The position numbers were made by a program, and so were the translations under genes. A stretch of DNA of 64,000 nucleotides, taken from the NCBI RefSeq assembly GCF_029224025.1, contig NZ_CP119392.1:1449001-1513000 (forward strand), read 5' to 3'. The notes under the pieces were generated by a model. It searched no databases and was not told the origin of the DNA. It saw only the letters and a program-made list of their open reading frames with translations. Shown piece after piece: positions 1 through 64,000 of this stretch. Numbering within the stretch: the first letter of the stretch is position 1; each line of letters starts with the position of its first letter. The DNA comes from Rhodanobacter sp. AS-Z3. Lineage in GTDB: Bacteria; Pseudomonadota; Gammaproteobacteria; Xanthomonadales; Rhodanobacteraceae.

Positions 1-77
1 CCGATCAGGGTAGCCAGCAGGCTGAGTCCCATCGCCAGTGCGTTGGTGATGCGGCGGCGCAGGTACAGGGCGTTCAT
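1..77 (-). CDS. pstA: Phosphate ABC transporter permease PstA (N-terminal fragment)
   Basis: Only the first 25 or so codons are inside the window; the gene runs off the left edge. The visible start reads MNALYLRRRITNALAMGLSL, a basic N-terminus leading into a first membrane segment, as in PstA. The ATG shares one base with the stop codon of pstC (TGATG), so translation is probably coupled. PstA and PstC together form the inner-membrane channel of the high-affinity phosphate importer. The assignment rests on the short N-terminus plus position directly after pstC and pstS. Confidence 0.8.
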   Translation of the reverse strand, partial: MNALYLRRRITNALAMGLSLLATLI

Positions 78-1090
78 CAGCGGCCCTCCTTGCTGGCCAG
101 CCGGCGCAACATCAGTCGCGCGATCAGCAGCACGATGAAGGTGACCACGAACAGCAGGAAGGCGAGCGCCATCAGCGAGGATTTCTGCAGTCCAGCGGCT
201 TCGCTGAACTGGTTGGCGATGGTCGAGGCGATCGAGGTGCCGGGGTCGAGCAGGGAGGCCGACAGGTGCATCGCGTTGCCCAGCACGAAGGTCACCGCCA
301 TCGTTTCGCCGAGCGCACGGCCGAGGCCGAGGAAGATGCCGCCGATCACTGCCGAGCGGGTATACGGCAGCACGATGTCCCACGACACTTCCCAGGTGCT
401 GGAGCCCAGCGCATAGGCCGATTCTTTCAGTCGCGTCGGCACGGTCTGGAACACCTCGCGCATCACCGAGGAGATGAACGGGATGATCATGATGGCCAGC
501 ACGATGCCCGCGACCAGGATGCTGGCGCCGAACGGATAGTCGCTGCCGAACAGCTTGCCCACGAACGGCACGTGTTCGGCCAGCCACGAAAGCTTGCCGT
601 CATCGGGCTTGTTGCCGAGGTTGTTGGATAGCCACGGCTTGATGTGTTCGGCGAAAAACGGGGCAAAGATGAAAAGTCCCCACATGCCGTAGATGATCGA
701 AGGGATGCCAGCGAGCAATTCGATCGCCGAGGCGATCGGCGTGCGCAACCAGCTCGGTGCGACCTCGGACAGATAGACGGCGATACCGAAGCTGATCGGT
801 ACCGCTAAAGCCAAGGCAATGAAGGAGGTGGCGAGCGTGCCGTAGACCGGTACCAGCGCACCGTAGACGTCGTTGCCGGGGTCCCATTCCGAGCTGACCA
901 GGAAGTGCCAGCCGAACGTGCTGAAGGCTTCGCGCCCGCCCCACAGCGTGGCGCCAGCCGCTCCGACGAGGGCGGCCAGCACGATCAGCGCACAGCCCTT
1001 CAGCAGCCAGCGGAACAGCCGCTCGTGACGGGCGTCACGGCGGCTGCGTTGCTCCAGCAGGTCAGGTGATGCGTTGGCGGTGTTGGCCAC
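77..1090 (-). CDS. pstC: Phosphate ABC transporter permease PstC
   Basis: Inner-membrane permease of the Pst high-affinity phosphate importer, 337 aa, a usual length for PstC. A cytoplasmic N-terminus of about 30 residues is followed by a membrane segment (about residues 30-50). The binding-protein-dependent transport domain then carries the typical stretch LSEVAPSWLRTPIASAIELL and, later, an ALGSSTWEVSWDIVLP-type EAA loop. A polar insertion around residues 145-185, between membrane segments, is also usual for PstC. It lies downstream of pstS, with a REP-like palindrome in the gap, and its stop overlaps the start of pstA. It is presumably expressed from the Pho-box promoter in front of pstS. 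Confidence 0.95.
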   Translation of the reverse strand: MANTANASPDLLEQRSRRDARHERLFRWLLKGCALIVLAALVGAAGATLWGGREAFSTFGWHFLVSSEWDPGNDVYGALVPVYGTLATSFIALALAVPISFGIAVYLSEVAPSWLRTPIASAIELLAGIPSIIYGMWGLFIFAPFFAEHIKPWLSNNLGNKPDDGKLSWLAEHVPFVGKLFGSDYPFGASILVAGIVLAIMIIPFISSVMREVFQTVPTRLKESAYALGSSTWEVSWDIVLPYTRSAVIGGIFLGLGRALGETMAVTFVLGNAMHLSASLLDPGTSIASTIANQFSEAAGLQKSSLMALAFLLFVVTFIVLLIARLMLRRLASKEGR

Positions 1091-1114
1091 AAGTGTTCTC
1101 TATCGCTAGGGAGG

Positions 1115-1184
1115 GTAGGAGCCCGCTAGGGGGCGATGCGGTTGTCTGAATGCGTAAAGGCATCACCCGCGAGCAGGCTCCTAC
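1115..1184. repeat. REP-like palindrome between pstS and pstC
   Basis: Imperfect inverted repeat. The left arm starts GTAGGAGCCCGC (1115-1138) and the right arm ends GCAGGCTCCTAC (1161-1184). About 20 of 24 positions match, around a 22-nt centre. The GTAGGAGC termini are typical of interspersed REP/BIME elements of Xanthomonadales and pseudomonads. Lying between pstS and pstC, it may stabilise the 3' end of the pstS message or attenuate readthrough, which would help give more binding protein than permease. The structure is seen directly; the role is inferred. Confidence 0.7.
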
Positions 1185-1200
1185 GAAGGCTGATCGAATC

Positions 1201-2235
1201 TCAGTGCTTGAACTCGGCAGCCCAGTAGGCCTCGATCTGACTGACCAACGACGCTGGCAGCGGCACGTAGTCGAGCTCACTCGCCGCTGGCCGGCCACTC
1301 TCCAGCGCGTATTTGAAAAAGTCGAAGGCGGCCTTGCTGTTGCCGGCGTTCTTCGGCGTCTTGTACATGATCATCCAGGTGGTGGCGGTGATCGGCCACG
1401 CCTGTTCGCCGGGTGCATTGGTCATGATCAGGTTGAAGTCTTTCGCGCTGGCCCAGTCGGCGGTGGCGGCGGCAGCGGCGAACGCGTCCGCACTCGGCTT
1501 GATGAAATGGCCGCTGGCGTTCTGCAGGTCAACCCAGGCCAGCTTGTTCTTTACCGCATAGGCGTATTCCACGTAGCCAATCGAACCCTTGATCTGACGG
1601 ACGTACTGCGAAACACCTTCGTTGCCCTTGCCGCCCACGCCGCTCGGCCACTCCACCGCGGTGCCGAACTTGACCTTGCTGGCCCACTCCGGGTTGACCT
1701 TGGACAAATAGTTGGTGAAGTTGAACGAGGTGCCCGAACCGTCCGAGCGATGCACCACGGTGATCTTGCCGGCGGGCAGGCTGATACCGGTATTCAGCGC
1801 GGCAATCTTCGGGTCATTCCAGTTCGTTATTTTGCCCAGGAAAATGTCGGCCAGGGTGGTGCCGTCCAGCTTGATCTGGTCGGCCTGCACACCGGTGATG
1901 TTGATCACTGGCACGATGCCGCCGACCACGATCGGGAATTGGCCGAGTCCGTATTTCTGCAGGTCTTGCGCCGTCATCGGTGCGTCGGAGGCGCCGAAGT
2001 CGATGGTGCCTTCCTTGATCTGCGCGATGCCGGCGCCAGAACCGACCGACTGATAGTTGAGGCGGTTGCCGGTCTTGTCCGCATAGGCGGCCGACCATTT
2101 GGACATGACCGGGTAGACGAAGCTCGAGCCGGCGCCGGTGATGTCGGTGGCGTGGGCGGCGGCGCCGAACGTTGATGCCATGGCCAATGCACCAATGGCG
2201 GCTAATTGAAGCGGGGTTTTGCTGAAGGTCAACAC
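1201..2235 (-). CDS. pstS: Periplasmic phosphate-binding protein PstS
   Basis: Substrate-binding protein of the Pst importer, about 344 aa. A Sec signal peptide with a hydrophobic core (LAAIGALAMASTF) ends near AAAHA. The mature protein begins TDITGAGSSFVYPVMSKW, the phosphate-contacting N-terminus of PstS. Further family marks are SVGSGAGIAQIKEGTIDFGASDAP and VVHRSDGSGTSFNF, which supply the Ser, Gly and Asp ligands. I prefer the GTG start at 2235: AAGGAG lies 5 nt upstream (2241-2246). The ATG at 2271 would add 12 unlikely residues before the signal peptide. A Pho box lies about 65-90 bp upstream. It is first in the pstSCA order. Confidence 0.96.
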   Translation of the reverse strand: MLTFSKTPLQLAAIGALAMASTFGAAAHATDITGAGSSFVYPVMSKWSAAYADKTGNRLNYQSVGSGAGIAQIKEGTIDFGASDAPMTAQDLQKYGLGQFPIVVGGIVPVINITGVQADQIKLDGTTLADIFLGKITNWNDPKIAALNTGISLPAGKITVVHRSDGSGTSFNFTNYLSKVNPEWASKVKFGTAVEWPSGVGGKGNEGVSQYVRQIKGSIGYVEYAYAVKNKLAWVDLQNASGHFIKPSADAFAAAAATADWASAKDFNLIMTNAPGEQAWPITATTWMIMYKTPKNAGNSKAAFDFFKYALESGRPAASELDYVPLPASLVSQIEAYWAAEFKH

Positions 2236-2298
2236 GGTAGCTCCTTGGCGGAAGTCGGATGCGACCCCCACATTTCATGCCTTTCGTGTTGCCATTGA

Positions 2299-2327
2299 AT
2301 GAAATGAATGTTGCAGCTTGATGACAG
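2299..2327 (-). promoter_or_regulatory. Pho box upstream of pstS
   Basis: Reading toward pstS, three 7-mers are spaced by 4 nt (11-bp period): CTGTCAT (2327-2321, perfect), CTGCAAC (2316-2310) and ATTTCAT (2305-2299). This is the PhoB operator layout of direct CTGTCAT repeats. It ends about 64 bp before the chosen pstS start, so it fits a PhoB-activated promoter for the pst genes. The sequence match is seen; PhoB binding is inferred. Confidence 0.7.
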
Positions 2328-2490
2328 TCGGCCAGACGCGAGCAGACCGCGTGCCTCGGCGAACATGGCGCAGAACGGAATGCCTTGCCATAAAATGCCG
2401 CGTCCGTTTCGGCCAACCCGCGCGCGACGCTCGGCGGGTCGATCGCTCGACGTCCGTGCACAAGAAGACCCACGCCCCGGGCCGTTGGCG

Positions 2491-2533
2491 TTGTCTTTAA
2501 TCTGTCATCAAAGCGGCATCCCAGCGTAAAAAT
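2491..2533 (+). promoter_or_regulatory. Pho box and promoter upstream of the porin gene
   Basis: Direct repeats in plus orientation with an 11-bp period: TTGTCTT (2491-2497), CTGTCAT (2502-2508, perfect) and a weak GCGGCAT (2513-2519). They are followed by an A/T-rich TAAAAAT (2527-2533) that could serve as the -10 element. It is about 90-130 bp before the porin start. The 386-bp space between pstS and the porin holds these two oppositely directed Pho boxes. I see no gene in the rest of that gap. Confidence 0.65.
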
Positions 2534-2621
2534 CCGCCGGCAGACTTGTTAACCAATCGCTAGCCAGCCTTCACGTCGAGGCGGCGATCGAGATGCTTTC
2601 CACCCATTTGCGGAGAATGAC

Positions 2622-3881
2622 ATGCGTTCCAGATTGATTGCGGTGGCGATTGCTGCTGGCCTCGGCATCACCAGTTTCACGACGGCTGCGGCACCGCTGC
2701 AGAATCAGACCACCGGCACGGTCAGCAGCGCGGAAGTCGAACTGCTGAAGCCGCAGCTTGCGGTGTTGCAGGCCAAGGTTGACGAGCTCGAACAGCGCAC
2801 CGATGCACAGTCCGAGATCAACGTCAGCACGGGTCAGGCGGTGGAGAAGGCGACCAACGTGACGGCGGCCAGCGACAAGCAATTCGCCGCACTGGAAAAG
2901 GCGGTCAACAACACCTCGCTATCCGGCAAGATGTACTTCGACTTCACGAACGTTGACCAGAAGAACAGTGATACCGGCAAGACCAATGCATCGGGCAACG
3001 GGCTTGATGTGAAGCGCTTCTATCTCGGCATCGACCACAAGTTCAACGACGTCTGGTCGGCCAACCTGACCACCGATTTCAACTACGTCAGCAACGATGG
3101 CGAGACCAACCTGTTCGTCAAGAAAGCCTATGTGCAGGCCAAGTTCGATCAGGCAGCGGTGTTCCGGATCGGTTCGGCCGACATGCCATGGATTCCGTTC
3201 GTCGAGAAATACTATGGTTTCCGCTACGTCGAGCCGACCACCACGGACCGCCTGAAATATGCCAACTCCGCCGACTGGGGCATGCATCTCGGCGGTGATA
3301 TCGGCGCGGGCAAGTCGTTGAACTACGCCGTGTCGATCGTCAACGGCAACGGTTACAAGAATCCGGGTCGCAGCAAGGGCGTGGACGTGGAGGGTCGCGT
3401 CGGCTTCGTGCCAGTCGACAACATGGTCGTGGCGATTGGCGGCTACAGCGGCCATCGAGGCCAGCAGACCGAGAACACCAGCGCACCGAATACGGCACAG
3501 CGGGGTGATTTGATGGTGGCATGGGCCAACGATGCCTTCCGCCTCGGCGCGGAGTATTTCACCGCGAAGAACTGGAACAACGTGCTCACCACGGCGACCG
3601 ACAAGGCCGATGGCTACTCGGTCTGGGGCAGTGTGGCGATCGCTGACGGGGTGAACCTGTTTGCCCGCTACGACAATGCCAAGCTCAGCAAGACGCTGGA
3701 TGGCGCCAACAAGGATGTCTATTACAACGCGGGCGTGGAGTTCCAGCTGACCAAGGGTTTCAAGCTGGCCGGTGTGTGGAAGCATGAGCAGGCCGACAAG
3801 TCGGTGGGCACGCCGGTGCCGCCACATGTGCAGAACGTGAAGACCAACGAAATCGGCGTGTTTGGCGAAGTCGCTTTCTGA
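2622..3881 (+). CDS. OprP/OprO-like phosphate-selective porin
   Basis: Outer-membrane porin of the phosphate/pyrophosphate-selective family, 419 aa. Residues 1-23 form a signal peptide ending TTAAA. Residues 30-80 are a helical coiled-coil region (LKPQLAVLQAKVDELEQ), as in many trimeric porins. From about residue 90 the sequence alternates in beta-barrel fashion (KMYFDFTNV, KRFYLGIDHKFNDVWSANLT) and ends in ...GEVAF with the C-terminal Phe used for outer-membrane assembly. It diverges from pstS and has its own Pho box, so it probably carries phosphate across the outer membrane when phosphate is scarce. The exact anion preference cannot be read from the sequence. Confidence 0.85.
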   Translation: MRSRLIAVAIAAGLGITSFTTAAAPLQNQTTGTVSSAEVELLKPQLAVLQAKVDELEQRTDAQSEINVSTGQAVEKATNVTAASDKQFAALEKAVNNTSLSGKMYFDFTNVDQKNSDTGKTNASGNGLDVKRFYLGIDHKFNDVWSANLTTDFNYVSNDGETNLFVKKAYVQAKFDQAAVFRIGSADMPWIPFVEKYYGFRYVEPTTTDRLKYANSADWGMHLGGDIGAGKSLNYAVSIVNGNGYKNPGRSKGVDVEGRVGFVPVDNMVVAIGGYSGHRGQQTENTSAPNTAQRGDLMVAWANDAFRLGAEYFTAKNWNNVLTTATDKADGYSVWGSVAIADGVNLFARYDNAKLSKTLDGANKDVYYNAGVEFQLTKGFKLAGVWKHEQADKSVGTPVPPHVQNVKTNEIGVFGEVAF

Positions 3882-3889
3882 AGGACCCG

Positions 3890-3915
3890 CACAGCCGCGA
3901 TCTGTCGCGGTTGTG
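3890..3915 (+). repeat. Hairpin downstream of the porin gene
   Basis: An 11-bp stem, CACAGCCGCGA paired with TCGCGGTTGTG (one G-U pair), with a TCTG loop begins 9 nt after the porin stop codon. There is no T-run after it, so it is more likely an mRNA 3'-end stabiliser or a Rho-associated structure than an intrinsic terminator. The intrinsic terminator lies further on at 3977. Confidence 0.45.
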
Positions 3916-3976
3916 GGTTGTTCGTCTAGCGTCAGGCAACGGTTATCGCGAGGGAGTTGGACCCAGGGAAGGAAAG

Positions 3977-4006
3977 CGGCGGGCCTGGATGCCCGCCGTT
4001 TGTTTT
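3977..4006 (+). terminator. Rho-independent terminator after the porin gene
   Basis: A perfect 8-bp stem CGGCGGGC/GCCCGCCG with loop CTGGAT is followed by TTTGTTTTT. It ends porin transcription. On the opposite strand the hairpin is followed only by a weak pyrimidine tract, so it may also help end the ppk1 transcript arriving from the right. Bases 4007-4168 hold nothing else that I can recognise. Confidence 0.85.
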
Positions 4007-4168
4007 TCTGCCGTCAGATCGAACGCGGTCGTGCAGTTGGCATGAATCTTCAAGTCGCCGATGTACCTGTGCGGTGTCGGCTGTTGCAGGACCATGCCGG
4101 CGTCACCTTCCTGCTGCATCGATCGGGTGTTGATCAAAAGTTCTGTCGACACGTCATTCGCCGCCAGC

Positions 4169-6280
4169 TCATGCCTCGTATTGATCCAACAGCCATTGCT
4201 GCGCCGAATGCACGGGTGCATCGCCTGGCGTGGCGCGGTGGTAATGGCCATCGGCATCCAGTAGCCACGCCTGCAGATTGTCGTCCAGATAGTTTTGCAG
4301 GGTCTCGCGGAAGATGCGCGTGGCGAGACGCGCGTCGCGCACGGGGAAACAGGCCTCGACACGTCGCAGTAGATTGCGCTCCATCCAGTCGGCCGATGAG
4401 CAGTAGAGTTTCGCTTCGCCGCCGTTGGCGAACCAGTACACGCGGCTGTGTTCCAGAAAGCGGCCCAGCACCGAGCGAACGCGGATACGCTCCGAAATGC
4501 CTGGCAGCCCGGGCCGCAGCATGCACGCGCCGCGCACGATCAGATCAATCTTGACGCCGGCGCAGGACGCGCGGTAGAGCGCCTCGATCATGGACGGTTC
4601 GTTAAGTGCGTTCATGCGTGCGACGATCCGCGCCGGCTTCCCCGCTTGCGCATGCTCTATTTCACGCGCCACGAGGGCCAGCAATCCCTGATGAAGGCTG
4701 AAGGGTGATTGCAGCAGTTGCTGCAGTTCAACCACCGGTCCGAGGCTGCACAATTGCTGGAAAATCTTGCTCACGTCCTCGCAGATGCTGGCGTCCTGGG
4801 TGATCAGCCCGATGTCGGTGTAAAGGCGGCTGGTGGCCTGGTGGTAGTTCCCCGTGGAGAGATGTGCGTAATGCCGTAGTACGCCGCGTTCACGGCGTAC
4901 GATCAGCAGCATCTTCGCGTGTGTCTTGTAACCGACCACGCCATAGACGACTTGCACGCCAGCTTCCTGCAGACGGTCGGCCAGGCGGATATTGGCTTCT
5001 TCGTCGAAGCGTGCGCGCAGTTCGATGACTACGGTTACTTCCTTGCCGGATCGCGCTGCATCGACCAGGTATCCGATCAGCGGCGAGTCTTCGCCGACGC
5101 GATACAGCGTTTGCCGGATTGCGAGCACATCCGGGTCCGTGCTCGACTTGCGCAGCAGTTCAAGCACCGGCATGAACGATTCGAACGGGTGATGCAGTAG
5201 CACGTCGCCCTGGCTGAGGGTTTCGAAAAGGCGGGCATGGGCGGCGAAGGTTGGCGCAACGGCAGGCACAAGCGGTGGGTATTTCAGGTCGGGACGATCG
5301 ACCATGTCGTAGATCGCCGCCGCCCGATGCAGATTGACCGGGCCTCCGCAAAGATACGCGTCGGTATCCTTCAGGCCGAAGTTGACCAGCAGCATCTGGC
5401 GGATCGCAGGTGTGCAGTCCGCGCCGAGTTCGAGCCGAACGGCTTCGGCATAGCCGCGTTCGCGCAACTCCAGACTCAATACCCGGGCCAGGTTCTCGGT
5501 ATCGTCGTCTTCGAGTTCCAGTTCGGAATCGCGCGTGACGCGAAACTGGTAGGCGCCGTGGATCTCCATGTCGGGAAACATCGCATCGGCGAACTCCTCG
5601 AGCAAGGTGGACAGGAACACGAATTGGCAAGGCACATCGGCAACGCCCTGCGGCATGCGGATCACACGTGGCAGTGAGCGTGGTGCACGTACCACGGCGA
5701 CGTTTCCCTCGCGCCCGAAGGCATCGCTGCCATTCAGTACCACGGCAACGTTCAGGCTCTTGTTGAGAATTCTGGGAAAGGGATGGGCCGAATTCAGCCC
5801 CAGCGGTGACAGCACAGGAAGAATTTCGCGCACGAAATGCTCGCGTGCCCAACACCTTTGTGCAGGCGACCACTGCTTGCTGTCACTGAAGACGATACCT
5901 TCAGCAGCCAGCGCCGGGCGCAGCGAATCGTTCCATGTTTCGTATTGCATATGCACCAGCCGAATGACGCTCTTGCGTACCTGGGCAAGCACCTCGCTCA
6001 ATGGCAGGCCGTCCGCGCCGGGTCGCGCGTCGCCATAGGCAATCAAGTGCCTGAGGCTGGCTACGCGCACTTCGAAGAATTCATCCAGGTTGCGCACGGA
6101 GATGCACAGGAACTGCAGTCGTTCCAGCAGCGGTACCGAAGTGGAGTTTGCCTGCGCCAGTACCCGGAAGTTGAATTCCAGCGTCGAGAGTTCGTGGTTC
6201 AGGTAGAGCTCTGGCGCACGGAAGTCCGGGTCGCTGGGTTCGGCTGCGCCGGCTTGCGGTGCAAGGGCAGAATTCATCAT
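4169..6280 (-). CDS. ppk1: Polyphosphate kinase PPK1
   Basis: Reversibly transfers the gamma phosphate of ATP to polyphosphate chains; 703 aa, a normal PPK1 length. The N-terminal domain begins ELYLNHELSTLEFNFRVLAQ. The two catalytic histidines match E. coli His435 and His592: His454 in GYKTHAKM (the phosphorylated residue) and His611 in RFLEHSRVYWF. HHPFESF and ARMNALNEPSMIEALY are further family motifs. Two adjacent ATG codons (6280, 6277) are candidate starts; the open frame extends further upstream, but that part overlaps the broken PAP2 gene and lacks PPK similarity. A weak Pho-box candidate lies about 90 bp upstream. Confidence 0.95.
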   Translation of the reverse strand: MMNSALAPQAGAAEPSDPDFRAPELYLNHELSTLEFNFRVLAQANSTSVPLLERLQFLCISVRNLDEFFEVRVASLRHLIAYGDARPGADGLPLSEVLAQVRKSVIRLVHMQYETWNDSLRPALAAEGIVFSDSKQWSPAQRCWAREHFVREILPVLSPLGLNSAHPFPRILNKSLNVAVVLNGSDAFGREGNVAVVRAPRSLPRVIRMPQGVADVPCQFVFLSTLLEEFADAMFPDMEIHGAYQFRVTRDSELELEDDDTENLARVLSLELRERGYAEAVRLELGADCTPAIRQMLLVNFGLKDTDAYLCGGPVNLHRAAAIYDMVDRPDLKYPPLVPAVAPTFAAHARLFETLSQGDVLLHHPFESFMPVLELLRKSSTDPDVLAIRQTLYRVGEDSPLIGYLVDAARSGKEVTVVIELRARFDEEANIRLADRLQEAGVQVVYGVVGYKTHAKMLLIVRRERGVLRHYAHLSTGNYHQATSRLYTDIGLITQDASICEDVSKIFQQLCSLGPVVELQQLLQSPFSLHQGLLALVAREIEHAQAGKPARIVARMNALNEPSMIEALYRASCAGVKIDLIVRGACMLRPGLPGISERIRVRSVLGRFLEHSRVYWFANGGEAKLYCSSADWMERNLLRRVEACFPVRDARLATRIFRETLQNYLDDNLQAWLLDADGHYHRATPGDAPVHSAQQWLLDQYEA

Positions 6281-6369
6281 GCGCTCGGGTGGGTGGCAGA
6301 AGCTGCTGGGGGTGGACACACGGAGGCGGTCAGATGCAGGCCGGCATAGTCGTGGCGGAGGGCTGGTGC

Positions 6370-6387
6370 GTGACGACCCGATGACCG
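6370..6387 (-). promoter_or_regulatory. Candidate Pho box upstream of ppk1
   Basis: Toward ppk1 the sequence reads CGGTCAT, four bases, TCGTCAC. These are two half-sites with 6/7 and about 5/7 agreement with CTGTCAT at the right 11-bp period. It is about 90 bp before the ppk1 ATG. No convincing -10 element follows at the usual distance, so this is only a candidate. Confidence 0.3.
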
Positions 6388-6414
6388 TCGCCGCTGCCAT
6401 GCACCATGGCGACT

Positions 6415-6773
6415 TCAGCTGATGACGAGCGCGGCAGTCAGTACTGGGTCGAGCCACAGTGAACTCAACCCGAGCAGGGTGCCGAGCGCTGCGCCAGCGA
6501 GTACGTTGGTCGGCTAGTGCAAACCAAGGGTCACGCGTGACATCGCCACGATGCCGGTGCACAGCATCTGCAGTGCGATATGTACGCCACGTCTGCCGCC
6601 AACGGTTGCCAGCACAGCGATCAGGCCGTGCCAGAGCCAACCATCACCAATCGGCTGATCACGCCGAAGGTCCGGTGCACGGCACGGTGTTGCGCCCAAC
6701 CGCTGGCCGCTCGACACAGCAGGAGATCGAGTGTCCATAGAATCTGCTCAGGCGGCGGCGCGGAGATGGTCAT
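6415..6773 (-). pseudogene. Degenerate PAP2-family phosphatase
   Basis: Remnant of a membrane phosphatase of the type-2 phosphatidic acid phosphatase family. The ATG at 6773 overlaps the end of the glycosyltransferase gene. Translation gives a PAP2-like start (ILWTLDLLLCRAASGW...FGVISRL), but near 6645-6652 one G seems missing and the reading continues in another frame as GDGWLWHGLIAVLATVGG. The segment that should carry the KxxxxxxRP and PSGH catalytic motifs is deleted: TGIVA runs straight into MSRVTLGLH. TAG (6514-6516) then stands where Tyr is expected, followed by PTNVLAGAALGTLLGL with Asn in place of the motif-3 Asp. At least three independent lesions make it a pseudogene. Confidence 0.8.
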
Positions 6774-7893
6774 CGGGAGATCCACGCATCAGTGAGTTGA
6801 GCAGGCTCTCGAATTCGCAGATCACCGCATCCGGTGGGAACCGCTGCGCGCTGCGACGTGCGCTGATGCCCAGCTGCCGGCGCATGTCGGAATCCATGCC
6901 GAGTTGATAGGTCGACGTGATGAAGCCGCGTGTATCGGTTGCCGGCACGACCAGTCCAGAGATGCCGTGAGCAACGTGCTCCTGTGCCGCCGCCTGCTCG
7001 AAGGCGACCAGCGCCAGGCCGGACGCCATGGCCTCAAGCACGACGTTGCCGAAGGTTTCCGACAGGCTCGGAAACACGAACAGGTCTGCGCTGGCATAGT
7101 GGGCAGCCAGTTCCGTATCGTGCCTGGTGCCGACGAACAGCGCATCCGGGTACGCGGCAGCCAGCGCAGCACGCTGGGGGCCGTCGCCGACCATGACGAT
7201 GCGTGCGCCGGGTATGCGCGCCTGCACGGTGCGGAAGGCCTGTACGGCGAGGCCGAGATTCTTTTCTGCGGCGATCCGGCCGACGCACAGCAGCACCGGA
7301 GCGTTATCGTGCACGCCCCAACTTTTGCGCAAGGCGAGGTCGCGCCGATCCGGAGAGAACAGCCTGCTGTCGACGCCGCGGCGTAGTTTCTGCACGTGGT
7401 CGATGCCCGCATCGGTCAATTCCGCTTGCAACGCGCGGGTCGGCACCAAGGTCATTTGTGCGCGGCGATGAAAGCCAAGCAGGTGTTTGCGAACCAGTGG
7501 CGCCAGTAGCCCGACGCCGTAGTGCGCGGCGTAGTCGTGGAAGCGCGTGTGGAATCCGGTGACGACCGGAATGTCCAGTGCATTGGCCGTGCGCATTGCC
7601 GAGGCACCGAGCGGACCCTCCGTCGCGATGTACACCGCATCCGGCCGCTGCGTGATCCAGCGTCGGCGCAAAGCTTGGCCGGCGGGCAGGCCAAACTGCA
7701 TGCTGGGGTAACGCGGCATGGCCACGCCGCGTGCTGATACCAGACCGACTTTACCGTCACGGCCGGCGGCGCCCGGCCGGACCACTTCGACGTCGACGTT
7801 GCGTGCGGCTAGTCCCTCGGCGAGTGCGCGCACGGTAAGGGCGACGCCATTCACCTGGGGTGGCCAGGTTTCGGTGATGAAGGTGATCCGCAT
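6748..7893 (-). CDS. GT4-family glycosyltransferase (likely glycolipid synthesis)
   Basis: A 381-aa GT-B fold glycosyltransferase. The N-terminal acceptor domain starts MRITFITETWPPQVNGVALT. The C-terminal nucleotide-sugar domain has VLLCVGRIAAEKNLGLAVQA, IVMVGDGPQ and the E-x7-E motif SLSETFGNVVLEA. The start is set by AGGAG 7 nt before ATG 7893; upstream in-frame codons lack such a site. The sequence resembles the alpha-mannosyl/alpha-glucosyl diacylglycerol transferases (Agt/SQD2/PimB-like). Its place next to phoR-phoB, with a PAP2 remnant overlapping its 3' end, suggests a role in replacing phospholipids with glycolipids under phosphate starvation. The family is firm; substrate and product are inferred. 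Confidence 0.85.
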   Translation of the reverse strand: MRITFITETWPPQVNGVALTVRALAEGLAARNVDVEVVRPGAAGRDGKVGLVSARGVAMPRYPSMQFGLPAGQALRRRWITQRPDAVYIATEGPLGASAMRTANALDIPVVTGFHTRFHDYAAHYGVGLLAPLVRKHLLGFHRRAQMTLVPTRALQAELTDAGIDHVQKLRRGVDSRLFSPDRRDLALRKSWGVHDNAPVLLCVGRIAAEKNLGLAVQAFRTVQARIPGARIVMVGDGPQRAALAAAYPDALFVGTRHDTELAAHYASADLFVFPSLSETFGNVVLEAMASGLALVAFEQAAAQEHVAHGISGLVVPATDTRGFITSTYQLGMDSDMRRQLGISARRSAQRFPPDAVICEFESLLNSLMRGSPDDHLRAAA

Positions 7894-8032
7894 GTCTGCT
7901 CTCCTGCCGGGGCTGACACTGATCTTCGCGCCCTTGTGTTGCACCAATGCGACCGGGAAGTGACTTCGTTGAGACGCCGATGCCGCTGGCGCAAGGCCGG
8001 TCACCTGGCTCAGCTTCCACCGAGAGCCATGC

Positions 8033-8066
8033 CCGTCATCGGCTTGTCATCATGCATCGCGATACT
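8033..8066 (+). promoter_or_regulatory. Pho-box promoter on the plus strand between the glycosyltransferase and phoR
   Basis: Direct repeats CCGTCAT (8033-8039, 6/7) and TTGTCAT (8044-8050, 6/7) are separated by exactly 4 nt. GATACT (8061-8066) follows 10 nt after the second repeat, the geometry of PhoB-activated promoters where the box replaces the -35. It points away from both neighbouring genes, which are on the minus strand, and toward a strong terminator at 8141-8169. No protein gene is evident on the plus strand here. Confidence 0.6.
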
Positions 8067-8072
8067 GCGCTT

Positions 8073-8169
8073 GCCTTCCTTGACTCCCCTCCATGGCAAG
8101 GCAACTGGAGACGCCGATCTCTATCCCCAATCGGCTGCGGCGTGGATATTTTCCACGTCGTTTTTTTTT
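8073..8169 (+). ncRNA. Predicted Pho-regulated small RNA with C-rich loops
   Basis: From the expected transcription start (about 8073) to the T-run, about 97 nt fold into three hairpins. The first is CTTGCC/GGCAAG (8070-8075 with 8095-8100) with a 19-nt loop containing CTCCCCTCC. The second is GCCGAT/ATCGGC (8113-8118 with 8130-8135), loop CTCTATCCCCA. The third is the terminator CGTGGA/TCCACG followed by TCG and T9. C-rich unpaired loops that can pair with Shine-Dalgarno sequences are known from trans-acting small RNAs such as Xanthomonas sX13. The only open frame here (ATG 8093) has no ribosome site and runs antisense into phoR. Promoter, hairpins and terminator are seen; expression and targets are not. 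Confidence 0.55.
8141..8169 (+). terminator. Intrinsic terminator of the predicted small RNA
   Basis: A 6-bp stem CGTGGA/TCCACG with loop TATTT is followed by TCG and nine T residues. On the minus strand the same hairpin is followed by CCGCAGCC with no T-run, so it works for plus-strand transcription only. There is no plus-strand protein gene for it to serve, which supports the small RNA prediction. Confidence 0.75.
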
Positions 8170-8196
8170 CGTGGAGAGTGGCCTTCGTGCGAGACT

Positions 8197-9480
8197 TCAG
8201 TCGGCCGAAGCCGCGGCTCCGTTAATGTCATCGCGGCCCGGCGGTAGCACGCACGCGGCATCCATCACACAGGAGAAGGTCGAGCCTTGTCCCGGTTCGC
8301 TTTCGATAAGCAGGCGCCCGTGGTGCAGGTTGATCACGTGCTTGACGATCGAAAGCCCAAGCCCGGTGCCACCGGATTCACGTGAGCGACTGGAGGAGAC
8401 GCGATAGAAGCGTTCGGTGAGACGAATCAGATGCTCGGCGGAGATGCCCAGGCCGCTGTCACGCACCGAGAAGGTGGCGCCGCCGTCTGCTGTCTGCCGC
8501 CAACCGATCACGATTTCGCCGCCGCTGGGCGTGTAGCGCACGGCATTGCTCACCAGGTTGGAGAACGCGCTGTGCAAGTGGTGGGTCGAACCACGCAGGC
8601 ATGCCTGGCTGGCGGCGTCCACACGAATTGCATGGCGGCCCCGGCTGAGCGCCTCGGCTTCGCGCCGCAGCGTCTCCAGCATGGGAACCATTGCCACTTC
8701 TTCTTCCGGCAGCGCTTCGCCGGTTTCCAGTCGCGACAAGGTCAACAAGTCTTCGACGATTTGCCGCATCCGTTGCGATTGCATGCGCATTTCGCCGAGT
8801 ACGGGCGCCAGTTCCGGTACGTCGGTGGGGTCCAGCAGTTCCAGATAACCGTGAATGACCGTCAGCGGCGTGCGCAACTCGTGCGAAACGTTGGCAACGA
8901 AGTCGCGCCGTACCTGTTCGAGGCGACTGAGCGCGCTGATGTCGCGGGCCAGCAACAGGCGCAGACGGGAGCCAAACGGCATGATCGTTACACTCAGGCG
9001 CAGCGAGGGATCTTCCGGTGCGGGTATCTCGGCGATCGGTTCGTTGTTGTCCTGCAGCAGCCGGATGCCAAGTTCGCTACCGGCCATTTGCCGGGCCAGC
9101 GGAATGCCGCTGCGCCGCTCGCGCAGGCCGAGCAAGCGCCGCGCCGCCGGGTTGAACCAGTACACCTGTCCTTGCTGATCAAACAGCACGACCGCGTCAG
9201 GCAAGGCGCTTGCGGCATCGCGAACATCGCCTAGCTGAGAGCTCAGGCGCCGCTGCCTGTCCTTCCGGGTAGGTGAGAACCGTGGTGACTGTTCCAACGG
9301 GTGAGCCTGCGTCTCCGCTGCAGCTGGCAGCCACAGCAGGACGACGAGTTGGCCGCCGAGCGCGATACCGAGCGACCACCAGTTCACGCCCCAGATTGCG
9401 GCTGTCAGCGCAGTGAGCGTCAGCGAAACGGTCAGGACGGCAGCCGGTCCTGTGGCAAACAAGGCTTTGGTGGGGCGCAT
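8197..9480 (-). CDS. phoR: Phosphate regulon sensor histidine kinase PhoR
   Basis: Membrane sensor kinase of the phosphate two-component system, 427 aa. Two membrane segments (about residues 6-30 and 33-52) leave almost no periplasmic loop, as expected for PhoR, which senses through the Pst complex rather than a periplasmic ligand. A PAS domain follows (about 86-180, LPDAVVLFDQQGQVYWFN), then the dimerisation domain with His200 in FVANVSHELRTP, then the ATPase domain with SNAVRYT, DSGLGIS and GGTGLGLSIVKH. It lies 15 bp after phoB, in one operon. The 303-bp space beyond its stop holds the predicted small RNA on the other strand. Confidence 0.93.
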   Translation of the reverse strand: MRPTKALFATGPAAVLTVSLTLTALTAAIWGVNWWSLGIALGGQLVVLLWLPAAAETQAHPLEQSPRFSPTRKDRQRRLSSQLGDVRDAASALPDAVVLFDQQGQVYWFNPAARRLLGLRERRSGIPLARQMAGSELGIRLLQDNNEPIAEIPAPEDPSLRLSVTIMPFGSRLRLLLARDISALSRLEQVRRDFVANVSHELRTPLTVIHGYLELLDPTDVPELAPVLGEMRMQSQRMRQIVEDLLTLSRLETGEALPEEEVAMVPMLETLRREAEALSRGRHAIRVDAASQACLRGSTHHLHSAFSNLVSNAVRYTPSGGEIVIGWRQTADGGATFSVRDSGLGISAEHLIRLTERFYRVSSSRSRESGGTGLGLSIVKHVINLHHGRLLIESEPGQGSTFSCVMDAACVLPPGRDDINGAAASAD

Positions 9481-9495
9481 GCGCAGGCTTCGCCG

Positions 9496-10200
9496 CTACG
9501 GCCGCGCAGGCGCGGGCTGGGCAGAAAAGCGGTAGCCGGTGCCGCGCACGGTCTGGATCACGGTGTCGAGGCCGCACGCTTCCAGGCTCTTGCGCAGGCG
9601 GCGAATATGCACGTCGACGGTGCGCTCCTCCACGTATACGCTGCCGCCCCATACGTGGTCCAGCAACTGTGCACGCGAGTACACGCGCTCGGCGTGGGTC
9701 ATGAAAAAATGCAGCAGGCGATACTCGGTCGGCCCGATAGTGAGTTGCTCGTTGTCGGCGTACACCCGGTGCGCCAGACCGTCGATGCGCAGGCCCGCCA
9801 GTTCGATCATGCCCGAGCTGTCTTCGGCCTGACTGCGGCGAAGTACAGCCTTGATCCGCGCCACCAGTTCGCGCGCCGAAAAGGGTTTGACGACGTAGTC
9901 ATCGACCCCGGCATCGAGCCCCGCCACGCGATCGGCCTCTTCGCCCCGCGCGGTCAGCATGATGATGGGCAGCTCGCGAGTCAGTTCGTTCTTGCGCAGC
10001 CGACGTGCCAGGTCCATGCCGCTGATGCCTGGCAGCATCCAGTCCAGCAGGATCAGGTCGGGCATCGCTTCGGCGATCGCCAACTGCGCTTCGGCGGCAT
10101 CACCGGCACTGATCGGCAGCATGTCCGCTCGACGCAGAGCAAACGCCACCATGTCGCGGATCGGGGCCTCGTCTTCAATGATCAGGATGCGCTTTTGCAT
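9496..10200 (-). CDS. phoB: Phosphate regulon response regulator PhoB
   Basis: OmpR/PhoB-family regulator, 234 aa, that binds the Pho boxes of this region. The receiver domain has the acidic pair in LIIEDE, the phosphorylated Asp53 in [10 protein letters not shown], Thr83 and Lys105 in VVKPFS. The C-terminal winged helix contains [37 protein letters not shown] and [10 protein letters not shown] use the ATG at 10200 because [11 protein letters not shown] matches the usual PhoB start; a GTG at 10224 would add eight residues. A single perfect CTGTCAT lies about 55 bp upstream, which may reflect autoregulation. Downstream gene: phoR. Confidence 0.95.
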
Positions 10201-10241
10201 GAGTCGTCCACGGGATGCTTGCACTATGGCAGCACGGCAAT

Positions 10242-10259
10242 GTTACGAGAGGATGACAG
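10242..10259 (-). promoter_or_regulatory. Possible PhoB half-site upstream of phoB
   Basis: A perfect CTGTCAT (10259-10253 toward phoB) is followed after 4 nt by a poor second repeat TCGTAAC (10248-10242). It ends about 40 bp before the phoB ATG. One good half-site in a weak frame is only suggestive of autoregulation. Confidence 0.3.
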
Positions 10260-10353
10260 TGATCGAGGAAGCGCGGCAAACCATGTGATTCGGGGCGACT
10301 GGGCGTGGCGCAGGTTGCATGGAACTCTGCTGCTCGGGGGGAGTGCACTCGCC

Positions 10354-10359
10354 TATACT
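10354..10359 (+). promoter_or_regulatory. Candidate -10 element for the qmcA-nfeD-thrE group
   Basis: TATACT lies 30 bp before the qmcA start codon. No good -35 hexamer is found 16-18 nt upstream, so only the -10 can be proposed. Confidence 0.3.
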
Positions 10360-10388
10360 GGCGTCTTCATGGATTAGGGGTAAGGCTC

Positions 10389-11339
10389 ATGGGAATTGGA
10401 CAATTGCTTGCGCTGGTCATTGTGGCGGTCGTCATCATCGGCGTGGCCAAGCTGGTGCGCATCGTGCCGCAAGGCTTCGAGTGGACGGTGGAGACGTTCG
10501 GCAAGTACACCCGCACCCTTAGCCCCGGGCTGCATTTCCTGATCCCGATCTATCAGGCGGTCGGGCGCAAGATCAACATGATGGAGCAGGTGCTCGACGT
10601 GCCCTCGCAGGACGTGATCACCAAGGACAACGCGGTCGTGCGGGTGGACGGCGTGGTGTTCTACCAGGTGCTGGACGCATCCAAGGCGGCCTATGAGGTG
10701 TCCAATCTGGAACAGGCTTCGCTGGCGCTGGTGATGACCAATATCCGTACCGTGCTGGGCTCGATGGATCTTGATGAATCATTGAGCCAGCGCGATGCCA
10801 TCAATGCGAAGTTGCTCAAGGTGGTTGACGAGGCGACCCATCCGTGGGGCGTCAAGGTCAACCGTATCGAGATCAAGGACATTGCGCCGCCGCGTGATTT
10901 GATCGACGCGATGGCGCGGCAGATGAAGGCCGAGCGCGAGAAGCGCGCCAACATCCTCGATGCCGAGGGCTTCCGCCAGGCGGCGATTCTCAAGGCCGAG
11001 GGCGAGAAGCAGTCGGTGATTCTTGCTGCCGAGGGCGAGAAGGAAGCCGCGTTCCGCACCGCCGAGGCGCGCGAGCGTTCGGCCGAGGCAGAGGCCAAGG
11101 CGACCACGATGGTCTCCGAGTCGATTGCCAACGGCAACGTCAATGCACTGAACTATTTCGTGGCCAACAACTATGTTGAAGCGCTGAAGGAAATGGCCAA
11201 GTCGCCGAACCAGAAGATGCTGCTGTTGCCGATCGAGGCTACCGGTATTCTTGGTTCGCTGGCCGGCATTGCCGAGCTGGCCAAGGAATCGCTGGCCCAG
11301 CAGCAGAAGTCCACTTCCATCCAGCCACCGCTGCGTTGA
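10389..11339 (+). CDS. qmcA: SPFH-domain membrane protein QmcA
   Basis: Stomatin/prohibitin-family protein, 316 aa. One N-terminal membrane segment (about residues 3-22) is followed by the SPFH domain beginning VRIVPQGFEWTVETFGKY. A charged helical region (AREKRANILDAEGF-type, repeated A-E-G-E-K) drives oligomerisation, and the C-terminus is hydrophobic. The ATG at 10389 follows a GGGGTAAGG ribosome site. It sits 10 bp before an NfeD-family gene. SPFH and NfeD genes are usually paired and act in membrane microdomain organisation and membrane protein quality control. Its precise role here is not known. Confidence 0.88.
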   Translation: MGIGQLLALVIVAVVIIGVAKLVRIVPQGFEWTVETFGKYTRTLSPGLHFLIPIYQAVGRKINMMEQVLDVPSQDVITKDNAVVRVDGVVFYQVLDASKAAYEVSNLEQASLALVMTNIRTVLGSMDLDESLSQRDAINAKLLKVVDEATHPWGVKVNRIEIKDIAPPRDLIDAMARQMKAEREKRANILDAEGFRQAAILKAEGEKQSVILAAEGEKEAAFRTAEARERSAEAEAKATTMVSESIANGNVNALNYFVANNYVEALKEMAKSPNQKMLLLPIEATGILGSLAGIAELAKESLAQQQKSTSIQPPLR

Positions 11340-11349
11340 GGACGAAGCC

Positions 11350-11796
11350 ATGTGGGAATTATCGACGCATTATCTGTGGTGGATTCTGGCACTGCTGCTG
11401 ATCGCCAGCGAGCTGATGTTGCCTGGGTATTTTCTGTTGTGGATTGGTCTGGCCGCGGCAGTGATGGGTGCGGTGCTGTGGATTGATCCGACGCTGGGCC
11501 TGCTGGCGCAGGCGCTCCTGTTCGGCGCGCTTGCGTTCGCTTCCTGCTTCGCCTACGCCCGCTGGCTGCGGCCACGGCTGGAGCGTCGGGCGCCCGGCGA
11601 TGAGCGGTTGAATCGGCGCGCGGAGCAGTTGATTGGTCAGCGTTACCAGTTGATCGAGCCGATCATCAACGGTCGCGGCAAGGCACGCGTGGGTGACGGC
11701 CAGTGGCTGGTCAGCGGGCCTGAGTTGCCACTGGGCGCCACCGTGGAAGTGGTGGCTGTCGACGGCAGCACCTTGCAGGTGCGTGCCGCGGCATGA
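11350..11796 (+). CDS. NfeD-family membrane protein
   Basis: A 148-aa partner of the preceding SPFH protein. Membrane segments span about residues 8-27 and 30-70. The C-terminal half is a small OB-fold domain (LIGQRYQLIEPIINGRGKARVGDGQW...GATVEVVAVDGSTLQV), the usual short NfeD1b/YbbK architecture without the protease part. Its stop overlaps the ATG of the next gene by 4 bp, so three genes are probably cotranscribed. The family assignment is firm; the function is inferred from the pairing. Confidence 0.88.
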   Translation: MWELSTHYLWWILALLLIASELMLPGYFLLWIGLAAAVMGAVLWIDPTLGLLAQALLFGALAFASCFAYARWLRPRLERRAPGDERLNRRAEQLIGQRYQLIEPIINGRGKARVGDGQWLVSGPELPLGATVEVVAVDGSTLQVRAAA

Positions 11797-13076
11797 GCCC
11801 CGGCGACGTCATCAGCCAGCAGCAGTTCGCCACCACGGCGATCACGACGCGCATGGCCTTTGCGCTGGAATTGGCGCGTCGCCTGCACCAATACGGCACC
11901 AACGCGCCACGCCTGGAGATCGCAGTGGCCGGCGTGGCGCAGCGGCTGGGGCTGTTGGCCGATGTGTGGTCCAGCCCCACGGCCATCATCATTTCGTTCT
12001 CCGATCTGGCCCAGGGCGGCGAGGACGGTGTGGCGCAGACCACCCAGGTGATGCGGCTGGCGCCCGGTGAGGTGCATCTGGAGCGACTGTGCCAAGTGGA
12101 CGACATTGCTGATCGGGCGATTGCTGGCGAGCTGGATTTGCGCGAGGGCTTTCGTCTGCTGCGCGAACTGGGGCGTCCTGACACGCGCCGCGAAAAGATT
12201 GGACTGGTGCTCAGCTATGGCCTCTCGGCCGGCGCCATCGAAGCACTATTTCTGCACAGCTCGTGGGTTGACCTTATCGTGGCGGCCGTGATCGGCGTGA
12301 TCATCGGTTGCGTCAGTCTGTTGGCGGGCAGTCGGCCGCGGCTGGCGGCGGCTGGCGATGCGATATGCGCGCTGGTGGCGACCAGCGTGGCGATCGTGGT
12401 GAGTGCGTTTGTGGTGCCTCTGGCGATCAAGTCGGTGGTGCTGGCCAGTCTGATCATCCTGATTCCCGGCATGTCGCTGACCACCGCGGTGCGTGAAATT
12501 TCCGCCCAACATCTGGTTTCCGGCATGGCGCGCATGGGCGGCGCCATGTCGACCTTGCTCAAGCTCACTTTCGGCACCATCGCGGCGACTCAGCTATGCA
12601 AGGCGCTCGGCATCGTCGCGCGCGACTTTGCCTTGGCGCCGTTGCCGCAGTGGACGGACTATCCGGCACTGCTGGTAGCTGCCGTCGCGTTCGCGATCTT
12701 GTTCCGTGCAGCGAAACGCGACTGGCCGGTGGTGATTCTGGCGGTAGTGGTGGGCTATATGGCCACGCGCTGGGGTGGACAGATATCGAGTTCATTGCCG
12801 GGCGCGCCGGTCGGCGTATTCCTGGGCGGCTTGCTGCTGGGCGCGCTGGCAAACGTGTTTGCCCGTTACGCCCATCGGCCCGGTGCCGTGATTCGCGAGC
12901 CTGGCATTCTGCTGTTGGTGCCGGGCAGCGTCGGATTTCGCAGCGTGTCGTTTCTGATGGAGCGCGATACCGATTTGAGTCTGGATACAGGCTTGCTGCT
13001 GATTACCCTGCTGGTGTCGCTGGTGGCCGGTTTGATGTTCGGCGACCTGCTGATTTCTCCGCGTCGCTCGCTGTGA
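11793..13076 (+). CDS. ThrE-family threonine/serine exporter-like protein
   Basis: A 427-aa inner-membrane protein. The N-terminal half (residues 15-250) matches the DUF1212/ThrE domain: it starts with a soluble helical part (MAFALELARRLHQYGTNAPR, EIAVAGVAQRLG) followed by membrane helices. The C-terminal part (about 280-427) is the second ThrE-like membrane domain. The family exports threonine and serine in Corynebacterium; the substrate here is unproven. It overlaps the NfeD gene by ATGA and is followed by a strong terminator. Confidence 0.8.
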   Translation: MSPGDVISQQQFATTAITTRMAFALELARRLHQYGTNAPRLEIAVAGVAQRLGLLADVWSSPTAIIISFSDLAQGGEDGVAQTTQVMRLAPGEVHLERLCQVDDIADRAIAGELDLREGFRLLRELGRPDTRREKIGLVLSYGLSAGAIEALFLHSSWVDLIVAAVIGVIIGCVSLLAGSRPRLAAAGDAICALVATSVAIVVSAFVVPLAIKSVVLASLIILIPGMSLTTAVREISAQHLVSGMARMGGAMSTLLKLTFGTIAATQLCKALGIVARDFALAPLPQWTDYPALLVAAVAFAILFRAAKRDWPVVILAVVVGYMATRWGGQISSSLPGAPVGVFLGGLLLGALANVFARYAHRPGAVIREPGILLLVPGSVGFRSVSFLMERDTDLSLDTGLLLITLLVSLVAGLMFGDLLISPRRSL

Positions 13077-13091
13077 TGGAAGCACCGCCGA

Positions 13092-13128
13092 AATGAAGAA
13101 CGCCGGCACAAGGCCGGCGTTCTTCATT
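13092..13128. terminator. Bidirectional terminator between the exporter and the H-NS-family gene
   Basis: A perfect 16-bp stem AATGAAGAACGCCGGC/GCCGGCGTTCTTCATT with loop ACAAG sits 15 bp after the exporter stop. The A/T-rich stem base supplies U-rich tracts in both directions, so it can serve the two convergent genes. Confidence 0.75.
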
Positions 13129-13151
13129 GGAATGGGCAACAGGGCTGACGA

Positions 13152-13475
13152 TCAGATCGCCAGATCCTTTTCCTTCTTGCCGGCCTTCAGTGCGTCGTTG
13201 AACCAATGCGGACGCTTGCCACGGCCCGACCAGGTCTGCGCCGGGTTGGCCGGGTTACGGTACTTCGGCGCAACGGTGCCGGTGGTGCGCTTGGCCTTGC
13301 CACGCGCGGTGCCGAAAATGTCTTCGAAGGAATACCCTTCGGCCTTCAGCATCGCGTGAACTTTCTCGCGCAGCTTGCCGACCTTTTCCTTGCGCAATTC
13401 GTTCTGGCGAACCTGCGCCTTGCTGATGAGGTCATTCAACTGATTGTGATTGAGACTCTTGATATCGACGGCCAT
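13152..13475 (-). CDS. H-NS-family nucleoid protein
   Basis: DNA-binding nucleoid protein of 107 aa. The N-terminal helices (about residues 1-50, LNDLISKAQVRQNELRKEKVGKLREK) form the oligomerisation part. The C-terminal DNA-binding domain (about 70-95) contains KYRNPANPAQTWSGRGKRPHWF; TWSGRGKRP corresponds to the AT-hook-like core TWTGQGRTP of H-NS. Lengths and motif agree with the Xanthomonadales/Burkholderia H-NS group (XrvA-like). GGGAG lies 6 nt before the ATG. The upstream 150 bp are clearly more A/T-rich than the surroundings, as is common where H-NS proteins bind their own promoter. Confidence 0.88.
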   Translation of the reverse strand: MAVDIKSLNHNQLNDLISKAQVRQNELRKEKVGKLREKVHAMLKAEGYSFEDIFGTARGKAKRTTGTVAPKYRNPANPAQTWSGRGKRPHWFNDALKAGKKEKDLAI

Positions 13476-13696
13476 GCGTGACTCCCGGGTGAATGTCGTT
13501 AATAAACGATCTGGTTATGTCTCGGCAGCATTATCGGGAATGCGTCCGGAGGCTTTGTAAATTCCTGATTGTTATTCTCGCTTATTCATTGAATCATTGT
13601 AAAGCGCGGGGGTTTTCGTGACATCGGGTAGCTGATTAAATGCTGAGTTGAACCTGGTTGTTTTGAATAAGGCGCAGACCGCCTTCGCACAGCACG

Positions 13697-13729
13697 AAAA
13701 AAGAAACGGCCGCACTGGGCGGCCGTTTC
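13697..13729 (-). terminator. Terminator after proS
   Basis: In the minus direction an 11-bp stem GAAACGGCCGC/GCGGCCGTTTC is followed by TTTTTTCG. It lies 22 bp after the proS stop. The rest of the 276-bp gap up to the H-NS-family gene is A/T-rich upstream DNA without a gene. Confidence 0.85.
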
Positions 13730-13751
13730 CATTAATCCAACAGCGCCGGAA

Positions 13752-15449
13752 TCAGGCCAGTAGCGCGAGCAATTCATCTTCGTTGAACGAGCGGCTTTCG
13801 CTGTCTTCGCGACCACGATATTCCAGCGTGCCGGCAGCCAGCCCGCGCTCGCTGACGACGACCCGATGCGGAATGCCGATCAACTCCATGTCGGCAAACA
13901 TGCTGCCCGCACGCACGCCGCGATCGTCCAGTAGCGCTTCGATGCCATGCTCGCCCAGGGTCTGGTACAGCGCTTCCGCTGCTGCGCTGACGGTCGGCGA
14001 ATGCTTGGGGTTGATCACGCAGACGACGACACGCCAAGGTGCCATGGCCTCAGGCCAGACAATGCCGGCGTCGTCATGACGTTGCTCGATGGCGGCGGCG
14101 ACGATGCGGCTGACACCGATGCCATAGCAGCCCATGGTCATCACCTGCAGCTTGCCGGTTTCATCGACCACGGTGGCATCCAGCGCTTCGGCGTATTTGG
14201 TGCCCAGCTGGAATACATGGCCCACTTCGATGCCACGGGCGATGTGCAGCACGCCCTTGCCGTCGGGCGACAGATCGCCCTCAACGACGTTACGCAGGTC
14301 GGCGATGCGGGTGACGCGCGCGTCACGGTCCCAGTTGGCGCCGGTGTAATGCGTGCGATCGGCATTGCCGCCGCAGACGAAATCGGCCAGCACGGCGGCA
14401 TCGCGATCGACGATCACCGGAATGGAATCGGGCAGACCGACCGGGCCGATGAAGCCAGGGCGGGTGCCGGTAGCGGCAAGGATTTCCTCTTCGCTGGCCA
14501 GTACCGACTCGTCCGGCAGCTCGGCCAGCTTGCCAGCCTTCACTTCGTTGATCTCGTGGTCGCCGCGCACGCAGAGTGCGACCAGACCCTCACGGCCACG
14601 CACCAGCAAGGTTTTCACGCAGTGCTGCGGGGTGACCTTGAGGAAGGCGGAGACGTCATCGATGGTCTTTTGCGTGGGCGTGTCGACCCGTTGCAGGGTG
14701 GCTGCAGGGGCAGCGCGCGTAGCGGCAGGCGCCAGCGCTTCGGCCTTTTCGAGATTGGCGGCGTAGTCGGAGCCGTCGGAGAACGCGATGGCGTCTTCGC
14801 CCGATTCGGCCAGTACCTGGAATTCATGGCTGGCATTGCCGCCAATCGCGCCGGTATCGGCCTGAACGGCACGGAAGGTCAGGCCCAGGCGGGTGAAAAT
14901 ACGAGAATACGCCTGATACATCGTGGCGTAAGTTTCAGCCAGCGATTCCTGCGTGAGATGGAACGAATACGCGTCCTTCATCAGGAATTCGCGTGCGCGC
15001 ATCACGCCGAAACGCGGGCGGATTTCATCGCGGAATTTGGTCTGGATCTGGTAGAAGTTCACCGGCAGCTGTTTGTAACTTTTCAACTCGTTGCGGGCGA
15101 AATCAGTAACCACTTCCTCGTGGGTCGGGCCGTAACAGAACTCCTGACCCTTGCGGTCCTTGATTTTCAGCAGCTGGCCACCAAATTTTTGCCAGCGACC
15201 GGTTTCGTCCCACAGTTCCTTCGGCTGCACCGAGGGCATCAGCATTTCGATGGCGCCGGCGCGGTTCATTTCCTCGCGCACGATGTTCTCGACCTTGCGC
15301 AGCACACGCAGTCCCAGCGGGCTCCAGCTGTACAGGCCGGAAGCGAGCTTGCGGATCATGCCGGCACGCAGCATCAGCTGGTGGCTGGAAATTTCGGCGT
15401 CGGCAGGGACTTCCTTGACGGTGGCCAGATGGAATTGGCTGAGGCGCAT
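13752..15449 (-). CDS. proS: Prolyl-tRNA synthetase
   Basis: Class II aminoacyl-tRNA synthetase that charges tRNA-Pro, 565 aa (E. coli 572). The catalytic core begins [42 protein letters not shown]. Motif 2 contains [25 protein letters not shown], and motif 3 is seen in [18 protein letters not shown]. The bacterial insertion (editing) domain lies at about residues 230-390 ([16 protein letters not shown]...). The C-terminal anticodon-binding domain ends with the [12 protein letters not shown] tail. Monocistronic, with its own terminator. Confidence 0.97.
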
Positions 15450-15518
15450 GCGGGTGATTCCGGCGTTGTGGAAACGCCTAGTGTAGCGGCCGGCCGGGCC
15501 GCACGCCCGTGGCTTTGA

Positions 15519-15554
15519 GTCTGTCCGGTCGGCGCTTGGCGCGACCGGACAGAC
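15519..15554 (-). repeat. Strong hairpin downstream of the DUF4124 gene
   Basis: A perfect 13-bp inverted repeat GTCTGTCCGGTCG/CGACCGGACAGAC with a 10-nt GC-rich loop begins 6 bp after the stop codon. No T-run follows on either strand. It probably protects or ends the message in a Rho-assisted way. Confidence 0.5.
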
Positions 15555-15560
15555 GGGCGT

Positions 15561-15983
15561 TTATGGCGTCTGCCCGCAGAACTGATCGTATTGCGCCTGT
15601 GCCGACGTGACCTGCTGGTTTCGCTGGGCTTGGTCTAGCGCGACAGGCTTGCCGTTTTGCTGCATCACCACCGGGCCGCCGCTGCGCAGGGCGGCGATGT
15701 TGGATTGCAGCGTACTGCACAGCTTGGTGCGATTCTCCGGCGTGTCCGCCACCGGTTCAGCCGCCGGGGCTGGAGCCTGACTGGCTAGCGCTGGCTCTTT
15801 GGCAGGCGGCGGAGCAAGTGGTTCGACCGTGCCCGTAGTGGTCACCTTTTCGAACTTCGTGCCCTGTGCCGGAGGCGCTTCCGAGTAATGCACGGTACCG
15901 CCGGCGTCGGTCCATTTGTAGACCTGGGCGGTGGCCAGTGGCGCCAGCAACAGCAGGGCTACGGCAATCAGCGAACGACGCAT
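15561..15983 (-). CDS. Periplasmic DUF4124-domain protein
   Basis: A 140-aa exported protein. The signal peptide MRRSLIAVALLLLAPLATAQ leads directly into VYKWTDAGGTVHYSEAPPAQG, the hallmark of DUF4124 (YKWxDxxGxxHYSxxPP). A Pro/Ala-rich linker (about residues 55-85) precedes a C-terminal helix-rich part with two cysteines (LCSTLQSNIAALRSGGPVVM, YDQFCGQTP). GGAG 6 nt upstream supports the ATG at 15983 over the ATG 12 nt earlier. The family is common in Xanthomonadales and pseudomonads; its function is unknown. Confidence 0.8.
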   Translation of the reverse strand: MRRSLIAVALLLLAPLATAQVYKWTDAGGTVHYSEAPPAQGTKFEKVTTTGTVEPLAPPPAKEPALASQAPAPAAEPVADTPENRTKLCSTLQSNIAALRSGGPVVMQQNGKPVALDQAQRNQQVTSAQAQYDQFCGQTP

Positions 15984-16094
15984 GGTGTTCTCCATTTCAC
16001 GGGAATAAGCGGGTGCACCTTGTTAACACTCCATCGGCCCGGACTCAAGCACCCGATGGTCTACACTGCGCGCATCCTGTCACGGTACTGATAC

Positions 16095-16877
16095 ATGAGC
16101 GAGCTTTCGCCCGTCCGCCCACCCCGTCACCGGGGTATTTACCTGTTGCCGAACCTGTTCACCACGGGGGCGATGTTCGCGGGTTTCTACGCCATTATTG
16201 CCAGTATTGGTGGACGCTACTCCGAAGCGGCCGTGGCCGTGTTCATTGCCGCGGTGCTGGACGGCATGGATGGTCGGGTGGCCCGGATGACCGGCACGCA
16301 GACCGAATTCGGCGTGCAGTACGACTCGTTGTCCGACCTGATCAGCTTCGGGCTGGCGCCATCGCTGGTGATGTACACATGGTCGTTGTCCACGCTGCGC
16401 GAGTTCGGCCCGCTGTGGGGCAAGCTGGGCTGGGCCGCGGCATTCATCTACGCCGCTTGCGCTGCGCTGCGGCTGGCACGTTTCAATACCCAGGCTGGCG
16501 TGGCCGACAAGCGCTATTTCCAGGGGCTGGCCAGCCCGGCGGCGGCGGCGGTCTGCATGTCGTTTGTGTGGAGCGTGGAGAAGTTCGGCTTGCCGGGCAG
16601 CGATTTTTGTTTCATTACCGCGGCGATGGCAATTGTGGTCGGTTTACTGATGGTCAGCCGCTTTCGTTACTTCAGTTTCAAGTCGTTGCCGATGGGCAAT
16701 CACCAACTGGTGCCGTTTGGCTGGATGGTGGTGGCGGTGCTGTTGCTGGCCTTGCTGATCCTCGACACGGCGCGCGTGTTGTTCGCCGGCTTCACGCTCT
16801 ACATGTTGTCCGGGCCGGTATTCACGATCTGGAGCGTGGCCACGCATCGGCGCCGCACGCGGCGCAACCCGGCATGA
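16095..16877 (+). CDS. pssA: CDP-diacylglycerol-serine O-phosphatidyltransferase
   Basis: Makes phosphatidylserine, the precursor of phosphatidylethanolamine; 260 aa integral membrane enzyme. The CDP-alcohol phosphotransferase motif D-G-x2-A-R-x8-G-x3-D-x3-D is visible as DGMDGRVARMTGT...FGVQYDSLSD (residues 56-81). It is preceded by the typical start GIYLLPNLFTTGAMFAGFYA and followed by about five hydrophobic segments. The short membrane form (PssA of the Bacillus/Sinorhizobium type) is usual in Xanthomonadales. Its stop overlaps the next ATG (ATGA), so it is cotranscribed with the holD-like and rimI genes. Confidence 0.92.
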   Translation: MSELSPVRPPRHRGIYLLPNLFTTGAMFAGFYAIIASIGGRYSEAAVAVFIAAVLDGMDGRVARMTGTQTEFGVQYDSLSDLISFGLAPSLVMYTWSLSTLREFGPLWGKLGWAAAFIYAACAALRLARFNTQAGVADKRYFQGLASPAAAAVCMSFVWSVEKFGLPGSDFCFITAAMAIVVGLLMVSRFRYFSFKSLPMGNHQLVPFGWMVVAVLLLALLILDTARVLFAGFTLYMLSGPVFTIWSVATHRRRTRRNPA

Positions 16878-17374
16878 GCCCGTTGGCGCAGTCGTCGTTC
16901 GACGCGGGCCATCGCGATCGGGTGCTGCGCGCGCTGGGGGTGACACCATGGATTCGGCGCGGGTTGCCAGTTGCGGCAGTCCAGTGCAACGAGTCGGGCG
17001 CGGGGGTTGACGCCACGACCGATGCGGCGGGCCCGGTGGCTTGCGTAGTGGTTCTTCCCGACGGCTGCACCACCCGCGAACTGGATCTGGTCAGTCGCGC
17101 GCTGATGGGTTGTGGCGCCGTTCTGGCGCGCGCCGCGCGAGTGGTAGTGCGTGAGGGGCAACTGGCGGTGGCGCCCGAAGCGCAGGCGTACCTGGTTTTC
17201 GGCGAGGCGCAGGCGCATGCACTTGGGCGTGCCTTGCCGGCGGCCGTGATGCATCGCGCGCAGATCGTGCTGGTCGATGAGCCAGCGCAGGTGTTGATCC
17301 ACGCCGAGGCCAAGCGGCGGTTGTGGAATGCACTGCGCAGCGTGCGTCGCACGCTGGCTCTGGCGGGTGATTGA
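16874..17374 (+). CDS. holD: Probable DNA polymerase III psi subunit (HolD-like)
   Basis: A 166-aa soluble protein starting at the ATG that overlaps the pssA stop. The N-terminus has RDRVLRALGVTPWIRRG, comparable with the QLQQLGITQWSLRRP start of E. coli HolD. The C-terminus has AKRRLWNALRSVRRTL, comparable with ARAALWQQI. The gene directly before rimI is holD in E. coli, so position supports the assignment. The psi subunit links the clamp loader to chi and SSB. The similarity is weak and the middle is diverged, so the name is partly positional. Confidence 0.55.
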   Translation: MSPLAQSSFDAGHRDRVLRALGVTPWIRRGLPVAAVQCNESGAGVDATTDAAGPVACVVVLPDGCTTRELDLVSRALMGCGAVLARAARVVVREGQLAVAPEAQAYLVFGEAQAHALGRALPAAVMHRAQIVLVDEPAQVLIHAEAKRRLWNALRSVRRTLALAGD

Positions 17375-17376
17375 GT

Positions 17377-17859
17377 ATGTCGGCGCTGACCAGACCGGTG
17401 ATCCAGGTGCGCGCCATGCGCGCCGAGGATCTGGATACGGTCAGTGCCATGGAAAACGCGTCTTACGACTTTCCCTGGTCACTCGGCATCTTTCGTGATT
17501 GTCTGAAAACCGGCCATCCCTGCTGGCTGCTGTGCATGGACGAGGTGATTGCCGGTTACGGCATCCTGTCGATGGGCGCCGGCGAGGCGCATGTGCTGAA
17601 CATCTGCATCGGTACGCAATGGCGTGGTCGCGGACTGGGTCGGCACCTGCTGGGTCGGCTGGTCGACATCGCGCGCTGGAACGGTGCCGAGCGCGTCTTT
17701 CTGGAAGTACGGCCGTCCAACCCGTTGGCGAAGGCGCTGTACGAGTCGGTGGGTTTCTGCGAGATCGGCCGTCGTCCGCGCTATTACCCGGCGCATGAAG
17801 GCCGCGAGGAAGCGATCGTGATGGTGCTCGAGAGTGCCGCAGGCAATCTCGAACAATAG
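17377..17859 (+). CDS. rimI: Ribosomal-protein-alanine N-acetyltransferase
   Basis: GNAT-fold acetyltransferase of 160 aa that acetylates the N-terminal alanine of ribosomal protein S18 in the RimI family. The acetyl-CoA site is IGTQWRGRGLGRHLLGRL (Q/RxxGxG/A, about residues 82-95). The typical end of the family is LEVRPSNPLAKALYESVGFCEIGRRPRYYPA. The ATG at 17377 lies 2 bp after the stop of the preceding gene. Third gene of a pssA-holD-rimI operon. Confidence 0.9.
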   Translation: MSALTRPVIQVRAMRAEDLDTVSAMENASYDFPWSLGIFRDCLKTGHPCWLLCMDEVIAGYGILSMGAGEAHVLNICIGTQWRGRGLGRHLLGRLVDIARWNGAERVFLEVRPSNPLAKALYESVGFCEIGRRPRYYPAHEGREEAIVMVLESAAGNLEQ

Positions 17860-17890
17860 GCGGCACGTTCGGCTTTTCGCGTGGCAAGCC

Positions 17891-17907
17891 GGCGGGCAGT
17901 GCCCGCC
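17891..17907. repeat. Short REP-like hairpin between rimI and valS
   Basis: GGCGGGC/GCCCGCC stem with a 3-nt loop, extended outward by CCGG/CCGG with mismatches. It sits in the 56-bp space between convergent genes. The unit resembles GGCGGGCA(C/G)TGCCCGCC hairpins scattered in related genomes; a second one of the same type is at 23108-23124. Confidence 0.45.
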
Positions 17908-17915
17908 CTACCGGT

Positions 17916-20747
17916 TCATTGCTGCAGCTTCTGCGCCTGTTCGCGCAAAGCGCCCAGCGTGGTGTTCCAGTCGGCAATGCGCTGACGTTCCTGGGTAACC
18001 ACTTCGGCCGGTGCATTGGCCACGAAGTTCGCGTTGCTCAGCTTGCCCTCGCACTTCTTGATCTCGATCTCGATCCGCGTGATTTCCTTGGTCAGACGCG
18101 CCTTTTCGGCATCCAGATCGATCAGGCCAGCCAGCGGGATCATCACTCGCAAGCTGCCGACCACCGCCGCCGCCGATGCCGGCTCATCGGTACCCGCTTC
18201 GATCCACTGGGGCGCTTCAGTGCGGGCAAGGAAGCTGATCTGCGCGGCGAATTTGCTGACTCGCGCGTGATCGTTGGTGTCGCCATCGGCGAACAGCAAC
18301 GGGATGACTTTCGCGGGCGAGATGTTCATTTCCGAGCGGATCTTGCGGATGCCGGAGAGCACGTTCTTGAACCACTCGATCTCGGCGGTCGCTGCATTGT
18401 CCTCGATCATCTCCGCGGCGTTCGGCCACGGTCGGTGGATCAGGCTGGCTTCGGTGAGTGCAAGCTTCGGCCCCACCGACGCCCAGATTTCTTCGGTGAT
18501 GAAGGGGATCACCGGGTGCAGTGCGCGCAGCACCGATTCCAGCACCACCAGCAAGGTGTGCCGGGTGGACGCGGCTGCCACCGCGTCATCACCATTCAAG
18601 GCCGGTTTTGACAATTCCAGGAACCAGTCGCAGTACTCGTTCCAGACGAACTCGTACAAGGCCTGTGCCAGATGATCGAAGCGATAGCTGACGAAGTGCT
18701 GTTCCACTTCGGCAAGGGTTTGCTTGAGGCGGGTGAGAATCCAGCGCTCCGCTTCGGTGACCGGTGCGCCCACGGGAGCAGCGATCTCGCCTTCCGGCAA
18801 ATTCATCAGCACGAAGCGCGCCGCATTCCACAACTTGTTGCAGAACGCCTTGTAGCCTTCGGCGCGTTTGATGTCGAAGTTGATGGTGCGGCTGTAGCTG
18901 GCGAGCGCGGCGAAGGTGAAGCGCAGCGCATCGGTGCCGATCGCCGGAATGCCGTCGGGGTAATCCTTGCGAATGCGCTTTTCGACCTTGGCGCGCACCT
19001 GCGGAATCAGCAATGACTTGGTGGACTTCTCGACCAGCGGTTCCAGCGCGATGCCGTCGATCAGGTCCAGCGGGTCCAGCGTGTTGCCCTTGGACTTGGA
19101 CATCTTCTGGCCTTCCGCATCACGCACGATCGCGTTGATGTAGACCTCGCGGAACGGAATCTGGCCGGTGAAATATTTGGTGGCCATCACCATCCGGGCG
19201 ACCCAGAAGAAGATGATGTCGAAACCGGTGACCAGCACGGCGCTGGGCAGGAAGAGTTTGTCGTTCTCCCAGTTCGCCACGACGTCACCATGCTCGTTCT
19301 TTACCGGGCCGTTGGCCGGCCAGCCGAGCGTGGAGAACGGCCACAGCGCGGAGGAGAACCAGGTGTCGAGCACATCCTCGTCCTGGCGCAGCGCACCGAC
19401 TGGCTCGCTGCTGGCGCTGGCGCGCGCGTCGGCCTCGTCTTCGCCAACGAAGATGTTGCCCGCTTCGTCGTACCACGCCGGAATGCGATGGCCCCACCAC
19501 AGCTGGCGGCTGATGCACCAGTCCTGGATGTTGTCCAGCCACTGCGTATACGTGTTCGCCCAGTTTTCCGGGACAAACTTGATCTCGCCCGAACGCACGG
19601 CCTCCAGCGCCGGCTCGGTAATGGCCTTGCGGCCACCCGGGCGGCCATCGGCCTGCACCTCGTTGGTGAGGTCGACGAACCACTGATCGGTCAGCATCGG
19701 TTCGATCACCGCGTCCGAACGCTGGCTTACCGGCACCTGCAGCTTGTGCGCCTTCGTCTCGACCAGCAGATCGGAAGCATCGAGTTCGGCGACGATCAGC
19801 TTGCGTGCTTCGTAGCGATCCATGCCACGGTACTTTTCCGGCGCGTTGTCGTTGACCTTCGCATCCAGGGTAAAGATGGTGATCGGTGCCAGCTTGTGGC
19901 GCTGGCCGATCGCATAGTCGTTGAAGTCGTGCGCCGGCGTGATCTTCACGCAGCCGGTGCCGAAATCCTTGTCGACATAGTCGTCGGCGATCACTGGAAT
20001 CTGCCGACCGACCAGCGGCAAGGTCAACATTTTGCCGATCAGATGCGCGTAGCGCTCGTCTTCCGGATGCACCGCCACGGCGACGTCGCCGAGCATCGTT
20101 TCCGGACGGGTAGTGGCGACCACCAGGCTGTCGTCACTGCCAGTCACGGTGTAACGGATCAACCACATGTGGCCGTCGCGCTCGACGTTGTTCACTTCGA
20201 GGTCGGACACGGCGGTGCCCAGCGCCGGGTCCCAGTTCACCAGCCGGTTACCGCGGTAGATCAGGCCGGCGCGATACCAGTCGATGAACACCTTGCGCAC
20301 CGCGTCGGAAAGACCTTCGTCCATGGTGAAGCGTTCGCGCGACCAGTCGGCGGCGGCGCCGATGCGGCGCATCTGGTTGGTGATGGTGGAGCCGGATTCT
20401 TCCTTCCACTTCCACACACGCTCGATGAAGGCGTCGCGCCCAAGGTCGTGGCGGGTCTTCGCTTCGACCGCGAGTTGGTTTTCCACAATCTTTTGCGTGG
20501 CGATGCCGGCGTGGTCGGTGCCAACCTGCCACAGCGTGTTCATGCCGCGCATGCGCTGGTAGCGCACCAGCATGTCCATCACCGTCTGCTGGAACGCATG
20601 GCCCATGTGCAGCGTACCGGTGACATTCGGCGGCGGCAGCAGGATGCAGTAGGGATCACCGTGGCCCGATGGCTTGAATGCACCGCTGGCTTCCCAACGG
20701 GCATACCAGGTGGACTCGATCTGGGCGGGTTCGAAACTCTTTTCCAT
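17916..20747 (-). CDS. valS: Valyl-tRNA synthetase
   Basis: Class I aminoacyl-tRNA synthetase charging tRNA-Val, 943 aa (E. coli 951). The HIGH signature is HMGH (residues 47-50, in [12 protein letters not shown]), and KMSKS is at residues 548-552 ([11 protein letters not shown]). The editing domain lies between them ([19 protein letters not shown]). The C-terminal coiled coil (about 880-943, [26 protein letters not shown]) is characteristic of ValRS. I chose the ATG at 20747 because [18 protein letters not shown] is the family start; earlier in-frame codons add an unconserved stretch. Confidence 0.97.
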
Positions 20748-20902
20748 CGGGATAGGCTCGGTGGCGTGTGCGCGGCGCACGCTTTGTCATGGGGAAAGCG
20801 GTGATTGTACGGGGCGGCGGCTGGGCTGCCAAAAGCGCCCATGGACGGACCGTACTTTCCGCGGGCGAGACGCGTGTCGGGACCGCGCCGTTCAAGACCT
20901 GC

Positions 20903-21628
20903 CTATTTGGCCGCAACCTGGTGTTTTCGCTCGACCAGATAGAGTCTGCGCGTGTCGGCGTCAGCGTGAACGCCGCAGCGACTGACTTCAGCCACCAGAC
21001 GCGTGCCTGCGTAGCGTTCCGGGGCGGACAGCTCAATCACGCATTCGGCATATCGGGCGCGTTCCACCTCGAGAATGCGGTCGTAATTGGCGAGGGTGCT
21101 GTAGCGGGTTTCGATATCGGGGTTGAGCGTGGCGGCGAGTGCCTGCACCGACGCAACCGACATGCTGGGCGCAGCCTTCTCGTAGAGTGTGCGAACGGCT
21201 TGATCTTCGCGCGCGTGCATGGATTTCATCAGCGCGATGGTCTCGACCCGGCAGGCCACTCCCAGCGCAATCACCGCGCCGTACCAGGCAAGCACGCGCA
21301 AGCGCGTCGCCAGCCCAACCCACAGCGCCAGTCGCGGCCAGATCAGTCCGGCGAGCAGGCCCAATACGCCGAGGATGAGAAGCCCATTGGACAGCCGGGT
21401 GCCGGTGATTGCGGCCACCGGCACCCGGGATCGGTAGAACAGTCCGTCCACCCAGGCGTATCCACCTGCCAGCGTTGCCAGCACTGGCAATGCCAAGACC
21501 AGAACAGCCAGAACGATGGCGATACCGAACACAGCGGCAGTCGGGAACGCCTTGTCATCGAGCGATACGTGGGCCGCCGTCGTAGTGGCGACGGCGGCCT
21601 CATGGCTGGCTTCGCGCTCAGCTGTCAT
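20903..21628 (-). CDS. Unrecognised membrane protein
   Basis: A 241-aa protein that I cannot assign to a family. The N-terminal 25 residues are polar. Membrane segments follow at about residues 31-55 (AVFGIAIVLAVLVLALPVLATLAGG), 83-100 and 112-130. The C-terminal 100 residues are soluble and probably outside the cytoplasm: a helical part (EDQAVRTLYEKAAPSMSVASVQALAATLNPDIETRY) and ERYAGTRLVAEVSRCGVHADADTRRLYLVERKHQ, which looks like a small beta domain. It starts 1 bp after the hemE stop, so it is cotranscribed with hemE. Confidence 0.7.
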   Translation of the reverse strand: MTAEREASHEAAVATTTAAHVSLDDKAFPTAAVFGIAIVLAVLVLALPVLATLAGGYAWVDGLFYRSRVPVAAITGTRLSNGLLILGVLGLLAGLIWPRLALWVGLATRLRVLAWYGAVIALGVACRVETIALMKSMHAREDQAVRTLYEKAAPSMSVASVQALAATLNPDIETRYSTLANYDRILEVERARYAECVIELSAPERYAGTRLVAEVSRCGVHADADTRRLYLVERKHQVAAK

Positions 21629-21629
21629 T

Positions 21630-22709
21630 TCAAACCAGTGAACGGGAACGCAGCGTGCGGCCGTAGCTGTGCACTTCGTCCACCAGCACCTTGACGTGCT
21701 CGGGATTCACTTCCGGCGTGATGCCGTGGCCGAGATTGAACACGTGGCCGGGGTGGTTGCCGTAGCTGTCCATGACGAGGCGGGCTTCACGGCGGATCAC
21801 CTCCGGGCTGGCGCGCAGGATCGCCGGATCGAGATTGCCTTGCAGTGCGACCTTGCCGGCGACCGCGCGGCGGGCGTCAGCGAGATCAACCGTCCAGTCG
21901 ACGCCCAGGGCAGCGCAGCCGCTGTCGGCCATCTCGGCCAAATGCGCGCCCGCTCCCTTGGAGAACAGGATGACCGGCAGCTCCCGCGCGAGCGGGTCAG
22001 CCTTCAACGCCGCGACGATCTGGGTCAGATAGCGCAACGAGAATTCGCGGAACGGCGCGGGCCCGAGCAGGCCGCCCCAGGTATCGAAGATCATCAGCGC
22101 CTGTGCGCCGGCGGCGGCCTGGGCGATGAGATAGGCGGCGACGGACTTTGCCAGTGTTTCGAGCAGCTGGTGGGCAAGCTTCGGTTCGTTCCAGCACATC
22201 GCCTTCAGCGTGGCGAAGTCGCGCGAGCCATGGCCTTCGACCATGTAGCAGGCCAGCGTCCACGGGCTGCCGGAAAAACCGATCAGCGGCACGCGACCGT
22301 GCAGTTCCTGGCGGATCAGCCGCACCGCATCCATCACGTAACGCAGTTCGCCGTCCATGTCGGGCACGGCGAGTTTGCCGATCTCGGCCGCCGTGCGCAC
22401 CGGGCGCGCGAACTGCGGGCCTTCGCCATGGGCGAACGACAAGCCCAGGCCCATCGCATCGGGAATCGTGAGGATGTCGGAGAACAGGATCGCCGCGTCG
22501 AGATCGAAGCGTTCCAGCGGCTGCAAAGTCACTTCGCAAGCGAATTGCGGGTTCTGCGCCAACCCCATGAAATTGCCCGCGCGTTCGCGGGTGGCGCGGT
22601 ATTCCGGCAGGTAGCGGCCGGCCTGGCGCATCACCCAGATCGGCGTGGTGTCGGTGGGTTCGCGGCGCAGCGCACGCAGGAAGCGGTCGTTCTTCAACAC
22701 ATCGGTCAT
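21630..22709 (-). CDS. hemE: Uroporphyrinogen decarboxylase
   Basis: Haem biosynthesis enzyme that decarboxylates the four acetate side chains of uroporphyrinogen III to give coproporphyrinogen III; 359 aa. The signature [20 protein letters not shown] lies near the N-terminus (about residues 23-42). The second signature is [22 protein letters not shown], and the active-site Asp lies in [15 protein letters not shown]. The C-terminal stretch [15 protein letters not shown] is also conserved. It follows the WGR-domain gene by 5 bp. Confidence 0.97.
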
Positions 22710-22714
22710 TTCAA

Positions 22715-22975
22715 TCAGCGTCCGTACGGGCCTTCCAGCCCTTGGGCAAACATCAGGCGGAAGCCGCGCTTTAGTTGGGCGTCGCGGGCCTTCTCGAAAG
22801 CGGCAACGGCTTCGTCGCGTTCCAGGAATTGTTCGCGCTTCATCGTGGCGCGGCCACCCTGGATGCCAGCTTCGCCGTATAGCGTCCAGCCGCCGAGCAG
22901 ATCCTGCTCCAGCGTGATCTGGACATAGCGAGGTGCGTCGGTATTGCCGGGCACGGTTTGCAGATAAAGGCGCAT
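22715..22975 (-). CDS. Small WGR-domain protein
   Basis: An 86-aa protein made of a single WGR domain: [35 protein letters not shown], the pattern in which the W-G-R residues sit within WTLYGEAG...GGR. WGR domains occur in poly(ADP-ribose) polymerases and in stand-alone bacterial proteins, and are thought to bind nucleic acid. AGGA 5 nt before the ATG at 22975 sets the start. It is the first gene of a probable operon with hemE and the membrane protein. No function is known for the stand-alone form. Confidence 0.8.
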
Positions 22976-23107
22976 GACTTCCAGGAATGCAGCACGAACG
23001 GGCGCGTAGCCGGACGGCACAGTTTATAGGATTTGCGCCGCGACGCCCGTTGCGCGGTTGGGGCGTGTCGTCACACGCGTGGTGCTTCGTCGTGCGAGCG
23101 GCCGCAG

Positions 23108-23124
23108 GGCGGACACTGTCCGCC
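23108..23124. repeat. Short REP-like hairpin in the aroB-WGR gap
   Basis: GGCGGAC/GTCCGCC stem with an ACT loop, followed by GGCTTTT. It resembles the element at 17891-17907. It lies in the gap between the aroB stop and the WGR gene promoter region and could contribute to termination on the plus strand, but no plus-strand gene precedes it. Confidence 0.4.
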
Positions 23125-23164
23125 GGCTTTTCGATTTACCGGGATGTTTCGCTTGCGGCAGTTT

Positions 23165-23237
23165 GCAGGAGCGCACCCTGTGCGCGATGCTTTCCCGCCA
23201 CGTAACGCCGAGCATCGCGCACACGGTGCGCTGCTAC
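23165..23237. repeat. REP-like palindrome at the 3' end of aroB
   Basis: Imperfect inverted repeat. The left arm (23165-23191) reads GCAGGAGCGCACCCTGTGCG and continues CGATGCT. The right arm (23211-23237) is its near-complement, ending GGTGCGCTGCTAC. The right arm contains the aroB stop codon (23236-23234), so the palindrome folds just at the end of the aroB message. GTAGCAGCGCAC-type termini are like those of other REP families in this group. Confidence 0.65.
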
Positions 23238-24313
23238 GAGAGGATAGCCAGCACGTCGGCTTCGTCCACGCCGCCGACGATCTCGGCGCGGCCGATGCCG
23301 CGCCAAAGGATCAGCCGCAGACTGCCGGCGGTGTTCTTTTTGTCCAGCCGCATCAGCTCCAGCAATTGCCGCGCATCCATGCCGGGTGGAATCGTTACGG
23401 GCAGGCCGAGCCTTTCCAGCAGGCGTTGCAATCGTGCGGTGGCGGCAGGCGCGCTCATACCCAGCCGTTCGGACAGTCGCGCCGCCAGCAGCATGCCGAC
23501 GGCGACGCCTTCGCCGTGCAGCAACGTGATGTAGTTGCCCGCCGTTTCCAGCGCGTGGCCGAAGGTGTGGCCCAAGTTGAGCAGGGCGCGCTCGCCTTGT
23601 TCGGTTTCGTCACGGGCGACCACGCCGGCCTTGTACGTCACCTTGCGCGCGATCGCCTCCATCACGATGGCCGGATCGCGTGCGGCGAGTGCGTCGGCGT
23701 GTTGTTCCAGCCAGGCGAAGAACGGCTCGTCACCGATCGCTGCACCCTTGATCACTTCGGCCAGGCCGGCACGGTATTCACGATCGGGCAAGGTGGCGAG
23801 GGTATCGATGTCGGCGAACACCGCGCGCGGCTGATGGAACGCGCCGGCAAGGTTCTTGCCGACCGGCAGGTTGACGCCGGTCTTGCCGCCGACGGAAGAG
23901 TCCACCATCGCCAGCAAGGTGGTTGGCATCTGGACGAAGTCGATGCCGCGCATCCAGCACGCGGCACTGAAGCCGGCCAGGTCGCCGACCACGCCGCCAC
24001 CCAATGCGATCACGCAGGCATCGCGGGTGGCGCCGAGTTGGCCCAGAGCTTCCAGTGCGCGGCCCACGTTGGCAAAACTCTTGTGCGCCTCCCCGTCGTC
24101 AAGCAGAAACGACGACCAGTGCAGTCCTTCCAGTCCCGCTTCAATGCGCGGCAGGTATAGCGGCGCCACCGTGGTGTTGCTGAGTACCAGTGCATGCCGC
24201 CCGCGCAACATGGCGCGCCAGCGCGCGTGGTCGCCGAGCAGGCCGCTGCCGATCCAGACCGGGTAGCTGCGTTGGCCGAGTGCGACGGTGATGTGCTGGA
24301 TTGCCGAATTCAT
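23234..24313 (-). CDS. aroB: 3-dehydroquinate synthase
   Basis: Second step of the shikimate pathway: converts DAHP to 3-dehydroquinate with NAD and a metal ion; 359 aa. The NAD/active-site region is [12 protein letters not shown]...[26 protein letters not shown]. The substrate-binding stretch [26 protein letters not shown] and the metal-ligand motif [12 protein letters not shown] are intact. The ATG at 24313 overlaps the aroK stop (ATGA), giving the usual aroK-aroB coupling. An upstream in-frame codon at 24349 would lie inside aroK and is not needed. Confidence 0.96.
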
Positions 24314-24864
24314 GCCGTGTGCCTGGGTGATGCGGAGGAGTTTTGCCAATGCCGGTCGATCAGCGCGATGCAGCGCTCGCTGGCGGCGGCGACGCTGCCG
24401 TGTTCGCCGGGTATGGCCAGTTCGGCCAACTCGCGGTAGATCGGTGCGCGTATCGAGGCCATCGCTTGCAGCCGTTCGCGGCGGTTGGGCACGGCCAGCA
24501 GCGGACGTCGATGGTCGCGTTCGAGTCGTTCAAGTTGTTGTTCGATGGTGGTCTGCAGCCAGATCACGTAACCGCGTTCGACGAGGTAGGTGCGATTCAT
24601 CGGCGCCAGCACCGCGCCAGCGCCGGTGGCCAGCAAAACGCCTGCGCGCTGGCTGATTTCATCCAGCAACAGGCTTTCGCGTTCGCGGAATCCAGCCTCG
24701 CCTTCGATCTCGAAGACGGTGTTTACATCGACGCCGCAATGTTGTTCGATCTCGTGGTCGAGGTCGACGAACGACAAACCGTAGTGCGCGGCAAGTCGTC
24801 GCCCGATCGAGGTCTTGCCGGCGCCGGTCGGGCCGATGATGAAAAGATTGGACGACGGATTCAT
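24310..24864 (-). CDS. aroK: Shikimate kinase
   Basis: Phosphorylates shikimate in aromatic amino acid synthesis; 184 aa, usual length. The Walker A motif is GPTGAGKTS (about residues 11-19). The shikimate-binding DLDHEIE and the family pattern [13 protein letters not shown] are present. RRPLL, the lid arginine region, is also there. One oddity: the conserved Gly-Gly-Gly loop reads TGAGAV, with Ala for the middle Gly. The neighbour aroB overlaps by 4 bp. Confidence 0.93.
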
Positions 24865-24997
24865 GCTTGAATGCTAACAGGGCCGATCAAGCTGTTTCGG
24901 TCCATCCGTTATCACCCTTGGTAACCATCGGTCGTATGGATGAGGTCGATGCAGTCAGGCCATTGAGGCAACACCGACAGAATGACGGGAGGTGGTA

Positions 24998-25831
24998 GTG
25001 AGCGAACGTATCCTGCTGGCCGGGTGTGGCGACCTGGGCATGCGCGTGGCGCAGCGCCTGCTGGCGCGTGGCGATGAAGTCTGGGCGCTGCGACGGCAGC
25101 CACCCGCACGTGATGGTTCGGGTATCCACTGGTTGCGTGGCGACCTGACCGAGCCCTCCAGTTTCGGCAAATTGCCCACGGGCATGACCCGGCTGGTCTA
25201 TTTGCCTGCACCGGATGTTCGCGACAAGGCCACCTATCGCGCGCTTTTTGTGGGAGGCCTGCGTCACCTGCTGGAGGCGCTTGATGGCCGCACATTGCGG
25301 CGTGTGCTGTTCGTTTCATCCAGTGCCGTCTATGGCGAGCACGATGGCGACTGGGTTGATGAAAGCAGCCCGACGGCGCCGCGTGGCTTCAACGGCTCGG
25401 TGTTGCGCGAGGCCGAGCAATGGTTGTCGGAACAGCCGCTGGAATCCATCGTATTGCGGCTGGCCGGCTTGTATGGGCCCGGTCGCCTGCAACTGGTCGA
25501 GCGCCTGCGCGCAGGACAGGTGCGCGTGCCGCGTGAGGCGCCGCATTGGTCCAATCGGGTGCACATCGATGACGCCGCCGCGGCGATCGCGCATTTGTTG
25601 CATGTGGCCAAGCCGCAACCGCTGTACCTGGGTGTCGACGACACACCGATGCCGCTGGACGAGTTGTACGATTTCCTTGCGGCGCTGATCGATGTGCCCG
25701 CTCCTGCCGAAGGTGCGCCGCCGGTTGGTGTTGGCAGCAAGCGTTTGAGCAACGCGCGCCTGCGCGCCAGTGGCTGGACGCCGCACTGGCCGGATGCGCG
25801 CGAGGGTTACGCGGCTCTGCTCGACAACTGA
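24998..25831 (+). CDS. NAD(P)-dependent epimerase/dehydratase family protein (YeeZ-like)
   Basis: A 277-aa short-chain dehydrogenase of the extended/atypical type. The Rossmann start is RILLAGCGDLGMRVAQRLLARG (G-x-G-x2-G variant), and VSSSAVYGEHDGDWVDE contains the Tyr of the family. YxxxK is not intact: the expected Lys position falls in VLREAEQWL, as in the atypical YeeZ-like group. VLRLAGLYGPGR and NRVHIDDAAAAI are further conserved stretches. The start is GTG at 24998, five nt after GGGAGG. Substrate unknown. Confidence 0.8.
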   Translation: MSERILLAGCGDLGMRVAQRLLARGDEVWALRRQPPARDGSGIHWLRGDLTEPSSFGKLPTGMTRLVYLPAPDVRDKATYRALFVGGLRHLLEALDGRTLRRVLFVSSSAVYGEHDGDWVDESSPTAPRGFNGSVLREAEQWLSEQPLESIVLRLAGLYGPGRLQLVERLRAGQVRVPREAPHWSNRVHIDDAAAAIAHLLHVAKPQPLYLGVDDTPMPLDELYDFLAALIDVPAPAEGAPPVGVGSKRLSNARLRASGWTPHWPDAREGYAALLDN

Positions 25832-25849
25832 TTCCCACGGAGCACCATC

Positions 25850-26194
25850 ATGGCAAAGACCATTCCACACCAGCAGGTCAGCACCACCAACGAAATCCCC
25901 GGCTGTCGCATCGTGCGCTCGTTCGGCATCGTGCGTGGCATCACCGTACGTTCGCGCAGCGTGGTCGGCAATCTGGGCGCTGCCTTGCAGACCATCGTTG
26001 GCGGCAATATTTCGATCTACACGGAACTGTGCGAAAAAGCGCGCGGCGAAGCGTTCGAGTTGATGCTGCAGCATGCCGCGGCGATGGGCGCCAATGGCGT
26101 GGTCGCAATGCGGTATGACGCCAACGAAGTGGCGCAAGGCGTGACCGAAGTGCTGGCCTACGGAACGGCGGTGCAGCTCGAAGCGTTAACGTGA
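25850..26194 (+). CDS. YbjQ/UPF0145-family protein
   Basis: A 114-aa protein of the YbjQ family: STTNEIPGCRIVRSFGIVRGITVRSR at the start and MGANGVVAMRYDANE toward the end are the two conserved stretches. The fold forms pentamers and has been called a putative heavy-metal-binding domain. It lies 18 bp after the dehydratase-like gene and may share its transcript. Function unproven. Confidence 0.85.
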   Translation: MAKTIPHQQVSTTNEIPGCRIVRSFGIVRGITVRSRSVVGNLGAALQTIVGGNISIYTELCEKARGEAFELMLQHAAAMGANGVVAMRYDANEVAQGVTEVLAYGTAVQLEALT

Positions 26195-26242
26195 GGTGAT
26201 TTTGCAGTGCGGCTTGGCGGGATCGGCCGGAGCAGTCCATGC

Positions 26243-26269
26243 TGGCGCTTCGGGGTGGGGGAAGCGCCA
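26243..26269 (+). repeat. Hairpin with a G-rich loop upstream of dodecin
   Basis: A perfect 9-bp stem TGGCGCTTC/GAAGCGCCA encloses GGGGTGGGG. It lies between ybjQ and the dodecin gene, 36 bp before the dodecin start, and has no T-run. It may end the ybjQ transcript in a factor-dependent way or shape the dodecin leader. Confidence 0.45.
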
Positions 26270-26305
26270 CGTGCCGCTCGCACGATTCGTCGGGAGAGTA
26301 ATGCC

Positions 26306-26509
26306 ATGTCCGTAGCCAAGGTCATCGAAATCAACGCTTCGTCCGCCAAGGGGATCGAAGACGCCGTGCAGCACGGTTTGAAGAAAACGGCCGAGTCGGT
26401 GAAGAACATCAAGGGCGCCTGGGTCAACGAGATCAAGGTGGTGACAGGTGACGACGGCACGATCACCGAGTGGCGCGTCAACATGAAGGTCAACTTTGTC
26501 GTTGATTGA
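26306..26509 (+). CDS. Dodecin (flavin-storage protein)
   Basis: A 67-aa dodecin: VAKVIEINASSAKGIEDAVQHGLKKTAESVKNIKGAWVNEIK, followed by two more strands ending in VNMKVNFVVD, covers the whole one-helix/three-strand fold. Family members form hollow dodecamers that bind flavins; the Trp in GAWVNE is the flavin-stacking residue. The ATG at 26306 follows GGGAGAG. Monocistronic or last after ybjQ. Confidence 0.9.
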   Translation: MSVAKVIEINASSAKGIEDAVQHGLKKTAESVKNIKGAWVNEIKVVTGDDGTITEWRVNMKVNFVVD

Positions 26510-26524
26510 CGCCGGATGCTGCGG

Positions 26525-26549
26525 ATCGGGACTTTGTGAAGGTCCCGAT
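26525..26549. repeat. Hairpin between convergent dodecin and glycerate kinase genes
   Basis: An 8-bp stem ATCGGGAC/GTCCCGAT with a 9-nt loop sits 16 bp after the dodecin stop and 11 bp before the end of the convergent kinase gene. No strong T-run follows on either strand, so a shared, possibly Rho-assisted, stop is the likely use. Confidence 0.45.
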
Positions 26550-26559
26550 TTGCGCCGCC

Positions 26560-27390
26560 TCAGCCGTGAGTCAGGCCGGTGACGTGACGGTCGTCGTCAT
26601 ATTCCACGCAGGTGTCCGATAGCGCCGGCAAGGTGGCGAGTGCGTGTCGGCTCAGTCGCTCGAAATGGGCCAGGAACCGCGCCAGCGCATCGGCATCCAT
26701 GGCCAGCGGGGCGTGCCGGGTCAGCAATTCCTGCTCCTGTTCGCCGCGCCAACGCTGCACGATTTCCCAGCTGGGAGCCTGCAGCACGATCAAGGCATCG
26801 AACTTGCGCCACAACGGCTGATAGCCACGCAACTGCTTGTTGACCCAGTGCCGCCAGCTGCCATCGGCATCTTCGCTTTGCTCCAGCGCGTTGACCGGTT
26901 TGCCCAGCGCAGCCTGCAGTTGCGGGCGGATGCCCAGCGCCCAACCCTCGACGATGACCAGCGCCGGTGCGCGCGTGGTGCGTGGCCAGCGTGAGGGTGC
27001 AAAACGGGTGTCACGGCCCTTGTCGAAGCGCGGATGCAACACCGGCAGCCGCTCCGACGCGTGTGGCAACGCGGCCAGTACCGACAGCAACAACTCGATT
27101 TCGTGGGTGCCCGGTACACCGCGCGTGCGCAGCAGGGGATGCACATCGCGCGCCAGTGCCTCGCGCTCGCTGCGGGCGTAATAGAAGTCATCCAGCGACA
27201 GCACTTCGGTGGCCCAACCGCGGCCTTCGGCCTGGGCTTTCATCACCCGTGCCAGGGTGCTCTTGCCGCTACCCTGCAGGCCGGACAAGCCGATGATATA
27301 GGGGCGGCGCGAACGGGCAATGCGCCCTGCGTAGTGGTCGAGCAGGTGGCCGGCGAGGCCTTCGTTGTGCAGGTCGGCGTGAGACGTCAT
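26560..27390 (-). CDS. D-glycerate 3-kinase-like P-loop kinase
   Basis: A 276-aa P-loop kinase of the GLYK/phosphoribulokinase-uridine kinase superfamily. The Walker A motif is IGLSGLQGSGKSTLARV (about residues 34-50); SLDDFYYAR follows as the substrate/metal region (DDFY), and ALVIVEGWALGIRP is the Walker B-like strand. GVPGTHEIELL, VLHPRFDKGRDTR and LRGYQPLWRKFDALIVLQAP match glycerate 3-kinases of plant type. It would phosphorylate glycerate to 3-phosphoglycerate. An ATGA overlap with a small upstream frame is noted separately. Confidence 0.82.
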   Translation of the reverse strand: MTSHADLHNEGLAGHLLDHYAGRIARSRRPYIIGLSGLQGSGKSTLARVMKAQAEGRGWATEVLSLDDFYYARSEREALARDVHPLLRTRGVPGTHEIELLLSVLAALPHASERLPVLHPRFDKGRDTRFAPSRWPRTTRAPALVIVEGWALGIRPQLQAALGKPVNALEQSEDADGSWRHWVNKQLRGYQPLWRKFDALIVLQAPSWEIVQRWRGEQEQELLTRHAPLAMDADALARFLAHFERLSRHALATLPALSDTCVEYDDDRHVTGLTHG

Positions 27391-27578
27391 CCGCAATACA
27401 CCCTGGTTCCCGGAGGTACTTCCGCCACCGGCAGGCGGTGATCGTGCAGTATCGCCTGAAGGACCGCGAGCCGGGCTTGTTCACGCGAAATGGCGGGGGA
27501 TGGCGGCACCATCCGGGCCAAAAAGGTATTTGGTGAGTGAGGCATTGCACTATCATCGCTGAAGTTCATCCGCGCCAT
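27387..27578 (-). CDS. Possible small protein upstream of the glycerate kinase
   Basis: A 63-codon frame whose TGA overlaps the kinase ATG (ATGA), the arrangement of many real gene pairs in this window. The likely protein core is ARLAVLQAILHDHRLPVAEVPPGTRVYCG. I recognise no family, and no clear ribosome site precedes either candidate ATG (27578 or further in). It may simply be leader sequence. Confidence 0.28.
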   Translation of the reverse strand: MARMNFSDDSAMPHSPNTFLARMVPPSPAISREQARLAVLQAILHDHRLPVAEVPPGTRVYCG

Positions 27579-27623
27579 GATGGCGCGAGTCGGCCACGAT
27601 GCAAAAGGAAAGTTTCAAACATC

Positions 27624-28211
27624 ATGCTCAAGCCCGAGATTCTGGACACCTTTCTGCGCCTGCTGGACGAAGCCAAGGCCAGTGGCGATCGCGAGCCGAC
27701 CGCGATGAACCTTTCCACCGTCGACGCCTCCGGCCGGGTCGCCTCGCGCATCGTGCTGCTCAAGGGCGCCGACGAGCGGGGCTTCCGCTTCTACACCAAT
27801 TACCAGAGTGACAAGGGCAGCCAGCTGGAAGCGCATCCCCAGGTGGCGCTGTGCTTTCACTGGAAGCAGTTGCGCAATGGCGTGCAGGTGCGGGTGGAAG
27901 GCGTGACTCGAAAGCTGTTGGACGAAGAGGCCGATGCCTACTTCGCCAGTCGCCCGCGCGGCAGCCAGATTGGCGCCTGGGCCTCGCTGCAGTCGCAGAC
28001 CTTGCCCGATCGAGACACCTTCGAGCAGCGCGTGGCGCGCTACGAGCAACAGTTCGACGGAGTCGACGTCACCCGCCCGCCGCACTGGGGTGGCTTCGTG
28101 GTCGAACCAGACACGCTGGAGTTCTGGTATGGCGCCGAGTTTCGCCTGCATGAGCGGGTGCGCTGGGATCGCCATGGCCAGACATGGACCAGTCGGCTGC
28201 TGTATCCGTGA
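27624..28211 (+). CDS. pdxH: Pyridoxamine 5'-phosphate oxidase
   Basis: FMN enzyme that makes pyridoxal 5'-phosphate from the pyridoxine or pyridoxamine phosphates; 195 aa. The typical order is NLSTVDASGRVASRIVLLKG, GFRFYTNYQSDKGSQLEAHPQVALCFHW, RVEGVTRKL, SRPRGSQIGAWAS and WGGFVVEPDTLEFWYG. The signature LHERVRWDR...W near the end supplies PLP and FMN contacts. The next gene starts inside its stop codon. Confidence 0.96.
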   Translation: MLKPEILDTFLRLLDEAKASGDREPTAMNLSTVDASGRVASRIVLLKGADERGFRFYTNYQSDKGSQLEAHPQVALCFHWKQLRNGVQVRVEGVTRKLLDEEADAYFASRPRGSQIGAWASLQSQTLPDRDTFEQRVARYEQQFDGVDVTRPPHWGGFVVEPDTLEFWYGAEFRLHERVRWDRHGQTWTSRLLYP

Positions 28212-28648
28212 GTCGACCGCTGCCCGCGCAGCAGGTGGCGCAGGGCGGCTTCGTCGTGCACACCCGCGGACGGGGGTTTACCGACATCAGCCTGCAGGTA
28301 GCCGATGCGCTGGCCAGCGGACATGTCCATGTCGGCATCGTGAATGTTTTCACCGCGCACACCAGTTGCTCGCTGCTGCTTGGCGAGAACGCCGACCCGG
28401 CGGTGGGCCGTGATCTGGAACGCTGGTTTGCCCGCGCGGTGCCCGATGGCGACCCGCTGTTCGAACACGATGAAGAAGGCCCCGACGACATGCCGGCGCA
28501 TATCCGTTCGATCCTCACCGGCGTCAGCCTGGTCGTGCCAGTAAATGGCGGCAAACTGCAGCTGGGTACCTGGCAAGGCATTTATCTGTGGGAACACCGG
28601 CTGGAGCCGCACCAGCGCAAGGTCAGCGTGACCGTGCTGGGCCATTGA
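28208..28648 (+). CDS. YjbQ/UPF0047-family protein
   Basis: A 146-aa protein of the secondary thiamine-phosphate synthase (YjbQ) family. Conserved parts are VFTAHTSCSLLLGENADPAVGRDLERWF, the Asp/His-rich HDEEGPDDMPAHIRSILTG, and GTWQGIYLWEHR. The likely start is the GTG at 28208, which overlaps the pdxH stop (GTGA); an ATG at 28184 lies inside pdxH. YjbQ proteins show weak thiamine phosphate synthase activity, but the cellular role is unclear. Neighbouring pdxH makes a cofactor link plausible. Confidence 0.85.
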   Translation: MSRPLPAQQVAQGGFVVHTRGRGFTDISLQVADALASGHVHVGIVNVFTAHTSCSLLLGENADPAVGRDLERWFARAVPDGDPLFEHDEEGPDDMPAHIRSILTGVSLVVPVNGGKLQLGTWQGIYLWEHRLEPHQRKVSVTVLGH

Positions 28649-28664
28649 GCATAGGAACCACCGC

Positions 28665-29468
28665 GTGACCGATCATTACCCGCAACGCATCGTCTGTCTC
28701 ACCGAGGAACCGACCGAGGTGCTCTACGCGCTGGGTGAGCAGCACCGCATTGTCGGCATCTCGGGATTCACCGTGCGCCCACCACAGGCGCGCAAGGAAA
28801 AGCCCAAGGTCTCGGCCTTCACCAGTGCGAAGATCGGCGAGATCCTGAAGCTTGAGCCGGATCTGGCGATCGGCTTTTCCGATATCCAGGCCGACATCGC
28901 GCGCGAGTTGATCAAGTGCGGTGTCGAGGTGTGGATCAGCAACCATCGCAGCGTCGAAGGCATCCTCGCCTATATCCGCCGGCTCGGCGCGATGGTCGGC
29001 GCGCACGCGAAAGCCGAGGTCTATGCGCAGCGTGCCGAACAGCACATCGCCGACATCAGCGCTGCCGTGGCCAGGCTGCCGCGGCGACCGAAAGTGTATT
29101 TCGAGGAATGGGACGAACCGATCATCACCGGCATTCGCTGGGTCGCCGAGATCATCGGTCTTGCCGGGGGCGACGACTGCTTTCCCGAACTGGCCCGCGA
29201 GCCATTGGCGAAACAGCGCATTCTGCCCAATGGCGACGAGGTGGTGCGCCGCGCGCCGGATATCATTCTCGGCTCATGGTGCGGCAAGCGCTTTCGCCCG
29301 GAAAAGGTGGCGGCGCGACCGGGCTGGGAAACCATCCCGGCAGTCCGCAACGGCGACCTGTACGAAATCAAGTCGCCGATCATCCTGCAGCCCGGTCCGG
29401 CGGCGTTGTCCGATGGGCTGGATGCGATCCATCGCATCATCGTCGACTGGTCTTCGCGGCAACGATGA
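28665..29468 (+). CDS. BtuF-like solute-binding-fold protein without signal peptide
   Basis: A 267-aa protein with the periplasmic-binding-protein type III fold used by vitamin B12 and siderophore carriers: RIVCLTEEPTEVLYALGEQHRIVGIS near the start, KIGEILKLEPDLAIGFSD, RRPKVYFEEWDEPIITGIRWV, and GDLYEIKSPIILQPGPAALSDGLDAIHRI at the end. The start, GTG at 28665 with AGGA upstream, leads straight into the first beta strand, so there is no signal peptide or lipobox. No permease or ATPase gene is nearby. It may bind a cobalamin-like ligand in the cytoplasm; this is inferred. Confidence 0.75.
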   Translation: MTDHYPQRIVCLTEEPTEVLYALGEQHRIVGISGFTVRPPQARKEKPKVSAFTSAKIGEILKLEPDLAIGFSDIQADIARELIKCGVEVWISNHRSVEGILAYIRRLGAMVGAHAKAEVYAQRAEQHIADISAAVARLPRRPKVYFEEWDEPIITGIRWVAEIIGLAGGDDCFPELAREPLAKQRILPNGDEVVRRAPDIILGSWCGKRFRPEKVAARPGWETIPAVRNGDLYEIKSPIILQPGPAALSDGLDAIHRIIVDWSSRQR

Positions 29469-29507
29469 TCCGTATCACGACGATGCGAACCAAGGACACG
29501 CCATCAC

Positions 29508-31604
29508 TCACCAAATGTGCGCACGATCCTTTTCGGCGCGCCACATAGGCTGGCCAGGCTTGACGTCGAAAGCGTTGTAGAAATCGGGGATGTTCGACAG
29601 CGGGCCATTGACCCGCCACTTGGCCGGCGCATGCACATTGCTGAGCAGGCGGCGACGCAGCAGCGCGTCCTGTTCCTGGGACATCCATGACAGCGCGTAG
29701 CCGAGGAAGAATCGCTGCAGTGGCGTATAGCCGGCGATCTTTTCACCCTTCTTGTATTGCGCGGTCTTCTTGAAGGCGTCCAGTCCGATCAGCACGCCGC
29801 CAAAGTCGGCCATGTTCTCGCCGAGGCTGGCGCGACCGTTGATGTGCAGGCCGGGCAGCGGCTCGTAGGCATCGAATTGCTTGACCAGCACGTCGGCGCG
29901 CTCACCGAATTTCTTCGCATCCTCCTTCGTCCACCAATCGGCGAGGTTGCCCTTGGCATCGAATTGACGGCCCTGATCGTCGAAGCCATGAGTGATTTCA
30001 TGGCCGATGACCGAAGCGGCGGCATAGCCGTAGACCACGGCATCGTCGATCTGATCGTCCTTGAAGCCGGGTATGGTGAGTTGCGCGGCCGGCAGCACAA
30101 TCTCGTTGTTGGACGGTCTGTAGTAAGCGTTGTAGGTCTGCGGCGTCATGTTCCATTCGCTGCGATCGACAGGCTTGCCGAACTTCGATGCGTTGTGGTT
30201 GAAGGCCCAGCGACGTGCGTTCATCTCGTTCTGTGCATAGGAGTCGCGGCTGATGGTCAGCGCCGAATAGTCCTTCCACTTGTCCGGATAGCCAACTTTT
30301 TTGGTCACGGCCGCCAGCTTCTCGCGCGCCTTGGCCTTGGTGGTCGCGCTCATCCAGTCCAGCTTGTCGATGCGTTCGCCATAGGCGGTACGGATCGCCT
30401 CAACCAGGTCGTTGTAGCGTTGCTTGGTCTTCTCGGGGAAGTATTGTTTGACGAAGATGCGGCCAAGGATCATGCCGATCGCTCGGTTCTCTGCGTCGAG
30501 CGTGCGCTTCCAGCGCGGACGCTGTTCCTTCTGGCCAGTCAGCACACGGCCGTAAAAATCGAAATGCTCATCGTCGATGGCCTTGCCCAAGGTGGAGGCG
30601 TAATCGTCGACCAGGCGCACACGCAGGTAATCGCGCAACACCGGCACCGGCGTCTGCTTCAGCAGCTTCTGCAGGCCGGCGAAGAACTCCGGTTGACCGA
30701 CGATGACGTACGGCGCATCAAGCTTCCACGCCTGCAGGCGCGAACCCCAAGCGATGTCCGGCGTGTACTTGCGGGTCAGTTCGGCCGGCGACATCTTGTT
30801 GTAGTTCTTCTGCGGGTCGCGCAGGTCGGCGAGCGGGCGGGATATCTTGGCCAGTGCGGTCTCGAAGGCCATCACGCCGGTGGCACTCGCCTGGGCGGTG
30901 GTGGCGTCCTGTCCGAGCAGGCTGAACATCTTCTGCAGATGCCCGAGGTAGGCAGAGCGTGCCTTGGCGACGCCTGCTTCGTTGTTCAAGTAGTAGTCCC
31001 TGCCTGGCAGGCCCAGGCCGCCCTGTTCGAGATAGACAGCCATCACGTCGCTCTGCTTCTCGTCCTGCTGCACACCGAAGCCGAACAGCGCATCGACACC
31101 CAGTGGCTGCAACGCGAAGGCTTCATCGAGTGCGCTTTTCACGTTGGTCACTGCGTCGATACGGGCGAGCTCGGGCTTCAGCGGTGCGAGACCCTGGTGC
31201 TCTGCCAGTGCACTGTCCATTGCGGTGCGCCAGAAGTCGCCGATCTTCTGCTGGTCGCTGCCGCTTTCGGCATGGGCGACAGCTGCGGCGCCCTCACTGA
31301 TCGTGCGCAGCTTGTCGTAGAGATCGTTCTGCACCAGCTTGCCGATGCCCCAGTTGGATTCCGAGGGTGGAATCGGGTGGGCTTTCAGCCAGGCGCCATT
31401 GGCGTAACTGAAGAAGTCGTCGCCAGGATTCACCGAGGCATCGATGTTGGCGGCCACGACGTCGGTTTTTGCGGCGGGCACGACAGCCGTTGCAGCGGGC
31501 GCAGCCACGACCTTCGGTGGCGGCGGGTTGCTGCATCCTGCGATCACGGTGACGATGGCGGCCACCAAAAGACTCAGTGGCAAGCGGGACAGGTTCGCTT
31601 TCAT
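29508..31604 (-). CDS. M13-family zinc metallopeptidase, lipoprotein
   Basis: A 698-aa neprilysin/PepO-type endopeptidase. The N-terminus is a lipoprotein signal with lipobox IAGC followed by a Pro/Ala-rich tether. The N-terminal M13 domain starts NIDASVNPGDDFFSYANGAWL. The catalytic zinc motif is HEITH (His535, Glu536, His539, in VIGHEITHGFDDQGRQFD). Glu596 and Asp600 in GENMADFGG supply the third ligand and transition-state contact, and the family end RAEKDRAHIW closes the protein. It probably degrades peptides in the periplasm or at the outer membrane. Monocistronic. Confidence 0.94.
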   Translation of the reverse strand: MKANLSRLPLSLLVAAIVTVIAGCSNPPPPKVVAAPAATAVVPAAKTDVVAANIDASVNPGDDFFSYANGAWLKAHPIPPSESNWGIGKLVQNDLYDKLRTISEGAAAVAHAESGSDQQKIGDFWRTAMDSALAEHQGLAPLKPELARIDAVTNVKSALDEAFALQPLGVDALFGFGVQQDEKQSDVMAVYLEQGGLGLPGRDYYLNNEAGVAKARSAYLGHLQKMFSLLGQDATTAQASATGVMAFETALAKISRPLADLRDPQKNYNKMSPAELTRKYTPDIAWGSRLQAWKLDAPYVIVGQPEFFAGLQKLLKQTPVPVLRDYLRVRLVDDYASTLGKAIDDEHFDFYGRVLTGQKEQRPRWKRTLDAENRAIGMILGRIFVKQYFPEKTKQRYNDLVEAIRTAYGERIDKLDWMSATTKAKAREKLAAVTKKVGYPDKWKDYSALTISRDSYAQNEMNARRWAFNHNASKFGKPVDRSEWNMTPQTYNAYYRPSNNEIVLPAAQLTIPGFKDDQIDDAVVYGYAAASVIGHEITHGFDDQGRQFDAKGNLADWWTKEDAKKFGERADVLVKQFDAYEPLPGLHINGRASLGENMADFGGVLIGLDAFKKTAQYKKGEKIAGYTPLQRFFLGYALSWMSQEQDALLRRRLLSNVHAPAKWRVNGPLSNIPDFYNAFDVKPGQPMWRAEKDRAHIW

Positions 31605-31680
31605 GCACAGCGCTCCACAAGGGATGAGCGTGCATGCTAGCCGAACATCAGTTCGCCTTCGTCAGCGACTTTTAGCCAGC

Positions 31681-32256
31681 TCAGCCGGTCAGCGCCAGCC
31701 TCGCACCCAGATCGAGCAATGGCGCGGCGATCAGCAGACGCGCCAGGAACAGCGCGATCATCACCGCCATCGGCGCAAAGTCGATCTGACCGGCGACCAG
31801 TTTGCCGCGCAGCGGCCGCAGCAGTGGCGCCACCAGGGTGCCGACCAGTTTCAGCAGCGGCTGCCGCTGATCGACCGAGAACATGCTCAGCAACGACCAG
31901 CCGAAGATCAGCACGATATAGAACAGCAGCGCGAAATCGAGCAGTTCGGCGAATGCCAGTACCAGCAGGTTGAGCGGATTGGCCATCACGCCATTCAGTG
32001 CGAGCAGCAGCATGTCCTTGAGCAGCATCACCAGCCACGCCAGTAGCAGCGCCGCCAGATTGATCCGCCGCCAGTTCGGCACGACTCGCCGGATCGGCGC
32101 CAACACGGGATTGGTGTAGCGATAGATGAACTGGCTAAGCGGGTTGTGGAAGTCGGCCCGGCAGGCTTCGGCGGCAGCGCGCAGCAGCAGCACGGTGACC
32201 GCCGCCTGGAAGGCCAGCTCGATCAGCATCGAAACAGCGTTGAGCAGATAATTCAC
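31681..32256 (-). CDS. yggT: YggT-family membrane protein
   Basis: A 191-aa protein with two YggT repeats: NPLSQFIYRYTNPVLAPIRRVVP in the first, and VAPLLRPLRGKL..GQIDFAPMAVMIALFL in the second. Each is flanked by hydrophobic segments. It starts with GTG at 32256, overlapping the proC stop (GTGA). The proC-yggT pair is widespread; the function of YggT is not settled, with osmotic and ion-related roles proposed. Confidence 0.88.
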   Translation of the reverse strand: MNYLLNAVSMLIELAFQAAVTVLLLRAAAEACRADFHNPLSQFIYRYTNPVLAPIRRVVPNWRRINLAALLLAWLVMLLKDMLLLALNGVMANPLNLLVLAFAELLDFALLFYIVLIFGWSLLSMFSVDQRQPLLKLVGTLVAPLLRPLRGKLVAGQIDFAPMAVMIALFLARLLIAAPLLDLGARLALTG

Positions 32257-33077
32257 GAGAGCTTGTCCAGTTCAGCGGCCAAGGCCGTGCCGCGCCGGGT
32301 AGCCGCCTGGACGGCGTGCGCGACGATGCGCGGCAGGCCATCGGCGGCAAAGCTTTCCAGCGCCGCCTGCGTGGTGCCATTGGGCGAGGTGACACGCTGG
32401 CGCAGCACGGCGGGATCATCACCACCTTCGACCAGCATGCGGCCGGCGCCCAGGCAGGTCTGCGCGGCCAGTGCGCGCGCGGTTTCGCGCGGCAGCCCTT
32501 GCGCCACGGCGGCGGCCTCCATGGCTTCGACCAGTGCAAAGAAGTAGGCGGGGCCGGAGCCGGAAAGGGCGGTGACGGTGTCCATCAACGCTTCATCGTC
32601 GATCCAGCGGGTGATCCCGGCGGCGTCGAGAATGTGCTGTGCCTGGGCCTTTTGCGCGGGGCTGACCCGGTGGTTGGCGCACAGACCCGTCGCGCCGGCA
32701 CCGATCAAGGCGGGGGTGTTGGGCATGCAGCGCACAATCGGCAAGCCGTTGCCAAACCAGCGCTCGAGCTGGTCCAGCCGTACGCCGGCGGCGATCGAGA
32801 TCAACAGTGGCCGATTGCGCTGCAAGGTGTCGCGCAGCTCGGTGTGAATCGCCGGCATGATCTGCGGCTTCACCGCCAGCACGATGACTTCGGCTTCCGC
32901 CACGGCCAGTCGATTTTCCGCATAGCAGGCAATGCCGAACTCGCGGCCGAGCGTCTGGCGGGCTTCGGCCAGCGGCTCCGATACGCTGATCGTGGCCGGG
33001 GCCACGCCGGTTTTCAGCAGGCCGCCGATCAGGCTGCGCGCCATGTTGCCGCCGCCGATAAAGGCAAGTCGTGTCAT
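32253..33077 (-). CDS. proC: Pyrroline-5-carboxylate reductase
   Basis: Last step of proline synthesis, reducing pyrroline-5-carboxylate with NAD(P)H; 274 aa. The Rossmann start is MTRLAFIGGGNMARSLIGGLL; AVKPQIM and VRCMPNTPALIGAGATGL are typical. The P5CR signature is VTALSGSGPAYFFALVEAM, and the substrate loop is RVTSPNGTTQAAL. In most relatives yggS precedes proC; here the 5' neighbour is the divergent pilT and yggS is absent. Confidence 0.96.
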   Translation of the reverse strand: MTRLAFIGGGNMARSLIGGLLKTGVAPATISVSEPLAEARQTLGREFGIACYAENRLAVAEAEVIVLAVKPQIMPAIHTELRDTLQRNRPLLISIAAGVRLDQLERWFGNGLPIVRCMPNTPALIGAGATGLCANHRVSPAQKAQAQHILDAAGITRWIDDEALMDTVTALSGSGPAYFFALVEAMEAAAVAQGLPRETARALAAQTCLGAGRMLVEGGDDPAVLRQRVTSPNGTTQAALESFAADGLPRIVAHAVQAATRRGTALAAELDKLS

Positions 33078-33438
33078 GCAGGGCCTCTTGAATCGTCCAG
33101 TTGAGTCATTCAGGGCGCCTACCTTACCGGAGCTGGCTGGATTAAGGCCGATTTGCGTGCTCGCGCTGGCCGGTTCGGTGTCACGGCGCGAGGGTTGCCT
33201 CGGCCTTTTCGACACGAGACGCAAACCGGGTCGACACTTTCGATTCTGCCGACGGGAAAGACTGGCCGCACAGCCGCTTGCGCGAGTAGTATCGACGGAG
33301 CTGCAGGAGATTGGGGCTTGGTCCGGGTGAGTCATGTGGCGCCACGCAACATGCGTTGCGGCGCACCATGCCTGCGGGTCCCGACTGTGCCGCACCAATT
33401 CATGCCATCCAGACGATCGGTTTAGGGGAAACGACTTC
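33078..33438. other. Gene-free divergent region between proC and pilT
   Basis: These 361 bp separate divergent genes. I see no open frame with a ribosome site and no remnant of yggS. No sigma-54-type pair with correct spacing was found, although TGGC and TTGC occur (spacing 4 nt too long). AGGGGAA about 9 nt before pilT is its ribosome site. The region must carry the proC and pilT promoters, but I cannot place them. Confidence 0.5.
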
Positions 33439-34476
33439 ATGGACATTGCCGAACTGCTTGCCTTCTCGGTAAAGAACAAAGCCTCGGACTTGCATCTGTC
33501 CGCAGGTCTGCCGCCGATGATCCGTGTTGATGGCGATGTTCGCCGCATCAACATTCCCGCGCTTGAACACAAGCAGGTGCACTCGCTGATCTACGACATC
33601 ATGTCGGACAAGCAGCGTCGCGATTACGAAGAGTTTTACGAAACCGACTTCTCGTTCGAGATTCCCGGCCTGGCCCGCTTCCGCGTCAATGCGTTCAACC
33701 AGAACCGCGGCGCCGGCGCGGTGTTTCGTACCATTCCCTCCGAAGTGCTGACCCTGGAAGACCTGGGTTGCCCGCGCATCTTCAAGGAATTGATCGAACA
33801 GCCGCAGGGCCTGATCCTGGTAACCGGTCCGACCGGTTCGGGCAAGTCGACCACGCTGGCGGCGATGGTCGATCACGTCAACAAGAACGAATACGGTCAC
33901 TTCCTCACCATCGAGGACCCGATCGAATTCGTGCACACCTCGCAGAAGTGCCTGGTCAATCAGCGCGAAATTCACCGTGACACGCTGGGCTTCAACGAGG
34001 CCCTGCGTTCGGCGCTGCGCGAGGACCCGGACTACATTCTGGTGGGCGAGTTGCGCGATCTGGAAACCATCCGGCTGGCGCTGACGGCCGCGGAAACCGG
34101 CCACTTGGTGTTCGCTACCGTGCATACCAGCTCGGCGGCGAAGACCATCGATCGCATCATCGACGTGTTCCCGGCCGGCGAGAAGCCGATGGTGCGTTCG
34201 ATGCTTTCGGAGTCGCTGCGTGCGGTGGTTTCACAGTCGTTGCTGAAAAAGGTTGGCGGAGGCCGCATTGCGGCGCACGAAATCATGGTGGGCATTCCCG
34301 CCATCCGCAACCTGATCCGTGAAGACAAGGTGGCGCAGATGTATTCGTCGATCCAGACCGGTCAGCAGTTCGGCATGCAGACGCTGGACCAGTGCCTGCA
34401 GGACCTGGTCAAGCGGGGCCTGGTGACGCGCCAGCAGGCTTACGGTTATGCGAAGAACAAGGACAACTTCAAGTAA
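33439..34476 (+). CDS. pilT: Type IV pilus retraction ATPase PilT
   Basis: Hexameric motor that retracts type IV pili for twitching; 345 aa. The N-terminal PAS-like domain begins MDIAELLAFSVKNKASDLHLSAG. Walker A is GPTGSGKST (130-138), the Asp box is ILVGELRDLETI, and the His box is TGHLVFATVHTSSAAKTIDRI. AIRNLIREDK, the AIRNLIRE motif needed for retraction, is intact. It is followed 168 bp later by pilU, the usual pair. No terminator is visible between them. Confidence 0.97.
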   Translation: MDIAELLAFSVKNKASDLHLSAGLPPMIRVDGDVRRINIPALEHKQVHSLIYDIMSDKQRRDYEEFYETDFSFEIPGLARFRVNAFNQNRGAGAVFRTIPSEVLTLEDLGCPRIFKELIEQPQGLILVTGPTGSGKSTTLAAMVDHVNKNEYGHFLTIEDPIEFVHTSQKCLVNQREIHRDTLGFNEALRSALREDPDYILVGELRDLETIRLALTAAETGHLVFATVHTSSAAKTIDRIIDVFPAGEKPMVRSMLSESLRAVVSQSLLKKVGGGRIAAHEIMVGIPAIRNLIREDKVAQMYSSIQTGQQFGMQTLDQCLQDLVKRGLVTRQQAYGYAKNKDNFK

Positions 34477-34644
34477 CGCCGGAATTCGCCATTCGAGACG
34501 GGACATTGGTCAGCGCCAGTGCCCACGTCCCGCTAACGGATTTGCCGGTCGTTGCAGGCTTTCACCCGTCGGGTTCGCCGTGCACTGTGGAGTGGATGAT
34601 GCTGAATTCCGATTCTCGAATCTTGAATCCCTGAGGTAGCCGCC

Positions 34645-35814
34645 ATGAGCGACTTTGATTTCACCTCCTTTCTGAAACTGATGGTGCACAAGAAAGCATC
34701 CGACCTGTTCATCACGGCGGGTGTGGCGCCATCGATGAAGGTGCAGGGGCGGATCGTGCCGATCACCCAGAGCCCGCTCAGCGTGCAGCAGTCGCGCGAC
34801 ATGGTGCTCAACGTGATGACGCCCGGTCAGCGCGAGGAGTTCGAGAAAACCCATGAATGCCAGTTCGCGATTTCCGCGCAGGGTGTGGGTCGCTTCCGTG
34901 TCTCGTGCTTCTACCAGCGTAATTGCGTCGGCATGGTGTTACGCCGGATCGAGTCGAAGATCCCGTCCATCGAGGAATTGACGCTGCCGCCGGTGATCAA
35001 GCAACTGGCGATGACCAAGCGCGGCATCATCATCTTCGTGGGCGGTACCGGCACCGGCAAATCCACCTCGCTGGCCTCGATGATCGGTTATCGCAACCTG
35101 AATTCGACCGGTCACATCATCACCATCGAAGACCCGATCGAGTACGTGCACAAGCACGAAGGCTGCATCATTACCCAGCGCGAACTGGGTATCGATACCG
35201 ATAGCTGGGACAACGCGCTGAAGAACACGCTGCGTCAGGCACCCGACGTGATCATGATTGGCGAAGTGCGCACGCGTGAAACCATGGAACACGCGATCAA
35301 CTTCTCCGAAACGGGCCACTTGTGCCTGTGCACGCTGCATGCGAACAACGCCAACCAGGCGATGGACCGCATCCTGCATTTCTTCGCGGAAGACCGTCGC
35401 CAGCAGTTGTTGATGGACCTGTCACTGAACCTCAAGGGCATCGTGGCGCAGATGCTGATTCCCACGCCAGACGGCAAGGCGCGCCGCGTGGCGGTGGAAG
35501 TGCTGCTAGGTACGCCGCTGGTGCAGGATTACATCCGCCAGGGTGAGATCCACAAGCTGAAGGAAGTGATGAAGGAGTCGACCCTGTTGGGCATGAAGAC
35601 CTTCGACCAGAGTCTGGTCGAGCTCTATCACGCTGGCGAAATCAGCTACGAGGATGCGCTGCGTCACGCCGACAGCTCCAACGAAGTGCGCTTGCGCATC
35701 AAGCTGGCGCAGGGTGGTGATGCGCATACCTTGTCGCAAGGTCTGGATGGTGTCGAGCTGGAAGAAACCGCCAATTCGAATACCATGGGCGGCGCGAACT
35801 TCCTCAACCGCTGA
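34645..35814 (+). CDS. pilU: PilT-like accessory ATPase PilU
   Basis: PilT paralogue that assists pilus retraction; 389 aa with the C-terminal extension typical of PilU (after about residue 345, LRIKLAQGGDAHTLSQGLDG). The start MSDFDFTSFLKLMVHKKASDLFITAG matches PilU. Walker A is GGTGTGKST (133-141), the Asp box is VIMIGEVRTRETM, and the His box is TGHLCLCTLHANNANQAMDRI. The gene ends 20 bp before a strong terminator. Confidence 0.96.
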   Translation: MSDFDFTSFLKLMVHKKASDLFITAGVAPSMKVQGRIVPITQSPLSVQQSRDMVLNVMTPGQREEFEKTHECQFAISAQGVGRFRVSCFYQRNCVGMVLRRIESKIPSIEELTLPPVIKQLAMTKRGIIIFVGGTGTGKSTSLASMIGYRNLNSTGHIITIEDPIEYVHKHEGCIITQRELGIDTDSWDNALKNTLRQAPDVIMIGEVRTRETMEHAINFSETGHLCLCTLHANNANQAMDRILHFFAEDRRQQLLMDLSLNLKGIVAQMLIPTPDGKARRVAVEVLLGTPLVQDYIRQGEIHKLKEVMKESTLLGMKTFDQSLVELYHAGEISYEDALRHADSSNEVRLRIKLAQGGDAHTLSQGLDGVELEETANSNTMGGANFLNR

Positions 35815-35833
35815 GTGGGTTCTGGCTACGCAA

Positions 35834-35861
35834 GAAAAAGGCGCCCTCGGGGCGCCTTTTT
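35834..35861 (+). terminator. Terminator after pilU
   Basis: The sequence GAAAAAGGCGCCCTCGGGGCGCCTTTTT forms a GGCGCC stem (about 11 bp with the A/T base) followed by T5. Because the stem base is A-rich on the other side, it can also end the BON-domain gene transcript arriving on the minus strand. Confidence 0.9.
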
Positions 35862-35897
35862 CGTTAACGACAACGTCTGGCTGTCGGGAAGCCTTGC

Positions 35898-36266
35898 TCA
35901 GTACTTGGCGGGGCCGACCGTCAAGCCGCTGGCGTCGACACGCTTGACGCCCTTCACGCCCTTGGCAACGTCTTCGGCGCTGGCTTTCTCCGCAGCACTG
36001 GACACTGTGCCGCTCAAGGTGACCACGCCGTCATTGGTGCTTACCGAAATGTCGGTAGCCGAAACACCCTTGGTGGTGCCGAATTCGGCCTTCACCTTGG
36101 TGGTGATCCACGCATCGGCAGCCTTGTCTGGAACGGTCTGGTTGTCGGTAGCCTTTTGCATCGAGCCGGCAGCGTCATGAGCCATGGCCGTGCCCAGCGG
36201 AACCGCTGCAAAACCGAACATCAAGGCGGTGGCATAAAGGGTTGTGCGGATATTGGAATGGCGCAT
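35898..36266 (-). CDS. Periplasmic BON-domain protein
   Basis: A 122-aa exported protein. Signal peptide residues 1-28 end in GTAMA. One BON domain follows: AWITTKVKAEFGTTKGVSATDISVSTNDGVVTLSGTVSSAAEKASAEDVAKGVKGVKRVDASGL. It resembles a single-domain OsmY. BON proteins are linked to envelope stability and often to osmotic or stationary-phase response. GGAG six nt before the ATG at 36266 sets the start. The family is firm; the role is inferred. Confidence 0.85.
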   Translation of the reverse strand: MRHSNIRTTLYATALMFGFAAVPLGTAMAHDAAGSMQKATDNQTVPDKAADAWITTKVKAEFGTTKGVSATDISVSTNDGVVTLSGTVSSAAEKASAEDVAKGVKGVKRVDASGLTVGPAKY

Positions 36267-36467
36267 GGCGATCTCCGAGTAGTTGTTGAGTTGATCAGCC
36301 TGCGGTACGCGCAGGCGGGAAGCGGCTGGATCGAGCTTCCATGGACTCATGGCAACAGTCGCCCGGTGAAAATGGTGTGGTTTGCCGCAACCCGGTTCAG
36401 CGCAGGATCACCGACGCGAAGAGGCCGTCATGGCGATGTGGAATCCGCGTACTCGACTGCTCGTGGC

Positions 36468-36498
36468 AAAAAAACGGGGCGCCAAGCGCCCCGTTTTT
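36468..36498. terminator. Bidirectional terminator before the 593-aa lipoprotein gene end
   Basis: AAAAACGGGGCGC/GCGCCCCGTTTTT, a perfect 13-bp arm pair with loop CAA. On the minus strand it ends the lipoprotein gene (T7 after the stem); on the plus strand it also ends with T5. The stretch 36267-36467 holds the BON gene's upstream region and nothing else that I can recognise. Confidence 0.9.
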
Positions 36499-36520
36499 CG
36501 TTGCGTGCGCGGTGTCGTGG

Positions 36521-38302
36521 TTACTTCAGCAGCGTCTGACTGGTGAAGACCATGCCGCTCTTGTCGACATGCATTTCTGCATCGATGCTGTCGACGCGCT
36601 CTGCCTGTGCCTTCATCGCAGCGAACTGCGCCTTTGAACGCGCCAGCTCGCTGGCCGTATTGGACGCTTCGCTGGCGTCATCGATCGACGGGTCGTCACT
36701 CTTGCTGAGCGTTGCCGTCGCGGCACTCAGCGTGTCGAGTTTCTGTTCCATCAGTTGCAGCCAGTTGACGTACATCGCGCCGCTGATGTGCATGCGGCTC
36801 ATCTGGCCGGCATCGCCGCCGGGTTCTTTCAACATGTCGGTCATGCGGCTGTCTTCGCCGGCACCGACGCCGAGAGCGATCGCCTTGGTCGTGGCGGCCA
36901 CCCATGCGGGCTGTCCCAGCATGCTGGCCATGTCTTTCGGCAGCGGCTGTGGTTTGCCGTCAGTGCCCGGCTTCAGCTGGGCCAGCGCGGGAACCATCAT
37001 CTGTCCCATCGCCAGCAGCCCTTCCGGGTTGTTGGTGCCCAGCAGGATACGACCGGTGAGCGACGGGATCGCGGAATCCTTGGCGGAGGTCAGCGAATCC
37101 AGCGCAACGCGCAGCCCCAGCATGTCGCCGAACGGCGGAATGGCCGCCTTCTGCATGGCTGGGCCCAGTTTCGCGAAGCTGTCGTTGAGATCGGTCAACG
37201 ATGCGCAGGTGAACGGCTTGGCTGCCACGGCATCGGCCTGTGCCATCCAGAAGGTGCGCAGGCTGGCAATGGGCAGTGCGATGCTCAGGTCGAACGGGGC
37301 GCTACCGGCTTTGCCCAGTCCAGGCACTTCAACTTTCAGGCCGGAAAACGCCCGGCTGATGTCGTCAGCCAGGGCGACATCGAAGCGCGCGTTCTGATGC
37401 TTGGCATCAAGCTTGGTATAGCCAAAGCTCACTTGCGGGACACGAGCGGCGATGCGCGCCGCATCCGCGCTGCAGCTAGGCGAGGTTTGCAGCTGCGTCG
37501 CCACCGGTTCACCGGTCTTCGCCGAAACCGCCTCGGCGCGCGCTTTCTGGATCGCCGTCACCAGCGGGTCCGTGCCGCTGATCGCCAACGGCAGTGCACG
37601 CGTGAGATCCAATTCGCCGACCACCCACTTCTGGTAGCCCTTGGCCTTGGTCAGCGTGTTCAGACGACCATCATCCTGCAGGCTTTTCTGCGGACGATCC
37701 ATGCCGAATGCCTGGCGCAGCAATGCCGGCGAGGCATCGGCCGGCAACAGGGCTGCAACAGCCTGCTTGCCTACGGTGGCCAGGACCACCTGCGTGCCGG
37801 ATGCGGGGAAGGCGAACTTGCGATACGCCTGCTTGTCGACGGTGGCGGCGTCGAGCTTCTTGCCGTAAGCCGTTTCCAGTCGACCGACGAACGCATCGAA
37901 TGCAGCGGTATCGCTGAGTTCGAAGCGCAGCACCGGGGCCAGCCCGAGGCCATAGAACGCAGAGTAGCCCTTGAGATTCAGTCCGACATTCTGGGCGAAG
38001 CTCTCGACCGTCTTGTCCTTGAATTCAGCCCGCAGTGCGCGCAGCAGGCGTGCACCTTCGGGGTCCTTGGTGGCCAACTTGTCGGCGGCGGCGTCGAGTT
38101 GCGCCAGCTGGGCCGGCAACTGCGCGTCGGTCTGCGCGAGCAGGGCGCCACGGGTGCTGTCGTCCATGATGTCGAGGTTGGCGATGACATACGGCGTGTC
38201 CGCCGGTACGAAAGCCAATGGTGCGTCCTTGTCCTTGTGCCCGCAGGCCGCCAGCATGATGCCGGCAAAACCCAGCGCGATGTATCGCGTCGTCGATCGC
38301 AT
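36521..38302 (-). CDS. Large lipoprotein of unknown function
   Basis: A 593-aa protein that I cannot assign. The lipobox LAAC (Cys near residue 20) follows a short signal. The mature part starts APLAFVPADTPYVIANLD, a start shared by a Xanthomonadales group of uncharacterised lipoproteins that resemble DUF3352-type proteins. The body alternates helices and strands without membrane segments. One Cys pair may form a disulfide (TSPSCSADAA and KPFTCASLTD). A helical C-terminus is rich in Ala, Ser and Asp. It lies between pilU and pyrB in a place where P. aeruginosa has other genes. Monocistronic with its own terminator. Confidence 0.75.
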   Translation of the reverse strand: MRSTTRYIALGFAGIMLAACGHKDKDAPLAFVPADTPYVIANLDIMDDSTRGALLAQTDAQLPAQLAQLDAAADKLATKDPEGARLLRALRAEFKDKTVESFAQNVGLNLKGYSAFYGLGLAPVLRFELSDTAAFDAFVGRLETAYGKKLDAATVDKQAYRKFAFPASGTQVVLATVGKQAVAALLPADASPALLRQAFGMDRPQKSLQDDGRLNTLTKAKGYQKWVVGELDLTRALPLAISGTDPLVTAIQKARAEAVSAKTGEPVATQLQTSPSCSADAARIAARVPQVSFGYTKLDAKHQNARFDVALADDISRAFSGLKVEVPGLGKAGSAPFDLSIALPIASLRTFWMAQADAVAAKPFTCASLTDLNDSFAKLGPAMQKAAIPPFGDMLGLRVALDSLTSAKDSAIPSLTGRILLGTNNPEGLLAMGQMMVPALAQLKPGTDGKPQPLPKDMASMLGQPAWVAATTKAIALGVGAGEDSRMTDMLKEPGGDAGQMSRMHISGAMYVNWLQLMEQKLDTLSAATATLSKSDDPSIDDASEASNTASELARSKAQFAAMKAQAERVDSIDAEMHVDKSGMVFTSQTLLK

Positions 38303-38391
38303 GAAGATCCCCAGTCCGGTTTGGTGAATGATGCACCGAACATTATGCCCGGTTGGCCGGGATGTTGCCGGAACGAAATGGCCCCGGCGGT

Positions 38392-39318
38392 TCAGCGTGC
38401 CAGTACTTCGTTCAGTACCGCCATGCGCACGAATACGCCGTTGCCGACCTGCTCGAGAATGCGCGACTGGGCACCGTCGGCCACGTCAGAGGCGATCTCG
38501 ATACCGCGATTGATCGGGCCTGGGTGCATCACCAGACAACCTGGGGCAGCGCGTGCCAGGCGGCGCCTGTCCAGGCCGTAGTGGGCGAAATAGGCCGCTT
38601 CGTCGGGCAGCTCGATGCTGGCCATGCGCTCCTTCTGCAGGCGCAGCATGATGACGGCATCGGCGCCTTCAATGGCCTGATCGAAATCGGTGTAGCGGGT
38701 TCCCTTGGCAACGTCGTCCATCGTCGGCATCAACTCCGCCGGCCCGCACAGGCGAATTTCCTTCGCACCGAGGGTGCTGAAGGCATTGATGTCCGAGCGT
38801 GCCACGCGCGAATGCTTGATGTCGCCGCAGATCACGATGGTCAGGTTTTCGAAATCCGGCCGGTGCTGGCGGATCGTCAGTGCGTCCAGCAGGCCTTGGG
38901 TGGGGTGCGCGTTGTTGCCGTCGCCGGCGTTGATGACCGACACCCCGCTCATGGCATGACGCACGAGTTCGTCGGGTGTGCCGGACTGCTTGTGGCGCAC
39001 GATGATCGCGTCCAGATGCATCGCCTCCAGCGTGTGCAAGGTGTCGAAGAGTTCCTCGCCCTTGCTGGTGGATGACAAGCCGATATCAAAGTTGACCACG
39101 TCGGCACCGAGACGCCGCGCGGCCAGTTCGAACGAGGTGCGGGTGCGCGTGGAGGGTTCGAAGAACAGGTTGAGCACCGTCCGCCCGGCCAGCAGATCGA
39201 GCTTGCGGGTGCCGTGCGCGCAGGCATCACGCAGCGCTTCGGCACGATCCAGCAAACGCACGATGGTTTCGTGCGGAAGGTTTTCCAACGAGGTCAGGTG
39301 GCGCAGGCGAGGACTCAT
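38392..39318 (-). CDS. pyrB: Aspartate carbamoyltransferase catalytic subunit
   Basis: First committed step of pyrimidine synthesis, joining carbamoyl phosphate and aspartate; 308 aa. The carbamoyl phosphate site is FFEPSTRTRTSFELAARRLG (STRTR). SSTSKGEELFDTLHTL, ADVI-type HKQSGTPDELV, GDGNNAHPTQGLLDA and LRLQKERM follow in the expected order, and MHPGPINRGIEI supplies the conserved Pro-Gly-Pro loop. In pseudomonads pyrB is followed by pyrC' and preceded by pyrR; here pyrB is last in the operon, behind ruvX. Confidence 0.96.
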   Translation of the reverse strand: MSPRLRHLTSLENLPHETIVRLLDRAEALRDACAHGTRKLDLLAGRTVLNLFFEPSTRTRTSFELAARRLGADVVNFDIGLSSTSKGEELFDTLHTLEAMHLDAIIVRHKQSGTPDELVRHAMSGVSVINAGDGNNAHPTQGLLDALTIRQHRPDFENLTIVICGDIKHSRVARSDINAFSTLGAKEIRLCGPAELMPTMDDVAKGTRYTDFDQAIEGADAVIMLRLQKERMASIELPDEAAYFAHYGLDRRRLARAAPGCLVMHPGPINRGIEIASDVADGAQSRILEQVGNGVFVRMAVLNEVLAR

Positions 39319-39345
39319 GGCGATTGGTCTGAAAGTGGGTGGGAA

Positions 39346-39795
39346 TCAATTGTCATTGGCAGGTGCGCTGGTAACGGTGGTCGTGCCGAGCCACCGTTCA
39401 AGCACGATGGCTGCCGCTTCGGCATCGATGTGGGCGGCATCTCGACGCCGCTTCAGCCCGAGTGAGCGTGCGGTGGCGAAACGTTGTGCCGCTTCCTGCG
39501 AGCTGTGTCGTTCATCGACCAGCACCACCGGCAGTGCGTAGCGTTCCTGCAATTGCGCGGCAAAACGGCGCGCACGATGGCTGGCCGGTTGTTCGCCGCC
39601 GTCCAGCGTCAACGGCAACCCGACTACCAGGGTATCGGGCTGCCACTCCCGGCGCAGCGCATCCAGTCGGTTCCAGTCGGGGGTATCGTCATGCACGGAC
39701 AAGGTGGCCAGCGCACGCGCACTGGCGGTGAAGCTGCTGCCGATCGCCACACCGGTGATCTTGCTGCCGACATCGAAGCCGAACGCGCAGCTCAT
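39346..39795 (-). CDS. ruvX: RuvX/YqgF-family nuclease
   Basis: Holliday-junction-resolvase-like RNase H fold, 149 aa, linked to 16S rRNA 5'-end processing in E. coli YqgF. The acidic first strand is AFGFDVGSKITGVAIGSS. VVGLPLTLDGGEQPASHRARRFA and VVLVDERHSSQEAAQRF contain further catalytic-site residues; DAAHIDAEAAAIVLERWL carries the last Asp. It overlaps yqgE by 4 bp (ATGA). Confidence 0.94.
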   Translation of the reverse strand: MSCAFGFDVGSKITGVAIGSSFTASARALATLSVHDDTPDWNRLDALRREWQPDTLVVGLPLTLDGGEQPASHRARRFAAQLQERYALPVVLVDERHSSQEAAQRFATARSLGLKRRRDAAHIDAEAAAIVLERWLGTTTVTSAPANDN

Positions 39796-40361
39796 GCGTG
39801 ACCTGCGTAGCCGGACAGCTGGCGCGGATCGATCCCGACCAGGCCGGCCGCGGCGCTCCAGCGCTCTTCCAGTGGCGTATCGAACACCACCCGGTCACTG
39901 GCCTCGGTTGTCAGCCAGGCATTGTCCATCAGTTCCTGTTCAAGCTGGCCGGCTTCCCAACCGGCATAGCCGAGCACCATGATCGCCTGCCGTGGGCCTT
40001 CACCGGCAGCCATCGCGACCAGGATGTCGCGCGAGGTGGTGACCGACCAATGGTCGTTGATGCGATAGCTGGACTCCCACGGGCCGGGTTCCCGGTGCAG
40101 GACGAAACCGCGCTCCTGCTGTACCGGTCCGCCAATCAGGACCGGCGAATCAGCCAGTTCGCTGTCGGTGCACTCCAGTTTCATCTGCGCCAGCACATCA
40201 CCGAAACTGTATTCAGACAGCCGGTTCACCAGCAGGCCGACCGCGCCGTCTTCGTCGTGCTGGCACAGCAGGGTGACGCCGCGCGCGAACGGCGGATCGG
40301 CCAGGTTCGGCATGGCGATCAGGAAGTGCCCGGTCAGGGTGGATGGCAGTACGGCAGTCAT
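39792..40361 (-). CDS. yqgE: YqgE/AlgH-family protein
   Basis: A 189-aa UPF0301 protein: LTGHFLIAMPNLADPPFARGVTLLCQHDEDGAVGLLVNR at the start, VLIGGPVQQERGFVLHREPG in the middle, and VLGYAGWEAGQLEQELMDNAWL at the end are the hallmarks. The yqgE-ruvX pair is near-universal in Gammaproteobacteria. It starts at ATG 40361, 49 bp after the tonB-like gene. Molecular function is unknown. Confidence 0.94.
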   Translation of the reverse strand: MTAVLPSTLTGHFLIAMPNLADPPFARGVTLLCQHDEDGAVGLLVNRLSEYSFGDVLAQMKLECTDSELADSPVLIGGPVQQERGFVLHREPGPWESSYRINDHWSVTTSRDILVAMAAGEGPRQAIMVLGYAGWEAGQLEQELMDNAWLTTEASDRVVFDTPLEERWSAAAGLVGIDPRQLSGYAGHA

Positions 40362-40410
40362 GCGCCCATTGTAAGCGCAGTGCATGCGGTCCGCCGAATG
40401 GGGCGCCCCG

Positions 40411-41277
40411 TCAGTGGGTCTCCAGCTTGTTGTTGGGCTGGAAGCGCCAGGTGCGGGTGATATTGAGCTCGTCGATGCGTTCCCCAGCCGTGGGTGCGGG
40501 AGGGAAGGGCGCTGCCAGCCGCACGATGCGTTCGGCGGCGTCGTCCAATATTTTCTGGCCGGAGCTCTGGATGACCTCGATCTTCTTGATGCTGCCGTCG
40601 AGGTTGAGCACCACGGTAAGCAGCACGTCGCCATGCAGTCCGCGGCGGCGGGCCTCTTCCGGATAGTTGAGGTTGCCGACCCGCTCCACGCGATCAGACC
40701 AGCCGCGCATGTAAGCAGCATAGGCGTACTCGCGGGTGCTGGCGGTGAGGTATTTCACCTTGGGGCGTTTAGCGTAATCCACCTTCTTCTTGCGCAGCTC
40801 GGCGGCCAGTTGTGCGATCGCCTGGCGACGCTTCAACTCTGCCGCGGTGGGTGTGGGCTGCGGATCAATCTGTTGCTGTGCGGTATCACTGGTGACCTGG
40901 AAATCACTGGCTCCGCTGGTGGTGACCATGCGGGTGGGCGTGGCTTCACGTGGTTGTGGGGTGCTGGAATCGACCGGCTGTGCGGCGATGCCGGGATCGG
41001 GTTTGGGAATGGCACCGGAAAACAATTCCGATGGCCGTGCGGCGCGATCGCTCTGGCCGCCGCCGGTGTTGTTTGCCTGGGCCAGGAAATCCGCCTTGTC
41101 CGGCGCCTGCCGGTTGGCCACGTTGACCAGGGTTACATCCAGCGTGGGCAGACTGGGCGACGGCTTCACGAAGTGGAAGGTGATGCCGAGCAGGAGCACG
41201 CCATGCAGCAGCAGCGAGAACAGAAACGTGGCACCGATCGGATCGGCTGGGGCATTGACGGTGGCAGTGGGACTCAC
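40411..41277 (-). CDS. TonB-family energy transducer (TonB3-like)
   Basis: A 288-aa inner-membrane protein. A short cytoplasmic part precedes a membrane anchor at about residues 16-37 (TFLFSLLLHGVLLLGITFHFV, with the His-bearing SxxxH-type pattern of TonB). A long Pro/Gln-rich periplasmic linker leads to the C-terminal TonB domain (about 195-288: YPEEARRRGLHGDVLLTVVLNLDGSIKKIEV..., FPPAP, WRFQPNN). The position between gshB and yqgE is that of P. aeruginosa tonB3, which is required for twitching. It overlaps gshB by 4 bp. Confidence 0.85.
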   Translation of the reverse strand: MSPTATVNAPADPIGATFLFSLLLHGVLLLGITFHFVKPSPSLPTLDVTLVNVANRQAPDKADFLAQANNTGGGQSDRAARPSELFSGAIPKPDPGIAAQPVDSSTPQPREATPTRMVTTSGASDFQVTSDTAQQQIDPQPTPTAAELKRRQAIAQLAAELRKKKVDYAKRPKVKYLTASTREYAYAAYMRGWSDRVERVGNLNYPEEARRRGLHGDVLLTVVLNLDGSIKKIEVIQSSGQKILDDAAERIVRLAAPFPPAPTAGERIDELNITRTWRFQPNNKLETH

Positions 41278-42251
41278 GCGGTGCGGCTTCCAAGGGCATG
41301 CTGTTCGATGACGTCGAACATCTGGCCAGCAATGTTAAGCCCGAACTGGGTGTCGAGTTCACGCACGCAGGTCGGGGATGTGACGTTGATCTCGGTCAGA
41401 TAGTCGCCGATCACGTCGAGCCCGACAAAAATCAACCCGCGCCGGCGCAGTTCGGGGGCTACTTGCGCCACGATCCAGCGGTCACGGTCGGACAAGGCAA
41501 CGCCTTCGCCACGGCCGCCGGCCGCCAGGTTGCCGCGAAATTCGTCGCCCTGCGGGATGCGTGCCAGTGCGTAGGGCACGGGCTCGCCATCGATGACCAG
41601 GATGCGCTTGTCGCCCGCGGTGATCTCCGGAATGTACTTCTGCGCAATGGCAAATTGCTTTCCCTCCCCGTGGGCGTCGCCGCCAAGCAAGGTTTCCAGC
41701 ATGGAATTGAGGTTGCTGTCGCCGGCGCGTGCGCGGAAGATGCCGCGGCCACCCATGCCGTCCAGTGGCTTCAGCACTACCTCGCCATGTTCGGCAGTGA
41801 ACCGGCGCAGTTCGCCGGCGTCCCGTGCTACCAACGCGGGGGCGATGCATTGCGGGAACTGCATGGCGAACAGCTTTTCGTTGCAGTCGCGCAGTGCACG
41901 CGGATCGTTGACTACGGTCACCCCGCCGCGCTGAGCCGCTTCCAGCACCATGGTGTCGTAGATGAATTGTGCATCGACCGGAGGGTCCTTGCGCATCAGC
42001 ACCACGTCCAGTTCGCGCAGGTCGCGCCACTGGGCGCTGCCCAGCTTGTACCAGTGTGCGGCGTCCTCGCGTACCTCCAGCGAGGCCATGCGGCCCCACG
42101 GTTCGCCGTTGCGCAGCGCCAGGTCACCCTGTTCGAGATAGTGCAACGCATGCCCGCGCCGCTGCGCTTCCAGCAGCATGGCGAAACTGGTGTCCTTGGC
42201 AATCTTGATCGCACCGATGGGGTCCATCAGCACGCCGACCGAAAGGGTCAT
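41274..42251 (-). CDS. gshB: Glutathione synthetase
   Basis: ATP-grasp ligase joining gamma-glutamylcysteine and glycine; 325 aa. The start LSVGVLMDPIGAIKIAKDTSFAMLLEAQRRGH is typical. VLMRKDPPVDAQFIYDTMVLE, GEVVLKPLDGMGGRGIFRA (the glycine-rich ATP loop), AQKYIPEITAGDKRILVIDG and the C-terminal FVGLDVIGDYLTEINVTSPTC complete the pattern. It is the first gene of a minus-strand operon gshB-tonB-yqgE-ruvX-pyrB and diverges from pilG. Confidence 0.96.
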   Translation of the reverse strand: MTLSVGVLMDPIGAIKIAKDTSFAMLLEAQRRGHALHYLEQGDLALRNGEPWGRMASLEVREDAAHWYKLGSAQWRDLRELDVVLMRKDPPVDAQFIYDTMVLEAAQRGGVTVVNDPRALRDCNEKLFAMQFPQCIAPALVARDAGELRRFTAEHGEVVLKPLDGMGGRGIFRARAGDSNLNSMLETLLGGDAHGEGKQFAIAQKYIPEITAGDKRILVIDGEPVPYALARIPQGDEFRGNLAAGGRGEGVALSDRDRWIVAQVAPELRRRGLIFVGLDVIGDYLTEINVTSPTCVRELDTQFGLNIAGQMFDVIEQHALGSRTA

Positions 42252-42437
42252 CGTGATTCTCCGTCAATCGCTGGCCCGGCGAGAGAGCGGGCCATCCGGC
42301 CGCTATACTAGGATGGAAGCAAGCCCGGGCGGCCGAATTGCGACAAATTGCGCGCTGCCACTGCTGTCGCGGTTGATCAGATAGTGCCACTATGGGGCAG
42401 CCTTTCGAGATCAGCGGTCGGCATGGGTGATTATTGC

Positions 42438-42467
42438 TTGACAGTTTCGGCGGGCAGGCAGTAAACA
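42438..42467 (+). promoter_or_regulatory. Candidate promoter for the pilG-chpC operon
   Basis: TTGACA (42438-42443) and TAAACA (42462-42467) are separated by 18 nt, about 140 bp before the pilG start. The -35 is perfect, the -10 is mediocre. The 355-bp divergent region with gshB (42252-42606) contains no gene that I can support; an A/T-rich block with T7 near 42523-42531 is also present. Confidence 0.4.
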
Positions 42468-42606
42468 GCAAAGCCATCGGTTGCGCCGTTTTCGGACGGT
42501 TGCCGCAGGTGCAGGCAACAAATTTTTTTGTATGCATACCGTCCGGCACGTCCATTGCTTGTCGGTGTGTTCATCCTGAGCTCGGGGCGGGCCGCCGGGG
42601 GAGTAA

Positions 42607-43017
42607 GTGAATTTGAACGTGAGTGCGAACGATTTGGCTGGTCTCAAGGTCATGGTGATTGATGACTCGAAGACTATCCGCCGTACTGCTGAGACCCTGC
42701 TCAAGAAGGAGGGTTGTGAGGTATTGACGGCGGTGGACGGGTTCGAGGCGCTCGCCAAGATTTCCGACCAGAAGCCGGCAATCATCTTCGTCGACATCAT
42801 GATGCCGCGTCTGGATGGTTATCAGACCTGCGCCCTGATCAAGAACAACCCGCAGTTCCGCGCCACGCCGGTGATCATGCTTTCCTCCAAGGACGGCTTG
42901 TTCGACAAGGCGCGTGGTCGCATCGTGGGTGCCGAACAGTATCTGACCAAGCCGTTTACGCGAGACGAACTGCTTGGTGCCATTCATAGCCACGTCAGCA
43001 CGGCAACCAATCGCTGA
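42607..43017 (+). CDS. pilG: Twitching motility response regulator PilG
   Basis: A single-domain CheY-like receiver, 136 aa, acting on pilus extension. The acidic pair lies in VMVIDDSKTIRRTAE, the phosphorylated Asp63 in IIFVDIMMPRLDGYQ, and the conserved Ser/Thr and Lys in IMLSSKD and YLTKPFTRDEL. The start is GTG at 42607 after GGGGAG. It is the first gene of the pilG-pilH-pilI-pilJ-chpA-chpB-chpC operon. Confidence 0.95.
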   Translation: MNLNVSANDLAGLKVMVIDDSKTIRRTAETLLKKEGCEVLTAVDGFEALAKISDQKPAIIFVDIMMPRLDGYQTCALIKNNPQFRATPVIMLSSKDGLFDKARGRIVGAEQYLTKPFTRDELLGAIHSHVSTATNR

Positions 43018-43039
43018 CTGCAGATTCTGAGGGGGACCT

Positions 43040-43411
43040 GTGGCCAATATTCTCATCATCGACGACTCGCCGACCGACGTGCGCGTGCTCACCACGCTGC
43101 TTGAGCGGGCAGGGCACCAGGTGGCCGCAGTCAACACGGCGGAAGATGGCATCGAGCGAGTTCGAGGTGATCTGCCTGACCTCGTCATCATGGATGTCAT
43201 CATGCCTGGCATGAACGGTTTTCAGGCAACGCGTACGCTGTCGCGGGACCCGCTGACGCAAAACGTGCCGATCGTGATGATCACCACCAAGTCGATGGAA
43301 ACCGATCGCGTGTGGGGGCTGCGCCAGGGTGCGCGCGCTTTCATTACCAAGCCGGTGAACGAAAAAGAGTTGCTTAGCTGCATCAACGAATTGCTGTCGA
43401 GCGAGAAATGA
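43040..43411 (+). CDS. pilH: Twitching motility response regulator PilH
   Basis: Second single-domain receiver of the pilus chemotaxis pathway, 123 aa. It starts MANILIIDDSPTDVRVLTTLLE; the phosphorylated Asp52 is in LVIMDVIMPGMNGFQ, Thr in IVMITTKS, Lys in FITKPVNEKEL. Starts with GTG at 43040 after GGGGGA. In P. aeruginosa PilH is thought to act as a phosphate sink relative to PilG and to favour retraction. It overlaps pilI by 4 bp. Confidence 0.95.
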   Translation: MANILIIDDSPTDVRVLTTLLERAGHQVAAVNTAEDGIERVRGDLPDLVIMDVIMPGMNGFQATRTLSRDPLTQNVPIVMITTKSMETDRVWGLRQGARAFITKPVNEKELLSCINELLSSEK

Positions 43412-43947
43412 ATCAGTCCGTCAATCGCACCCCTTTCGAGATCCTTGCGCATTACGAACGGCTTTCGCTGGCGCATGCGTCCGATACACAGCAGAAGTTC
43501 GACGCGCCGGGGTTGTGGCGCGGCATCGGCTTCCGCGTCGGCTCGCGCCTGCTGGTCAGCGGCATCGACGAGATCAGCGAGTTGCTGGCGGTGCCGGTGT
43601 TGACGCCGGTCCCTGGTACGCAACCCTGGCTGCTTGGCGTAGCCAATGTGCGCGGCAACCTGGTGCCGGTGATCGACTTTGCGCGGTTCCTGTTTGGTGA
43701 GCGGACGCAGCACACCGATCGCAGCCGTCTCCTCGTCGTTCGGCAGGGCGGTGGCAATGTGGCGCTGCTGGTGGATGAGGTGTTCGGCCAGCGCACGGTC
43801 GATGAAGAACAGCGACGCGATGCCGGGCGCGAGGATGACCCGCGACTGCTGCGCTTCGTGGACAGCCGTGTGGGCGAGCAACAGTTGGCAATTTTCAGCA
43901 TGAACCGCCTGGTGCGCGCACCGGACTTTCGCCAGGCAGCTGCCTGA
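43408..43947 (+). CDS. pilI: CheW-like coupling protein PilI
   Basis: A 179-aa CheW-domain protein that links the PilJ receptor to the ChpA kinase. The CheW core runs from about residue 35: GIGFRVGSRLLVSGIDEISELLAVPVLTPVPGTQPWLLGVANVRGNLVPVIDFARFLFG. The conserved GVANVRGNLVPVIDF is the receptor/kinase contact region. Start overlaps the pilH stop (ATGA). Confidence 0.94.
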   Translation: MNQSVNRTPFEILAHYERLSLAHASDTQQKFDAPGLWRGIGFRVGSRLLVSGIDEISELLAVPVLTPVPGTQPWLLGVANVRGNLVPVIDFARFLFGERTQHTDRSRLLVVRQGGGNVALLVDEVFGQRTVDEEQRRDAGREDDPRLLRFVDSRVGEQQLAIFSMNRLVRAPDFRQAAA

Positions 43948-44074
43948 GCAAAAGCCGGCGGACATGGTAGGGACGGCCGGTGCCTGCAGGGGCCGGAAAC
44001 TTGGGGCAAGATTCCCTGGCCGGGGCCCGCTGTGCGGGGTCGGCAACGTAATCAGTTAGACGGATGAGGTGAAC

Positions 44075-46105
44075 ATGAGCACTACCGGGGGCGTCAGCAG
44101 GGAGCGCGGGTATACCGCACTTATTGTCCTGCTGCTGATTGCGATTGGTTTCGCGGCACTGGATTTTTTCCTTCTCAACCAGAAGAACGGTGAGGACCGC
44201 CAGGCTATCGCGCTGACCACGCAGGTCCAGGTGCTGTCACAGCAGACGGCCAAGTTCGCGCTGGAATCAGCCGATGGCAACATCGAGTCGTTCAAGGAAC
44301 TCGAGTCCACCCGCAACGCCATCGATTCGGCGGTGCAGCGGCTGAACAAGGGTGACCCCGCCAGCGGCATGCAGCCGTATGCGGACAACAAGGCCACGCC
44401 GGCCGGTCGCGCGGTCAGCGAGCTTGATGCATCGTGGAAGCAGCTCGACGCCGATATCGGCAAGATCCTGTCCAACAAGGCGGTGGTGCTCGACTCCGGG
44501 CAACGCGCCGCCACGCTTTCACAGCAAATGCCGCTGCTCAATTCGAGCATGGAGCAGGTGGTCAACATTCTGCAGCAGCGCAACGGCAGTTCCGAGCAGA
44601 TGCTGGGTACATCCCGCCAGATGTTGTCGGCTGACCGAATCATCCGCCGCGTGCAGGAAGTGCTGCAGGGCGGCGACTCCGCCCAATCCGCTGCCGACGG
44701 ACTGTTCCGCGACGCGCAGCTGTACGGCAGCGTGCTGAAGGGCCTCATCGAGGGTAACCCGGACAGCGGCGTGAAGCCGATCAACGACGCCAACGCGCGC
44801 AAGATCCTCACGGACATGGATGCTGCCTGGAGTCAACTGGCTGATCCGGTATCCAAACTGGTCGCTGCGGCGGGCAATATTGCCGATGTGAAACGCGCCG
44901 GCAACCAGGCGTCACTGGATTCGCAGACGGTGCTGTTGCGTGCAAACGACCTGTCCGAGCAGATTGGCAAGTTGCCATTGCGCCGGCTGTTCCCGAACGT
45001 CTGGTGGGGCCTGCTTGGCGCCGTCGCTGCGGTGGCATTCGCCCTGTTGCTCGTCATCACCCTGGTGCGCGACCAGCGCCAGCGTTTCGCCCAGAGTACC
45101 GAGCTGAACCAGCGTAACCAGGAGGCGATCATGCGCCTGCTGGACGAGATGGGCTCGCTGGCCGAAGGTGATCTGACGGTCAAGACCACGGTGTCGGAGG
45201 ACATCACCGGCGCGATCGCCGACTCGGTGAACTACGCCATCGACGAGTTGCGTTCACTGGTGACCACGATCAACGAGACCTCCGAGCAGGTCTCCTCGTC
45301 GGCGCAGGAAACCCAGACCACCGCCCGCAACCTGGCCAACGCGGCCGAGCAGCAGGCGCAGCAGATCAGCTCGGCAACGTCCGCGATCAACCAGATCGTG
45401 AACTCCATGGATATCGTGTCGAAGGACTCTGCCGAGTCGGCCGACGTCGCAGAGCGATCGGTGAAGATTGCCTCGCACGGTGCCGAAGTGGTGCGCGAGA
45501 CGATTTCGGGCATGGACTCGATCCGTGACCAGATTCAGGAAACCTCCAAGCGAATCAAACGTCTGGGTGAGTCCTCGCAGGAGATCGGCTCGATCGTTGA
45601 GCTGATCAACGACATCGCCGAACAGACCAACATTCTGGCACTCAACGCGGCGATCCAGGCCGCATCCGCCGGTGAGGCAGGTCGCGGTTTCGCGGTCGTG
45701 GCGGACGAAGTGCAGCGACTGGCAGAGCGTTCCACCAGTGCCACCAAGCGAATTGAAACACTGGTACAGACGATTCAGTCCGATACCAACGAAGCGGTGA
45801 ACTCGATGGAGCAGACCACCGCCGAGGTGGTCGCCGGTGCACGTCTGGCGGAGGACGCCGGTAGCGCACTGGGTGACATCGAACGCGTTTCACACGATCT
45901 GTCCGCGCTGATTCAGAACATCTCCACTGCAGCACGCGAACAATCTGCGGCGGCAACCGATGTGTCGGTATCGATGAACGCGATTCAGGAAATTACCTCG
46001 CAGACCTCGCAAGGTGCCAGCCAGACGGCAGACTCGATCGGTACGCTGGCACAGCTGGCGAGTGATCTGCGACGTTCGGTGGCTCACTTCAAGCTGCCGG
46101 GTTGA
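44075..46105 (+). CDS. pilJ: Methyl-accepting chemotaxis-like receptor PilJ
   Basis: A 676-aa pilus chemoreceptor. Membrane segments lie at about residues 13-33 and 305-330. The periplasmic region between them has two PilJ-type helical repeats ([31 protein letters not shown]...; [32 protein letters not shown]). A HAMP domain (about 331-385) and the signalling domain follow, with hairpin tip [53 protein letters not shown] 44075 has GATGAGG five nt upstream. No pilK methyltransferase gene follows; chpA starts 103 bp later. Confidence 0.95.
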
Positions 46106-46208
46106 CATCGGCCGTGCCACTTTTTGGCGCGATTGAGAAAAGCACAAGACAGGGGGCAGTCTCGAAGGTTGCAGGATGCTGGCGTTGTGCAACCGTTGAG
46201 AGAGGCGC

Positions 46209-49200
46209 ATGAGACTTCAAGACCATATCGATTTCACCACGCTGCAATGGGTCAAACCGGAGCTCGACGATACGTTGTCGATAGCTCGGGAGGCTCTGGA
46301 GTCGTACGTCGACAATCCGGGCAAGCGCGACTACATGCGCACCTGCGCGGATCACCTGCACCAGGTGCAAGGCACCTTGCAGATGGTCGAGCTGTATGGC
46401 GCTGCCATGGTGACGGCGGAGATGGAGACGCTCTCCATCGCCCTGCTCGAAGATCACGTCACTCAGCGGGAGGAAGCCTACGCCGCACTGATGCGTGGCC
46501 TGATGCAATTGCCGGACTATCTGGAGCGTCTGTCCAGCGGTCACCGCGATGTGCCGGTGGTATTGCTGCCACTGCTCAACGATCTGCGCGAAAGCCGCGG
46601 GCAGGAGCCGTTGACCGAATCGTCAATGTTCCACCCCAACCTCGACGCGTTCCTGCCGGAGCAGGCACCGGCGGCGATGAGCGAGGCGTATGCCGAAGCC
46701 CATCATGCCGAGCTGGTGGATCTGCGTCTGCGCTTCCAGCAGCAGTTGCTGGGCTGGTTTCGCGGGCAGAACGCGGCTGACCAGTTGGTCAATATGCGCA
46801 AGACCCTGCTGGCCATCACGGCGCGTTGTTATCACGTGCATGGCCGGCGTTTGTGGTGGATTGCCGCTGGTGTGCTGGAGGGCGTGGAACAGGGCGCCCT
46901 GAAGAATGTGGCGGGTGAAGTACGCCAGTTGATCGGCAAGGTGGATCGCAATATCCGCTTGCTGATCGAGCAGGGTGAGCACGCCTTGCGGGGTGGCGAA
47001 GCGGACGAAGTAGCCTGCAAACTGCTTTACATCGTTGCGCAGGCCAAGCAGCGCAGCCCGCACATGGAATTGTTGCGTAGCACGTATTCGCTGGACAGCC
47101 TGGTGCCGGATGCCGGTGAGCTCGAGCACGCACGTGGCTCCATGGCGGGTCATAACCGCGCCTTGCTTGATTCGGTGTCCCGCGCGCTGAAAGACGATCT
47201 GTTGCGCGTCAAGGAAGCGCTGGATCTGTTCTTGCGTCAGGAGAACGCTGATCCGGCCCAACTGTCTGCGCAGGGCGAAGTGCTTGAGCGGGTCGGTGAC
47301 ACGCTGGGCATGCTGGCGCTGACGGTGCCGCGCCGCGTGATAACCGAACAATGCCGAGTGCTGGAAGAAATCTCCACGCGCATGCGTCCGGCCGATGAGG
47401 AGACGTTGCTCGACGTGGCGGGAGCCCTGCTTTACGTCGAGGCTTCGCTGGACGATCACATCGAGAGTCTGGGTTCCGAAGGCGGCGCGGATACCGGCGA
47501 CGCCTCGCATGCGCTGCCACGCAGCGAGGCGCTAGGTGTCGTTACTACCTTGATGCAGGAAGCGATCACCAATACCGGAAGGGTCAAGGATGCCATCGTG
47601 GCGTTTGTCGAATCCGGCTGGGATCACGGCCGGCTGGTCGGTGCTCCGATCCTGATGGACGAAGTGGCGGGTGCCATGCGCATGCTGTCGTCACCGCGAC
47701 CGGCCGATCTCGCGCAGGGCGTGGGTCGCTTCGTCGACTACGAATTGCTGCAGGATCGTCGCGTACCCAGCGGCGCCCAGATGGATCATCTGGCCGACGC
47801 CCTGGCGGCGCTTGAGTACTACCTTGAGGCGGCGCGCGAACATCGCGGCGGTCTTGAGCACATTCTGGATGTGGCCGAACACAGTCTTGGCCTGCTCGGC
47901 TACTGGCCGGTGCCGGCTGCTCGTGAAGCCCACCCGGTCGAGGCGGCTGCCGAAACGCTGGTGTCTGCGGTTGGCCTTTCCGAAGACAGCGGCCATCCCG
48001 AGCTCACCGAAACCGTCAGTCTGTTGCCGGGCGATGACCTGAGCAATCTCTTCGTTGGCAGCAGCGGTACGCCTGCTACTTCGGCGCATGATCTGGACGG
48101 TCCGCATCTGGCCCAGACCGAAGCCATGGCACCGGCCATGCTGCAAGCCGGCGACACCGAAGACCAGGATGACGACTGGGTTGAAGTGGAAGAAGAGGTG
48201 GTCGAGCAAGTGCCGGTGCGTGATGCATTGGCCGAGAACACCCAGTTCAATGCCAACGCCGAAGGTATCGACGACGATATTCGCGAGATCTTCCTGGAAG
48301 AAATGCAGGAAGAAATCGACAACTTGCTGGCGGCAGAGAAGGTGTGGCTGGCCGATCCGGAGCTGACGCCTTCGCTGGTGAATATCCGCCGTTCGTTCCA
48401 CACCCTGAAGGGTTCGGGTCGACTGGTGGGCGCCGGCGTGCTGGGCGAGTTCGCCTGGAAGGTCGAGGACATGCTCAATCGCGTGCTCGACAACAGCATC
48501 AAGCCGGACGCCAACGTGCAGGCCGTGGTGCGACATGCCATTGAAGCACTGCCGCAGTTGCTTGGCGCGCTGAAGGGTGAGGGGCAGCCAAATGCGCCGC
48601 TCTCGGCCATCATGCGCACCGCCGAGAAAGTTGCTGCGGGCAATCCTGCGCGGCTTGAAGACAACCTGCCGACAGGCACCGAGACCGTTCGTCGCATTGT
48701 GCGCCGTCGCGTACCGCGCATCGACGCAATCGCCGAGGCCGTGCCGACGGCAGCTTTGGCAGACGTGCGGACCACGCCTGCCGAATTGGGACCGGTCGAC
48801 ACCGATCACATTCTTGCCATGCCGGTGATGCCACCGGTTGATCCGGTTCTGCTGGAAATCCTGCGCAGCGAGGTGTCGCAGTATCTGCAGACGATCCGTA
48901 GCGCCATCCAGCGGACCGATGGCGAACTGCCGATTGGCGAGGAACTGCTGCGTGCTGTGCATACGTTGCACGGGGCGATCGCGATGGTCGACATCCCGCT
49001 GCTGATGCACCTGTTGTCGCCGCTTGAGGGGCTGTTCAAGCGCTTGCGTGCGGCGAGCATCCCGCTGTCATCGGATGGCGTGGGACTGTTGAGTCAGTCG
49101 CTGGACGTGGTCGACCACGTGATGGCGCAGTTCGATGTTGCCGATCCGCAGTTGCCCAACGTTGATCCGCTGATCGCACAAATCACCAACATGCGGGATG

Positions 49201-52200
49201 GCTATCCCGAGTCGCGCTTGCCGCACGTCCTGTCCGAACCCGTTGTCGACGAGATCGAGCACGTGGCACCGGAAGCTACGGCAGGCCATGCCGATGACGA
49301 GCAGACAACCGGCGAAGTTGCAGCGGCTGGGGCAGCGGAAGACGATCAGATCAGCGCTGAAATGGCGCATCAGGTCCATCCCGAGGATGCCCATCATGCC
49401 GAGGCCGCCGCGCAACTGGTCGCGGCGCTGGATGCCTTTGCACCCGAACAGGCGGCTGCCGAGCGGGCCGCAGAAGAGCAGGCAGTAGTCGAGCGATTGG
49501 CCGCCGAGCGCGCTGAGGAAGAGGCTGCTTTGCAACAACTGTTGGCCGAGCACGCCGCCGCAGAACAGGCCGCTACCGAGGCACTGGCTGCCGAACAGGC
49601 GGCGGCGGAACAGGCTGCTGCCGAGAAGCGGGCGGCCGAGCAGGCGGCGGCGGAACAGGCTGCTGCCGAGAAGCTGGCGGCCGAGCAGGCGGCGGCAGAA
49701 CAGGCTGCTGCCGAGAAGCTGGCTGCCGAGCAGGCGGCGGCAGAACAGGCTGCTGCCGAGAAGCTGGTCGCCGAGCAGGCGGCGGCGGAACTGGCCGCTG
49801 CCGAGAAGCTGGCTGCCGAGCAGGCGGCGGCGGAACACGCTGCTGCCGAGAAGCTCGCTGCCGAGCAGGCCGCAGCCGAACAAGCTGCTGCCGCGAAGTT
49901 GGCTGCCCAGCAGCAAGACATGGTTCCGCCCGCGATCGAACCGGCTGCGAAAGCAGACTCCACCTCGATTCCAGAATCGATGCCTGCGGTTGGCGGGCTG
50001 GGCGAGATCGACGCCGATCTGCTGGAAGTTTTCATTGACGAGGCGAGGGAGCTGCTCGATCACGCCGACGAGGTACTGGCGCAGTGGCATGCCGAGCCGT
50101 CCGAGCTGTCCCATATTGGCGAGCTGCAGCGCGATCTGCATACCCTCAAGGGCGGCGCGCGCATTGCGGGTCTGATGCCGGTCGGTGACCTCAGCCACGC
50201 CATCGAAACCTTGCTCGAAAAGCCGATTCGCGATCCGGCGCAAACCGCTCCGCTGATCTCTGCACTGGAAGCCAGCTTCGACCAATTGCACGCGATGGTG
50301 CAACAGGTCTCGCAGGGTCAGGCGTCCGACTACCCGCAGGGCATGATCAACCAGTTGTTGGCCATGGCTGGCGAGACCACCTTCACCGACGATGCCTCGC
50401 TGGCGGCCGCTTTCGTGCCTGCGCCGGTCGTGGTTGCGGCCGCGCCGACACCGCAATTTGCGGTGGGCTCGGATCTGCCCGAGTTGCTGCCTGAGGCCGA
50501 GGAGGAAGTGCGTTCCTCGCAGGAGCAGATTCGCGTTCGCGCCGATTTGCTCGACAGCCTGGTCAACCACGCTGGCGAAGTGGCCATTTACCGTTCGCGA
50601 CTGGAACAGCAGGTTGCCGGCTACCGCTTCAACTTGGTCGAGCTGGAACAGACTGTGGCGCGTCTGCGCAGTCAGCTGCGCATGCTCGAAATCGAAACCG
50701 AAGCGCAGATCATCGCGCGCTTCCAGCGCGAGCATCGGGAGGCGGGTCTCACCGTCTTCGATCCGCTCGAGCTCGATCGTTACTCACAACTGCAGCAGTA
50801 CTCGCGTGCGCTGGCCGAGTCGGTATCCGACTTGGTCTCCATCCAGAACATGCTGGATGAACTGACCCGTCAGGCCGAAACGCTGCTGATTCAGCAGTCG
50901 CGCGTCAGTACCGAGTTGCAGGATGGTTTGCTGCGTACTCGTATGCTGCCGTTCGACACGATGGTACCGAACTTGCGCCGCACACTGCGTCAGGCTGCGC
51001 AGGAAGAGCACAAGCAAGCCCAGCTCTACGTGGACGGTGCCCACGGCGAAATGGATCGCAACCTGCTTGACCGTATCAAGGCACCGTTCGAACACATGTT
51101 GCGCAACGCGATCGCGCACGGCATCGAGGCTCCGGCTGAGCGCCGCAAGGCGGGCAAACCGGTCGAAGGCTCGGTGCACATCACGGTAGCTCGCGAGGCT
51201 ACCGAGGTGGTGGTGCGGGTCAGCGACGATGGTCGCGGTCTCAACCGTGAGGCAATCCGCAAGCGTGGCGTCGAACGTGGCTTGCTGCGTGCCGAAACCC
51301 GGCCCACCGACAATCAGCTGCTTTCGCTGATTGCCCAGCCAGGCTTCTCCACGGCCAGCTCGGTGACCCAGTTGGCAGGACGTGGTGTCGGCATGGACGT
51401 GGTCGCCAACGAGATCAAGCAGCTCGGTGGTTCGTTGTCGATCGAATCGGAAGAGGGCAAGGGCACGACCTTCGTCCTGCGCCTGCCGTTCACCCTGGCG
51501 GTAACCCAAGCCATTCTGGTGCGTATTGGCGAGGCAACCTTCGCGATTCCAATGACCTCCGTGCAAGGTGTGGCGCGGGTCAATCCGGAAGAGCTGGCCG
51601 AGTTGATGGGGCAGGACGAGCCTTCATTCAACTACGGCAATGAGGACTACGGCATCCATGACCTGGCTGAGTTGCTTGGCTTGCCGCCGGGGCTCCCGGT
51701 CGAAGACGAGCAGCAGCCGTTGTTGCTGACTCGCGCGGGTGACCTGCGTGCGGCGATCCGGATTGACGCAGTACTCGGCTCGCGCGAAATCGTGGTGAAG
51801 TCGGTTGGTCCGCAGATCAGCTCGGTGCCGGGTCTGCTCGGTGCAACGATCATGGGTGACGGTTCGGTGCTGATCATTCTCGATCTGGCGCCGTTGGTGC
51901 GTCATGGCATGATTCGCCGCGAACAGCGACTGTCCGATGGTCTCAGTGCCGTGCAGGCGCCGGTGATCGAAGAGGTTCAGGTGCGTCCGCTGGTGATGGT
52001 GGTCGACGATTCGATCACCATGCGCAAGGTCACCGGCCGTGTGCTGGAGCGTCACGAATACGAGGTGAGCACGGCGAAGGATGGCGTGGATGCACTGGAG
52101 AAGCTGCACGAGCGCGTGCCTGACTTGATGTTGCTGGATATCGAGATGCCGCGCATGGACGGCTACGAGCTGGCAACCCACATGAAGGCCGATCCTCGCC

Positions 52201-52373
52201 TGCGTGACGTGCCGATCATCATGATCACCTCGCGCAGCGGCGACAAACATCGTCAACGGGCATTCGACATCGGTGTGGATCGCTACCTCGGCAAGCCTTA
52301 CCAGGAAGCCGAGTTGCTGGTGCAGATCAGCGAAGTGCTGGAGCAACGCGCGTCGGAGCCGGTTCATGACTGA
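46209..52373 (+). CDS. chpA: Hybrid chemotaxis kinase ChpA (PilL)
   Basis: CheA-type kinase of the pilus pathway, 2054 aa (P. aeruginosa ChpA is larger, about 2470). N-terminal phosphotransfer-like domains come first: His51 in LHQVQG, then degenerate ones. Clear Hpt domains follow with His731 (FHTLKGSGR), His918 (VHTLHGA) and His1311 (LHTLKGGAR). An Ala/Glu/Gln-rich linker (about 1075-1235) contains a 45-bp tandem repeat. Then come the dimerisation domain (RVRADLLDSLVNHAGEVAIY), ATPase (HMLRNAIAHGIE, DDGRGLN, AGRGVGMDVV), CheW domain and a C-terminal receiver with Asp1977 (MLLDIEMPRMDG). It overlaps chpB by 8 bp. Confidence 0.95.
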   Translation: MRLQDHIDFTTLQWVKPELDDTLSIAREALESYVDNPGKRDYMRTCADHLHQVQGTLQMVELYGAAMVTAEMETLSIALLEDHVTQREEAYAALMRGLMQLPDYLERLSSGHRDVPVVLLPLLNDLRESRGQEPLTESSMFHPNLDAFLPEQAPAAMSEAYAEAHHAELVDLRLRFQQQLLGWFRGQNAADQLVNMRKTLLAITARCYHVHGRRLWWIAAGVLEGVEQGALKNVAGEVRQLIGKVDRNIRLLIEQGEHALRGGEADEVACKLLYIVAQAKQRSPHMELLRSTYSLDSLVPDAGELEHARGSMAGHNRALLDSVSRALKDDLLRVKEALDLFLRQENADPAQLSAQGEVLERVGDTLGMLALTVPRRVITEQCRVLEEISTRMRPADEETLLDVAGALLYVEASLDDHIESLGSEGGADTGDASHALPRSEALGVVTTLMQEAITNTGRVKDAIVAFVESGWDHGRLVGAPILMDEVAGAMRMLSSPRPADLAQGVGRFVDYELLQDRRVPSGAQMDHLADALAALEYYLEAAREHRGGLEHILDVAEHSLGLLGYWPVPAAREAHPVEAAAETLVSAVGLSEDSGHPELTETVSLLPGDDLSNLFVGSSGTPATSAHDLDGPHLAQTEAMAPAMLQAGDTEDQDDDWVEVEEEVVEQVPVRDALAENTQFNANAEGIDDDIREIFLEEMQEEIDNLLAAEKVWLADPELTPSLVNIRRSFHTLKGSGRLVGAGVLGEFAWKVEDMLNRVLDNSIKPDANVQAVVRHAIEALPQLLGALKGEGQPNAPLSAIMRTAEKVAAGNPARLEDNLPTGTETVRRIVRRRVPRIDAIAEAVPTAALADVRTTPAELGPVDTDHILAMPVMPPVDPVLLEILRSEVSQYLQTIRSAIQRTDGELPIGEELLRAVHTLHGAIAMVDIPLLMHLLSPLEGLFKRLRAASIPLSSDGVGLLSQSLDVVDHVMAQFDVADPQLPNVDPLIAQITNMRDGYPESRLPHVLSEPVVDEIEHVAPEATAGHADDEQTTGEVAAAGAAEDDQISAEMAHQVHPEDAHHAEAAAQLVAALDAFAPEQAAAERAAEEQAVVERLAAERAEEEAALQQLLAEHAAAEQAATEALAAEQAAAEQAAAEKRAAEQAAAEQAAAEKLAAEQAAAEQAAAEKLAAEQAAAEQAAAEKLVAEQAAAELAAAEKLAAEQAAAEHAAAEKLAAEQAAAEQAAAAKLAAQQQDMVPPAIEPAAKADSTSIPESMPAVGGLGEIDADLLEVFIDEARELLDHADEVLAQWHAEPSELSHIGELQRDLHTLKGGARIAGLMPVGDLSHAIETLLEKPIRDPAQTAPLISALEASFDQLHAMVQQVSQGQASDYPQGMINQLLAMAGETTFTDDASLAAAFVPAPVVVAAAPTPQFAVGSDLPELLPEAEEEVRSSQEQIRVRADLLDSLVNHAGEVAIYRSRLEQQVAGYRFNLVELEQTVARLRSQLRMLEIETEAQIIARFQREHREAGLTVFDPLELDRYSQLQQYSRALAESVSDLVSIQNMLDELTRQAETLLIQQSRVSTELQDGLLRTRMLPFDTMVPNLRRTLRQAAQEEHKQAQLYVDGAHGEMDRNLLDRIKAPFEHMLRNAIAHGIEAPAERRKAGKPVEGSVHITVAREATEVVVRVSDDGRGLNREAIRKRGVERGLLRAETRPTDNQLLSLIAQPGFSTASSVTQLAGRGVGMDVVANEIKQLGGSLSIESEEGKGTTFVLRLPFTLAVTQAILVRIGEATFAIPMTSVQGVARVNPEELAELMGQDEPSFNYGNEDYGIHDLAELLGLPPGLPVEDEQQPLLLTRAGDLRAAIRIDAVLGSREIVVKSVGPQISSVPGLLGATIMGDGSVLIILDLAPLVRHGMIRREQRLSDGLSAVQAPVIEEVQVRPLVMVVDDSITMRKVTGRVLERHEYEVSTAKDGVDALEKLHERVPDLMLLDIEMPRMDGYELATHMKADPRLRDVPIIMITSRSGDKHRQRAFDIGVDRYLGKPYQEAELLVQISEVLEQRASEPVHD
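49620..49905 (+). repeat. 45-bp tandem repeat inside chpA
   Basis: About 6.4 tandem copies of a 45-bp unit beginning GCCGAGAAGCTGGCGGCCGA, encoding the 15-residue unit AEKLAAEQAAAEQAA with few substitutions (KR, KLV, EL, EH variants). Degenerate copies extend upstream to about 49555. The frame is kept, so copy-number change would lengthen or shorten a helical linker without breaking the protein. Confidence 0.9.
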
Positions 52374-54138
52374 AATGGCTCCTGCGGTTGCCCTGCTGTT
52401 TGACGATACCGAACTGGTTGGCCAGCTTCGTGAGGCGCTGCAGGAACGTGGTGCCCGCATCGTGCACGAAGGTGGCGTTTCCAGCCTGAGTCGCGAGTTG
52501 TTGCAGCGGGTCGGCGTGGACGTGTTGGTGATCAATCTTGACGACGATGCCGACGAGGCCTTCGATCACTTGTACGAAGTGATCGACGGAGATCATCCGC
52601 GGGTGGTGTTCAACGATGCCCAGGCCAGCCGGACGCTGGAGGGCTGGGATCGCGCACGCTGGGCGCGGCATCTTGCGGTCAAGGTGCTGGCTGCCGGTGA
52701 TATTGACCCGCCGCGTCCGAATGATTCGCGCCTGATCGAAACCTCCGCAGCGGCGGTCGTTGCCGCAGGGTCACCGGATGCCGCGGCGATGCTCGCGGAA
52801 AGTGAAAGTGCGTCGCCCAGCCGCACCGTCGTGCTGACGGACTCCGTACCCGAAGAGTCGGTTATCGATGGGCCCTTGCCGGTCGATGCGGTTGCACCGC
52901 TTGTTGACAACACTGAGCTGGCGGCACCGGTGGACGATGCGCTACCAGACGATGCCGTCGTCGAGCGCGAACAGTCGGCCGCCGAGGAATCAGAGAATCT
53001 GGCCGCGGAGCTTGAAGCACTGCTGGCCTCGGGTGAGCTGCCAGAGGAAGACGAGCAGTCGTCCGGGCCTGGGCTGCGCTTCGTGGATGGCGCCGAGCCG
53101 CCGCCGCTGCACGACGGCAACTTCGGTGCACCGATCATCACGCCGGAAACAGTCGATGCCGCCGAACCGGCGCGGGTTGCGCCAACACCAGAGGCTGCCG
53201 GCGCTGCAGCGCCGACATTCCAGCTCGACCATCTGGAGTTGTCCTCGCTGACCGATTCCGATGTCGCCACGATGTCTCCTTCGGCAGCACATCCGCTCAC
53301 GCCCGAAAGCGTTGCGCCAGTGCGCGCACCCGAAGGATGGGCGCTGGTCGATGATGACGACATGGCTGCAACGGCTGAGCCTTCCGACAAGCCCAGTCCT
53401 GCGATGTTTGGCATCGAGAAGATCAGTGCTGCTGATTACCTTGCGCACGACATCGAGGCGGTGGCACCGGATCTCGAGCCCGTGATGAGCCTTGAACTGG
53501 TGTCCATGGAAGAAGCCATCGCGCCGCAGGTCTACGTTCACGACCACGAAATGGTGCTCAACGAGCTTGGCAGTGCCTTGAGTCGTATCGTCCTGCTTGG
53601 CGCAGCAACCGAGGGCGTCGATGCTGTAAAGGCATTCCTTGCCGCGTTGCCGGCGACCACGCGACTGACTTTTCTGCATACCCAACACCTGGGCGATCAG
53701 TCCGAACCGGCGTTGTTGGAAGCATTTCAGGCACATTGCGCGCTGCCGGTGCGCCTGGCCGAACAGAACGGACGGGTCGGTCATGGTGAGGTGCTGATGG
53801 TTCCGGCGGGGCAGCAGGTAAGTCTTCGTCGCGATGGCAAGATCGAGTTGCAGGCGATCACCGATCCGGCTGCCGAAAGCGCATCGATCGATGCCAGCCT
53901 GACCATGGCGGCAAATGTGTTTGGTCGCGACGCTTTGGCGATCGTGTTTGGCGGTCGCGGCAATGATGCCGTGGCCGGCGCACAGGCGGTCCATGATCGT
54001 GGTGGCCAGGTTTGGGTAGAGTCGTCGACCGATGAATATTCCGCGGATATGGTCAGCGGAATTTTCGCCGAGCGACTGGTCAGTTTTTCCGGCACGCCGA
54101 GTGAGTTGGCGACGCGCCTGATTGAGGTGTTTCCATGA
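52366..54138 (+). CDS. chpB: CheB-like protein ChpB with altered active site
   Basis: A 590-aa protein. The N-terminal 110 residues look like a receiver fold (VALLFDDTELVGQLREALQERGARIV, VDVLVINLDDDAD). A long acidic, low-complexity middle (about 120-395) follows. The C-terminal methylesterase-like domain starts RIVLLGAATEGVDAVKAFLAALP (about 407-429). The CheB nucleophile motif GASTGG reads GAATEG, with Ala414 in place of the catalytic Ser; His441 (TQHLG) and the Asp of GRGNDA are kept. It probably binds but may not demethylate receptors. ATG 52366 lies inside the chpA end. The next gene overlaps by ATGA. Confidence 0.85.
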   Translation: MTEMAPAVALLFDDTELVGQLREALQERGARIVHEGGVSSLSRELLQRVGVDVLVINLDDDADEAFDHLYEVIDGDHPRVVFNDAQASRTLEGWDRARWARHLAVKVLAAGDIDPPRPNDSRLIETSAAAVVAAGSPDAAAMLAESESASPSRTVVLTDSVPEESVIDGPLPVDAVAPLVDNTELAAPVDDALPDDAVVEREQSAAEESENLAAELEALLASGELPEEDEQSSGPGLRFVDGAEPPPLHDGNFGAPIITPETVDAAEPARVAPTPEAAGAAAPTFQLDHLELSSLTDSDVATMSPSAAHPLTPESVAPVRAPEGWALVDDDDMAATAEPSDKPSPAMFGIEKISAADYLAHDIEAVAPDLEPVMSLELVSMEEAIAPQVYVHDHEMVLNELGSALSRIVLLGAATEGVDAVKAFLAALPATTRLTFLHTQHLGDQSEPALLEAFQAHCALPVRLAEQNGRVGHGEVLMVPAGQQVSLRRDGKIELQAITDPAAESASIDASLTMAANVFGRDALAIVFGGRGNDAVAGAQAVHDRGGQVWVESSTDEYSADMVSGIFAERLVSFSGTPSELATRLIEVFP

Positions 54139-54662
54139 GTGATCCGTTGCCGCGTGAAATTCGCTGCGTCCTGGTACCTGTTGGCAATCTGCGTTTGCTG
54201 TTGCCCAATACCAACATTGCCGAAGTGATCACCCAAAGTGTGCCGCAGCCGCTGGCTGGCGCTCCGAGCTGGATGTTGGGCCGAATCGAGTGGCGTGGCT
54301 GGCGGGTGCCGCTGGTGTCATTCACCGAGTTGTCTGGTACCGAAGCGGGCGACGCTGACCTCAGCGTGCGTGTGGCGGTGCTGAAGGCGCTGGGCGGCAA
54401 CCCCAGGTTGCCGTTCATCGCCGTGCTCACGCAGGGTTTCCCCCGATTGACCACACTGAATGCCGAGCTGATCATTCCCACCCATGACGGCAAGCCGTTG
54501 CCGCCGGGCGTGCGCGCGCATGTACTGGTGCGTGATGACGTGGCGATGATTCCCGATCTGGAATGGATCGAGAAGACCCTGCTCGAACTGTATGACGATG
54601 CCGGCACGATCGAGGCACCTGCAGCCGAAGATTCAGCCGCGGCAGTGGATGCCGACGACTGA
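54135..54662 (+). CDS. chpC: CheW-like protein ChpC
   Basis: A 175-aa CheW-fold protein: REIRCVLVPVGNLRLLLPNTNIAEVI, PSWMLGRIEWRGWRVPLVSFTEL (equivalent to the WxxGxxxWRGxxvPvisf core), and an acidic tail DSAAAVDADD. It is a second coupling protein of the pilus chemotaxis pathway after PilI. The start overlaps the chpB stop (ATGA). Last gene of the operon; the convergent rsmE follows after 19 bp with no clear terminator hairpin. Confidence 0.88.
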   Translation: MSDPLPREIRCVLVPVGNLRLLLPNTNIAEVITQSVPQPLAGAPSWMLGRIEWRGWRVPLVSFTELSGTEAGDADLSVRVAVLKALGGNPRLPFIAVLTQGFPRLTTLNAELIIPTHDGKPLPPGVRAHVLVRDDVAMIPDLEWIEKTLLELYDDAGTIEAPAAEDSAAAVDADD

Positions 54663-54681
54663 ATGAGGTCGCGTGGCGGCG

Positions 54682-55416
54682 TTAGCCGTCGCCGTGCAAT
54701 GCCTGCAATGCAGCCATCGCGGCCAGCCCCGCGGTTTCCGTGCGCAAGATGCGCGGGCCCAGCCGCAGGCCCACGAAGCGTGCCTGATTCAACGCGCCGA
54801 TATCGCGTTCGCCCAGGCCGCCTTCCGGGCCAATGACCAGCAAGCCGCCGGCGCTGCCGAAGCGCAATTCGCGCGCCGAAAGTTGCGCCTCGGGCAACAG
54901 CGCCAGGCGCAGTGCATCGTCATTTGGCAGTCCACTCAGCCATGCAGTCAGCGGCTGCGCCGGCGTGATTTCGGGCAAGCGTGCCCGTCCGCACTGCTCG
55001 CAGGCGCTGGCGGCCACCGCGCGCCAGTGTGCCAGGCGCTTCTCCGCACGAGCGGGATCGAGCTTTACCTCGGAACGCTCGGTCAGCAGCGGCACGATGC
55101 GGACCGCACCAAGCTCGGTAGCCTTCTGCACAATCAGGTCCATTTTCTCGCCGCGCGCCACGCCTTGGGCCAGCGTCAATGGCAACGGCGACTCATTCTG
55201 CACGGCCAGCTTCGCGTCGACCTTGATCGTCAGCTCGCGCTTGCCCAGCGCCACGATGACCCCGACATAGTCGTGACCATCGCCATTGAACAGCGTGAGC
55301 GGATCACCCGCATTCATGCGCAATACGCGGCCGACATGCTCGGCCGCCTGGGCCGGCAGCTGCAGCTCCTGCGAAATGCCGAGCGGCTGGTCGACATGGA
55401 TTCGGATCGTGCGCAT
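54682..55416 (-). CDS. rsmE: 16S rRNA (uracil1498-N3)-methyltransferase
   Basis: SPOUT-class methyltransferase acting on U1498 of 16S rRNA, 244 aa. The N-terminal PUA-like domain starts MRTIRIHVDQPLG..AEHVGRVLRMNAGDPLTLFNGDG. The SAM-binding knot contains LLVIGPEGGLGERDIGALN and LGPRILRTETAGLAAMAAL. QKATELGAVRIVPLLTERS and AASACEQCGRARLPEI are conserved. It lies 74 bp after bioA and may be cotranscribed. Confidence 0.95.
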   Translation of the reverse strand: MRTIRIHVDQPLGISQELQLPAQAAEHVGRVLRMNAGDPLTLFNGDGHDYVGVIVALGKRELTIKVDAKLAVQNESPLPLTLAQGVARGEKMDLIVQKATELGAVRIVPLLTERSEVKLDPARAEKRLAHWRAVAASACEQCGRARLPEITPAQPLTAWLSGLPNDDALRLALLPEAQLSARELRFGSAGGLLVIGPEGGLGERDIGALNQARFVGLRLGPRILRTETAGLAAMAALQALHGDG

Positions 55417-55490
55417 GGACGTGGCTTGGTCTGAAACGGCCTTCCAGCATAGCGCGCGGTGTCGGTCGGGCGCAGTGAGCTGGTTGGTGC

Positions 55491-56870
55491 TCAGTCGCTG
55501 ACGGCGTGTTCGATACCCTGGATTGCGGTGTCCACCAGCAAGTCGATTTCCGCCGTGGTCACGACATAAGGCGGCATGAAATAGATCACATCGCCCAGCG
55601 GACGCAGCAGCACGCCGTGTTGCAGGCCGTGCAGGTAGACGCGAAGCCCGCGACGATCCTGCGTCGGGAACGGTCGTCGGCTGGCTTTGTCGGCGACCAG
55701 TTCGACCGCTGCAATCATGCCGGTCTGACGCACGTCGGCAACATGTGGGTGGTCACGCAACCCTTCCAGTCGCCGGGCCAGATGGGCGGCCAACTGGCGG
55801 TTGCGTTCGAGTACGGGTTCGTCGCGGAAGATCGCCAGTGTCTCCAGCGCAACCCGGCACGCCAGCGGATTGCCGGTATAACTGTGCGAGTGCAGAAACG
55901 CCTTGCCGGCGCTGTATTCGGCATAGAAGGCCTGATAAATGGCCTCGCCAGTCAGTACCGCCGACAGCGGCAGGAATCCTGCCGTCAGGCCCTTGGACAG
56001 GCACATGAAATCCGGCGACACGTCGGCCTGTTCGCAGGCGAACAGCGTGCCGGTGCGGCCAAAGCCGACCGCAATTTCGTCGGCAATAAAGTGCACCGAG
56101 AACTCGTCGCACAGGGTACGCAGGCCGCTGAGATAGCTCGGGTGATACATGCGCATGCCGCCAGCACATTGCACCAGCGGCTCGACAATCACCGCGCAGG
56201 TTTCGCGTGCGTGTTGTTCAAGCAGTGCGCGCAATTCATCGAGGCGACGCGTGGCGATCTGTTCAGCCGACTCGCCGGGTTCGCCTTGATAAGTGTCCGC
56301 CGAGGGCGCCAGAAACGGGGTCAACAGCAGCGGCGCGTAGGTCTTGCGATACAGCGCCACGTCGCTGACTGACAGTGCACCCAGCGTTTCACCGTGATAG
56401 CTGCCAGTCAGCGCAATGAAGCGGGTCTTCTCGCCGTGACCCTGATTGAGCCAGTAGTGGAAGCTCATCTTCAGTGCCACCTCGATCGCTGCCGAACCAT
56501 TGTCGGCGTAGAACACCCGATCAAGCCCGGGTGGCGTGATCCGCACCAGCTCCTCGGCAAGCGCGATTGCCGGCTCGTGGGTGAAGCCGGCGAAGATCAC
56601 GTGTTCCAACGTGCGAGCCTGCTCGGCCAGGGCAGCGGCAATACGCGGGTTGGCGTGGCCGAACAGGTTGGTCCACCACGAACTGATGCCGTCGAGATAG
56701 CGCTTGCCGTTGGCATCGACCAGCCATGCGCCGTCGCCGCGCACGATCGGCAGCATCGGCACGCGGCTGCTTCCATTGGGGTCGTGATCATGCATCTGGG
56801 TGCAGGGGTGCCAGACATGCCGAAGGTCGCGCGCGGCGAGCGCGCTGTTCTGGTTTGTGAGCTTGTTCAT
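55491..56870 (-). CDS. bioA: Adenosylmethionine-8-amino-7-oxononanoate aminotransferase
   Basis: PLP enzyme of biotin synthesis that makes 7,8-diaminopelargonate using SAM as amino donor; 459 aa. The start DLRHVWHPCTQMHDHD is the BioA signature. YLDGISSWWTNLFGHANPRI, YADNGSAAIEVALKMSFHYW and GSYHGETLGALSVSD follow. FIADEIAVGFGRTG contains the cofactor Asp, and Lys293 in MCLSKGLTAGFLPLSAVL forms the PLP aldimine. It diverges from the GspN-like gene. Confidence 0.95.
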   Translation of the reverse strand: MNKLTNQNSALAARDLRHVWHPCTQMHDHDPNGSSRVPMLPIVRGDGAWLVDANGKRYLDGISSWWTNLFGHANPRIAAALAEQARTLEHVIFAGFTHEPAIALAEELVRITPPGLDRVFYADNGSAAIEVALKMSFHYWLNQGHGEKTRFIALTGSYHGETLGALSVSDVALYRKTYAPLLLTPFLAPSADTYQGEPGESAEQIATRRLDELRALLEQHARETCAVIVEPLVQCAGGMRMYHPSYLSGLRTLCDEFSVHFIADEIAVGFGRTGTLFACEQADVSPDFMCLSKGLTAGFLPLSAVLTGEAIYQAFYAEYSAGKAFLHSHSYTGNPLACRVALETLAIFRDEPVLERNRQLAAHLARRLEGLRDHPHVADVRQTGMIAAVELVADKASRRPFPTQDRRGLRVYLHGLQHGVLLRPLGDVIYFMPPYVVTTAEIDLLVDTAIQGIEHAVSD

Positions 56871-56937
56871 CCGGCTATCATCGGTGCAGCGCGACGGTCG
56901 CTCAAGTCCGCGCGCCGTTCATTCCGGAATTTGACGC

Positions 56938-57720
56938 TTGAAGCTACTGAAAAAATGTCTGGTTGGTTTCGCCCTGCTGGTGGTAGCGGCGGCCCTGCTG
57001 CTGTGGTTTCTGCCGGCACGCTGGATGCTCCCGTGGATTGAGCCGCAGCTGCGTGGCATGCAGTTGCAGCAAGTCAGTGGCAGCATCTGGAATGGGCGTG
57101 CCGGTGCCGTGGTGAGTGTCGACAAGAAATCGCTTGGCCAGTTGCACTGGCAGTTGTCACGTCGCAGTTTGTTCGGTCACGCGCAGATGCAATGGCAATT
57201 CAGCGGACCGGATTTGTCTTTTTCGGCGGCGCTGGCACGTCTGTCCGCTGACCAAACGGATGTGCGTAATCTCAGCCTGAGCGCTACTTCAGCCGCACTG
57301 GGCCAGCAGCTGACCACGCCGTGGGGGCAGCCGCGCGGGGAGCTGCAGTTGTCGATACCGCACGCCCTCCTGTGGGCCGGCTGGCCGATGCAAATGGACG
57401 CGCAGGCGACTTGGCATCATGCCGTGATGCATACCGCGCATGGCGATGTTGCTCTGGGCGATGTGCATGCCACGGCACAAGCACGAGGCGGCATGATCAG
57501 TGCACAACTGCATGACGGCGGAGATGGCCCGTTGCAAATCGGTGGCGAGCTGCAGCTCAGTCCGCTGGGCTGGCGACTGGACGTGACCTTGCGGCCCCGA
57601 CAGACTGACCCGATGCTGCGCCGCTGGCTGGCCACACTGGCCGCCCCGGCGGCTGACGGCAACACCCATATCCAACACCACGGCGGACTGGCCAGCAGTG
57701 CGCCAACGCCAACTCACTGA
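56938..57720 (+). CDS. GspN-like (type II secretion N) protein
   Basis: A 260-aa inner-membrane protein with one N-terminal membrane segment (residues 5-27, KCLVGFALLVVAAALLLWFLP). The periplasmic domain has the family's AsmA/GspN-like repeats: QLRGMQLQQVSGSIWNGRAGAV, LGQLHWQLSRRSLFGHAQMQWQFSGP, and later GGELQLSPLGWRLDVTLRPR. The start appears to be TTG at 56938. No other type II secretion gene is in the window, so it is separated from the main gsp operon. The name rests on the pattern and is moderately sure. Confidence 0.72.
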   Translation: MKLLKKCLVGFALLVVAAALLLWFLPARWMLPWIEPQLRGMQLQQVSGSIWNGRAGAVVSVDKKSLGQLHWQLSRRSLFGHAQMQWQFSGPDLSFSAALARLSADQTDVRNLSLSATSAALGQQLTTPWGQPRGELQLSIPHALLWAGWPMQMDAQATWHHAVMHTAHGDVALGDVHATAQARGGMISAQLHDGGDGPLQIGGELQLSPLGWRLDVTLRPRQTDPMLRRWLATLAAPAADGNTHIQHHGGLASSAPTPTH

Positions 57721-57735
57721 AGGATGCGAGACGAA

Positions 57736-58512
57736 ATGACTCCAGATATCGCCGCAACAGCCCTCGCTGCCGCCCGCGACGCGGCAGCGGCAGCGGCCGA
57801 GATCATCCGGCACTACTGGCGACGTGGTGTCGAGGTAGAACTGAAATCGGATGCTACCCCGGTCACCGTGGCCGATCGCGAGGCGGAGCAGGCCATCCGG
57901 AAAATTCTGCAGGCGGCGCTGCCGCAAGCATCGATTTACGGTGAGGAATTCGGCATGCAAGGCGAGCGCGGCGGCCTGCTGTGGCTGGTCGATCCGCTGG
58001 ATGGCACCAAGAGCTTCGTCCGTCGCACACCGTTCTTCTCTACCCAGATCGCCTTGATGGATGGCGACGAGCTGGTGCTTGGCGTGTCGAGCGCGCCGAT
58101 CTATGGCGAAACCATGTGGGCGAGTGCGGGACAGGGCGCATGGCTGGATGGCGATCGCGTGAAGGTGGCCGCAACCGACGCGATCAGTGCCGCGTCGATC
58201 TCCACCGGCAACGTCAAGACACTTACCGGTGACGCACGCTGGGACGCACTGGGCGCGCTGATCCGCGACAGCAACCGGATTCGTGGCTACGGTGATTTCT
58301 GCCACTACCACCTGCTGGCACGCGGCAGTCTGGATCTGGTCATCGAGTCGGATGTGAACATTCTCGACGTGGCGGCGCTGGCAGTGATCGTGCGCGAGGC
58401 CGGCGGCGTGTTCACCGACCTGGATGGCGCCCCGCTGACGCTGGACACGCGCAGCGTGCTGGCCGGCACCGCTGCCATCCACGCCAAGGCCTTGCAGCGC
58501 CTGCGGCTTTGA
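57736..58512 (+). CDS. Inositol-monophosphatase-family phosphatase (histidinol-phosphatase type)
   Basis: A 258-aa Mg-dependent phosphatase of the IMPase/HisN group. Metal-site motifs are complete: GEEFG, WLVDPLDGTKSFVRRTPFFSTQIAL and ESDVNILDVAALAVIVREAGG. The TKSFVRRTPFF stretch and NILDVAA (rather than WDxAA) resemble histidinol-phosphatases of the HisN type. The ATG at 57736 is preferred; an in-frame ATG at 57724 would add MRDE. It lies between the GspN-like gene and nudE. The substrate is inferred. Confidence 0.82.
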   Translation: MTPDIAATALAAARDAAAAAAEIIRHYWRRGVEVELKSDATPVTVADREAEQAIRKILQAALPQASIYGEEFGMQGERGGLLWLVDPLDGTKSFVRRTPFFSTQIALMDGDELVLGVSSAPIYGETMWASAGQGAWLDGDRVKVAATDAISAASISTGNVKTLTGDARWDALGALIRDSNRIRGYGDFCHYHLLARGSLDLVIESDVNILDVAALAVIVREAGGVFTDLDGAPLTLDTRSVLAGTAAIHAKALQRLRL

Positions 58513-58535
58513 GCGCTGCGAGCTAGAATGGCGGG

Positions 58536-59093
58536 ATGCGCAAACTACCGATTGTTCACGCCACCCGCGATGTCACCGACAGCCACTTCCTGCATGTGGA
58601 GCAGCTCGACCTGGAGTTCTCCAATGGCGAGCGGCGTACCTACGAGCGGCTGAAGGGAAGTGGCCTGGGCGCGGTCATCATCGTGCCGATGCTGGACGAC
58701 GATACCGTGCTGCTGGTGCGCGAGTACGGCGGCGGCGTCGGTCGCTACGAACTGGGCTTGCCGAAAGGTCGGCTGGATCAGGATGAGACCGCCGAACAGG
58801 GCGCTGATCGCGAGCTGAAGGAAGAGATCGGCTACGGCGCACGCAAGCTGAAAATTCTGCACAACCTGTCGCTGTCGCCGTCGTACATGACGCACATGGC
58901 ACACGTGGTGCTGGCGCAGGACCTGTATCCCGAAAAGCTGGTCGGCGACGAACCCGAAGAGCTTGAAGTGGTGCCGTGGAAGATGTCCGAGCTGCACACG
59001 TTGCTCGGTCGCGAGGACGTCACCGAAGGGCGTTCGATCGCCGCGTTGTTCATGGCCCGCGAGTATCTCGCCGGTCGCTTCCAGCGCGCATGA
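58536..59093 (+). CDS. nudE: ADP compounds hydrolase NudE
   Basis: Nudix hydrolase of 185 aa that cleaves ADP-ribose, NADH and Ap3A-type compounds. The Nudix box GRLDQDETAEQGADRELKEEIG fits GX5EX7REUXEEXGU (about residues 79-100). The preceding LLVREYGGGVGRYELGLPKG and the downstream LSPSYMTHMAHVVLAQDLYPEKLVGDEPEELEV are typical of NudE. The stop overlaps the start of cysQ (ATGA). Confidence 0.92.
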   Translation: MRKLPIVHATRDVTDSHFLHVEQLDLEFSNGERRTYERLKGSGLGAVIIVPMLDDDTVLLVREYGGGVGRYELGLPKGRLDQDETAEQGADRELKEEIGYGARKLKILHNLSLSPSYMTHMAHVVLAQDLYPEKLVGDEPEELEVVPWKMSELHTLLGREDVTEGRSIAALFMAREYLAGRFQRA

Positions 59094-59896
59094 ACATGCC
59101 GCCCGAACTGGCAAGGCGGATTGGTGTCATTGCGCGTGCTGCCGGCGCGGTGATCCTCGACATCTATCACAGCGATTTTGCGGTGCAGACCAAGGACGAT
59201 GCCTCGCCGCTGACGGCGGCCGATCTCGCCGCGCAGCAGGCGATCATGGCCGGACTGGCTACGCTCGAGATGCCGTTGCCGGTGCTGTCGGAAGAGGCCA
59301 AGGCGTTGCCGTGGTCCGAACGCCAGCATTGGTCGCGTTACTGGCTGGTTGACCCGCTGGATGGCACGCGTGAGTTCGTCAAGCGCAATGGCGAGTTCAC
59401 CGTCAACATTGCGCTGATCGATGAGCGGCGCAGCGTGCTTGGCGTGGTGTTTGCGCCAGTCACCGGCGAGCTTTACGTGGCGGAGCACGGCCACGGTGCC
59501 TGGCTGCAGACCAGCGTGGATGGCGACTGGCAACGCATCCATGCCCGGCCACTGGCGGCGTCGCCTACGGTAGCTGGCAGTCGTTCGCATGGCGGCGCGC
59601 GGAGTGATGCATTGCAGCGTTTGATCGGCAGCGATTACGACATGGTGCCGCTCGGTTCGTCGCTGAAATTTTGCCTGATAGCGCGCGGCGATGCGGACGT
59701 CTATCTGCGGCTGGGCCTCACCAGCGAATGGGACACGGCAGCAGCGCAATGCGTGCTCGATGAAGCGGGTGGTGCGGTACTCGACCTTGCCGGTCAGCCA
59801 TTCCGTTACAACCGCGGCGAGTCGCTGCTGAATCCGGAATTCATCGCCGTGGGTGATTGCACGGTCGACTGGGCCGCACGGTTGCAGACGTTGTGA
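59090..59896 (+). CDS. cysQ: 3'(2'),5'-bisphosphate nucleotidase CysQ
   Basis: Removes the 3'-phosphate from PAP, the by-product of sulfate assimilation; 268 aa. Metal-site motifs are SEEAK, YWLVDPLDGTREFVKRNGEFTVNIALI and SEWDTAAAQCVLDEAGG. KDDASPLTAADLAAQQAI is the family start. It overlaps nudE by ATGA and mazG by GTGA, so three housekeeping hydrolases are translated in tandem. Confidence 0.93.
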   Translation: MNMPPELARRIGVIARAAGAVILDIYHSDFAVQTKDDASPLTAADLAAQQAIMAGLATLEMPLPVLSEEAKALPWSERQHWSRYWLVDPLDGTREFVKRNGEFTVNIALIDERRSVLGVVFAPVTGELYVAEHGHGAWLQTSVDGDWQRIHARPLAASPTVAGSRSHGGARSDALQRLIGSDYDMVPLGSSLKFCLIARGDADVYLRLGLTSEWDTAAAQCVLDEAGGAVLDLAGQPFRYNRGESLLNPEFIAVGDCTVDWAARLQTL

Positions 59897-60705
59897 GCGA
59901 GCAGCCTCGTCACAGCTTGCAGGATCTGCTGGCAATCATGGCGCGTCTGCGCGATCCGCAAAACGGCTGTCCGTGGGACGTGCAACAGGACTTTTCCTCG
60001 ATCGCCGCCTATACGATCGAGGAAGCCTACGAAGTGGCTGACGCGATTGATCGGCAGGACTGGACCGATCTGTGCGATGAACTGGGTGACCTGTTGTTGC
60101 AGGTGGTGTTTCACGCGCAGATGGCCTCAGAGCGAGGATTGTTCGAATTTGCCGATGTCGCCCACGCGATCAGCGCGAAGATGCTGCGCCGTCATCCGCA
60201 TGTGTTCGGCGACACGCGTTATGCCGACCTCGCCGAGCAGATGCAGGCGTGGGAGCAGATCAAATCGGCGGAACGTGCGGACAAGGGCAAGCCGGCGGAC
60301 GACAGCGCACTGGCGGGCATCTCGACCGGGCTGCCGGAATGGAAGCGCGCGCACAAATTGCAGCAGCGTGCTGCCGCTACCGGTTTCGAATGGCCCGGGC
60401 CGATGCCGGTGCTGGAGAAACTGGTCGAAGAAGTGGAAGAGGTGCGCGTGGAGTTCGCCAACGGTGCTGATCCGGCACGCGTGCAGGATGAAATCGGTGA
60501 CGTGCTGTTCGTGATGGTGAATCTGGCGCGCCACGCCGGCGTGGATTTCTCCGCGGCGCTGCGTCATGCCAATGCGAAATTCGAGCGCCGCTTCCGGCAG
60601 ATGGAACAACTTGCCAGCGCGGATGGCACGCCATTCGCCGAGCTCACGCTGGGCGAGCAGGAACAACTGTGGCAACGCGCCAAACAGGCCGAGCAGGAGG
60701 CCTGA
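59893..60705 (+). CDS. mazG: Nucleoside triphosphate pyrophosphohydrolase MazG
   Basis: Hydrolyses NTPs and dNTPs to monophosphates; 270 aa with the two MazG domains of the E. coli type. Domain 1: LQDLLAIMARLRDPQNGCPWDVQQDF, with metal ligands in TIEEAYEVADAID and DELGDLLLQVVFHA. Domain 2: EKLVEEVEEVRVEF and DEIGDVLFVMVNLARHAGVD. It starts with GTG at 59893 inside the cysQ stop. Followed by a hairpin at 60707. Confidence 0.94.
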   Translation: MSEQPRHSLQDLLAIMARLRDPQNGCPWDVQQDFSSIAAYTIEEAYEVADAIDRQDWTDLCDELGDLLLQVVFHAQMASERGLFEFADVAHAISAKMLRRHPHVFGDTRYADLAEQMQAWEQIKSAERADKGKPADDSALAGISTGLPEWKRAHKLQQRAAATGFEWPGPMPVLEKLVEEVEEVRVEFANGADPARVQDEIGDVLFVMVNLARHAGVDFSAALRHANAKFERRFRQMEQLASADGTPFAELTLGEQEQLWQRAKQAEQEA

Positions 60706-60706
60706 C

Positions 60707-60736
60707 GCGGCACGACGACCAAAGCCGTCGTGCCGC
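60707..60736. terminator. Hairpin between convergent mazG and the His-rich protein gene
   Basis: A perfect 11-bp stem GCGGCACGACG/CGTCGTGCCGC with an 8-nt loop starts just after the mazG stop. There is no clear T-run, so termination may need Rho; it can serve both convergent genes. Confidence 0.55.
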
Positions 60737-60760
60737 TGCTGTGCAAGCGCTTTCTCGAAG

Positions 60761-61255
60761 TTACTTCGCTGCTGGCGCCGTCTTGTCGGCGCGCTGCTGC
60801 CAGGCAGCGCGCCTCTGCTCGTGCTCGGCACGCATCTTCGCCTCGTTGGCCAGGTTTTCGTCGAGCCCCTTGCGCAGCGTGGCAATCGCCTGATCCACGT
60901 TGGCCGGCTGTGCCTGCAGGCGAGCCAGACGGTGATAGACGTAGTCGCGTACGCGCGGGTCCTGCGACTTGGTCAGCACGTCGTTATAGACCGCCGTCAT
61001 CTCCTTGCTGCGGCCGGACTGCATGTACAGCCGTTCCAGACCGCGCAGATCGCCGATCACGCCGCCACGCTGCTGGTCGGCACCGTGTTCGCGCATGCCA
61101 TGGTGGCTGTCGCCATGGCCCGAATGCATGTGTTTTCCGACCATCGCCTGTGCGGCAGGCGGTGGCGGCGGCGGGGCGCTCTGGGCCATCACCAGCGATG
61201 CCGAGCCGGCAATCATCAGAGCCAGTGTCGAAGCGAGCAGGGTCTTGCGATGCAT
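60761..61255 (-). CDS. Secreted His-rich protein with helical C-terminus
   Basis: A 164-aa exported protein. The signal peptide MHRKTLLASTLALMIAGSASLVMAQ is followed by a Pro run (SAPPPPPPAAQ), then a His/Met/Gly-rich segment (KHMHSGHGDSHHGMREHG, about residues 41-58) that could bind metal ions. A helical region then resembles a TPR-like or Spy-like domain (LYMQSGRSKEMTAVYNDVLTKSQDPRVRDYVYHRLARLQAQ). GGAGAG five nt upstream sets the ATG at 61255. No family recognised with confidence. Confidence 0.75.
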   Translation of the reverse strand: MHRKTLLASTLALMIAGSASLVMAQSAPPPPPPAAQAMVGKHMHSGHGDSHHGMREHGADQQRGGVIGDLRGLERLYMQSGRSKEMTAVYNDVLTKSQDPRVRDYVYHRLARLQAQPANVDQAIATLRKGLDENLANEAKMRAEHEQRRAAWQQRADKTAPAAK

Positions 61256-61409
61256 GGTCACTCTCCGTGGCAGGTACACAAGAACAACGCGGCGGGCGAA
61301 GGCAGGTTGACTTGCGCGTTCATGCTTCACTCATGCCTGCAACCTTTTGCCGAGCAGCGGCATCTCACTGCAGTCCCGTTTTTCGGCAACATCCCTCAAG
61401 GAGAAAACC

Positions 61410-62192
61410 ATGCGCCGCCTGTTTATCGCAGCCCTGTTGCTTGCCCCGCTTTCCTGTTTTGCCAACACCGACTGCAAGTACCAGGCGCCGCGCAACCTGC
61501 AACTGGATCTGGCTGGCGTGCACGGGGTACAGATCGACGTGCACAGCCAGGATCTGCACCTCACCGGCAGTGACCCTGGCAAGAGTCCCAGCTTGACCGG
61601 GCGCGCCTGTGCATCAAGTCAGGCTGTGCTGGACAAGCTGCAAGTCACCCAACGCCGCGACGGTGACCAGTTGCTGATCGACATCGGCGGTGATGGCGGC
61701 TTCAGCTTCAGCTTGTTCGGCGCCAACGCCTATTCCAGCCTTGAAGTCACCATGCAATTGCCGGCCAACCTGCCGGTGACCTTGCGCGTGGGCTCCGGCG
61801 ACGCCGAGGTCAGCGGCATGCAGCAACTGCAGGCCAGCGTGGGTTCCGGTGACCTGCACGTGCGGCAACTGTCCGGAAAATTCGGCGCCAGTGTCGGGTC
61901 GGGGGATATCGATGCCACCGACATTGGCAGTCTGGATCTTGGCTCGGTGGGCTCTGGCGACTTCAAGGCCGAAGGCATCAGCGGTGATGCCCGCGTCGGC
62001 AGCATCGGCTCGGGCGATGTCACGCTGAAGAAGGTGGGGGGCAACGTGCGGGCTGATACCTTGGGTTCGGGCGACCTCGATGTTCGCGACGTGGCCGGTG
62101 ACTTCAACCTCGGCGCCAAAGGCAGTGGTGATGTCAGTCACGCGGGCGTGAAAGGCAAGGTCAGCGTGCCGCACGATGACGACGACAATTGA
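61410..62192 (+). CDS. Secreted GSGD-repeat protein (DUF4097-like)
   Basis: A 260-aa exported protein. A signal peptide (MRRLFIAALLLAPLSCFA) precedes a domain with CKYQAPRNLQLDLAGVHGVQIDVHSQDLHLTGS. From about residue 128 the motif GSGD recurs seven times at roughly 16-20-residue spacing (VGSGDAEV, VGSGDLHV, VGSGDIDA, VGSGDFKA, IGSGDVTL, LGSGDLDV, KGSGDVSH). This is the pattern of a right-handed beta-helix (DUF4097/DUF2807 family of putative adhesin-like proteins). It ends with the acidic tail DDDDN. AAGGAG six nt before the ATG sets the start. Function unknown. Confidence 0.8.
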   Translation: MRRLFIAALLLAPLSCFANTDCKYQAPRNLQLDLAGVHGVQIDVHSQDLHLTGSDPGKSPSLTGRACASSQAVLDKLQVTQRRDGDQLLIDIGGDGGFSFSLFGANAYSSLEVTMQLPANLPVTLRVGSGDAEVSGMQQLQASVGSGDLHVRQLSGKFGASVGSGDIDATDIGSLDLGSVGSGDFKAEGISGDARVGSIGSGDVTLKKVGGNVRADTLGSGDLDVRDVAGDFNLGAKGSGDVSHAGVKGKVSVPHDDDDN

Positions 62193-62201
62193 TCGAAGCG
62201 G

Positions 62202-63320
62202 TCAGCTCAGCCAGCGCCAGACAAGATAGACCAGTGGTGCGCAGATCAGCAGGAACGGTACCGACACCCGGTGCAGCAGTCGCAGTCCGTGCGGCTGCTG
62301 CGCCAGACGCAGCGCGATCAGGTTCGCCAGTGAACCGATCGCCATGCCAAAGCCGCCCACGTTCACCGCAACTGCCAGTGCGATGGTGTCCGGCGCGCGC
62401 TCCAGCAACAACACCGTGGCCGGCACATTGCTGATCAGTTGTGCGGCGATGATGCCGCTGGCATACAAGGTCAATGGCTGCTGGAAGTGGAGCCGTCCCA
62501 ACGCCTGCTGTATCCAGGGCAGCTCGGCAAAATGGCCCAGGCCAAGAAAGATCGCGGCAAACGTGGCCAGCAGCAGCCAATCGATCCGCAGCAGGCTCGA
62601 ACGTGCGCGCAGTACAAACAGCGCGAGCAGCAACAGCGCCCCCAGCGGCGCCTGATCGAATTCCATCAACAACACCATGCCGATCAGCGCAGCGATCGAC
62701 CACGTGCCGAGTCGTGCGGATATCACCGCGCCGTCGATCCGTTCCGACGACAGCGCGACGCGGTCGCGCGGAAGCCACAGCCAGGTGAACGCGACAACCA
62801 GCACCAGCATCACGCCAGCTGCCGGCAGCATCGCCGCCGTGAAGTGCAGGAACGAAAGATGCGAGTGCTGCCACAGCAACAGGTTCTGTGGATTGCCGAT
62901 CGGACTGAGCGTGGAGCCGGCATTCACTGCCAGCGCTTCCAGCACCACCATGCGCAGCACCGGCAAGTTGGATACGCGACCGATCGCCAGCGTCAGCGGC
63001 ACGATCAGGAACAGGCTCACGTCATTGGTCAGCACCATCGACAGCAACGCTGTCGCCGATACCAGCAACAAGCCCAGGCTGCGCAGCGAATGTGCACGTG
63101 CCACCACGAGCACGGCCGCATGTTGCACCAGCCCGCTGTCACGAATGCCCTGTATCGCGATCAGCAGTCCGGTCAAGCCGGCCAGTGTCGGCAACTGCAG
63201 CCAGCGTCGATAGTTGTCTAGCGGTTGCGGATCGAGCAGCGCCAAGGCGACCGCCAGCGCCGTGAACAACCACAGCAGCCATTCCTCACGAAGACTCGTT
63301 TGCCATGCACGTGTGTTCAT
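62202..63320 (-). CDS. SLC13/ArsB-superfamily transporter
   Basis: A 372-aa protein with about ten membrane segments. The paired family motifs are VLTNDVSLFLIVPLTLA in the first half and ISNVPATVLLLERAP in the second. NAGSTLSPIGNPQNLLLW and GGFGMAIGSLANLIALRL are the two inverted-repeat substrate loops (SxxGNPxN and GSxAN types). This places it in the ion-transporter superfamily with ArsB, NhaD and citrate/sulfate carriers. No ars genes are near, so arsenite export is not supported. Substrate unknown. Confidence 0.82.
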   Translation of the reverse strand: MNTRAWQTSLREEWLLWLFTALAVALALLDPQPLDNYRRWLQLPTLAGLTGLLIAIQGIRDSGLVQHAAVLVVARAHSLRSLGLLLVSATALLSMVLTNDVSLFLIVPLTLAIGRVSNLPVLRMVVLEALAVNAGSTLSPIGNPQNLLLWQHSHLSFLHFTAAMLPAAGVMLVLVVAFTWLWLPRDRVALSSERIDGAVISARLGTWSIAALIGMVLLMEFDQAPLGALLLLALFVLRARSSLLRIDWLLLATFAAIFLGLGHFAELPWIQQALGRLHFQQPLTLYASGIIAAQLISNVPATVLLLERAPDTIALAVAVNVGGFGMAIGSLANLIALRLAQQPHGLRLLHRVSVPFLLICAPLVYLVWRWLS

Positions 63321-63349
63321 TCAGAGCGCAAATATGACGGCCCGTTACT

Positions 63350-63670
63350 CTAGCAGTCGCACGATTGATCCGGTGTTCGGGAGCGTTGCCAGCGCCGGTG
63401 CACGCCGAGTGCGAGCAGGCGAATCAAGGTCATCAGTAGAAGGCAGGCCGCCAGCATGACGAAGCACACCACCAGCACGCCGAGTCCAAAAGCATCACCG
63501 GGCGAGCCGTGATGGTCAGGAGAGCCCGTTTCATAGATCGCATAGGCGATCAGTCCGCCCAGTCCGTAGAGCAACGTGGCGGCATAGAAGAAACGCGCTT
63601 GCCAGCGCAACAGCATGGGGGCGGCCAACAGGCTCGCCACGCCAAAGATCCAGAGCATCCGAACGGTCAT
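63350..63670 (-). CDS. Small membrane protein, function unknown
   Basis: A 106-aa protein with three hydrophobic segments (about residues 4-22, 27-46, 61-88), a polar loop YETGSPDHHGSPGDAFGLG between the second and third, and a basic C-terminus RRWQRSRTPDQSCDC. I recognise no family. It lies 29 bp from the end of the transporter gene on the same strand and could be cotranscribed with it. Confidence 0.6.
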   Translation of the reverse strand: MTVRMLWIFGVASLLAAPMLLRWQARFFYAATLLYGLGGLIAYAIYETGSPDHHGSPGDAFGLGVLVVCFVMLAACLLLMTLIRLLALGVHRRWQRSRTPDQSCDC

Positions 63671-63751
63671 CCATGTGCAGGCAGAAGCAGGTAGTTTGCC
63701 TCCATGAAATAGCAGCCAGCGGCAGTTGATGGGGCGTGCCGATGACGTGAA

Positions 63752-64000
63752 TCAACTATCGCGCAACAGGCGCATCGGCGGTGTGCGACTGACCTTGCGC
63801 GTCCCGACCAGGCCCAGCAGCATCACCACAAAGGCAGCCGTCAGTGCTGCCAGGGCGAGCGGCGCGAGCGGCGGGAAGAAGCCATCGATATGGAATACGG
63901 CTCGGCCCAGCCACACGCCCGCACCCGCCGCACCCAAAGCCGCCGTCAGCCCCGCGACCAGCCCAAGCAGGGCGAACTCGCAGGCTGCTGCCACGCGCAA
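63752..64000 (-). CDS. FtsX-like ABC transporter permease (C-terminal fragment)
   Basis: The last 82 or so residues of a gene that enters from the right edge. They contain two membrane segments (CEFALLGLVAGLTAALGAAGAGVWLG and LAPLALAALTAAFVVMLLGLVG) and end TRKVSRTPPMRLLRDS. This is the typical end of FtsX/MacB-type permeases (…TRRVLRTPPLAVLR). It is probably the YbbP-like large permease of a lipoprotein/toxin export type system. The partner ATPase is outside the window. Confidence 0.75.
   Translation of the reverse strand: MRVAAACEFALLGLVAGLTAALGAAGAGVWLGRAVFHIDGFFPPLAPLALAALTAAFVVMLLGLVGTRKVSRTPPMRLLRDS

Follow-up and report, generated by a model that had tools for sequence, protein, structure and literature searches.

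A short intergenic stretch in Rhodanobacter sp. AS-Z3, located between a glycosyltransferase gene and phoR, raises the question of whether it encodes a small RNA (sRNA) of the phosphate response and, if so, how such an RNA would act. The window, i.e., the whole stretch of DNA analysed, is 64,000 nucleotides long, and the locus occupies positions 8033-8169 of its plus strand. Both neighbours lie on the minus strand: the glycosyltransferase gene on the 5' side, with its ATG taken at 7893, and on the 3' side a HisKA/HATPase kinase gene with its stop at 8197, which is named phoR because a response-regulator gene adjoins it. The initial annotation had placed here a Pho box with an 11-bp period, a GATACT -10 element 10 nt past it, and a terminator hairpin followed by T9. 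A base-level check agrees with all three calls. The features of the locus are as follows.

8033-8050, plus strand: Pho box CCGTCATCGGCTTGTCAT, read from the sequence; two direct repeats (GTCAT at 8035-8039 and 8046-8050) with a period of 11 bp
8061-8066, plus strand: -10-like element GATACT, read from the sequence, exactly 10 nt 3' of the Pho box
8073-8169, plus strand: predicted sRNA of ~97 nt, from a fold z of -3.99 and covariance-model matches; putative 5' end ~7 nt past the -10 element
8073-8102, plus strand: 5' hairpin, from the fold; its loop region holds C-rich CTCCCCTCC (8084-8092)
8106-8111, plus strand: helix a, 5' arm UGGAGA, partner of 8118-8123, from the stem and its compensatory changes
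8113-8117, plus strand: helix b, 5' arm GCCGA, partner of 8131-8135, located within the helix a loop
8118-8123, plus strand: helix a, 3' arm UCUCUA, from the stem search and compensatory changes
8124-8130, plus strand: C-rich crossing strand UCCCCAA, longer in most relatives and there with CUCCCC
8131-8135, plus strand: helix b, 3' arm UCGGC, from the stem search and compensatory changes
8137-8169, plus strand: intrinsic terminator, hairpin plus T9; stem called at 8137-8161, T9 at 8161-8169; the helix covaries and is kept in relatives

Folding of the 98 nt that begin at 8073 gives -34.1 kcal/mol, compared with -21.7 +- 3.1 for shuffled sequences, none of 200 shuffles being equally stable. Taken one at a time, the signals at this locus are weak. 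The terminator scan found 1 terminator at the locus with 0.6 expected, and a sigma-70 promoter scan gave no -35/-10 pair near the Pho box. The pattern GTCATN6GTCAY occurs at 15 sites in the window genome compared with 1 for the reversed control; since many of these sites fall within long open frames, the genome-wide pattern was dropped as stand-alone evidence.

The case is therefore carried by conservation across the family, because the box, the 10-nt spacer, the -10 element and the transcript are kept together at every verified locus while the bases upstream diverge. A DNA search with positions 8010-8190, the Pho box included, matched 20 of 41 genomes, every one of them a member of the window's genus. 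Two covariance models built from the transcript only, R1 from 20 and R2 from 77 sequences, reach further at a cut-off of E<=0.001: R1 matches 41 of 45 genomes of the genus and 94 of 233 genomes of the family, and R2 matches 139 of the 233, in 21 of 26 genera. At the same cut-off the RNA is absent from four of the 45 genus genomes (G001, G008, G017 and G023). Ten of the 139 R2 genomes were judged false, five of genus g22 (G131, G133, G135, G137, G142) were left out of the reading, and a few weak second R2 matches (such as in G217, G206 and G075) lay outside the loci read. The ten judged false are the weak R2 matches in G065, G068, G071, G073, G075, G088, G158, G225, G234 and G243, which have neither the box nor the neighbours and were set aside as non-carriers.

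Among the 149 candidate loci examined, 124, representing 16 of the 26 genera, have one or two of the expected neighbour genes; the other 10 genera are without an accepted copy. Each of the 124 carries a two-repeat box with NANNNT exactly 10 nt on; the repeats read GTCAY twice in 119, and a single base is changed in one repeat in the remaining 5. By contrast, none of the 25 loci without expected neighbours has a Pho box in the 200 bases searched. All 23 neighbour-confirmed loci that were found first through R2 (within the subset read) carry the box as well. This tests fairly whether box and RNA go together, for the models are free of promoter sequence and the neighbours were scored in a separate step. 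Two qualifications apply: the DNA used to find the first 20 loci contained the box, and its presence was a criterion in choosing the 77 rows of R2. The segment from the second repeat to the -10 element occurs in 48 stretches of named genomes, 36 of them in records named Rhodanobacter or Dyella. An order-level sample of 398 genomes yielded weak R2 matches in 14 genomes outside the family; 10 of these were read and none has the box or the neighbours, and the other four (G379, G413, G482, G490) belong to the same genus as two that were read.

The proposal that this is a noncoding RNA gene, served by a Pho-box-type promoter and a terminator of its own, is thus borne out by a unit conserved in 124 loci of 16 genera. 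The comparison of relatives by covariance models, suggested at the outset, finds box, stems and terminator conserved, the middle stems in a changed form. The short stretch looks like a real conserved noncoding sRNA gene that is kept together with a Pho-box-type promoter. It should be noted that five weak R2 matches in genus g16 (L257, L258, L349, L356, L357) resemble each other, with GTCTCCCCGT, GCACTCTC and a GGCGCGG terminator. They have no Pho box and no argS or radC, and are possibly another C-rich sRNA.

The genomic place of the RNA in most genomes differs from that in the window. In 112 of the 124 loci it lies between divergent argS and convergent radC, and in 7 others a single one of these genes adjoins it. 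The glycosyltransferase gene and phoR flank it in four (G000, G003, G006 and G044), and in G048 the glycosyltransferase gene is the single neighbour, at a contig end. The initial annotation had tied the RNA to the phoBR neighbourhood; with four of the verified loci beside phoR, that claim falls, proximity to phoR was dropped as part of the mechanism, and it looks incidental. In the window genome argS and radC are still adjacent, with no RNA in the gap, and the window copy is similar to an argS-radC copy over 8035-8171, i.e., from the box through the terminator. In G023 the glycosyltransferase gene adjoins phoR and the RNA is absent. G048, the assembly of which has a contamination of 4%, contains two copies of the glycosyltransferase gene (L341, at G048:C109:86000-86600, and L120, on G048:C7): the gap between one copy and phoR keeps a terminator-like hairpin only, and the other copy has an intact sRNA near the contig end. 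Taken together, the empty argS-radC gap of the window genome, the extent of the similarity and the gaps in G023 and G048 suggest a cassette that moved as a unit. Thus, the promoter-to-terminator cassette appears to have been relocated in the window's lineage, with the argS-radC gap as its usual place. Copies of the argS-radC type have a separate conserved element 5' of the Pho box, AACTTATGCACAAA, which is DnaA-box-like by eye and persists in the RNA-less argS-radC gap of the window genome (L242, G000:C1:407500-409500).

The promoter itself bears on the question of which regulator the RNA answers. The commonest -10-like hexamers over the 124 loci are CACACT (40), GACACT (25) and GACAAT (21). 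In a panel of one copy per genus (16 genera), the 30 bases 5' of the box hold 0-0.6 bits each; the invariance of the box in that panel comes partly from selection of the copies, so that locus counts serve as evidence instead. Two features typical of the Pho regulon are found: two repeats with an 11-bp period that resemble CTGTCAT-N4-CTGTCAT, and a fixed spacing between box and -10 element without a -35 (10 nt in 124/124 loci). The pstS promoters of the family likewise have an 11-bp period, in the form GTCAY-N5-TGMMAY, in 27 of 30 genomes against 0.0007 per shuffled locus, a pattern composed after inspecting those same promoters. At the window's own pstS, CTGTCAT occupies 2327-2321 of the minus strand, with repeats of the GTCAY-N5-TGMMAY type after it. 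E. coli PhoB promoters are described as needing a strictly set distance from Pho box to core promoter (PMC10294691), and this has its counterpart here. The 11-bp repeats common to pstS, together with the fixed spacing, therefore make PhoB control of the sRNA likely. Two further sites in the window are recorded here. The first is a classic multi-repeat Pho box, CTGTCATCAAGCTGCAACATTCATTTCATTCAATGGCAAC, at 2327-2280 on the minus strand, 5' of pstS (pstS match 1303-2160). The second, GTCATCGGGTCGTCAC at 6370-6385 on the minus strand, lies 5' of the likely start of a polyphosphate kinase gene (assumed near 6274) and has no -10-like hexamer 10 nt on.

The OmpR/PhoB family as a whole binds direct repeats with an 11-bp period, and the sRNA box (GTCAY twice) differs from the pstS boxes (GTCAY, then TGMMAY). 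A conserved trans-acting C-rich sRNA that answers another member of this family, and hence is not a phosphate-starvation RNA, must accordingly be weighed, and it is the alternative that survives best. We nevertheless consider it rather unlikely, for 27 of the 30 pstS promoters read likewise have the 11-bp period and the strict CTGTCAT repeat, and the distance from box to core is fixed, as in the PhoB promoters described in PMC10294691.

In the RNA structure, the 5' segment forms a single hairpin in 77/77 aligned copies, with very different stems and a C-rich loop (by eye). This hairpin with its CUCCCC loop is among the elements backed by compensatory changes. In the 20-copy alignment, 77.9% of the cells in the hairpin's columns are paired; in full-length folds of the 20 copies, it is broken in the best structure of L005. 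The terminator helix is paired in 99.8% of cells over the 77 copies, compensatory changes being present. Between these, two helices cross. Helix a has at least 3 pairs in 75 of 77 copies (L111 via an alternative pairing, none in L003 and L117) and is by itself paired in 73.9% of cells, and the stem of helix b is present in all 77. Own arms score modestly better than arms swapped across genera (means of 12.4 vs 10.8 for helix a and 12.9 vs 11.7 for helix b). Helices a and b and the terminator together pair in 89.2% of cells of the 77-row alignment, compared with 83.2% in shuffled and 33.2-62.0% in slid alignments. Cells with double changes in these three number 114 against 50.6 +- 7.4 in shuffles, a count that is to be read as support and not as a probability, since the shuffles ignore relatedness. 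The number of pair types in the same alignment does not exceed that of shuffles (22 vs 23.4). Changes on both sides, such as an H-type pseudoknot would be expected to leave, occur in 4 of 6 pairs of helix a and 4 of 5 pairs of helix b. In the window copy, each helix taken alone amounts to -5.0 (a) and -6.2 (b) kcal/mol.

The middle element is thus best described as conserved crossing helices that would form either a pseudoknot, if present together, or a two-state switch, if formed in turn. The two C-rich-loop hairpins originally drawn in front of the terminator survive in part: the 5' hairpin stands, and the second turns out to be one of the two conserved helices crossing each other. For this reason, the plain three-hairpin model was dropped for the middle element. 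Variants were noted in two genera. In genus g31, the middle element resembles a single extended hairpin whose loop is of the CCCCUCCCUCG type (by eye). Genus g37 holds the RNA in two clearly distinct sequence forms, most copies being near the form of the window's genus; the second form (L240, L241, L117) has GTATCCCC stems and a GCTGC/GCAGC helix b.

What the RNA would do is suggested by its C-rich stretches. The motif CTCCCC is found in hairpin 1 of 73/77 copies, in the middle element of 71/77 and in the terminator hairpin of 26/77. The window copy, which has UCCCC in its middle element, is among the 6/77 that are without CTCCCC there. The earlier proposal that the C-rich loops are able to pair with Shine-Dalgarno sequences agrees with this conservation, and conserved unpaired C-rich stretches complementary to Shine-Dalgarno cores place the RNA in the working class of C-rich-loop trans-acting sRNAs. 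Such motifs are reported in use by sX13 (PMC3771888) and NfeR1 (PMC10746234), which makes mRNA repression, by C-rich pairing with G-rich ribosome-binding sites, the likeliest mechanism by analogy.

The target search, by GGAGGGGA sites and conservation across genera, gave no supported target. GGAGGGGA precedes an ATG at 14 sites compared with 0 for the reversed control, but ribosome-binding sites would place Shine-Dalgarno-like sequence there in any event. Of the frames that follow these 14 sites, 8 were scanned: two encode TonB-receptor plugs, one a CsgG-type protein, one an M9 collagenase, one a histone-H1-like protein below the family cut-offs, and the rest are without a family over the cut-off. 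In many genera of the family, the ribosome-binding region GTCGGAGGGGAA of a Lys/Ala-rich histone-H1-like gene (L263, L306-L334) is strongly conserved. This is the best-conserved G-rich site, and since three g26 genomes that lack an accepted copy of the RNA retain it too, no target is claimed.

The comparison with known systems starts with sX13 of Xanthomonas, which the accessible text of PMC3771888 describes as a structured sRNA of ~100 nt with several stems and C-rich loops (CCCC/CCCCC) that target G-rich motifs near mRNA start sites independently of Hfq; it is given there as always 3' of polA and as confined to Xanthomonadaceae. The two RNAs share the order, a similar size, a structured form and C-rich loops. 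They differ in location, the 124 verified loci having argS/radC or glycosyltransferase/phoR neighbours instead of polA, and in architecture. Of three C-rich apical stems, the present RNA has the first, the middle is replaced by the crossing helices, and the terminator hairpin has CTCCCC in the minority of copies given above. Moreover, the word "phosphate" does not appear in PMC3771888, and no pseudoknot is described in its accessible text. Searches with the Rfam sX families gave no match at E<=5 in six loci, a result whose bearing on sX13 depends on Rfam containing it. The initial annotation's likening of the two in architecture therefore holds for the working principle and fails for the genomic place; the likeness is one of description, not of alignment, and sX13 is kept as an analogue, its different location speaking against a homologue.

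NfeR1/alpha-r14 of rhizobia (PMC10746234; Rfam RF02344) is described as having three structured domains with C-rich anti-Shine-Dalgarno motifs. It resembles the present RNA in these motifs and in a tie to nutrient stress, in its case nitrogen. It differs in being alphaproteobacterial, in its three plain hairpins with CCUCCUCCC, and in its regulation by LsrB and NtrC, as far as its paper was accessible. In the loci, RF02344 reaches 21.9 bits (E 1.9) and, on the opposite strand, 20.9 bits (E 3.2), which is chance level beside a gathering score of 58.8, and Rfam 15 as a whole has no match in the window at gathering score. EsrL of E. coli, likened here by description, is a reported PhoB-regulated sRNA for which K-12 ChIP-seq did not confirm PhoB binding (cited in PMC10294691). 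In Sinorhizobium meliloti, the accessible parts of PMC2573895 and PMC8829014 report candidate sRNAs for which PhoB sites are predicted, as well as sRNAs whose levels respond to phosphate starvation; the 2008 study among them has starvation-induced sRNAs without an evident conserved PhoB site, and the same parts describe no family-wide conserved unit of box plus structure. By the tests made, the present RNA is a new sRNA family. It falls outside Rfam 15, is nearest in working to sX13 and NfeR1, and is assigned to neither, in the case of sX13 by description.

We therefore favour, at a probability of roughly 0.7, a self-contained sRNA gene in the Pho regulon, encoding a PhoB-activated C-rich-loop RNA that would repress mRNAs with G-rich ribosome-binding sites. 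At phosphate scarcity, phosphorylated PhoB would bind the two-repeat box, which would substitute for a -35 element. Transcription would start shortly past the -10 element and give an RNA of ~97 nt, ended by the terminator; the anatomy and conservation of this unit are observed, and its expression is what they predict. The RNA would present two C-rich stretches, a loop on the 5' hairpin and a strand in the pseudoknot or two-state element. Judging by loop conservation and the tested analogues, these stretches would pair with G-rich ribosome-binding sites and so reduce translation. A bolder version, which we put forward tentatively and would not bet on at even odds, is that of a family-wide, hitherto undescribed Pho-regulon sRNA with C-rich anti-Shine-Dalgarno sequences both in the loop of a hairpin and in the strand that crosses within a conserved pseudoknot. 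In phosphate starvation it would reduce translation of many mRNAs whose ribosome-binding sites are G-rich, with pairing gated by transitions between the pseudoknot and an open form.

A conserved pseudoknot-like element is unusual in a pairing sRNA, which speaks for an RNA that acts through protein binding or through its structure and not by pairing with mRNAs; the fruitless target search fits that alternative as well. Nevertheless, it is the C-rich stretches that are conserved, the stems varying freely, and similar loops in sX13 and NfeR1 are reported to pair with mRNAs (PMC3771888, PMC10746234). Action without mRNA pairing is, in our opinion, improbable, slightly more so than control by another regulator. 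It is far less probable that the stretch is a small protein gene or the leader of a neighbouring gene. An open frame does begin at 8093, but its ATG is absent from most copies outside genus g1 and the first rows of g37, and gaps inside the frame are not multiples of three; as for a leader, phoR and radC downstream are on the opposite strand, so that the RNA cannot be theirs. Finally, a chance alignment of motifs in one genome, with which the near-expectation counts of single-motif scans would agree, is refuted by the 124 loci conserved over 16 genera.

On the preferred reading of a Pho-regulon sRNA gene, the locus touches a regulon that the accessible literature describes mostly as protein genes, PhoB-linked sRNAs being few and partly disputed (EsrL; PMC10294691). 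A literature search, with most subscription papers outside its reach, returned no sRNA study for Rhodanobacter, Dyella and their kin and none on the present RNA. As a fold, the crossing helices would be unusual among sRNAs that act by pairing. Over 16 genera, the Pho-type box, the core promoter at its rigid distance and the covarying RNA form one unit, which appears to have survived a genomic move. Its conservation and its survival of that move open a possible RNA arm of the phosphate-starvation response to direct testing in Rhodanobacter, Dyella and their kin.
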